DNA of 35,710 nucleotides from Methanosphaera stadtmanae (lineage in GTDB: Archaea > Methanobacteriota > Methanobacteria > Methanobacteriales > Methanobacteriaceae). This document shows, piece by piece, positions 1 to 35,710 of the stretch. The translations under genes and the position numbers were made by a program. How positions within the stretch are numbered: position 1 is the stretch's first letter; each line of letters starts with the position of its first letter. The notes beneath the pieces were generated by a model that was not told where the DNA came from, did no database searches, and worked only from the letters and a program-made list of their open reading frames with translations. The DNA is taken from NCBI GenBank assembly GCA_015062825.1, contig SUTR01000001.1, positions 55,007-90,716 on the forward strand, written 5' to 3'.

Positions 1-2547
1 CCTACATCAAGCAAAGTTGGTCAACCACAAAACATCACAGTAACAGCTCCAGGCTATGCTAATAAACCTGTACAAGTTACAATTGGTAATGAAACTAAAA
101 CAGTAAATACCGATGCAACAGGTAAAGCGGTAATTCCATATACCCCAACCGAAGCAGGTAAAGTACCTGTAACAGTAACAATACCAGAAAGTAACGACTA
201 CAGTCAACAAACTGTAACTAGCAACTTTACAGTAGCTAAAGGAACTGTAACAATTACTGTATCACCAGATACACAAAGTGTAGCATATCCTAACAATGCA
301 ACCTACACTATCACATTAAAAGATAGCAACGGTAAAACAATTGCAGGAGAATACATTAAAGTAGATGGCGTAATAGTAAACATGACTAATGCTCAAGGTC
401 AAGTTGTAGCTAAAGTATCTAAAGATGCTGGAAACTACAGTATTAAAGTTGAATACCCAGGCAGTGAAAACTATAATTCACAAAGTAGAAATGTTGTATT
501 AAATGTAACAAAAGCTAAAGTAACAGTTACCGTAACTAACATTACTGGTAAAGTTGATGAAAAACTTGAAGTAACTGCTAAACTTAACCAGAATATTACT
601 GGTGGAGTTGTAACATTTACCGATAAAGATGGTAATAAACTTGCAACAGCTACGGTAGTAAATGGTAATGCTTATGCATATGTATCATTTGATAAAACAT
701 ACAATGGTAAAATCAACGCTGCATTCAGCAACAACCCTAACTATGAAAATGCAACCGGTTCAGGTAATGCTAAGATAAATGCTTTAAGTACTGTTGTAAC
801 AGTTGATCCATTACACAATGTAACACCAGGAACTGCAACCAGCATAACTGGTAAAGTAACTGATGAAAATGGAAAACCTGTAGCAGAAGTACCTGTAAAT
901 GTAACAGTTGGAGGTTCAACCAAAACAGCAACCACTGATAAAGATGGTAACTTTAATGTTCCATACACACCAACAACAGCTGGTGACACTACAGTTCAAG
1001 TAAGTGTACCTGCAACAAACAGTACAACAGCTCAAACTGTAACACAATCCATGTCAGTTAATAAGAAAACCAGTAAATTAACAGTAAACAATGTAGCATC
1101 AGTAAATATTGGTCAAAACATTACTGTAACCGGTACATTAAATGATGGTAATGGTAAAGGAATTGCAAATGCTAATGTAATAATAAATATTGATGGTAAA
1201 AGCGCTACTGTTAAAACAAATAGCACTGGTAAATTTATACACAGCGTTAAAACTACACAAGCAGGTAAATCTATTGTAACAGTATCATATGCTGGTGACA
1301 AAAACTATGAAGCAAGTGCTGCAGTAGTTAAAACAGCAACTGTAAATAAAAACATAACCACTACAACTGTAGAAAAAATTACAGGCAAAGCATTAAATAG
1401 TGTAAATATTAAAGTTACCGTTAAAAATGGAAATATAAACGTACCAAATGGTATGGTAGTAGTAACTGATAACAAAGGTAAAACACTTGGTGTAGTTAAC
1501 GTATCAAAAGGTCAAGCTACAATAAAAGCTGTTTATGATGTTCCATTTACTGGTAATGTAACTGCTAACTACCTTGAAAGTGCAAATTACTCTGCATCCA
1601 ACGGTACCAACACTATTGCAATTAGCAAACTTAATACCAAAGTAACTTTAGATCCTATTAAAGGTAAAGTAAACGATGTAATTAATGTAACTGCTAAAGT
1701 TGTAGATGAAAACGGTAAAGCTGTAAATAACGGTACAGTAACATTCAGACTTAATGGTATTACACAATCACTTAATGGTAAAGCTATAACCGCTTATGTA
1801 AATAACGGTGTTGCAGTTGCACAACTTCCAACCAATTCAACTTGGATGGCATCAGGCAACAATACCAAATACTTAACAGCTAAATACAGCGGTGATGCTG
1901 TATACAATGAAAGTGAAAGTGCTCGTGTAAACACAAACCTCACTAAACGTACAGCTCAAGTAAGTATTACTAGTGATAGAATAGTTGCTCACGGTGGAGA
2001 CAACATTTCAATTACAGCAGTGGTAACCGATGAGGGCAAACTTGTAAATGGTGGAACAGTAATCTTCAAGATCGCAGGAGAAACCATAAGAGATGCTAAA
2101 GGAAATACCATTAAAGTAAACGTTGTAAATGGTCAGGCAACACTCAACCATTCAATAGCTATTGGTGCAAGTGCAAAACCAGATATGCCTATAGTTGCTG
2201 TATACTCTAACGGTAACTTATATGATAGAGCTGAAAACAGTAGTAAATTAACTGTTCTTAAAGCAGATGTATACTTCAACACTACAATTGCTTATGGTAA
2301 GAATGGTAAAGCTGTCATTAACGTAACATTACGTGACGCATTTGGTAACTTATGTGTATTAGATACATATGTTGCACTTAAAGTAGATGGTTCTACATTT
2401 ACTCACGTAAATGCAGATGACGGTAAAATATACACAACCATTGACGTATCTAAGGTCAAAAAAGGTGTACATACCATTGAATATGTAGCTGGTGCTAACA
2501 ACCGTTATAACGATGCACGTTATACCAATGCATTAGTAGTAGAATAA
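1..2547 (+). CDS. Ig-repeat adhesin-like surface protein (5' end missing)
   Basis: The reading frame is open from the first base, so the N-terminus lies outside the window; 848 residues are visible. The protein is a string of about nine Ig-like (Big-type) domains of 90-105 residues. They start near visible residues 1, 76, 172, 262, 355, 448, 542, 649 and 753. Each has a typical pattern such as 'ITGKVTDENGKPV' followed by 'TVSYAGDKNY'-like strands. The composition is rich in Asn, Thr, Val and Gly, with many N-x-T/S sequons. No C-terminal membrane helix, sortase motif or cell-wall-binding domain is visible. Such proteins are known in gut Methanobacteriales as adhesin-like proteins, thought to lie on the cell surface; the ligand is unknown. 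The eighth domain carries the segment 'IAGETIRDAKGNTIKVNVV', related to the C-terminal Ig domains of the two minus-strand giants next door. Confidence 0.85.
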   Translation, partial: PTSSKVGQPQNITVTAPGYANKPVQVTIGNETKTVNTDATGKAVIPYTPTEAGKVPVTVTIPESNDYSQQTVTSNFTVAKGTVTITVSPDTQSVAYPNNATYTITLKDSNGKTIAGEYIKVDGVIVNMTNAQGQVVAKVSKDAGNYSIKVEYPGSENYNSQSRNVVLNVTKAKVTVTVTNITGKVDEKLEVTAKLNQNITGGVVTFTDKDGNKLATATVVNGNAYAYVSFDKTYNGKINAAFSNNPNYENATGSGNAKINALSTVVTVDPLHNVTPGTATSITGKVTDENGKPVAEVPVNVTVGGSTKTATTDKDGNFNVPYTPTTAGDTTVQVSVPATNSTTAQTVTQSMSVNKKTSKLTVNNVASVNIGQNITVTGTLNDGNGKGIANANVIINIDGKSATVKTNSTGKFIHSVKTTQAGKSIVTVSYAGDKNYEASAAVVKTATVNKNITTTTVEKITGKALNSVNIKVTVKNGNINVPNGMVVVTDNKGKTLGVVNVSKGQATIKAVYDVPFTGNVTANYLESANYSASNGTNTIAISKLNTKVTLDPIKGKVNDVINVTAKVVDENGKAVNNGTVTFRLNGITQSLNGKAITAYVNNGVAVAQLPTNSTWMASGNNTKYLTAKYSGDAVYNESESARVNTNLTKRTAQVSITSDRIVAHGGDNISITAVVTDEGKLVNGGTVIFKIAGETIRDAKGNTIKVNVVNGQATLNHSIAIGASAKPDMPIVAVYSNGNLYDRAENSSKLTVLKADVYFNTTIAYGKNGKAVINVTLRDAFGNLCVLDTYVALKVDGSTFTHVNADDGKIYTTIDVSKVKKGVHTIEYVAGANNRYNDARYTNALVVE

Positions 2548-2985
2548 AAAAAAATTTAACCCCTTTTTTCTTTTTTCTTTTTTTTTAGAAAAAATTCAAA
2601 GTTCTAAAATATTATTATCGTATAAAATGAGAATAATAAAAATATAATTTATTATAAAAAATAGCAATTTAATTAATGAGTAATTTATTTATTTGAATAC
2701 TAACATTAATTTAAATAGAAATAAGTTATGCCATGTATATCATGTAATATAAATACTATGTTTTAAGTATTTTTTTTATCTAGTTTTAACATGAATTCAA
2801 AAATAATAAAAGATTCTATTATAATCCTGATCTTAAAAAAAATAACATCCAATCTGATTTTAACATAAATATTATATCTGTTTTTAAAATTAAATAATAA
2901 AATATACTTACCACAAAAAAATATAATCTTTACGTAATAAGTTTAAAAAAAAATAAGTTTAAGATGAAAAAATATTATTTTTCAT
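2548..2985. other. AT-rich intergenic region between convergent genes
   Basis: This stretch separates two genes that run toward each other. Apart from the two terminators (2564-2586 plus, 2945-2986 minus) it is simple AT-rich sequence. I see no ORF with a ribosome-binding site and no RNA gene in it. Confidence 0.6.
2564..2586 (+). terminator. T-rich terminator after the Ig-repeat gene
   Basis: Starting 17 bases after the stop codon, CCC is followed by three T-runs interrupted by single C residues. This is the usual oligo-T type of archaeal terminator. No strong hairpin precedes it. Confidence 0.6.
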
Positions 2986-2986
2986 C
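2945..2986 (-). terminator. Hairpin plus T9 terminator of the 1590-aa gene
   Basis: GATGAAAAA at 2963-2971 and TTTTTCATC at 2978-2986 form a perfect 9-bp stem with a 6-base loop, touching the stop codon of the minus-strand gene. On the minus strand this is followed by a run of nine T (2945-2953). Confidence 0.7.
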
Positions 2987-5900
2987 TATTCTTCAATTGT
3001 TAATGTAGTATTTGCTTCTAAACGTTCATCTTTGTAAAGATATGCAGCAGTTACATTGTATGTCTGGTATTTGAAGTTGTTAGGTACGGTATATTCTACT
3101 GTTGCTATACCATCTACTACTTTAGCATAGACTACTTTTCCGTTTGCATCTTTAACTGTTTTACCGTTTACTTTAAATACTACTTTACCATCTTGAGCGT
3201 TTACTTTTACGGATAATGTTATGGTATCTTTTCTATGTGCTGTTATGTCTTTTGTAGTAAATTCCATACCAGTTTCTTGAGATTCAACAGTGACTGTAGT
3301 GTTTACTCTCATGGAATCATATTTAGATGTTCCACTGTATACAACTTGTATATCTAATGTTTTTCCAGCCCATTTTTCTGGAATTTCAATATTTTCAAAT
3401 TGAGCTACTCCATCGACTACTTTTACATAGATTACTTTACCATTTTCATCTTTAAGTGTTACACCATTGATTTTAAGGATAGCTTTTCCACCATTAATGT
3501 CATTTCCATATACATCCTTGAATGTAGCGCTTACTGTTAGGTTTTCACCTGCTACTGCCTGAATGTCATCTACTTCAACGATTGTAGCTTTGGTGTTAAG
3601 AAGACTTGTCTGATTACTACTTGCCACATAAATAGTTGAAGTATTTGTATATTCTACAGTTACTGTAGTGTTAGCATTTTCAATTGTAAATGTATAGGAT
3701 ATACTTGATGAATCAGATTCTGCTACTATTTCACCATCAATTTTCATGACAAGACTACCAGTTACAGCAGCACCGGTTTTGTTGGTAACTTTAGCAGATA
3801 CTGTTACTTCTTCACCAGTTTTTACACTTTCAGGTGCTGTAATTACTACATTTGTTTCAAATGGAATGTTGTTTGATACTGTTGCTGCTTGTACAGCTTC
3901 ATTACCATATAAGTCATTTGCCATTATGAAGTTGTTTCTTACATATCCTGTACTGTCAACATATACTACTGGTACTTCACCATTATCTGCATTTACAATT
4001 ATTGTGTTTGGTGTATTGTATGATGCGTAAGAGTATTGTCCTTGACCAATGTATACTTTTCCTGCATTTGTTACATTAAATACACATACTGGGTTTGAAC
4101 TTGTAACTGTAATTGTGTTGTTTCCAAAGGATGGATTTGATCCTTGATTATCTTTTAATGTTATGAGGTTGTTTGCATTATCTGCGGTTACTGTAATGTT
4201 GTTGTTCATGAAGAACTGACTATTTGCGTATACATTAGATGCTGTGAATGTTACTGCTTCATTACCTTCTTGGACAATATTGTTTCTTAGTATGTCTAAG
4301 TTTGTATTGAATACTTCAAATGCTGTGTTTTTACCTGTTGATTTAAGTGTTATGTTACAGTCTCTGATGTCTAGGTAATCATTTCTTGAGTATACATCAC
4401 GTGTCATTTTAAATGCTGTTATATCTGTTCCATCCATTATAACTGTTGCATTGGACACATCAAGTATTGTGTATAAACTTATATTACTTTCTGATTCAAA
4501 TGCTGTTACATTATCACCATTTACAGCAAATACTCCTCCCATTATCTGTACATTTCTTTGTCTATATACAGATAAATTGTCAATAAGAGCTGATTTGTCT
4601 GTGTTGTTTATGTTGATGTTTTTAATGTTTACAAATCTATCAGTGTATGATTTTCCTTCAACATCATTTAATATGATTGAACCGTTGTATATTGTGTAGT
4701 TTCCACCATTTGTAAATGTGAGGTTGTTTGTAAATATTAAATCCTTATTGTGTAAGTCACCAGCAAGTGTTAGTATATCTACACCTGTAGGGAATGTGTA
4801 TACTCCATTTTCATCAAAGAGTGTATCATATGTATCATCTGTCAATAATCCAAATACTGGTGTGTTGTTGTTTAAGTAATTGTTTTGACTTGCTTCATCC
4901 ATTAATACAGCAGCATTTCCACCATTAATGTTACTTGCATTTAAGTTATTGTTGGTAATGTTGTTGTTTGATGAATTAGTTAGTTCAATAGCATATGTAC
5001 CTGTTGTGAATGATTTTTGTGTGTCTATGATGTTGTTGTCAGAGTTTATTAATACGATGTTTGCATTGTTTATGGTATTTATAAATCTTGATGCAACTGT
5101 TGTTGTTGATGCAATTTTTGCATTTGTTGTACCGTTTAAGATATAGTTTGCACCATTTTCAACATCAATAGTGTTATTGGTTCCAATAACATTATTTGAA
5201 TTCTGTATAATTATACCAGCAGTTGTTGGTTTAATTATATCATATGATAAATCATCGGTTGTGTTGGTTGTACCTTTAACAGTTACATTGTTTGTGATTA
5301 ATTGGATGTTACTACCTGATATTCCTATACCAATAGTATAGTTTCCATCTGCAATAATTTTGTTGCTAGTTAATACTGAATCATGGATAGTATCTGGTGT
5401 TGAACCACATAATTCTATACCTGCTAATTCATTAGCTGTGATATTAATGTTGTTTGAGTTGATAGTTGTACCAGTTACTTCTCCACCATATGCACTTGCA
5501 AGTATACCATAACTTATGGAACTTGTAAGATTTATGTTGTTTGAGTTAATTGTATTATTATATGCTGGTGAGTATCCTATTTGAATACCTGCAGTATAAT
5601 ATCCACTGTTTAATATTATATTGTTTGAATTTATAGTGTTACAGTCAGTATTTGCTCCAAGGTTTATACCATATAGATAACCGGCACTTGTTGCTGTAAT
5701 TATGTTATTTGTTACTGTGTTGTTGCTACTTTTGGTTTTGCTTGCTAAGTCAATAACAGATATTGTTCCAAATCCATCAGTTGTGTTAGCTACATTGATT
5801 GTATTTGATGTTATGGTGTTAAATGAACCGGTTGTTGTAATTGCACTAGCATTTGATATAGCAAATGGATATTCACTATAATCTATGTTTTCAACTGGTA

Positions 5901-7758
5901 CTTTTAAGTCAAATGTGTTTGATGTAATAATGTTTTTATCACCATTTACCATTATTTCACGTGATATGCCATTATCAGATGTTCTGTAGATTTTATTGTT
6001 TCTGATTAAGTTTCCATTAGTGTTTAATATTATGCTGTTTTCGATGCCTGCTTTTGTATTGTTGAATGTTACCCCTTCTATTGCTACTACTGCATTGTTG
6101 GTTGTTTCTATATATCCATTGTTAATTACAGCATTATCACTGTTTATTGATAAGATTACATTATCAAATATGAATACTTTATCATTAAATGATCCTTGGA
6201 ATGTTAATGCAGAGTAATTGGTTACATTTTCATTTGATAACAGTCCATCAGTATTAAAGAAGTTTGCATATGTTTCATCAGTTACAACAAATTTAGCTCC
6301 AGCTTCAGGAGTATTGGCATCAACTGTGGTATCAGTTTTAACATTAAGTGTATCATCACCTGCTTTGGTTGATGTTAATAGAATGTTGTTTGTAACTGTG
6401 TTGGTTGCACCGGTTACAACTACAGCGTAATCATTTGTTGTTGTAATGTTGTTTGAGTCAATTGTTACATTAGCAGCTGCTGATGTAACTGTACCTGTAA
6501 TGTTGTTATTGGTAATGTTTGAAACTTTACCATTAGTATTTATATTTACGTTGTTTAGGTTATTGTTTGTAACATTTGTTGGTTGGTTTACATTTAATCT
6601 GCTAAGTACTGTATTTCCTTCAAAGGTTACTCCAGCACCACTTATTGTAGCATTATAGAATGTATTGTTTTCTACTGTAGAATTTGCAGCTATACTTACT
6701 GTACCATTACCATAATGTACGTTTCCAGTTGCAACTGTATTTGCACTCATGGAAACCGTTACGGTTCTATAAAATTCATTATTGATGAATGTACCGTTTG
6801 TTCCAGAGCTTGCTGATCCTCCAGCATAGAACTTGTTACCTTCTATGTATGTACGTGTAGCCATGTTTTGTAATGGATTGCTTATTCCACCAGTTCCACC
6901 AATAATAGTACAGTTTATTACATTATTATCAAAGTTAGTGATTGTATAGTTTGCCGGTTTATCCTGAGTGTTAAATCCGTTTCCCACATATAATAAGTTT
7001 CCAACATTACCTTCTCCTTGTACTGTTGAGTTTACTATTGTACAGTTGTTACATCCTGTCCATACAAATGATGAACTTCCACCATTGTTTTCAGTGTAAA
7101 TGGTACAGCTGTCCATTGTTACATTGTTACAGTATCTGAGGGATGTTTGTCCTACTCCACTACCTACACGAGCATTTTCTACATGCATGGTCATATTATA
7201 TAATACTGCATTATAGACGTTATGTACCCAACATTCTGTATTATTTAAGTAAAGACCAGTAATGTTAGAACCTGATGCTCCAATGTTTACTACAAAACTG
7301 TTACCGGGATCTTCACCCATTAAGCTACCTGCCACTGTGTGTAAACTAATAAAAGCATCATTTGTAGATGATTTTGTATTAATTGGTTTGTTTATGACTA
7401 ATGAATGATTTTTATCAATTAATCCTTGGAAGTCTAATGTATCTCCTTCTGAGATTGAATCAGCCAGTCCATATCCTTCACCAGAGAATATTTCATCTAC
7501 ATTGTCATTGTTTACAACATGTGTAGTTCCATCTTTCTTAATTGCTTTTTGCGATTGTTCTATTGTATTCTTATTATCATATGTTTGTACTGTTTTTTCC
7601 ACAGTACTTGTATCGTGTGATACTTGTTGAATATCACTTGATACTGCAGTACTGTTGTCATTAGTGTCTGCTGCACTTAATGCAGTTACTGTTGCTAACA
7701 ACATCAGCACTGTTGTAAATAAGAATATTCTTTTAATGTTCTTATTCATAATAATCAT
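2986..7758 (-). CDS. Beta-helix/Ig adhesin-like surface protein, 1590 aa
   Basis: A large secreted protein. Residues 1-31 form a signal peptide (basic start, hydrophobic core, likely cleavage after 'ALSA'). Residues about 80-1290 are right-handed parallel beta-helix repeats, seen as endless short 'NNxI/NSNNIN' turns. They contain segment headers near residues 80, 490 and 970 with the pattern 'TD(E/D)TY..FF/LF...G' followed by 'DKxFIF'. Residues about 1300-1387, 1388-1496 and 1497-1590 are three Ig-like domains; the last two share 'KxNGxTxKDxNGKVxY'. No C-terminal anchor is visible. The start could be Met1 or Met4; 'GGTGAT' lies about 20 bases upstream of Met1. The family (methanobacterial adhesin-like proteins) is thought to mediate contact with other cells or host glycans. 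The role here is inferred and the ligand unknown. Confidence 0.88.
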   Translation of the reverse strand: MIIMNKNIKRIFLFTTVLMLLATVTALSAADTNDNSTAVSSDIQQVSHDTSTVEKTVQTYDNKNTIEQSQKAIKKDGTTHVVNNDNVDEIFSGEGYGLADSISEGDTLDFQGLIDKNHSLVINKPINTKSSTNDAFISLHTVAGSLMGEDPGNSFVVNIGASGSNITGLYLNNTECWVHNVYNAVLYNMTMHVENARVGSGVGQTSLRYCNNVTMDSCTIYTENNGGSSSFVWTGCNNCTIVNSTVQGEGNVGNLLYVGNGFNTQDKPANYTITNFDNNVINCTIIGGTGGISNPLQNMATRTYIEGNKFYAGGSASSGTNGTFINNEFYRTVTVSMSANTVATGNVHYGNGTVSIAANSTVENNTFYNATISGAGVTFEGNTVLSRLNVNQPTNVTNNNLNNVNINTNGKVSNITNNNITGTVTSAAANVTIDSNNITTTNDYAVVVTGATNTVTNNILLTSTKAGDDTLNVKTDTTVDANTPEAGAKFVVTDETYANFFNTDGLLSNENVTNYSALTFQGSFNDKVFIFDNVILSINSDNAVINNGYIETTNNAVVAIEGVTFNNTKAGIENSIILNTNGNLIRNNKIYRTSDNGISREIMVNGDKNIITSNTFDLKVPVENIDYSEYPFAISNASAITTTGSFNTITSNTINVANTTDGFGTISVIDLASKTKSSNNTVTNNIITATSAGYLYGINLGANTDCNTINSNNIILNSGYYTAGIQIGYSPAYNNTINSNNINLTSSISYGILASAYGGEVTGTTINSNNINITANELAGIELCGSTPDTIHDSVLTSNKIIADGNYTIGIGISGSNIQLITNNVTVKGTTNTTDDLSYDIIKPTTAGIIIQNSNNVIGTNNTIDVENGANYILNGTTNAKIASTTTVASRFINTINNANIVLINSDNNIIDTQKSFTTGTYAIELTNSSNNNITNNNLNASNINGGNAAVLMDEASQNNYLNNNTPVFGLLTDDTYDTLFDENGVYTFPTGVDILTLAGDLHNKDLIFTNNLTFTNGGNYTIYNGSIILNDVEGKSYTDRFVNIKNININNTDKSALIDNLSVYRQRNVQIMGGVFAVNGDNVTAFESESNISLYTILDVSNATVIMDGTDITAFKMTRDVYSRNDYLDIRDCNITLKSTGKNTAFEVFNTNLDILRNNIVQEGNEAVTFTASNVYANSQFFMNNNITVTADNANNLITLKDNQGSNPSFGNNTITVTSSNPVCVFNVTNAGKVYIGQGQYSYASYNTPNTIIVNADNGEVPVVYVDSTGYVRNNFIMANDLYGNEAVQAATVSNNIPFETNVVITAPESVKTGEEVTVSAKVTNKTGAAVTGSLVMKIDGEIVAESDSSSISYTFTIENANTTVTVEYTNTSTIYVASSNQTSLLNTKATIVEVDDIQAVAGENLTVSATFKDVYGNDINGGKAILKINGVTLKDENGKVIYVKVVDGVAQFENIEIPEKWAGKTLDIQVVYSGTSKYDSMRVNTTVTVESQETGMEFTTKDITAHRKDTITLSVKVNAQDGKVVFKVNGKTVKDANGKVVYAKVVDGIATVEYTVPNNFKYQTYNVTAAYLYKDERLEANTTLTIEE

Positions 7759-8051
7759 TTTCTATTATTTTATTATTAATCACCAAATATGACTAATATT
7801 ATTATGTATATAGAATATGAAATAAATATTTATTTATTAAGAATAAAGATATTTTGATTAAAAGATAATGTTAGAATTTAATTTAATTAATTTTAAACAA
7901 ATTTATTAATATATAAAAGATTATTAGAGATGAAATTAAATATGAATTTAAGTTTAATTATCAAATATTAGTTAATTTATTATATTAGAAAAAATAGAAT
8001 CGAATAATTCCTAGAAATAGATTAAATTTTAATTGAATATAAATAAAATAT
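7759..8051 (-). promoter_or_regulatory. Promoter region of the 1590-aa adhesin gene
   Basis: This is the AT-rich gap between the two giant minus-strand genes. Reading the minus strand, ATATTCTATATACATAAT lies about 45-60 bases before the start, with a TATA-like core at about 7805-7813. The 9-mer ATATTCTAT (plus-strand 7810-7818) also occurs upstream of the 2573-aa gene (15884-15892). I infer it is a box A region shared by the two adhesin genes. The rest of the gap shows nothing recognisable. Confidence 0.4.
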
Positions 8052-8092
8052 AAAAAAAGGGAAAAAAGAGTAGAATAAATGTATATTCTACT
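8052..8092 (-). terminator. Hairpin plus T-runs after the 2573-aa gene
   Basis: AGTAGAATA (8069-8077) and TATTCTACT (8084-8092) make a 9-bp stem with a 6-base loop just after the minus-strand stop. It is followed on that strand by T6 (8062-8067) and T7 (8052-8058). Confidence 0.7.
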
Positions 8093-8096
8093 AAAC

Positions 8097-11000
8097 TTAT
8101 TTTTTAACGGTAATTGTAGCATTATCTTCTAAGGATTCATAATCTTGATGGATAAATACTGCTTTTACAGTAAAGTCTTTGGTTTTAGTAGTAGTGAATG
8201 TTACATTGAATGTAGCTTTACCATCTACTACATCAGCATAAATTACTTTACCATTGTCATCTTTTAATGTTTTACCATTAAGTTTTAATACCATTTTACC
8301 AGTATTTAGAGGTGATGGAGTACCTGTTACTTCAACTGTTACTTGTAAGGTTGTACCTGTAGCTACTTCATCAGGAAGAGCATCGATTTTAATAGCAGGG
8401 TTAATGTCTACTATTTCTTCATCTACAACCATAGTTACATTTACAGCTACTGCTTCACTTCTTGAACTATCATATTTTGTTGAACCAGAGTATACTGCTG
8501 ATATTTCAATATCTTTACCAGCCCATGTATCCGGTACAATAATTGAAATAGTTGCTATACCATCTACAACTTGTGCATAGATTACTTTACCGTTTTCATC
8601 TTTAAGTGTTTTACCATTTACTTTAAATGCTACTTTACCACCATTTACTGCATTACCATTTTCATCAAGTACGGTAGCAGATATAGTTGTTTCTTGATCA
8701 ACTGTTGCGTTGAACTCGTTGATTGTAATTGTAGTATATGCTTTTCCGAATTCTACTGTTGCAGTAGCTTCTTCACCTTCATATACTGCAGTAATAGTCA
8801 TATTAACTGCTTTGTTAGACTGTAAAACATATGATGCTGTACCATCTACTACATCTACAGTTGCTAAAACATTACCTTCTTCATCCATGAATATTACACT
8901 ACCTTCATTTATAACATTACCTAAATTATCAGTTATTGTTGCAGTAAGTGTAGCGGACTGTCCTACGACACCATGTACATCATCCATTGTAACAATTACG
9001 GAGTCCGGTAAGTTATTTTCAACTGTATTGTCTTCTTCATAGTATACTGAATTTTGACCACGTGTGTGTACACCATATAATATGTTATCTGTTATAGTGT
9101 TGTCTTCTGTATCTGTAAGGTTTACTGCATATAATACATCATCATTCTGAGATTTAATTGTAATATTGTTGTATTGGACAGTATTGTATCCAGGTTGTGC
9201 CATGTATCCATATACGAATTTTACACCAGTTGGATAACTGTTTATACTATCATAACTTGGTACTGTTGATTGTAGCATGTCATTGTTTAAGTTCATATTG
9301 TTGTATGTTATTGTATTGTAACCAGAATCACTACCAGCAATACCTATTGAGTAGTTACTGTTAGCTGTGAAGTTGTTGTATGATATTATGTTATTTGGAC
9401 TCATGTATAATTCAATTACATATGCTACACTACTGTTACAGATTATTGTATTGTATAATACATTGTTATAATCAGTATTATAAATATCATATGTATTCCA
9501 GTCAAACATACCTGATAAGTATATACCATATGCAAATTCTGCTGAATTAGCATTGATTTTGTTATTGGTTATGTTTGTTTCTGAAGTATTGAATGCTTCT
9601 ATACCATTACTGTAGTATTGACTGTATGAGTTAAATGTGTTATTATCTACTAATGCACCTTTTACTAGGTAATTTAATACTAATCCATAGGTGTATACAG
9701 TACTTTCAGTGTTAATTACATTGTTTGTAACTTTTAAACCTTCAACCAAGTCATCTTCAATGTCTTTATCTTCATCTCCAAGTACACCTTTAATGTCTAA
9801 TGACTGTAATGTACCATATGTGGATGCAGTACCTGTTTGGTTTGTTGTAATAGTGTTTGAATCAATTACTAAACCATCTGTACCTATTGCTAAGATTGAT
9901 GATGTTTGTGTAGTTCCTCTGTAATTATTATCATATACAACATCTATACATTTACCAATAGTGTTAATGTTACTGTTTTTAATGGTTATATCATTACCAT
10001 AGTTAATTCCTATAGCATGAGTACTGTTTAATTGAGTGTTTTCTTGTGTAATTGTCATGTTGTCTACTGTTATATCATCAACATCATCTAAGTATATTAC
10101 ATATTCAGAGTAATCCTTATTGTTTATGATGATATTGGATATGTTACTGCCTTCTGCACCAGTATTGAATCTGATGTATGAATTGTTTAGTACTGCCTGT
10201 GTAGTATGTGTTGTTACATTTACAGGTATGTTGAATATGAAGTCTTTATCTGTGAATTCACCTGATAAGTATACACTTGATCCTTCAAGTTGTTTAGTTA
10301 CTGTAAATACTCCAGCATCATCGAAGTATTTGCTGTATGTATCATTTGTAATGATTAAGTCACCGATAGGACCATTGTTTTCAACGGTGTTGTCTTCTGT
10401 TGCATTTACAGCTGCATCACCCATAAGGTTTGTACCGATTAATGTGTTATCTGTTACAGTGTTATCTTCACCTTTTATAGTTACAGCATATGCATCATTG
10501 CCTGCTAAATCTGTTACAGTTATAGTGTTTCCAGTGACTGTATTACCAATTGAATCAGAATATGCAAGTAATATTATACCAGCAATATCCTGTGTGATTT
10601 TATCTGCAGTTAATTGTTTGGTACTGTTTGAATTACCGATTAAGGTAATATTGTTATCGGTTATATAGTTTTCATCACTGTTGTAAGCTGCTATACCCAT
10701 TGAGTAGTCACCGGTTGCAATGATTACATTTTCACTTACAGTTGTTTCATCTGCACCATATAATTCAACACCATAGTTATCTTTAGCTGATAAGTTAATG
10801 TTGTTTGCATATACAGTAGCAGTGTTAACTTGTCCCAAATTATTGGTTGTTAAGTATACACCATATGTATAGTTTTCAGCTACAGCTGTGATGTTATTGT
10901 ATAATACTTGACTGTCATCACTTTTACCAACTTCTACACCACATGCATAAACTGTACCAGTTACATTTATTGTGTTGTTGTTGATAATTGTTTCATCTAC

Positions 11001-14000
11001 ATTGTTACCGAATCTTATACCATAATTGTATTTTGCATCTCCACTTACAGCTATGCGGTTGTCTGATATCATATTGTTAGTACTTTCATCATTACCCATA
11101 GCATATGTAGAGTAGTCAATGTAGTATTCTCCTCTTACTTCAATACCAATCATTGTATCTTGATCAATTTCACGTCCACCATTTCCTAATCCTACCATGG
11201 TTATGTCATTGTCAAGTACAGAGTTAGCACTTGAGTTGTATCCTTGGATTGCAGCGGTTCTTGATAATAATTCAGTACTTGTTATTGCATATGACTTAGC
11301 ATATACAGTTATGTTGTTTGCTTCGATTGTTGTAGCTGTTGTTTGGTTAAATGCTATACCAATTGTTGTACCTTCATTGTTTCTCTGGGTTATTGTGTTG
11401 TTGGTTATGTTCATATTAGTTGCTTGGTTTACAAATACTGCTACATCTGTGTAGTCAGTGTTGTTTATGATGAGGTTTGTCATATTACTTCCGCTAGCCT
11501 GTTTGTTAAATACAAATCTAGCATTGGTAAGGTTTGCTTGTGTTTGATTGTATGTTGTTACAGTTACAGGAACATTGAATATGAAGTTTTTATCAGATAA
11601 ATCACCTGATATGTATACAATGGATCCTGCTTTAATTTTAGTGTTAGCTGTTCCATCTTCATTGAAGTATCTGCTGTAGGAGTCATTTGTTACAATAATA
11701 TCTCCTGTTTCTACATCATTGCTTAAAGTAATTGATTCTTGTGTCTGTGTAACAGTTACTTCATATAAATCATCTGCTGTTTGAACTGTAGCAGTGGATA
11801 CACCGTCAACTAATTTTGTTGAATCAACTAATGTACCAACTGTAACATCATATGTTACATCAATTTCTGGTAATGATCCTACTAAGTCACTAACTGTTCC
11901 ATCAGCATCAGTTACCTGGTTTAATGTAGTTGTAATTGTTACTTGTCCATCTTCAACATCACTAGCAGTTGCATTCATAATTACCCATGTATCAGTGAGG
12001 ATTTTATAACTTGAACCTTGTTCATATACATATGATCTAGGACTATCATTAGTTCCCCACCAGTTATTATTAGCATAACTAGTAGAGTCATAGTTATGTA
12101 ATGCAACTGTATTATTATCACCGGTATTTCCTATTAATACTGAATTTGAAATGTTAAATGATCCATAATAGTTATAGATTACATTTCCTCTTACTGCACC
12201 AGTATTGTTAATGAATACAGATTTTGTAATGTTTAATGAATTTCTTTGAGCATTTAAATAGAATACTCCTACAACAGCACCATAGCTAGAAGTTGATTTT
12301 AGACGATTGTTTATAAAGCTTGAATTATCTACAAATGTTTGTCCTTTTACATATAATAATCCACTGATAGAACTAGTACCATTAGCTCCGTTATTTTCAA
12401 ATCTGCTATTTGTAATGTTCATAGGACCATTTGAATTGATTATAACACCTGAAGTACCAGGACTACTTACTGTATTATTTGTAAATGTTACATTATTTAA
12501 TACAATACTTTCACTAGAAGCACTTCCTGTATTAATACCAGAGGAATAACCTATGTTATTTTCAAATACTGTATTTTCAACTGTTAATGCTCCATTATTG
12601 TATCCCCAGAAATCCATGGAATATGTGGATGCATTGGTATTTTTAACTACTGAATTATTGATTAATGTAGTACCTGCTGTTGATATGAATCTTGCAGTGT
12701 TGTTATCAAATGTTACATTGTTTATTGTAGCTGTTGAATCAGAACCAACATATACTAATGCTCCTTGATTTGCTGCAGTTGAATCAATGATTGTGACATT
12801 TTCTAATACTAGGTTACCAGGCCATACTTGAATTACTGATGGATTGTAGCTTGTTCCTGCATTCTTAATAATCATGTTTTTAAGTGTTACATTTGCATTT
12901 TGAATCATTAAGAATCGGCCATCATTTTCATTTATGGTATAACCATTACCATCTATTACTAGAGTTTTGTTTGTAATTGTTACATTATTTTCTTGTTCGC
13001 CACGTTTTACATTCATGGTTAAATCTACTGTTTGACCATCTGCAGTAGCGTCTAATAATATTTGTAATCCTCTGTAATTGTTTGGTATGATTTCCGGTGC
13101 GGTAATGTTGAATGTTTTTGTTACATTATTTGTAGCTATGGTTAATTCTGCATCTTCAAGACCAGCATGATATACATTTGTTGCAACACCATTTACTGGA
13201 GTTGCCTCAGATGATTCAAATGAACCAGCTGTAGCTGCAAATGTTACTGGTAAGTAATCAGGTATTGTTTGTTCCACTGTTGTAATTGTACCTTCTTCAT
13301 CTGTAACTTTATTAAATCCTGCTTCTACATTGAATAAGAAGTTATCTTCAGGATCTTCAGTTACTGTTACATCAAATATTACCCAGTTATCAATTGTTAC
13401 ATCATGAACTATTGTAGTCCATTCCTCAGCCCAATCATCATATTCTTCAGTTTCTTTTGCTACTGCACCACTTTCTACTGGATCATCATTTGAACCCCAG
13501 TAGTTGCCGTTTACTATAGCTTTAGATTGTGTTGTTCCATAACTTATGAATGTTTGAGTATCATTTCTGAGGAATATTGAATTTGTAATATTCATTGTTG
13601 CATATGAACCTACAAATACTGTACTTCCTTCATCTCCATTAGCTGTATTGTTTTCAAATAAAGATTTAGTTATAGTCATTGTTACAACATCAGCTGATGA
13701 ACCACTTACTCCAATTGCTGAACCATAGGTACCAGTTCTTGTTGCTTGGTTTCTTATGAATTTAGAATTGGATATGGTTGTTTTGTTACTTACACTAATA
13801 ATGGAATTTCCCATTGTTACAATGTTATCTGTAAATGTACAATTATCTATATTTAATTCTCCATTTAATTTAAATGCTGGAAGACCTGCTGTTGAGTATA
13901 AGAATCCACTGTAAGCTGTACAATTTTCAACTGTAGAGTCAATCATTGTTAAATTAGTTCTTACATAGATTTCACCATTAGCACTTCCACCATTTACATT

Positions 14001-15818
14001 TCTAAATGTAGTGTTATTAATGATTGTTGTACCATTTACATCCATTAATGGACCTGTGATATTTTCAATTACAGAATTTGTTAGGTTAAGTGTACTGCCA
14101 GGTTTTACTGCAATAAGTGCACCTACTGCATATGTAGCAGTTACATTTGTATCTTTGATAATAACATTATCTAATACTACGTTACCGTTTGTAATGTTTA
14201 TTACATTAGCACTGTTAGCATTAATTATAGTTAAATTCTGAATTGTAACTGTTGCACCATCTGTTACTTCAAATACCATTCCTTGATTTGCATCAATTGT
14301 TAAACCTTTACCATTAATGGTTAAATCTTTATCTAGAATTACTTTTTCCTCTTCATCAACACGTGTAATATTATTGTTTAATTTTATTACTGCTTGTGCT
14401 TCTTGTGAATCAATAACTTCTTGCATGGAGGTATAATTAGTCATTGGTGGAAGTACATTTCCATAATCCACTACTCCTTCTTCAACGATTTGAGCTTCTT
14501 CAGGAGCATTGTTATATGAAGCTGTTACTCTGAATGAATTGTCCACTTCTAGACCTGGTGCTGCAACAGCAGCTGTACCATTTTCTATGGATGCTGTGAA
14601 TGTTTGACCTTCCACATTAAATGTTATTGTTCCAACACGGTCACCGATTTTATTACCATCAGCATCTGTTACAAATGCAACAAGTACTGGGGTTTCATCT
14701 TCTTCATATGAAATGTTAGCCACAGTTATTAAGACTGTTGAATTCATTTTTCCATTGTTGAAGTAATATGCTTCATCGTATCCACAATGATTATCAATGA
14801 ATGTGTTATTTGCTACATTTAATACTGCATTAGAATTATGTAACCATACTCCTTCAGGTCTGTTGTATGAAGTTGAAGTTAATGTATTGTTTCTAATAAT
14901 ACAATTTGTTAATGTAGTATTAGCTGCTGAGTATATAGCTCCTCCTCTGTAACTAGCCGTGTTGTTTTCTATAATGGTGTTGTTTACTATAAGAGTTCCT
15001 TGATAATTATAATAGATTGCTCCACCATAGTTAGATCCATTACCATTAGCTAAAATACATCCATCAATTGTTAGATTGGAATCTCTACCATTATTATATA
15101 TGATTGCATTTTTGGATATAACATTAGTAATGTTAGTATTTTTAATAGTTGCATCTATATAAGCTCCAATTCTAATTGGTGCTGTTGTTGAACAGGTGTT
15201 ATTAATACTACATCCATCCATTGAAAATTTTGAATTTGCAATTGCATCAATAACTGCAGGATAGCTAGTTCCATTTGTTAAACAATCATTAAAAGTCACA
15301 TTTTCTAAGTTTAATGTTCCTTCAACTCTTATCATAGCAGAAGGACCCATTTTACCTGTGAAAACTAGGTTTTTAATATTTACTGTATATCCACTGGATA
15401 TGTTAAATGCACCATTTACTGCTGTTATTGTTTTTCCATTACCATCTATTGTAATATCTTTTGCTATTACAAATGGTTGTTCTTCACTGGTACTTGTGTA
15501 ATCTTTGTTGAGTGTAATTGTATTTTCTGCAGATTCTATGTCTGTCTGTAAGTCAGATAAAGTACCTGTTTCTCCATCGTTTTTAATTGTTTTGTCGTTT
15601 GTCTGCGTGTTACCTATAATATGTTTATTACTATTATCACTAGCATCAACGCTTGTAATTGTATCTACTACCTGATTGGAAGCATCACTACTTACAGTGT
15701 TGACTGCTGTATCATTTGCAGTGTCAGCTGCACTAATAGCTGTCATTCCAATCATTGTGATTAACACTAATGAAAATAATAAAAACATCTTTGTTTTATT
15801 TTTCAACATGTTAAACAT
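8097..15818 (-). CDS. Giant beta-helix/Ig adhesin-like surface protein, 2573 aa
   Basis: The largest protein in the window. A signal peptide covers residues 1-31 (cleavage likely after 'AISA'). Three beta-helix blocks follow in about residues 80-1340, with phrases such as 'ITIDGNGKTI' and Trp/Asn-rich ends 'NYWGSNDDP' and 'NNWWGTNDSP'. Ig-like or linker domains lie between them (for example residues about 355-440). Residues about 1372-1815 and 1816-2268 are two copies of one beta-helix module. Each starts with 'TND(S/T)YS(R/K)YF' and 'DKxFIFNxPV' and ends with 'EDNTVENN'. Residues about 2270-2573 are three Ig-like domains, two with 'NGKTLKD(E/D)NGKVIYA'. No membrane anchor is seen. Met1 or Met4 may be the start; no strong ribosome-binding site is close, so initiation may be from a nearly leaderless transcript. 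A surface adhesin role is inferred from the family. Confidence 0.88.
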   Translation of the reverse strand: MFNMLKNKTKMFLLFSLVLITMIGMTAISAADTANDTAVNTVSSDASNQVVDTITSVDASDNSNKHIIGNTQTNDKTIKNDGETGTLSDLQTDIESAENTITLNKDYTSTSEEQPFVIAKDITIDGNGKTITAVNGAFNISSGYTVNIKNLVFTGKMGPSAMIRVEGTLNLENVTFNDCLTNGTSYPAVIDAIANSKFSMDGCSINNTCSTTAPIRIGAYIDATIKNTNITNVISKNAIIYNNGRDSNLTIDGCILANGNGSNYGGAIYYNYQGTLIVNNTIIENNTASYRGGAIYSAANTTLTNCIIRNNTLTSTSYNRPEGVWLHNSNAVLNVANNTFIDNHCGYDEAYYFNNGKMNSTVLITVANISYEEDETPVLVAFVTDADGNKIGDRVGTITFNVEGQTFTASIENGTAAVAAPGLEVDNSFRVTASYNNAPEEAQIVEEGVVDYGNVLPPMTNYTSMQEVIDSQEAQAVIKLNNNITRVDEEEKVILDKDLTINGKGLTIDANQGMVFEVTDGATVTIQNLTIINANSANVINITNGNVVLDNVIIKDTNVTATYAVGALIAVKPGSTLNLTNSVIENITGPLMDVNGTTIINNTTFRNVNGGSANGEIYVRTNLTMIDSTVENCTAYSGFLYSTAGLPAFKLNGELNIDNCTFTDNIVTMGNSIISVSNKTTISNSKFIRNQATRTGTYGSAIGVSGSSADVVTMTITKSLFENNTANGDEGSTVFVGSYATMNITNSIFLRNDTQTFISYGTTQSKAIVNGNYWGSNDDPVESGAVAKETEEYDDWAEEWTTIVHDVTIDNWVIFDVTVTEDPEDNFLFNVEAGFNKVTDEEGTITTVEQTIPDYLPVTFAATAGSFESSEATPVNGVATNVYHAGLEDAELTIATNNVTKTFNITAPEIIPNNYRGLQILLDATADGQTVDLTMNVKRGEQENNVTITNKTLVIDGNGYTINENDGRFLMIQNANVTLKNMIIKNAGTSYNPSVIQVWPGNLVLENVTIIDSTAANQGALVYVGSDSTATINNVTFDNNTARFISTAGTTLINNSVVKNTNASTYSMDFWGYNNGALTVENTVFENNIGYSSGINTGSASSESIVLNNVTFTNNTVSSPGTSGVIINSNGPMNITNSRFENNGANGTSSISGLLYVKGQTFVDNSSFINNRLKSTSSYGAVVGVFYLNAQRNSLNITKSVFINNTGAVRGNVIYNYYGSFNISNSVLIGNTGDNNTVALHNYDSTSYANNNWWGTNDSPRSYVYEQGSSYKILTDTWVIMNATASDVEDGQVTITTTLNQVTDADGTVSDLVGSLPEIDVTYDVTVGTLVDSTKLVDGVSTATVQTADDLYEVTVTQTQESITLSNDVETGDIIVTNDSYSRYFNEDGTANTKIKAGSIVYISGDLSDKNFIFNVPVTVTTYNQTQANLTNARFVFNKQASGSNMTNLIINNTDYTDVAVFVNQATNMNITNNTITQRNNEGTTIGIAFNQTTATTIEANNITVYAKSYAITSTELLSRTAAIQGYNSSANSVLDNDITMVGLGNGGREIDQDTMIGIEVRGEYYIDYSTYAMGNDESTNNMISDNRIAVSGDAKYNYGIRFGNNVDETIINNNTINVTGTVYACGVEVGKSDDSQVLYNNITAVAENYTYGVYLTTNNLGQVNTATVYANNINLSAKDNYGVELYGADETTVSENVIIATGDYSMGIAAYNSDENYITDNNITLIGNSNSTKQLTADKITQDIAGIILLAYSDSIGNTVTGNTITVTDLAGNDAYAVTIKGEDNTVTDNTLIGTNLMGDAAVNATEDNTVENNGPIGDLIITNDTYSKYFDDAGVFTVTKQLEGSSVYLSGEFTDKDFIFNIPVNVTTHTTQAVLNNSYIRFNTGAEGSNISNIIINNKDYSEYVIYLDDVDDITVDNMTITQENTQLNSTHAIGINYGNDITIKNSNINTIGKCIDVVYDNNYRGTTQTSSILAIGTDGLVIDSNTITTNQTGTASTYGTLQSLDIKGVLGDEDKDIEDDLVEGLKVTNNVINTESTVYTYGLVLNYLVKGALVDNNTFNSYSQYYSNGIEAFNTSETNITNNKINANSAEFAYGIYLSGMFDWNTYDIYNTDYNNVLYNTIICNSSVAYVIELYMSPNNIISYNNFTANSNYSIGIAGSDSGYNTITYNNMNLNNDMLQSTVPSYDSINSYPTGVKFVYGYMAQPGYNTVQYNNITIKSQNDDVLYAVNLTDTEDNTITDNILYGVHTRGQNSVYYEEDNTVENNLPDSVIVTMDDVHGVVGQSATLTATITDNLGNVINEGSVIFMDEEGNVLATVDVVDGTASYVLQSNKAVNMTITAVYEGEEATATVEFGKAYTTITINEFNATVDQETTISATVLDENGNAVNGGKVAFKVNGKTLKDENGKVIYAQVVDGIATISIIVPDTWAGKDIEISAVYSGSTKYDSSRSEAVAVNVTMVVDEEIVDINPAIKIDALPDEVATGTTLQVTVEVTGTPSPLNTGKMVLKLNGKTLKDDNGKVIYADVVDGKATFNVTFTTTKTKDFTVKAVFIHQDYESLEDNATITVKK
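8237..8655 (-). repeat. Ig-domain DNA repeat shared with the neighbouring adhesin
   Basis: Segments at about 8237-8300 and 8565-8640 encode 'NGKTLKD.NGKVIYA'. They are clearly related at DNA level to each other and to segments at about 3110-3180 and 3420-3490 in the 1590-aa gene. They are dispersed coding repeats that could recombine. Confidence 0.6.
10225..11715 (-). repeat. Starts of two tandem copies of a ~450-residue module
   Basis: DNA at about 11578-11710 and 10225-10365 is strongly similar. For example, both contain GAATATGAAGT, then TTTATC, TCACCTGATA and GTATACA in the same order. These are the starts of two consecutive beta-helix modules inside the 2573-aa gene, showing internal tandem duplication of roughly 1.35 kb. 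Confidence 0.65.
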
Positions 15819-16149
15819 CTTATTTTATTCATAACATATTTCTTTATACCAATAATAATATTTTCGACATCATCTTTATCTAAATAGAATATAAATGATT
15901 TTTAAATATCTTATCAATATTCTAAAATATGTAATATTATATATATTTTTTTAATTATAAAATATTATTGATAATTTTTAAAGTATTTTAAATTAAAATA
16001 TGGATAATTAATAAATATTAAAAAAAATATATTAATAAAAATTTATTTAATTGTTAAATCAAATAGTAAATATCAAATTATTTATAGTATAATAACAAAG
16101 AGATAATTAAATGATATTATTTAACTGATTAAGAAATGGGTGAGATTGT
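15819..16149. promoter_or_regulatory. Divergent promoter region, adhesin (-) and 16150 operon (+)
   Basis: A very AT-rich spacer between two diverging transcription units. On the minus side, ATATTCTAT (15884-15892) is the element shared with the other adhesin gene. On the plus side, TTTATAGTATAATA at 16081-16094 is a good TATA-box candidate about 56-69 bases before the start of the gene at 16150. Nothing else is recognised. Confidence 0.4.
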
Positions 16150-16626
16150 ATGACTTATGAAGGAAATCTGCTTACAGCTGTAAATATCAGCAGTGAGAAA
16201 TTAATTTTAGATGATAATTTACAAGTTACAATTGACTATGTTAATGATGATGATTCTGATAATAAAGCAATTAATGGTCGTTTTACCAGCAAATTACGTA
16301 GAGTTAAATTAATCGAGGATAACTCTGTTAAAATTGAAAAGACCGAAAGCAATCCTTATTTTGATGATAGAATGCTTAATGTAATTAATGATGTAAGTGA
16401 TGATAAGTTACAGGTTATTGATGAAGGCCTTAGTTTGGAGGAGATTAAGAAGAAAATTTCAAATAATGAAAGTTATCTTGTAATATTGTGGAAGAAAGGT
16501 AATCCACCACTTCCTGTTGATTTAGGTTATCATAGAGATATTACTTTGAGACTTATTGATAATTCAACAAGTACCAAAGAATTAACATTTAATGTGATTA
16601 ATATAGTTAGAAGCCAGAGAAGGTGA
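16150..16626 (+). CDS. Hypothetical cytoplasmic protein, 158 aa
   Basis: I do not recognise a family. The protein has no signal peptide or membrane helix and is rich in charged residues and beta-strand-like segments ('LLTAVNISSEKLILDDNL', 'DITLRLIDNSTSTKELTFNV'). The middle is acidic ('NDDDSDN', 'NDVSDDKLQVIDEG'), and it ends with basic 'RSQRR'. The start is well supported: GGTGAG at 16139-16144 precedes the ATG by five bases. Its stop TGA lies inside the ribosome-binding site of the next gene, so the two genes are translationally coupled. Codon use looks like that of ordinary chromosomal genes. Function unknown; possibly works with the secreted partner downstream. Confidence 0.75.
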   Translation: MTYEGNLLTAVNISSEKLILDDNLQVTIDYVNDDDSDNKAINGRFTSKLRRVKLIEDNSVKIEKTESNPYFDDRMLNVINDVSDDKLQVIDEGLSLEEIKKKISNNESYLVILWKKGNPPLPVDLGYHRDITLRLIDNSTSTKELTFNVINIVRSQRR

Positions 16627-16630
16627 ATTT

Positions 16631-17212
16631 ATGAAATTTAAGATTTATTTAATTATTATGTTGTTATTGTCCTTGTCTTTTTCTTCTGTTATTTATGCAG
16701 TAGAGGAGTATGAAATAGAACATGAGTTTATGCCATCCGGTTTTGTATTTGAATATAATGATCATAATACAACAACATATGAAGGAGATAGTGGACTTAG
16801 TAAAGCATATACCAATAATACGTTAGATAATACAACACTCATTCTTCCTGTTGATAGGGTTCGCAGTGTTGCTTATGCTACTAAGAATACATTTAAGTTT
16901 TCAGAACCAATAATTATCACACGTAGTATTCAAAGAAATGATGGTATGTTTATTCTTCTTACTATGAAATACAAGAATGGTAGCGTTATACCAATATTAT
17001 CTATTGAGAATAGGAGCTTAACTGCAGAGCAGAAAAGCTACTTTGATGATTATAAATCACAAAGATCTGATTACTTGCAGCAACAAGAGGAATATGCTTT
17101 GGAGGATATTGAGGATAGTTATTCAAGAAGTTCCAGCCATAAAGATAAGCGTTCAAAGTATAGTTATTTCTATAGTCCTAGAAGTGGTTATGGTGTAGTA
17201 TATAATCCATAG
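16631..17212 (+). CDS. Hypothetical secreted protein, 193 aa
   Basis: Second gene of a two-gene operon; AGGTGA at 16621-16626 overlaps the stop of the gene before and sits four bases ahead of the ATG. Residues 1-23 form a signal peptide ('MKFKIYLIIMLLLSLSFSS', cleavage near 'IYAVE'). The mature part begins with an acidic stretch, has a beta-rich middle ('FSEPIIITRSIQRNDG', 'ILLTMKYKNGSVIPILSI'), then a charged helical part near residues 135-160 ('QQQEEYALEDIEDSY'). It ends with a Ser/Lys/Tyr-rich tail ('SPRSGYGVVYNP'). No second membrane segment is present. No family recognised; location outside the membrane is inferred from the signal peptide. Confidence 0.75.
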   Translation: MKFKIYLIIMLLLSLSFSSVIYAVEEYEIEHEFMPSGFVFEYNDHNTTTYEGDSGLSKAYTNNTLDNTTLILPVDRVRSVAYATKNTFKFSEPIIITRSIQRNDGMFILLTMKYKNGSVIPILSIENRSLTAEQKSYFDDYKSQRSDYLQQQEEYALEDIEDSYSRSSSHKDKRSKYSYFYSPRSGYGVVYNP

Positions 17213-17218
17213 TTACAT

Positions 17219-17240
17219 TTCTTCTTTTTTAATTTTTTTT
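17219..17240 (+). terminator. T-rich terminator of the 16150-17212 operon
   Basis: TTTCTTC followed by T6 and T8 begins within ten bases of the stop codon; an oligo-T archaeal terminator without a clear stem. Confidence 0.5.
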
Positions 17241-17474
17241 CTTGAATTTATGATTATATTGTTTTTTATTTTTGTTGTTAAAAAATTTTTGTATATTTTT
17301 TAGTCAGTAGTATTGTTGATGTTGAAATTCTTATTTTTTCATGAATACTTTTGTAGTTTTTAATTATTTTAGTTGAATTTTTAATTATATTACAAGTCCA
17401 TATTAATTTATCAAATTGAGTATGTTGCATGTATATGTAATAGTTATAAAAACATGATTTTGGAGTATTATGTG

Positions 17475-17549
17475 ATGAAGAATTTTTCTAATTTTTTAAT
17501 TGTAAAAATTTTTTGTATAGGAATAATTGTGTTAATTTTATTAATATAA
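17475..17549 (+). CDS. Possible 24-residue hydrophobic ORF
   Basis: ATG at 17475 is preceded by GGAG (17462-17465) at a nine-base distance. It encodes a single hydrophobic helix (starting MKNFSNFLIV, ending IIVLILLI). In DNA this T-rich, short hydrophobic ORFs arise by chance, so it is only a candidate. Confidence 0.15.
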   Translation: MKNFSNFLIVKIFCIGIIVLILLI

Positions 17550-17691
17550 TTAATACTTGTAATTTTTCTTTTGATTATAACATCAATAGATGTTTATTAT
17601 GATTTTGTTCTAATATTTTATTACTTGAATTTGTTTTATTACTTTTTATATAGTTAATTATGATTTTATTTTCAGAGTTGTTTGTTACTCC

Positions 17692-17725
17692 AAAATTACA
17701 CTTGAATGCCAACCATTTCAAGTGT
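17692..17725. repeat. Inverted pair of TACACTTGAA (mini-ORB-like)
   Basis: TTACACTTGAA and, ten bases on, TTCAAGTGTA form a 10-bp inverted repeat. The arm matches, from memory, the Methanothermobacter origin mini-ORB consensus (TTACACTTGAAA-like) bound by Cdc6-1. No cdc6 gene lies in the window, so an origin function is unproven; a transcription-factor site or a small hairpin RNA are alternatives. Confidence 0.35.
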
Positions 17726-17848
17726 ATTTTGTGTAAAATTTAAGAAATATAAGGGGGTTCAAATATGGTAAAAATAAACTATGACATCTATATCAAATGA
17801 TAACTTTTTGGTATTTTCGGAAAAAATTTTTTCCAATAAAAAATTTAG

Positions 17849-17872
17849 TTCGTTATACCGTTGTATAACGAA
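17849..17872. repeat. 9-bp hairpin TTCGTTATA/TATAACGAA
   Basis: A perfect 9-bp inverted repeat with a 6-base loop (CCGTTG). It is flanked by a 12-bp direct repeat GTAAAAATAAAC at 17768-17779 and 17873-17884. The unusual CG content in the arms stands out in this AT-rich spacer. Confidence 0.45.
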
Positions 17873-18132
17873 GTAAAAATAAACATTTACACAAAAAGTA
17901 AAAAATCATTTTCAACAATGAAATGTATGACCATGATTTTCAAAAGTATTAATTAATGAAAATTTTTTAGATGGAAAAACATGATGATCCTTAACAAATT
18001 ATATTCATTAAACGTAACTTCAAAAAAATCACTAAATCTATATTTATAATATTTAACATATATATATGTGACATCATATAATTACACTAATATAAAAGAA
18101 TAAAAGAATAGTGTAAAAAAAGTATTAATATA

Positions 18133-18155
18133 TCATTATTCATTTTGAATAATGA
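18133..18155. terminator. Hairpin with flanking T-run, possible distal terminator (-)
   Basis: TCATTATTCA and TGAATAATGA form a 10-bp stem with a 3-base loop. On the minus strand a T7 run follows nearby (18115-18121). It may be a second terminator downstream of the alcohol dehydrogenase gene. Confidence 0.35.
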
Positions 18156-18289
18156 GATCCATTTTTAATATTATAGTAAATATCAAATACTAGATCCAAT
18201 AATCTATTGGTTAAAACAAGTATAAAGAAAAAGAATCATACATCTATAGAGATTCATTGGATTGATTTAAAATAAGTAGAATTGATTAT

Positions 18290-18304
18290 AAAAAAAGAAA
18301 AAAA
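18290..18304 (-). terminator. T-tract terminator of the alcohol dehydrogenase gene
   Basis: Read on the minus strand, two T7 runs separated by one C begin about 21 bases after the stop codon. Confidence 0.5.
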
Positions 18305-18325
18305 TGGAGAGTACTAATAAAAATA

Positions 18326-19390
18326 TTAGTCATCAAAGATTACAGCTGGTTTAATTAAATCTCTTGGTTTATCCCTCATAATTATCATTGCATCTTCGAT
18401 TTCTTCAAATTTATTAAATTTATGAGTGATTAATTTACTTGAGTCAAATCGTCCATATTGAACAAGTTTGACTAATTGTTCCATTCTTGCACGTCCACCA
18501 GGACATACTCCTCCACGAATAGTTTTATCTGCTAATCCTGCACCCCATCCTAATGCAGAGATTGGTATTGTTTCTACTCCATCATAATGAAGAACATTAC
18601 CTATTGTACCTCCAACTTTAAGTACTTCTAATGCTTCAGATAATGTATTTGCATTTCCTCCACCAATAACTACTTTATCTACACCTTGATTGTCGGTTAA
18701 GTCCATAATTTGTTCTACTGTATTACCATTATGGTAGTCTATTATTTCTGAAGCACCATATTCTTTTGCTACTTTAACTGCTTCTGGTCTACTTCCTACT
18801 GCTAAAATTCTAGATGCACCCATGAAGTTAGCTCCTGCTACTCCCATAAGTCCAACTGGTCCTATACCAAATACAGCAACTTCATCCCCTGGTTTAATAT
18901 CAGCTAATTCTGCACCATAGAAACCAGTTGTCATCATATCAGAAATCATTACTGCTTGTTCTAATGTTACTTCATCAGGTAAAAGTGCAAGGTTTGCATC
19001 AGCATCATTTACATGGAAATATTCTGCAAATACCCCATCTTTAAAAGTGATGAATGTCATTCCTGTTCCCATACCATAAGCATGTTGTCCAAAACCTTTT
19101 TGTGAATTTACAGTTTTGAAGTCAGGAGTAATAGCCGGTACAATTACACGATCTCCAGGTTTGAAATCTTTAACATGTGAACCTACTTCTTCCACTACAC
19201 CTGTTGCTTCATGACCTACTATACGATCTGGAGCATCAGACATGTATGCATGTCCCCATACTATATGTACATCAGATGTACATGGAGCTAAAGCTATAGG
19301 TCTTACTATTGCATCATATGGTCCACATTTAGGTTTATCTTTTTCAACCCATCCCATTTTGTCTTGATCTATTCTTGCTAATCCTTTCAT
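18326..19390 (-). CDS. adh: NADP-dependent secondary alcohol dehydrogenase (zinc type)
   Basis: A medium-chain zinc alcohol dehydrogenase that interconverts secondary alcohols and ketones (for example 2-propanol/acetone) with NADP(H). At 354 aa it is close to the 351-352 aa Clostridium beijerinckii/Thermoanaerobacter enzymes and resembles them throughout. The catalytic zinc ligands are visible as Cys37, His60 and Asp151, with Glu61 next to the His. The structural-zinc Cys cluster of horse-liver type enzymes is absent, as in that family. The Rossmann motif is GIGPVG at 175-180. The NADP-phosphate binders GSR (199-201) and Tyr219 match those known in the clostridial enzyme, one residue shifted. 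GGGAGG lies seven bases before the ATG. It may supply reducing equivalents from, or dispose of them into, alcohols; transfer from Firmicutes is an inference. Confidence 0.92.
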   Translation of the reverse strand: MKGLARIDQDKMGWVEKDKPKCGPYDAIVRPIALAPCTSDVHIVWGHAYMSDAPDRIVGHEATGVVEEVGSHVKDFKPGDRVIVPAITPDFKTVNSQKGFGQHAYGMGTGMTFITFKDGVFAEYFHVNDADANLALLPDEVTLEQAVMISDMMTTGFYGAELADIKPGDEVAVFGIGPVGLMGVAGANFMGASRILAVGSRPEAVKVAKEYGASEIIDYHNGNTVEQIMDLTDNQGVDKVVIGGGNANTLSEALEVLKVGGTIGNVLHYDGVETIPISALGWGAGLADKTIRGGVCPGGRARMEQLVKLVQYGRFDSSKLITHKFNKFEEIEDAMIIMRDKPRDLIKPAVIFDD

Positions 19391-19732
19391 GATATTTCCT
19401 CCCAGAGTATTTATAAATTTTTACTCTAAGTAATGTTTTTTCATTAAAAGTATATAATATTTATCCTAATTTATCATGACATATTATTTTAATAGTATTT
19501 CTAAAAAAAAGCATTTATTTCTTGTTAAATAAGAAATAGTTTTTCTAAAGTACTAAAATTTAGGATAAATAAAAATTTTTCAATTGAAATACGAAAATGA
19601 TACTTTTAATAATAATCTTTTTATTGTATAATAGTTTACTGTTATATATTTTTATACTAAAAAAATCATATCTAATCTTATAGTTAAAAAAAATAAATTC
19701 ATTAATAGAATTTAATACGTAGGGGGTTATAT
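19391..19732. promoter_or_regulatory. Divergent adh/nhaC regulatory region
   Basis: Holds both promoters. For adh (minus), GGGAGG at 19398-19403 and a TATA-like stretch near 19447-19462. For nhaC (plus), TTATATATTTTT near 19641-19652 and AGGGGGT at 19721-19727. Possible operators are AGAGTA-N11-TACTCT (19405-19427), just upstream of the adh ribosome-binding site, and an inverted pair ATTTATCCTAA (19459-19469)/TTAGGATAAAT (19560-19570). The second arm lies between the two promoters. Confidence 0.45.
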
Positions 19733-21451
19733 ATGAACGATAATGTGAAATTTGGATTTATTGCTTTTATATCAATTATTGCTCTTTTCATATTATCATT
19801 ATGGATATCCAATTCACCAACAGGAGTGGATAACTCAATTCGTTTTGGCTTATTAACACTTCTTCCAACATTAGTTGCAATTATATTAGCTTTTATAACA
19901 AAGAATACTATTTTATCGTTGTTTATGGGAGTATTTGTTGGAGAATTCATGTTGAATGTTAATGATCTTAACATCATATCTACAATTATAAATGCATTTT
20001 TAGACTTGGCTTCTCAGGTTATTACTTGTATGGCCGATCCATGGAATGCAGGTATTGTACTCCAATGTTTATTAATTGGGGGTATAATCCAATTGATTAC
20101 TAAAATGGGTGGTACTAAAGCTCTTGGTAATTATTTTGTGAAAAAAGCCAATACCCCTAAGAAAGCGCAGATATTCACTTGGTTATTGGGTTTATGTGTA
20201 TTTTTTGATGATTATGCAAATTCATTAATCGTTGGACCAATAATGAGACCGGTAATGGATAATCTTAAAGTATCTAGAGAAAAACTAGCATTTATAATAG
20301 ATGCTACTGCTGCTCCAGTTGCAGGTATAGCTATTATTTCTACATGGATTGGATTAGAAATTAGTTTAATTTCAGATGCATTTACTTCTCTTGGTGTTAC
20401 CAACATTTCAGGTTTTGGAATATTTATTCAAACCATTCCATATAGATTCTATAATATTTTTATATTAATATTTATCTTTATTTCAGCAATGACATTACTC
20501 GAATTTGGACCTATGAAAGAAGCAGAAGAAAAGGCTCGTAAAAGAAAGGATGATGAAGAAATAATTGTTACACAAGTAGCTAGCTTTGATGAAGTTGAAC
20601 CTATAGAATCAGCAGACTTATCAGTATGGAATGCAATTATTCCTCTACTTACATTAATAGTTGGAGCTCTTATAGCCTTTTATTGGAGTGGATATACAAC
20701 TATACTTGGAGGTACAGATCAAACATTAATTGCTTTGATGAAGACTAGTCCATTATCATTTGATGGCATATTCCAAGCATTATCACAATCAGATGCATCA
20801 GTTGCTTTATTTCAGTCAGCTTTGCTTGCATCCATTGTAGCAATTTTAATGGCTGTATGGAAGAAGATATTAAGCTTTGAAGATGCAATTGATGAATGGA
20901 TTGGTGGTATGAAAACAATTGTAATGACTGGTGTAATTTTATTATTAGCTTGGTCTTTAGGAGGAGTAATTGGTGAAATTCAAACAGCAAACTATCTTGT
21001 TGGTCTCTTGAGTAATACTATCCCACCATTTATATTACCAACATTAATATTCATATTGGGAGCATTAATATCATTTGCTACTGGAAGTGCATATGGGACA
21101 ATGAGTATTCTTATGCCTCTTGCTATCCCTCTTGCATGGGCTGTTGGTACGGGTGACATAAACTTTACAATAATAACAACTAGTGGCGTATTGACAGGTG
21201 CCATCTTTGGAGATCATTGTTCTCCAATATCAGATACAACTATTCTTTCATCAATGGGATCAAGTTGTAATCATATTGATCATGTTCAAACACAGATAGT
21301 TTATGCAATATATGTGGCAATTATTGCCATAGCATTTGGTTATATTCCTGCAGGTTTAGGAATTAGCTGGTATTTATTACTTCCAATTGGAGTAATTGTA
21401 ATGTATATTGGCCTTAGAATATTAGGTCAAAAGGTAGAATTTGAAAGTTAG
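19733..21451 (+). CDS. nhaC: NhaC-family Na+/H+ antiporter
   Basis: A 572-residue polytopic membrane protein of the NhaC family, exchanging Na+ for H+ (or a related organic substrate, as in the malate/lactate branch) across the cytoplasmic membrane. About a dozen hydrophobic segments are visible, beginning 'FGFIAFISIIALFILSLWI'. The family hallmark GDHCSPISDTTILSSMG lies near residues 493-509, and 'FFDDYANSLIVGPIMRP' near residue 160 holds conserved charged residues typical of the family. A charged cytoplasmic loop ('EEAEEKARKRKDDEE'-like) sits near residues 262-280. The ATG is six bases after AGGGGGT. The gene is monocistronic, with its own terminator. The exact substrate cannot be told from sequence alone. 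Confidence 0.88.
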   Translation: MNDNVKFGFIAFISIIALFILSLWISNSPTGVDNSIRFGLLTLLPTLVAIILAFITKNTILSLFMGVFVGEFMLNVNDLNIISTIINAFLDLASQVITCMADPWNAGIVLQCLLIGGIIQLITKMGGTKALGNYFVKKANTPKKAQIFTWLLGLCVFFDDYANSLIVGPIMRPVMDNLKVSREKLAFIIDATAAPVAGIAIISTWIGLEISLISDAFTSLGVTNISGFGIFIQTIPYRFYNIFILIFIFISAMTLLEFGPMKEAEEKARKRKDDEEIIVTQVASFDEVEPIESADLSVWNAIIPLLTLIVGALIAFYWSGYTTILGGTDQTLIALMKTSPLSFDGIFQALSQSDASVALFQSALLASIVAILMAVWKKILSFEDAIDEWIGGMKTIVMTGVILLLAWSLGGVIGEIQTANYLVGLLSNTIPPFILPTLIFILGALISFATGSAYGTMSILMPLAIPLAWAVGTGDINFTIITTSGVLTGAIFGDHCSPISDTTILSSMGSSCNHIDHVQTQIVYAIYVAIIAIAFGYIPAGLGISWYLLLPIGVIVMYIGLRILGQKVEFES

Positions 21452-21478
21452 GATATCTATCCTAAATACTTTTTTTTT
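21448..21478 (+). terminator. Hairpin plus T8 terminator of nhaC
   Basis: TTAGGATA (21448-21455) and TATCCTAA (21458-21465) form an 8-bp inverted repeat overlapping the nhaC stop codon, followed by T8 (21471-21478). The same TTAGGATA word occurs in the adh/nhaC promoter region. Confidence 0.7.
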
Positions 21479-21643
21479 GGAATAACCGTTTAATTAGAGT
21501 TATTATATTTTTATCCACCGTGTTAAACTATTTTTTTGGGATACTTTTTATATGTTAATTATTCTATAAAAATTAGGCCTATCCTTAATACATTGCAATA
21601 TTATATATATTAGAGTATAAAATTAAATATGAAAAATAATACT

Positions 21644-21684
21644 AAAAAAAGAATATATAATATTTAATCTAATAAAGATTAAAT
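21644..21684 (-). terminator. Hairpin plus T7 terminator of the CPBP protease gene
   Basis: ATTTAATCT (21662-21670) and AGATTAAAT (21676-21684) form a 9-bp stem with a 5-base loop. On the minus strand a T7 run (21644-21650) follows. Confidence 0.6.
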
Positions 21685-21701
21685 TTATAATGATAAATAT
21701 T

Positions 21702-22595
21702 TTAAATATTTTCTTCTTTAAACCATCCGAATTTCTTTGATATGTAATAAGTTAATGCACAGGCAAACAATACTGAAACAATATTTAATAGGAAATTTGT
21801 CATGGTTATATTTGTAGCTACTTGTGAAAGTCCAAATCCTGCAAATATAAATGATATTAAATTATTTGCTGAATGTATACCAGAAGACATTTCTATACCT
21901 TTAGTAAAATAGGTTATGAAACCAAAGAGTATTCCTGTAATTAATACACCAAGAACTCCTAAAATGCTATATGGATGTAATGCAGCAAAGAATAAACTTT
22001 GAGCCACAATTGCAATTATAGGCATTTCAATCCAGGAACCCACAGTTTGCATTATATATCCACGCATAAAGAATTCTTCACCGATACATTGAATTGGAAT
22101 AATTATTATTGCTAGTATAAATGTTAATGCAGTGAAATTATTATGAAACTTATGTCCTTCTATCATTGAAACAATAAATTGTAGAATTATATAGATTAGT
22201 AATGAACAAGCTAATGTTTTAAAGTAGATTTTCCAATTCCATCCATTACGTGATGAACAATATGAAGAAAATGGCCTGTAATTAATAATTCTATTTGCAA
22301 TATATAATGCAGGAATTACCAATCCTATTGCCAGTATGGATACAAGACCTATAACACTATATGCATTTAATGCATCATATCCGCCTCTCTCCAATTTCAT
22401 AAATGCACCTATTCCACCACTGCCTGGAATCATTGCTCCTATATAATATAACATCATCAATAATATACCCGTTATTATTACAGTTATAATACCGACCAGT
22501 AAGGGTTTATACCATTTATATTCTTTAAATGTTTTAGGAAATGATGTATATTCAGCAACATTGCTTAATTCATCAAGATTTAATTTATCAAACAT
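21702..22595 (-). CDS. CPBP-family intramembrane glutamic protease (CAAX/Abi type)
   Basis: A 297-residue membrane protein with about eight hydrophobic segments. The three motifs of the CPBP (CAAX protease / bacteriocin-processing, Abi) family are all present: EExxxR at 173-178 (in 'GEEFFMRGY'), FxxxH at 203-207 (in 'FFAALHP') and HxxxN at 241-245 (in 'HSANNL'). The catalytic residues therefore look intact. Relatives include eukaryotic Rce1, which trims prenylated proteins, and bacterial bacteriocin-immunity proteins; the archaeal substrate is unknown. A strong AAGGAGGT (22603-22610) precedes the ATG by seven bases, suggesting good expression. The gene converges on nhaC, each with its own terminator, so no operon link is implied. 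Confidence 0.9.
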   Translation of the reverse strand: MFDKLNLDELSNVAEYTSFPKTFKEYKWYKPLLVGIITVIITGILLMMLYYIGAMIPGSGGIGAFMKLERGGYDALNAYSVIGLVSILAIGLVIPALYIANRIINYRPFSSYCSSRNGWNWKIYFKTLACSLLIYIILQFIVSMIEGHKFHNNFTALTFILAIIIIPIQCIGEEFFMRGYIMQTVGSWIEMPIIAIVAQSLFFAALHPYSILGVLGVLITGILFGFITYFTKGIEMSSGIHSANNLISFIFAGFGLSQVATNITMTNFLLNIVSVLFACALTYYISKKFGWFKEENI

Positions 22596-22853
22596 GCGAT
22601 TTACCTCCTTTTTATTAAATTATATAAAATTTATATTTATTTATTATAAAGATTATTTATTGGTATGTAAAAATAAATATATATTATTTTTGTAATAAAA
22701 ATTTCCATATAAATAACAGATTATAGTTATATTGAAGAATTTTCTAATCATTATACACTTAAATGAGCAATTATATGTAACTTAAAAAAATAGTAAAATA
22801 TATTATTTTTTTAATTGTAAAGTAAATAGTAAGATAAATAAAGGAAGTCCATA

Positions 22854-23620
22854 ATGTATTATGACATAATCTTTTTAATAATAATTGAAATAATAATTAG
22901 TTTGACAATAATTTTCTTGGTGAAAAGATATATATAAAACTTGTATCAAAAAGAGACAAACGATTATATAATGTTAATGAATATTTACTCAAGAAGAGGT
23001 AAGTACACTAAAACAAGTTATTTATTTAGTAATAATAGTATTGTTGGGTATCGATATAGTTTATATCTTTATTTCTGTGGATTACTATTATTTAGCAATT
23101 TTTGACATATTATTATCATTGTTTTGTGGTATAAGATTTAAACATACATTAAAATATAAGTTATTCTTATTTTGTTTATTGCCATTAGCTTCAATGACAT
23201 TTCTAATTACAGGTAAATGAGGATTTTATATTAATTGATATAATACATGTTATTGGATTAGGATATTCAATTAAATTATATTATGATAAGTTTAAGAATT
23301 ATACTTATTCTAATCAATTAGGTTATACTATTTTATTATTATTTACAATTGTATTCTTAAGTCTGTTGTTTACATCATTTGTGGAAGGAGTATCCTTGCT
23401 TGATGCTTTAGTAATGGTTTCTAATGCATTTACCAGTAATGGTTATGTGGTATTGGGCCAGTCAATTCCTGGTAAAATTGACAGTGTCCTATTAGTATGG
23501 AGCGGATATGTATTATCTGGTGTGAGTACTGCAACCCTTACGGCAGCTATAATACTAAAAAATGTAAATAAACGATTAGATAAATTTGAAGATAAACTTG
23601 ATGAAATTAGTAAAAAATAA
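22854..23620 (+). pseudogene. Decayed potassium-channel-like gene (Ion_trans_2 pore)
   Basis: Three blocks of one ancestral protein can be read in three frames. Block 1 (22854-22980) starts at ATG after AAGGAAG with 'MYYDIIFLIIIEIIISL' but contains TAA at 22935-22937. Block 2 (22981-23217) gives 'IFTQEEVSTLKQVIYLVII' and two membrane segments, ending in a TGA at 23218. Block 3 (23208-23620) continues with 'VNEDFILIDIIHVIGLGYS', another membrane helix, a pore-like 'FTSNGYVVLG' and a final helix with 'GVSTATLTAAII', then a coiled charged tail. The last part resembles two-helix K+ channel domains, but the filter is SNGYVVLG, not TVGYG. Only 23366-23620 would look like an intact ORF from a TTG. 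A sequencing error could explain single frameshifts, but not easily all three lesions. Confidence 0.6.
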
Positions 23621-23637
23621 GAGTATCTTCAATTAAA

Positions 23638-23658
23638 CAACTTTTTTTTGTTTTTTTA
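23638..23658 (+). terminator. T-rich terminator after the channel remnant
   Basis: Two T-runs (T8 and T7) separated by a G follow the stop codon by about 18 bases. Confidence 0.4.
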
Positions 23659-23875
23659 AAATTCTTATATGATGTTTTTTTTTCTATTTGGAATTTTTTA
23701 AAAATTATTTAGACTATTTTAAGCATAATTAGTTATTTATTTTATTAATTGAGTGTTTCTATTCAATTAATTTTTTTTGTATTTTTTTTATTCAAGATCA
23801 TAAATTTGATTAATTTAATACGATATTTATAATTTTTATGATAAAATGGGTGTTTTTTTCTTCTGCCCTTTGAAT

Positions 23876-24070
23876 AGTTATCAAGACCCCTCTAATTTAT
23901 TGATGAAATATTATTAATATTCTTGTATATATTAATATCGAATATGATAAATAGTTATGAATTTATAAGTATATTATTATAAATAATTATATTTTAGTTG
24001 CTTTTTACGAGTAGTTATCAGTACCCCTCGGATTACTTATCAAGACCCCCTAATACTTATCACGTGCTCT
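23876..24070. repeat. Iteron-like repeats, (A)(G/C)TTATCAAGACCCC
   Basis: Four related sites: AGTTATCAAGACCCCTCTAAT (23876), AGTTATCAGTACCCCTCGGAT (24013), ACTTATCAAGACCCCCTAAT (24035) and a weaker ACTTATCACGTGCTCT (24055). The last three are spaced 22 and 20 bp apart, all in the same direction, and the first lies 137 bp upstream. The GC-rich CCCC core is striking in this background. They could bind a regulator of the downstream small genes, or be replication iterons of an integrated element; neither is shown. Confidence 0.6.
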
Positions 24071-24167
24071 TAGAAGTCCTTTATATTAACAGTTTTACAT
24101 AAGATGAAGTAGGAAACATGAATATTATATTACTATACTGTCAATCAAAATTTTTAAGGTGAGAATT

Positions 24168-24341
24168 ATGTTAAATATATTAAAAAGAAACAAAGTACCA
24201 ACACTCTATCAGAAAAAAGCAATAGTAAATAATGATATTAATATAGAAGAATATGATCCAATGGCAATCATGACACTAATACTGATTCCAACATTATTCT
24301 TAATATCTATGAAATTATTCATGAGCTTCGGTTGTTTATAA
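24168..24341 (+). CDS. Small membrane-anchored hypothetical protein, 57 aa
   Basis: ATG at 24168 follows AAGGTGAG (24156-24163) by four bases, which supports this start over an upstream in-frame GTG that lies inside the ribosome-binding site. The N-terminal half is polar ('MLNILKRNKVPTLYQKKA', then 'NNDINIEEYDP'). The C-terminal half is one membrane helix ('MAIMTLILIPTLFLISMKLF'), ending 'SFGCL'. This suggests a C-tail-anchored small protein with its head in the cytoplasm. No family is recognised. It lies directly downstream of the iteron-like repeats, which may control it. Confidence 0.55.
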   Translation: MLNILKRNKVPTLYQKKAIVNNDINIEEYDPMAIMTLILIPTLFLISMKLFMSFGCL

Positions 24342-24383
24342 AAAATCAGTAATAAAATTATATCATACAAGGAGTGGATTTAA

Positions 24384-24512
24384 TTGACAGTAAATAAAGA
24401 AACTATCAAATATAATATTAAACAAAACATCAAAAATAACAAAAAAGAAATTACAATAGAAATCCCAAAATTCAATAGAAATTCAATAATTAATTATTAT
24501 AATATCTATTAA
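24384..24512 (+). CDS. Tiny basic hypothetical protein, 42 aa, TTG start
   Basis: AAGGAG (24369-24374) lies nine bases before a TTG that opens a 42-codon frame (MTVNKETIKYNIKQN... ending NYYNIY). The peptide is rich in Asn, Lys and Ile and has no membrane segment. It sits 42 bases after the previous small gene and ends exactly at a strong terminator hairpin, which supports a real transcription unit of two small genes. The rare start codon and low complexity leave doubt. Confidence 0.4.
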   Translation: MTVNKETIKYNIKQNIKNNKKEITIEIPKFNRNSIINYYNIY

Positions 24513-24574
24513 TCATTAGTCTTCAGAAAACTAAAAAAAATAAGACTAATTGATTAATCCCAATACTCTTTTTT
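24509..24574 (+). terminator. Long hairpin terminator after the small-gene pair
   Basis: TTAATCATTAGTCTT (24509-24523) pairs with AAGACTAATTGATTAA (24542-24557) over 15 bp with a single bulged T. An A-rich loop separates the arms and T6 follows (24569-24574). Confidence 0.65.
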
Positions 24575-24659
24575 AACATTCTTTTTATATTAAAATAAAT
24601 AAAATATTTAAATATTGAATATTAAACTATTACATAGAAATTTTTAAGTGAGTATTAAC

Positions 24660-25298
24660 ATGAGAAAATGTGAAAATTGCGGATATGAAAATGAAGATAA
24701 TGCAATTAAATGTTCTAGATGTAATTATTTATTTATCGAATATGAGAAGAAAAATCAGACCATTGAAGAAAAAACAACTATAACCAATAATAACACGATA
24801 GTCAATAATGATTTTATATATCAAGCAAATAGTTATAACGATGACAATGGTTATTATGAAATAAATCTTTCAGAAAATTATAATATCCATAATCAATTAA
24901 GTACAGATAATTATCAAAAAGAAGATAATGAAGATATAAACAATACATTAAACAATGATATTTTAAACAACTATTACATTGATAAACAAAGAGATATCAA
25001 AGTAAATGATAATAACCTCAAACATAAAAATCCAATTATAGGACTTGTATTATCATTTATTGTATCCGGTCTTGGAAATATTTATGCAGGATTATATAGA
25101 AGAGGTATTTTTCAGATAATAATATCAGTCATGCTAAATTATTTAACATTCTACATATTCCCAAATAATATGATTTTAACTATGATTAATTTAATTTGGG
25201 CATTCTATGTAATGTATGATTCCTACATATGTATTGTTGCTCGTAATGCAGGCAAAGAAGTTCCATTACTTTTGGGATTTATACGTTTTAAAGAATAA
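24660..25298 (+). CDS. Zinc-ribbon plus TM2-like membrane protein, 212 aa
   Basis: The N-terminus is a short zinc ribbon with CxxC pairs at Cys4/Cys7 and Cys18/Cys21 ('MRKCENCGYENEDNAIKCSR'). A long low-complexity Asn/Asp-rich linker follows (residues about 30-120). The last 90 residues hold three hydrophobic segments, with 'GLGNIYAGLYRRGIFQI' resembling the turn of TM2-type domains. I chose the ATG at 24660 because AAGTGAG (24645-24651) is correctly spaced before it; an in-frame GTG at 24648 lies inside that site. The protein is probably anchored in the membrane with the ribbon inside. No specific function can be named. Its 3' end overlaps the convergent gene by 11 bases. Confidence 0.75.
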   Translation: MRKCENCGYENEDNAIKCSRCNYLFIEYEKKNQTIEEKTTITNNNTIVNNDFIYQANSYNDDNGYYEINLSENYNIHNQLSTDNYQKEDNEDINNTLNNDILNNYYIDKQRDIKVNDNNLKHKNPIIGLVLSFIVSGLGNIYAGLYRRGIFQIIISVMLNYLTFYIFPNNMILTMINLIWAFYVMYDSYICIVARNAGKEVPLLLGFIRFKE

Positions 25299-25668
25299 CA
25301 TTTTCATATTCAGGATATTTTTCAATAAATTCTTTGACTTCATCTTCTAAGTGATTAAACCATGCTTCATGATTTAAGTCCCGTGAAAAATGTTTTATTT
25401 CCACCATTTTCCTTTTCTGTTTTTTATCTTTTATTTTATCAGTAATTGTTTGATCCACTTCTGGTATTTTAATGTCATTTTCAGCTTTTCCTGGATATGC
25501 TATGTTAACATCTTCAAACATTGTAGGTATTAAATCTCCATTTTCATATGTTTTTAAGAACATCTCTTCATAATTTTCGGCAATATATCTATAATTTAAT
25601 CGTATTTGTACAAATTCATTTTCTTGTTGAGTCATTTGCTCTAATTTTTCATAGTTCCATTCTTTCAT
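25288..25668 (-). CDS. Hypothetical soluble protein, 126 aa
   Basis: A charged, mostly helical protein without signal or membrane segments ('MKEWNYEKLEQMTQQENEF' ... 'KEFIEKYPEYENVIL'). The middle part carries 'KDKKQKRKMVEIKHFSRDL'. No family is recognised. GAGG at 25680-25683 is 11 bases from the ATG at 25668 but only two from a possible GTG at 25677, so the ATG is preferred. The gene ends 11 bases inside the zinc-ribbon gene on the other strand. It could be a small regulator or partner of another protein; nothing in the sequence decides this. Confidence 0.6.
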   Translation of the reverse strand: MKEWNYEKLEQMTQQENEFVQIRLNYRYIAENYEEMFLKTYENGDLIPTMFEDVNIAYPGKAENDIKIPEVDQTITDKIKDKKQKRKMVEIKHFSRDLNHEAWFNHLEDEVKEFIEKYPEYENVIL

Positions 25669-26208
25669 TAATGACACATCCTCATAATTATATGTATATC
25701 TTATTTTATTTCTTGTTTTTTATAATTTAATTATACACTAACAAAAAAAATATAATACTTTCTAAAAATTACTAAATCATGAAATCTAAACTATAATAAA
25801 ATGTAATACTATCTATGTATTAATATCAGAGATTTAGATAGAATATAACCCATAATTAACTTTATTTTATAAATAATACCTATTTTAATGTTAAAACTAT
25901 AAAATAATTTTATATTTTATTTCATTAAAGTATTCAGTAGTTTTTTGAGTTTTTTGAAAATTATATTATTTATCATCAATAAATAAATAATGTTTAATAA
26001 TATTAATTATACATTATAATTTATACACATTTACATATATTTTAGTGTTTCCTAAACTTAATTTAGTTATACTTAAATATAAATTATTCAAACCTAAAAA
26101 GAAACATATTTAAATACTATAAACAACTTAGATTTATTTGTAGAATAATTTGTATTATTTGAGAAATATTATTCTAATTTATAATAGATAACAAAAAAAG
26201 TGATAAAT
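25669..26208. promoter_or_regulatory. Divergent intergenic region upstream of the metal-efflux operon
   Basis: About 530 bases of AT-rich spacer between diverging genes. For the plus-strand operon, CATATTTAAATACTATAAAC (26105-26124) is a TATA-box candidate. Just before it, TTTAG/CTAAA words alternate at 26041-26066 (TTTAG-N6-CTAAA-N5-TTTAG). They could be a metalloregulator operator; this is only a guess. No ORF or RNA gene is seen. Confidence 0.35.
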
Positions 26209-26535
26209 ATGGTATTAACAGGAAGAAATAATAATAATAAATCATATAGTGGAAGAGCAAGAGAATTTTTCGGACAAGAAAAAGTAAAATATTTCATTGG
26301 CGGAATGGTAGCTGCTTATGCAATTAAAAAAATAGCAGAAACAGACACAGCACATGATTTAGCAGTATCAGCAACAGCTGGTTTTTTAAATTTCAAAGAT
26401 TCAGTAGAAGAAACCGTAGAAAACATCAAAGAAGATGCAGAAGATATTCATACTGAAGCACAACAAAAACAACAAATCGAAGTTTTCGGTCCAGAAGACT
26501 TTGATGATGAAGATGAAGAAGAAGATGAAGAATAA
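26209..26535 (+). CDS. PacL/DUF1490-like small membrane partner of a metal ATPase
   Basis: A 108-residue protein with one N-terminal hydrophobic segment ('KYFIGGMVAAYAIKKIAE', residues about 27-45). A helical region follows ('VSATAGFLNFKDSVEETVEN', then 'IKEDAEDIHTEAQQ'), and the end is a very acidic tail (EDFDDEDEEEDEE). This layout (GG-containing helix, 'AVSATAxGLxxK', amphipathic helix, metal-binding-like tail) matches, from memory, mycobacterial PacL1 (Rv3269, DUF1490) and a similar Firmicutes family encoded just before P1B ATPases. PacL proteins scaffold and assist metal efflux pumps. Here the tail is Asp/Glu-rich, not His-rich. AGTGAT precedes the ATG at 26209. The ATPase gene follows after 50 bases, probably cotranscribed. 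No database search was possible. Confidence 0.65.
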   Translation: MVLTGRNNNNKSYSGRAREFFGQEKVKYFIGGMVAAYAIKKIAETDTAHDLAVSATAGFLNFKDSVEETVENIKEDAEDIHTEAQQKQQIEVFGPEDFDDEDEEEDEE

Positions 26536-26585
26536 TTTTATTTTATTTTAAATTTTTTTAAAATATAATTAGGACTTGAATTACA

Positions 26586-28694
26586 ATGAAATTTAAGATA
26601 GTTTATGATAATAATCGTGATACTATCCGTGTACGTTTTGGTAGAAATGTTATTACTAAAAAAGAGGGATATGGTCTATCAGAATTATTATCACAAAAGG
26701 AAAATATCCAAACTGTTAAGGTTTCATCTGTAAATGGTAGTATATACATTAATTATAGTGGTAGTAAAAACAAAATATATAAAATATTATCTTCTATTAA
26801 AAAATCTGATCTTTATGAAGCTGAACCAACACAGGATGAAATTATCAGAGAAACAAATAGGCGATATATTAATAGAATACTCCGAAGAGTAGCTACCAGA
26901 TATTTATGCATGTGGTTTATGCCACAACCAATCAATATTATCAAGATTGTATATGATTCAGCACCATATATACTTAAAGGTATTGATAGTTTATTACATC
27001 TAAGGGTAGATGTAGACCTGCTTGATGCAACATCTCTTGCAGTAACATTAAGTCAGAGAATGTTCGGTACAGCAGGATCCATTGTATTCTTACTTGGAAT
27101 ATCTGAAATCCTCGAGGAATATACAATTGAAAAAACAAAACATTCACTCGAAAACAGTTTGATGTTAAATATCAACAAGGTATGGGTAGAAACTGAAACT
27201 GGTGAAGAAATACAAGTGCCATTTACTGATATTAAAAAAGGAGATCATGTAATTGTAAGAACTGGTACAATAATTCCTGCTGACGGTACAATAGTTAAAG
27301 GAGAAGCAGAAATTAATCAAGCTACAATGACTGGTGAATCCTTAGCAGTAAGAAAAATAGAAGGAAACAGTGTATTTGCTGGTACAATTGTTGAAGATGG
27401 AAATATAACTATTGAAGTAACTGCTTTAAATGAAGAAACTAGAATCAATCAGATAATTGATTTAATAGAATCATCAGAAGAAGTTAAAGCTACTGTTCAA
27501 AGTAAAGCAGAAAAACTAGCAGATTCAATAGTTCCATGGAACTTTGCATTAACCGGATTTACTTACCTACTTACAGGCAGCACAATTAAAGCAATTGCAG
27601 CACTGACAGTTGATTATTCCTGTGCTATAAAACTTACAACACCAATAGCAGTCATATCTACCATGAGAGAAGCATCAGAAAGGGAAATTGTAGTTAAAGG
27701 TGGAAGATATCTAGAATCATTTGCAACTGCAGATACAATTGTATTTGATAAAACAGGTACATTAACAAAATCACAGCCACATGTTGCAAAATACATATCA
27801 TTAGGCGTATTATCTGATGAAGAGGTATTAAGACAGGCAGCATGTATAGAAGAACACTTCCCACATAGCGTAGCAACAGCTATTGTAAATAAAGCCAAAG
27901 AGTTAAACCTTCAACATGGTGAAGAATTACACTCTGATGTAGAATACATAGTTGCTCATGGAATTGCAACTACAATAGTTGGTAAACGTACAGTTCTTGG
28001 AAGCAGACACTTTGTAATTGAAGATGAAAAAGTAAAAATATCTCCAGAACATGAAAAACTTATCCAAGAAAGCATGGATAAATACTCTGTAATTTATCTA
28101 GGAATCAACGGAAATCTTGAAGGTATAATTTGTATTGATGACCCTCCAAGAGAAGAATCAAAAGAAGTTCTAGATCAGCTTAGAGCATTAGGAATTAAAG
28201 ATACAATTATGCTTACAGGTGACTCTGAAAATGCAGCTAAAACAACTGCTGAATTATTAGGTATAGATCATTATAGATCACAAGTATTACCAGAAGATAA
28301 GTCCAGAATTGTAGAAGAACTAAAAGCAAAAGGTAGAACTGTCATTATGGTAGGAGATGGAATCAATGATTCTCCAGCATTATCTGCAGCTGATGTATCT
28401 GTTGCAATGAAAGACTCATCAGACCTTGCAAGAGAGGTAGCAGATATTACATTACTTAGACCAACATTAGAAGATCTGGTAACTGTAAGACTTTTAAGCC
28501 AGAAAATGCTTGACTTGATTCATAAGAATTATAGTCGTATACTTGTATTAAACACTTCATTTATGGCATTAGGTATTGCTGGTGTAATAACACCATCCAT
28601 TACCTCAGTATTGCATAACGGTTCAACTATGCTATTAAGTTATGACAGTATGTCATCTAAAAACTTCAAAAAACTTAAGGCACCAGAAGTATAA
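26586..28694 (+). CDS. P1B-type metal-transporting ATPase with SCA motif
   Basis: A 702-residue heavy-metal P-type ATPase. The N-terminus (residues 1-85) looks like a metal-binding-fold domain without the CxxC pair. The actuator TGES lies at 249-252, phosphorylation site DKTGT at 388-392, and hinge GDGINDSP at 590-597. The intramembrane metal motif, normally CPC, SPC or similar, reads 'DYSCAIKLTTP' (343-353), so the proline is replaced. The P1B 'HP' locus reads HFPHS (424-428), where the second His is kept but the Pro after it is Ser. Similar variants occur in Mn/Zn/Fe-exporting ATPases that pair with PacL/DUF1490-like partners, which matches the gene before it. Export of a transition metal ion from the cytoplasm is likely; the metal is not determined. 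Confidence 0.88.
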   Translation: MKFKIVYDNNRDTIRVRFGRNVITKKEGYGLSELLSQKENIQTVKVSSVNGSIYINYSGSKNKIYKILSSIKKSDLYEAEPTQDEIIRETNRRYINRILRRVATRYLCMWFMPQPINIIKIVYDSAPYILKGIDSLLHLRVDVDLLDATSLAVTLSQRMFGTAGSIVFLLGISEILEEYTIEKTKHSLENSLMLNINKVWVETETGEEIQVPFTDIKKGDHVIVRTGTIIPADGTIVKGEAEINQATMTGESLAVRKIEGNSVFAGTIVEDGNITIEVTALNEETRINQIIDLIESSEEVKATVQSKAEKLADSIVPWNFALTGFTYLLTGSTIKAIAALTVDYSCAIKLTTPIAVISTMREASEREIVVKGGRYLESFATADTIVFDKTGTLTKSQPHVAKYISLGVLSDEEVLRQAACIEEHFPHSVATAIVNKAKELNLQHGEELHSDVEYIVAHGIATTIVGKRTVLGSRHFVIEDEKVKISPEHEKLIQESMDKYSVIYLGINGNLEGIICIDDPPREESKEVLDQLRALGIKDTIMLTGDSENAAKTTAELLGIDHYRSQVLPEDKSRIVEELKAKGRTVIMVGDGINDSPALSAADVSVAMKDSSDLAREVADITLLRPTLEDLVTVRLLSQKMLDLIHKNYSRILVLNTSFMALGIAGVITPSITSVLHNGSTMLLSYDSMSSKNFKKLKAPEV

Positions 28695-28721
28695 GTTTTT
28701 CTTATACTTTTTCTTTTTTTT
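28687..28721 (+). terminator. Hairpin plus T-run terminator of the metal-efflux operon
   Basis: AAGTATAAG (28687-28695) and CTTATACTT (28701-28709) form a 9-bp stem with a T5 loop, overlapping the stop codon. T5-C-T8 follows. Confidence 0.75.
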
Positions 28722-28869
28722 AAACAAAAATTTTATTATAATTATTTAACTATATTAACAATTAACTCTTATTTTTATAAAGTGATGAATAAATTTTAGT
28801 TTTAAGAATAAATAAAATATTTTCATAGAAATATTGATTCAAGAGGATTTATTTTTCATAGTAAATTTC

Positions 28870-29195
28870 CAATGCTGTCAACTTAATTTTTGATTTGTGT
28901 TGCTTGGTATTATTCTTTCCTATGAAAAAAAAAATATTTTGTTTAAAAGCTTTTTCTTAGATTATATGGGTATTTTACATGTCTTTTGGTTTTTCTGTTT
29001 GTTGAATGTCTGTTGAATTTGTGATCTGTTGTGAATTTGATGGATTTGATGATTAAATTGTTTATGATTCTTTTTATTTCGTTTAATGGTTTTAATAGTA
29101 TTCTGGTTAGTTTGTTTTTGAGACGTCCTATTCCCAGGTTGGTGGTATTTGTTTTCTTTATTTAATAATTTTTCTGTAAGCATTGTTTATGTAAA
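28870..29195 (-). mobile_element. Truncated copy of the IS4-like element
   Basis: From CAATGCTGTCAACTTAA (28870) to about 29130 the sequence is nearly identical to the left end of the complete element at 33996-34255. It then fades to weaker similarity until about 29195. It contains the terminal repeat and the code for the last 70 or so residues of the transposase, with small indels that break the frame. The rest of the element, including the catalytic part and right end, is gone. Confidence 0.75.
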
Positions 29196-29297
29196 TTGGG
29201 GATTGGTTTTTTGAGTATGTTTTATTGTAATATTGTTTAATTATTGTTTATTATATTGTTTATATTTTAGGGGGAGGAGGGGTTTTTTTGTTTTTTT

Positions 29298-29405
29298 ATG
29301 GTTTATTTGTTCTTTTTGGTGTATGTGGTTTTGTTAGTGGTTTGTAATATGTTTGTAAGTTTCTTATTTTTCTATTTTGGTTGTATCCTTCTTGTTTTGC
29401 TTTAA
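29298..29405 (+). CDS. Possible 35-residue hydrophobic ORF
   Basis: ATG at 29298 opens a frame of Phe, Leu, Val and Tyr ('MVYLFFLVYVVLLVV' ...). A purine tract GGGGGAGGAGGGG lies about 15 bases upstream, farther than a normal ribosome-binding site. The T/G-rich strand makes such ORFs by chance, so this is doubtful. Confidence 0.15.
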   Translation: MVYLFFLVYVVLLVVCNMFVSFLFFYFGCILLVLL

Positions 29406-29493
29406 TTGGTTATATTATGTATTTTTAGGTGGATAACTATATATATGTGTTGTTTTATATTATTATTCATGTTAAGGTGAGGTGATTCTTGTC

Positions 29494-29520
29494 ATGCTAT
29501 TAGAAATGTTTAAATGTTAG
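29494..29520 (+). CDS. Possible 8-codon leader peptide
   Basis: AAGGTGAGGTGAT (29474-29486), an almost perfect anti-SD complement, is followed seven bases later by ATG and the peptide MLLEMFKC, then TAG. It sits between a TATA-like sequence (29427-29438) and the secreted-protein gene at 29552, so it would be in that gene's 5' leader. Confidence 0.3.
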   Translation: MLLEMFKC

Positions 29521-29551
29521 TTAATTTATTATAGGATGGGAGGTTAATCTT

Positions 29552-30004
29552 ATGAAATTGAAATCAGTTGTTATTTTAGGATTATTCTTATTTGCGCTTT
29601 GTGGTTTTTCGGCTGTTTATGCTGATACGTTTGTTGTTGGTAATTCGAGTTTTTCGTTGCCTGATGGTTATATGCTTCAGGAAAGTGGTGATCATGTGAT
29701 TCTTTCGAATGATGAGTATGTGATGACGATGTATGAAGGTCAGATTATTGATACAAATATGGCAAGAACTAATCGTATTAACAGTGGTTATACGTTGATG
29801 GGGGAACAGAATTATACGTTTGGTAAGGCTAAAATTAATCAGCAGAATTATATGAAGGATGGTATTATTTCGTGTGTTTATACTGTTAAAAAGTATGGTC
29901 AATCGTATATTATTACTTTGAATTTGTATGATAATCAGACTGTGCCTGAGTATGAGGATAATCCTGTTACTATGATTATTGATACTTTAGAACCTAATAA
30001 GTAG
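29552..30004 (+). CDS. Small secreted hypothetical protein, 150 aa
   Basis: Residues 1-24 are a signal peptide ('MKLKSVVILGLFLFALCGFS', cleavage near 'VYADT'). The mature protein is beta-rich ('DTFVVGNSSFSLPDGYML', 'GDHVILSNDEYVMTMYE') and ends 'TMIIDTLEPNK'. This pattern, with 'F.LP.GY', recalls small extracytoplasmic proteins common in Methanobacteriales, but no function is known. GGGAGGT (29538-29544) precedes the ATG by seven bases. The DNA uses more T and G (TCG, CGT, TTG) than neighbouring genes, so it may have a different history. Two T-runs follow (30013-30038), separating it from the DUF2207 genes. Confidence 0.75.
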   Translation: MKLKSVVILGLFLFALCGFSAVYADTFVVGNSSFSLPDGYMLQESGDHVILSNDEYVMTMYEGQIIDTNMARTNRINSGYTLMGEQNYTFGKAKINQQNYMKDGIISCVYTVKKYGQSYIITLNLYDNQTVPEYEDNPVTMIIDTLEPNK

Positions 30005-30012
30005 TACCATAA

Positions 30013-30038
30013 TATTTTTTTTTATTTAATTATTTTTT
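30013..30038 (+). terminator. T-run terminator after the small secreted protein
   Basis: T9 and T8 runs begin nine bases after the stop codon. Confidence 0.5.
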
Positions 30039-30066
30039 TTATATAACAATTAAGGGTGTGTATCTA

Positions 30067-31830
30067 GTGAAAAGTAGAAATTTGATGATTGTATTGTTGA
30101 TTTTATTGTTTTTGTTGGTTCCGGTAACAATTGCGGGGGATGGAGACTATAAAATTCCTAGTGTTGTTAAAGATGTAACAGTAAATGATGATGGATCAGT
30201 ACATATCTCCGAGAAGATAGTTTATGATATTGAGGGAAGTGTTAACGGAGTATACAGGAATATACCTTTAACTGGCAGGCAATCTGTGAGGAACATCTCG
30301 GTTAAAACTCCCGGTTACTATAATACGTTGGAAGTTGATAGAAATAATAATAGTACCATATTAAGGGTATGGTTATATGAGGATAAGGATAAAACACGTA
30401 AAACAGAAAATGCTAGGGTGGAAGTTACCTATGATTACACCATACGTAAGGGTGTGAAAGTATATAATGACATTGCAGAAATGCAGTACATGACATGGGG
30501 AAGTGAGTGGAATTCAAAAGTAGATAGTATGGAATCAAACATCCACGTACCGGGCACAAAAAATGATATAGAATACTGGAACAATCCGGGGGATAATGTA
30601 GTATCAAGTCAGTGGACAAGTGATGATACATTAACAGTTAAACTTGAAAATATTGATGCACATACCTCATTTGAACAAAGAATTTTAATGCCCAAAAATT
30701 ATATTAAAAACACAACTTTTGCTCAGGTAATACATGTTGATGCAAAACAAAGGATAGAAGATGATCAGAGAAAGTATGAGGAAGAACATAATAAACAAAA
30801 TATTATAGTTACTCTTGCATGGACAATACTGGGTTTAGTGTTATTAGTACCCTTTGGAATATACTGGTTTTTTGGAAGAGAACCAAAAATTGAATACAAT
30901 GCAGAATACGAGTATGACCTGCCGAGTGATGCAACACCACTACAGGTAAACATATTAATAAATGGGAATGTGGGAGTTATAACAGATGATGCGATGTATG
31001 CAACAATTCTTGACCTGATTAACAGGAAATACTTTAAAATAGTGGTGAATGATAGAGACAATACGATTATCAGACAAACTGGTAAGGACATGGGCCACTT
31101 ACGTGAATATGAGTTGTCATTAATTGATTTTTTATCCTCGTTTGCTCAGGATGGTGATATATCAATAGGTTATGTGGGCAGACGATCACACTATCATCAA
31201 TTCCAGAGATTCAGTGTCAAATGGTATAAACAGGCACGTGAAGAAACATCAGACACATGGATAAAACAGTACTTTGATGACAGAGGCTCAAAGCTCTTAT
31301 TGTACTGTGGAATAATGTTCTGGATATTGTTTATCCTAACGATGATTGTAATGGTATTTATGCTGATACCAGCTTATTTGACAACATTAGCACTTGTTTC
31401 AATGTTTGTTTTCATGATTGGTGGTGTAATACTCTTTATTGTACCGAACACTGTTCCGGGAAGATGGACATCGGAGGGAAAGGAATTTTATGACAAATGG
31501 AAAAACTTTGAAAAATACATAAAAGATTATAGTCTGATAAAGGAAAGGCCACCATCATCAGTACAGGTATGGGGAAAATACCTTGTATATGCTTCGGCAC
31601 TAGGCTGTGCCGACAGGGTAACAAAAAACATGAAACAATACTTTAAATCAGTGAATATTGATGAAGATACATTCACGGACAGCAGTGCAGTATCATTTGC
31701 TTACTATAATGGATTTGCTCATGTGGAAGCATCATTCAACACATTATCAGAATCTGAAAGTGATTCAAGTGGATCAATAGGAAGCAGTGGCAGTGGAGGA
31801 TTTGGTGGCGGAGGTGGAGGAACCTTCTAA
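30067..31830 (+). CDS. DUF2207 membrane protein, first of two tandem paralogs
   Basis: A 587-residue membrane protein of the DUF2207 (YciQ-like) family. A signal peptide or first helix covers residues 1-21. The N-terminal domain (about 22-240) faces outside: 'VVKDVTVNDDGSVHISEKI', 'GVYRNIPLTG', 'YWNNPGDNVVSSQWTSDDT'. A membrane helix follows near 244-266, then a cytoplasmic part, two or three helices near 408-460, and the family block 'KWKNFEKYIKDYSLI'/'YLVYASALGCADRV'. The tail is Gly-rich (GGFGGGGGGTF), typical of the family. I prefer the GTG at 30067 (AAGGGTG at 30052-30058 is well spaced) over the GTG at 30058, which lies in that site. Function of the family is unknown. The paralog begins 46 bases downstream. 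Confidence 0.85.
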   Translation: MKSRNLMIVLLILLFLLVPVTIAGDGDYKIPSVVKDVTVNDDGSVHISEKIVYDIEGSVNGVYRNIPLTGRQSVRNISVKTPGYYNTLEVDRNNNSTILRVWLYEDKDKTRKTENARVEVTYDYTIRKGVKVYNDIAEMQYMTWGSEWNSKVDSMESNIHVPGTKNDIEYWNNPGDNVVSSQWTSDDTLTVKLENIDAHTSFEQRILMPKNYIKNTTFAQVIHVDAKQRIEDDQRKYEEEHNKQNIIVTLAWTILGLVLLVPFGIYWFFGREPKIEYNAEYEYDLPSDATPLQVNILINGNVGVITDDAMYATILDLINRKYFKIVVNDRDNTIIRQTGKDMGHLREYELSLIDFLSSFAQDGDISIGYVGRRSHYHQFQRFSVKWYKQAREETSDTWIKQYFDDRGSKLLLYCGIMFWILFILTMIVMVFMLIPAYLTTLALVSMFVFMIGGVILFIVPNTVPGRWTSEGKEFYDKWKNFEKYIKDYSLIKERPPSSVQVWGKYLVYASALGCADRVTKNMKQYFKSVNIDEDTFTDSSAVSFAYYNGFAHVEASFNTLSESESDSSGSIGSSGSGGFGGGGGGTF

Positions 31831-31876
31831 AAAAAATTCCTCCTCAAAATTACAATAGTTGGGAGAGTGTGTTAGT

Positions 31877-33664
31877 ATGAATGCAGGAAAAATGTTAGTA
31901 TTAACATTGATTTTACTGTTTATGTTAATGCCCATATCTCTGGCAACTGAAGGTGATTTTACCATACCATCAGTTATTAAGGATATCACAGTAAAAGAAG
32001 ATGGTTCAACAGTAATCAGTGAAGAAATAATATATAATATTCAGGGAAGTGTTAATGGAGTATTCAGAGATATTCCACTTAATCAAAATCAGACAATACG
32101 AAATATTTCAGTAGAAACTCCAGGATACTATAATAAATTAGAGGTAATAAGATATGGCAATAGTACAAAGCTTAGGGTATGGCTCTACAGTGATAGGGCT
32201 AAAACACAGAAAACACGCGATGCAAAGGTATCAGTAACATACAAGTATACAATAGATAAAGGTTTGAAAGTTTATAATGATATAGCAGAATTGCAGTATA
32301 TGACTTGGGGTGGTGAATGGAATACAAGTGTAGATTACCTGGAATCTACCATTCACATACCATACACTAAGGAATATGTAAAATACTGGAACAACCCCGA
32401 GGATAATGTTATCTCAAGCCAGTGGACGAGTGAGGATACATTAACTGCTAAACTGGAAAACATTGGTGCACACACATCATTTGAACAGAGATTAATAATG
32501 CCTAAAGACAATTTCAAACATGCAATATATGCTCAACACATAAAAGGTGATGCAAGAGAACTCATAGAACAAGACCAAAATTATTACTCAGAAAAAAAAG
32601 ACAAGAACAATGATTATGCACAAGGAAAATATTATGATAATATCAGAGTAACATTTTTCTTCACAGCATTAAGTATACTCACAATCATTCCAATAGGAAT
32701 CTATGGATTGTATGGCAGAGAACCAAAAATAGATTATAATGCAAAGTATGAGTATGATCTTCCCACACATGAATCTCCAGTACAGGTATATGCAATTACA
32801 AGAGGAAAACTTAAAAATATAGGTAATGATGCAATGTATGCAACAATACTTGACCTAATAGATAAAAACTACTTTAAAATATTGTATTCCAATGATGATA
32901 CAATTATCAGATGTACCAATAAAGATACAACCACCTTGAAAGAACATGAAAAAATAATAATAGGATTTTTATCATCCAATGCAGTAAATGGTGACATATT
33001 CCTTGGAGATATAGTAAGATCAGATCGTATGGCATTCCAGAATTTCAGAAACACATGGATAAAACAGGCCAAAGAGGAAATTCCCGATTCATATGTTGAA
33101 AAATATTTTGATGACCAGGGATTGAAAGTCTTACAAAAAATACGACGTACGTATTTTTTAATAGTAATAATTATATTTATTGTAATATTCTTTAAACTTA
33201 TACCATCAATGTTCATCCTGGAATTAATGGCTGTATTAATGATGCTTATGATGGTATTTGCTATATTAATGTTTTTTATTCCAAAATTTGTTGTTGGAAG
33301 ACGGACACCACAGGGAAAAGAGACATATCATAAATGGAAAAACTTTGAACGATACATAAAAGACTACAGTCTAATCAGCCAAAGACCACCATCATCAGTA
33401 CACGTATGGGGAAGATACCTAGTATATGCCACAGCACTTGGATGCGCAGATAAGGCAACAAAAAACATGAGAAAATATTTTGAAACAAATCGGATAGCGT
33501 ATGATTCATTTAATGACATAAATACAGTATCTTTTACATATTATGGAGGTCTTGCTGTTATGCAATCTTCATTCAATATATTATCAAGAACAGACACTTC
33601 TACTTCGGGAATTGGAGGGGCTGGTAGTGGAGGATTTGGTGGTGGAGGTGGAGGAACCTTCTAA
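31877..33664 (+). CDS. DUF2207 membrane protein, second tandem paralog
   Basis: A 595-residue relative of the gene before it, aligned along its whole length: signal peptide 1-21, outer DUF2207 domain, helix near 255-280, helix group near 421-471, block 'KWKNFERYIKDYSLI'/'YLVYATALGCADKA', and the same Gly-rich end GGFGGGGGGTF. The middle loop before the first inner helix is longer ('QDQNYYSEKKDKNNDYAQGK'). The start is the ATG at 31877, with GGGAGAG at 31861-31867. The upstream TTG at 31859 is in frame but precedes that site. Probably in one transcript with the first paralog, as no terminator lies in the 46-base gap. Arose by gene duplication. Role unknown; possibly envelope-related. Confidence 0.85.
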   Translation: MNAGKMLVLTLILLFMLMPISLATEGDFTIPSVIKDITVKEDGSTVISEEIIYNIQGSVNGVFRDIPLNQNQTIRNISVETPGYYNKLEVIRYGNSTKLRVWLYSDRAKTQKTRDAKVSVTYKYTIDKGLKVYNDIAELQYMTWGGEWNTSVDYLESTIHIPYTKEYVKYWNNPEDNVISSQWTSEDTLTAKLENIGAHTSFEQRLIMPKDNFKHAIYAQHIKGDARELIEQDQNYYSEKKDKNNDYAQGKYYDNIRVTFFFTALSILTIIPIGIYGLYGREPKIDYNAKYEYDLPTHESPVQVYAITRGKLKNIGNDAMYATILDLIDKNYFKILYSNDDTIIRCTNKDTTTLKEHEKIIIGFLSSNAVNGDIFLGDIVRSDRMAFQNFRNTWIKQAKEEIPDSYVEKYFDDQGLKVLQKIRRTYFLIVIIIFIVIFFKLIPSMFILELMAVLMMLMMVFAILMFFIPKFVVGRRTPQGKETYHKWKNFERYIKDYSLISQRPPSSVHVWGRYLVYATALGCADKATKNMRKYFETNRIAYDSFNDINTVSFTYYGGLAVMQSSFNILSRTDTSTSGIGGAGSGGFGGGGGGTF

Positions 33665-33994
33665 AAAACAAGACTACTAATTCAACCACACACCCTTCAA
33701 AAATAAAATAATGGTAAAATATGAGAACATCATACCATTACATATAATCATCCTTTCTATTCTTTTTTAATTATTAGGTATTACATGTAATGATTACTTT
33801 TCAGTTTTTTAATAATGTTCTTCGTTTATTATGAGGGTTATCTGTAATATTTCTTATAGTCAATCTTGTTTTCTTATAATAATCTTAAACATTTATCTAG
33901 TATTATTACTTGTGGTAATCGCTTAGTTTCAAAAAACAAAATTCCATAAACAATGTTTACGGAAACTATTACTAATAGGGTACTCGAAAAATAG
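33665..33994. other. Spacer between DUF2207 pair and IS element
   Basis: No gene. Besides the terminator, it holds the palindrome ATTACATGTAAT (about 33780-33791) and a near-perfect 23-bp dyad TTCC-RTAAAC/GTTTAY-GGAA around 33948-33970, close to the IS left end. The latter might mark an insertion-prone structure; this is a guess. Confidence 0.4.
33709..33769 (+). terminator. Hairpin plus T6 terminator of the DUF2207 pair
   Basis: TAATGGTA (33709-33716) and TACCATTA (33733-33740) form an 8-bp stem; T6 at 33764-33769 follows about 23 bases later. Confidence 0.45.
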
Positions 33995-34045
33995 TCAATG
34001 CTGTCAACTTAATTTTTGATTTGTGTTGCTTGGTATTATCCTTTC

Positions 34046-35396
34046 CTATGAAAAAAAAATATTTTGTTTAAAGCATTTTCTTAGATTATAGGGGTATTTT
34101 ACATGTCTTTTGGTTTTTCTGTTTGTTGAATGTCTGTTGAATTTGTGATCTGTTGTGAATTTGATGGATTTGATGATTAAATTGTTTATGATTCTTTTTA
34201 TTTCGTTTAATGGTTTTAATAGTATTTTGGTTAGTTTGTTTTTGAGACGTCCTATTATCATGTTGGTGTTTGGTCGTTTTTCTTTATCGTGTTTTTCTCG
34301 TAATTCTTTGTTTTCTGGTTCTAGTTCTTTTTGTGCTTTGTTTTGTATTGCCATTTGTAAATTGAAGATGTATATTTGTGAATAGAAGTCTTGTTCAATT
34401 ATGGTTCTTCTTTTTCCAGAGAAATTTTCTATTCGTAGCTTATTTTTGATTTTTTCATAATTTAATTCGATTTCCCACCTCATTTTGTATAATTCTTTGA
34501 GTTTGTGAATGTCTGCTTCTGATTCGCTGATGTTAGTAAATAATATTTCTGTAACTCCGTTATCTAATAGGGGTTTGCCTATTCTTGTTTGATAATATTC
34601 TAGGTTTAGTGCTTGTTTTTTTTATGTTTTTATCTTTGATGTTTTGAGTTCTGTTGGTATTGATTTCTAATTGTATTGTTTCATCACGGGATTTCATAGT
34701 TAATATTTCATTTTGGTAGTATCTTTCATTGGATCTGAATAAATATTTAATACCTTTGTTTTCAAGGAATAACATTAATTCAAGTGATATATAACCTCTA
34801 TCAAAGATTATTACAGTTTTTTCCAAGTTTATTTTATCTTCAATATTAGATATGTGTTGTTTAACTAATTCCCTTTCATTTGATTTAAAATCACCCAAGA
34901 TAGCATCAACTACAAGGTTATATTTAGCATCTATCAACATAGAAGCTTTAACACTTGGTGCCTGGGTGTACACTATGGTATCTGGTGTAACATTAAATTC
35001 TTCTTTGGTAATTTTAATATTAGGTAATTGAAGATCAGAACCATCCACTATAAGTATTGTATAATCTTTAAAATCATGTTCAAATTCAGAACTATTAAAT
35101 ACATCACTTATGAAGTCCATGTTCATGTCTTTAAATATTTTAGGTTTAATTTTAAGTCGTTGCTTTGATAAAGCCTGTTTAGAAATGATTTTAGATTCAT
35201 CATCCCAACGTTCTTTAACATACTCTTCAATCTCAATAGCACAACTACGACCTTTATTGACTAAAACAAAAAGTACATAATCCATAAAACTCCATTTACG
35301 AACACGAATAAAAGCTTTACGTCCATACCAATACTTATAATCATTATAGTCTTCAATCCTACAAATAGAATTCTCAACCCCAACCATAAAATTCAT
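34046..35396 (-). pseudogene. IS4-family DDE transposase, frame split at an A8 run
   Basis: The upstream part (35396 down to 34560, 278 aa) holds the first catalytic Asp in 'LIVDGSDLQLP' (Asp118) and the second in 'VIIFDRGYISLEL' (Asp199), ending in a short out-of-frame tail. The downstream part, in another frame, runs from about 34620 to 34046: 'ALNLEYYQTRIGKPLLDNGV', then the IS4 signature Y-x2-R-x3-E-x6-K in 'YKMRWEIELNYEKIK', with the catalytic Glu at 34466-34468. Together about 450 aa, all DDE residues present. The switch point is eight A on the minus strand (T8 at 34614-34621 region); removing one A joins the frames. It could be a mutation, or slippage at the A8 run could still make full-length enzyme. 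GGTG lies shortly before the ATG at 35396. Confidence 0.8.
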
Positions 35397-35692
35397 AAAT
35401 TAACACCACAAATAAAATAAATTCAAATAAAAATGAATACAATAAACTCATAACAAAATTCGAAATAATATAGAAATCATATTCACTAATAAAATACATA
35501 TAAAAAGTAATATATAAATAAAACACTAATTAATAATTAAAATAATAATTAAAAAAATAAACACTAATAATAACAACTATAACAATAAATAAAGTAATAA
35601 TAAATTAAAACAAAGAAAAACTAATGAAAAAAATAAAAATAAAAATTAAAAAATAATCAAAAATAAAAATAAACTAATAAAATAATAACTAC
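35397..35692. other. AT-rich 5' region of the IS element
   Basis: Non-coding AT-rich DNA between the transposase start and the right inverted repeat. It must hold the transposase promoter; TATA-like words are too common here to choose one. Confidence 0.5.
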
Positions 35693-35710
35693 TTAAATTG
35701 ACAGCATTGA

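Follow-up and report, generated by a model that had tools for sequence, protein, structure and literature searches.

A DUF6110 and P1B-6 ATPase gene pair of Methanosphaera stadtmanae has the make-up of fezAB and an iron-box-like upstream site

In mycobacteria, the DUF1490 protein PacL1 makes membrane platforms of the P1B ATPase CtpC (PMC9374683). DUF6110 proteins generally lack a metal-binding motif and are typically encoded with P1B6 ATPases, Archaea included, and an HN motif in the sixth transmembrane helix (TM6) is a feature of the P1B6 class (PMC9374683, Boudehen et al. 2022). The link between PacL, DUF6110, and P1B6 ATPases, including those of Archaea, is prior knowledge, published in 2022 (PMC9374683; also PMC13043812). 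In C. difficile, ferrosomes require the membrane protein FezA and the transporter FezB, and Fur represses both (PMC12574912). The two genes, fezA-fezB, correspond to CD630_05910-05920 (PMC11651100) and are listed as an ATPase and a hypothetical protein in a study of iron and Fur (PMC6311696). PMC13043812, which deals with DUF6110/PacL effluxosomes, does not mention ferrosomes, and we found no report of ferrosomes in any archaeon in the literature searched.

We analyzed a stretch of 35,710 nucleotides (the window) from Methanosphaera stadtmanae, whose genome assembly comprises 2.6 Mb in 132 contigs. Two intact ORFs in the window run in the same direction and are separated by 50 nt. The first (26209..26535, + strand) encodes a PacL-like or FezA-like small membrane protein of 108 aa, counted from an ATG with AAGTGATAAATATG on its 5' side, which was assigned to DUF6110 using PF19605, AF2, and an alignment. 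The second (26586..28694, + strand) encodes a FezB-like metal ATPase of 702 aa, placed in the P1B-6 class using TIGR01525, motifs, and AF2. A sequence-only reading of this DNA had described a 108-aa protein with a GG-containing helix, an amphipathic helix, and an acidic tail directly before an ATPase; both ORFs proved to be real and adjacent. The small protein consists of a short N-terminal stretch, one transmembrane helix (residues ~24-44), a long amphipathic helix (46-92), and an acidic disordered tail. Its GG lies in the helix YFIGGMVAAYAIKK; a further segment, AVSATAGFLNFK, precedes an acidic helix, and the tail reads FGPEDFDDEDEEEDEE, with neither His nor Cys among the last 25 residues. 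The AF2 model of this protein contained helices 24-44 and 46-92 only, at low confidence (pLDDT 60), and a sequence search of the PDB returned no match to it. Upstream of the pair, the window also encodes a divergently transcribed 129-aa protein (25288-25677, - strand) that belongs to no Pfam family; in 11 further Methanosphaera loci among those fetched, a homologue of it lies close to the fezAB-like genes. Farther downstream lie tandem paralogous DUF2207 membrane proteins (30058-31830 and 31859-33664), each with a Gly-rich GGFGGGGGGTF end.

The sequence-only reading had proposed that the small protein is PacL-like, and the profile searches bore this out in part. The protein scored 26.9 bits against DUF6110 (PF19605), a narrow margin over the gathering cut-off of 26.0, and E=4.6e-34 against a DUF6110 profile built from an alignment that contained the protein itself. 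Against DUF1490 (PF07371) it scored 19.9 bits (E=8e-4), below the cut-off of 28.4. The two families are nonetheless related at the profile level (hhalign probability, 95%; P=3.5e-8). The protein departs from DUF1490/PacL in several traits: the GXXG of the PacL transmembrane helix reads G32-M-V-A35 here, the second Gly being replaced by Ala while G32 is invariant in the alignment; the His-rich C-terminal metal-binding motif, seen as HDHDH-like ends in most fetched Actinomycetota DUF1490 proteins, is missing; and the partner ATPase combines HN with SCA rather than with CPC. By these sequence comparisons, the small protein is a DUF6110 protein and a remote relative of PacL/DUF1490, not a DUF1490 member. 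It falls in the same Pfam family, and is encoded with the same class of ATPase, as the DUF6110/P1B6 pairs described previously (PMC9374683), from which the Methanosphaera copies differ in three respects: the N terminus is longer, a motif IE(I/V)(F/Y)GPED is conserved, and the acidic tail is long.

The ATPase has a ferredoxin-like N-terminal domain without CxxC, carries DKTGT, and matched TIGR01525 with E=1e-143. In its AF2 model (pLDDT 80), the strands and helices of the N terminus follow a ferredoxin-like order, and the closest PDB folds were those of P1B pumps, among them CopA and ATPases for cadmium and for zinc. Its nearest relatives, at 72-78% identity, are from Methanosphaera. TM4 reads VDYSCAIKLTTP, with a DYSCAIKL core and no CPC, and TM6 contains HNGST; the HP locus reads EEHFPHS, with HS in place of HP. 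The loss of CPC and of the HP proline that had been read from the sequence was thus confirmed. The description of the pump as “non-canonical” was not, because these features are the norm of the class: replacement of CPC by SCA in TM4 is a trait of P1B-6 ATPases, and D343, S345, C346, K349, EEHFPHS, H677, and N678 were identical in 36 of 36 aligned homologues. Since they are invariant in the class, the absence of CPC and HP is not peculiar to the window gene. The same signature, with minor variants, occurred in the ATPases of loci found by searching with the ATPase. In a quick tree with SH-aLRT rather than bootstrap support, the SCA ATPases formed one clade (SH-aLRT 100), with the partner ATPases of DUF1490 proteins outside it. 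The archaeal P1B-6 sequences likewise formed a single clade (SH-aLRT 100), nested within gut bacteria, chiefly Clostridia; this nesting suggests one acquisition by Methanobacteriaceae, the direction of transfer being read from the nesting only. The other PF00122-domain ATPases of the source genome are four CPC pumps and one further P-type ATPase. A P1B-6-like ATPase with DYACPVKL in TM4 was also observed on a conjugative Cereibacter plasmid, beside genes for FeoA, TonB siderophore receptors, and FecR.

A scan of a genome collection located 80 ATPase loci, and a DUF6110 ORF lay just upstream in all 76 that could be evaluated; a run of N (locus L017) or the contig end (three loci) covered the relevant position in the other four. 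Across the 76 linked bacterial and archaeal loci, the small protein shared 20 to 71% identity. Apart from the small size of the ORF, nothing favors a chance juxtaposition of an unrelated reading frame with a P-type ATPase, and this linkage, together with the match to a curated family, already refutes it. DUF6110 was found in 104 of 139 Methanobacteriaceae genomes. Among 40 fetched DUF6110 loci of this family, 32 adjoined a P1B-6 ATPase, 6 adjoined a CPC ATPase, and 2 adjoined none (one with a truncated copy, the other at a contig end). The gene linkage that the sequence-only reading had predicted is therefore conserved, and, given the remote kinship with PacL/DUF1490 as well, neither a lack of profile similarity nor a lack of linkage speaks against its PacL-like assignment. 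In the six loci with a CPC ATPase, all from Methanobrevibacter-type genomes, the order is different: the CPC ATPase is followed by one to four tandem DUF6110 genes, with an ArsR gene 5' of the ATPase in five of the six. This second arrangement, of which we found no mention in the literature searched, resembles the mycobacterial PacL2/CtpG and PacL3/CtpV sets and indicates that DUF6110 is not bound to P1B-6 pumps. Two further observations concern individual contigs. A Peptococcaceae contig (L064, 2334-6559) carries two tandem P1B-6 ATPase genes after one DUF6110 gene, with feoB nearby. A contig labelled Methanobrevibacter olleyae (L017/L018), in which the N run covers the small gene, matches a Methanosphaera contig in its ATPase region and is probably a mislabelled assembly.

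The acidic tail had been taken to signal a changed metal preference, an idea that we rejected. The DUF6110 copies of Firmicutes and Fibrobacter are 73 to 89 aa long, with short tails, and those of Methanobrevibacter type have short KKEIYVEDD-like ends. The Methanosphaera copies in our alignment measure 104 to 119 aa and share IE(I/V)(F/Y)GP(E/D)D on the N-terminal side of the acidic run, the first Ile being Val in one copy. The tail is thus a genus-level extension of a region that is short elsewhere and by itself carries no metal signal, in keeping with a family that generally has no metal-binding motif (PMC9374683).

The genes surrounding the pair point to iron. Of the 130 P1B-6 loci (mean, ~9.3 kb), 24 encoded FeoA or FeoB, and none of the 13 loci taken as controls, which held DUF1490 or CPC pumps, did so; the control set is small, and the P1B-6 loci are not independent of one another, many being from Fibrobacter. 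The Feo-linked loci came from Oscillospiraceae, other Clostridia, Fibrobacter, Coriobacteriia, and Methanobacteriaceae, and most archaeal loci lack a Feo neighbor. Other recurring neighbors of P1B-6 genes were DtxR (13 loci), flavodoxin (13), and DUF3793 (14); we identified no cytochrome gene of the FezC/DUF4405 kind next to the gene pair. We considered whether a lack of ferritin might argue that ferrosomes are essential and rejected this, since ferritin-superfamily genes are nearly universal in Methanobacteriaceae, with three in the source genome. Their presence means that iron storage need not depend on the gene pair.

The region upstream of the small gene provides a second indication. An iron-box-like site, TTTAGTGTTTCCTAAA (26041..26056), matches the palindrome TTTAGGnnnnCCTAAA at 11 of 12 positions, and a second, weaker site, TTTAGTTATACTTAAA (26062..26077), matches it at 10 of 12 and would carry little weight alone; a candidate TATA box, TTTAAATA (26109..26116, + strand), would mark the promoter. 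The first site is the only one in the 35.7-kb window with at most one mismatch to TTTAGGnnnnCCTAAA (0.10 expected from shuffles), and the 21-nt start-to-start spacing of the two sites recurs in six related loci (L137 to L140, L155, and L159). Both sites are degenerate, which we counted against an iron reading. Among 34 archaeal loci (including the two without an ATPase), 21 had a match of at least 11/12 within 300 nt upstream of the genes, compared with 0.07 loci expected by first-order Markov shuffles, and the density of sites was 2.9/kb upstream versus 0.04/kb in the remainder of the same loci; because the palindrome was first noticed in these same upstream regions, this enrichment is descriptive and not an independent test. 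A genome scan served as an independent check. Exact sites numbered 9 in the source genome, 14 in G043, 19 in G013, and 2 in G110, and the reversed pattern, used as a control, occurred 0, 0, 2, and 0 times, respectively. The feo genes stood at exact sites in all four genomes surveyed, as did the SUF operon in the source genome; TTTAGGnnnnCCTAAA also fronts genes without an obvious role in iron metabolism. The candidate regulon near exact sites in the source genome comprises feoB, the SUF operon, and genes for an LCM-type methyltransferase, an aquaporin-like protein, an ArsA-like ATPase, and an F420-dependent oxidoreductase-like protein. A DtxR-family repressor that includes a FeoA domain is encoded in the source genome and is a candidate reader of the TTTAGGnnnnCCTAAA boxes. 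DtxR-family repressors may sense Mn rather than Fe.

Given the ATPase class, the two-gene make-up, and the iron-type operator, the best reading of the locus is a fezAB-type Fe(II) unit, a two-gene operon that is probably ferrosome-like; we assign this reading a probability of roughly 0.55. FezB is reportedly a P1B-6 ATPase and is said to occur in both bacteria and archaea, so that an operon pairing a P1B-6 ATPase with a small membrane protein reproduces the make-up of fez. The likeness to C. difficile fezA-fezB was drawn from make-up, not from sequence, and lies in a two-gene unit of an ATPase and a small membrane or hypothetical protein and, possibly, in iron regulation; the C. difficile pair is controlled by Fur, whereas the window pair has a DtxR-type operator. 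That operator is common to the gene pair, feo, and suf, a computational sign of a possible link to iron. In the fez-like clusters of Proteobacteria and Campylobacterota (Azospirillum, Arcobacter, and Vibrio plasmids), small Gly-rich membrane proteins likewise precede a P1B-6 ATPase, whose motifs read DYSCALKL and HNGTT, but these are multigene clusters with several extra genes, including one for an HMA2 protein in Azospirillum, and the match of their small proteins to DUF6110 is marginal (E, 3e-4 to 0.009). In the methanogen, the DUF6110 protein would be anchored in the membrane by its one helix, and its cytoplasmic amphipathic helix may cluster and stabilize the ATPase, by analogy with PacL1. 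As with FezA/FezB of C. difficile, the ATPase would clear ferrous iron from the cytosol, the most probable destination being a ferrosome-like store bounded by a membrane, and a DtxR-type metalloregulator acting on the iron box would couple expression to the iron status of the cell. Judged separately, a role of the pair in iron handling appears likely, while the actual building of ferrosomes falls somewhat short of an even chance.

Two other functions have to be weighed against a fezAB-type unit. The DUF6110 protein could cluster the pump in patches of the plasma membrane, as PacL1 does with CtpC (PMC9374683), for outward export of Fe(II), or Mn, without an organelle. The architecture of the small protein is similar to that of PacL1, and the window boxes (26041-26077) lie 5' of the TATA box, which is compatible with activation by a metal-loaded regulator; however, the box abuts the TATA box (as in L167 and L168) or lies near the ATG in several relatives, the regulon is shared with feo and suf, which are usually iron repressed, whereas an export pump is normally induced by excess metal, and the characterized fezAB pair makes ferrosomes. 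We regard such an export platform as less likely than a fezAB-type unit but as a serious alternative to it. Zinc or cadmium efflux in the manner of PacL1-CtpC with an altered tail, which the sequence-only reading had favored, seems less likely by a good measure. The parallel with PacL1-CtpC holds for remote homology of the small proteins, HN in TM6, gene order, and conserved linkage to a P1B ATPase, and the sets of ArsR, CPC ATPase, and one to four DUF6110 genes show that DUF6110 can serve Zn/Cd-type pumps. It fails at the pump: the DUF1490 loci of Actinomycetota pair with CPC ATPases, six of the seven fetched being of the HN-containing, SEIHSRHPLA-like CtpC type, but the window ATPase has SCA and HS and groups within the P1B-6 clade, not with CtpC-type or CPC pumps. 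Moreover, the pair lacks both an ArsR neighbor and the His motif, and its operator is of the DtxR type found at feo. Iron handling is thus more probable than zinc export.

In place of the zinc efflux guess, there is now an iron hypothesis that can be put to the test for a gene pair present in most Methanobacteriaceae genomes, and two literatures, on DUF6110/PacL effluxosomes and on the ferrosome genes fezAB, are linked. More tentatively, we suggest that gut methanogens (Methanosphaera, Methanobrevibacter, and kin) may build ferrosome-like, membrane-bounded iron stores by using a fezAB unit that they obtained from gut Clostridia and that has since come under the control of an archaeal DtxR iron box. 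To our knowledge, no iron storage organelle has been shown in Archaea before, so that this one would be the first. If this is true, DUF6110/PacL would be a common scaffold of ferrosomes and mycobacterial effluxosomes, and gut methanogens would own a membrane-based store of iron, which could affect how they compete for this metal in the gut.
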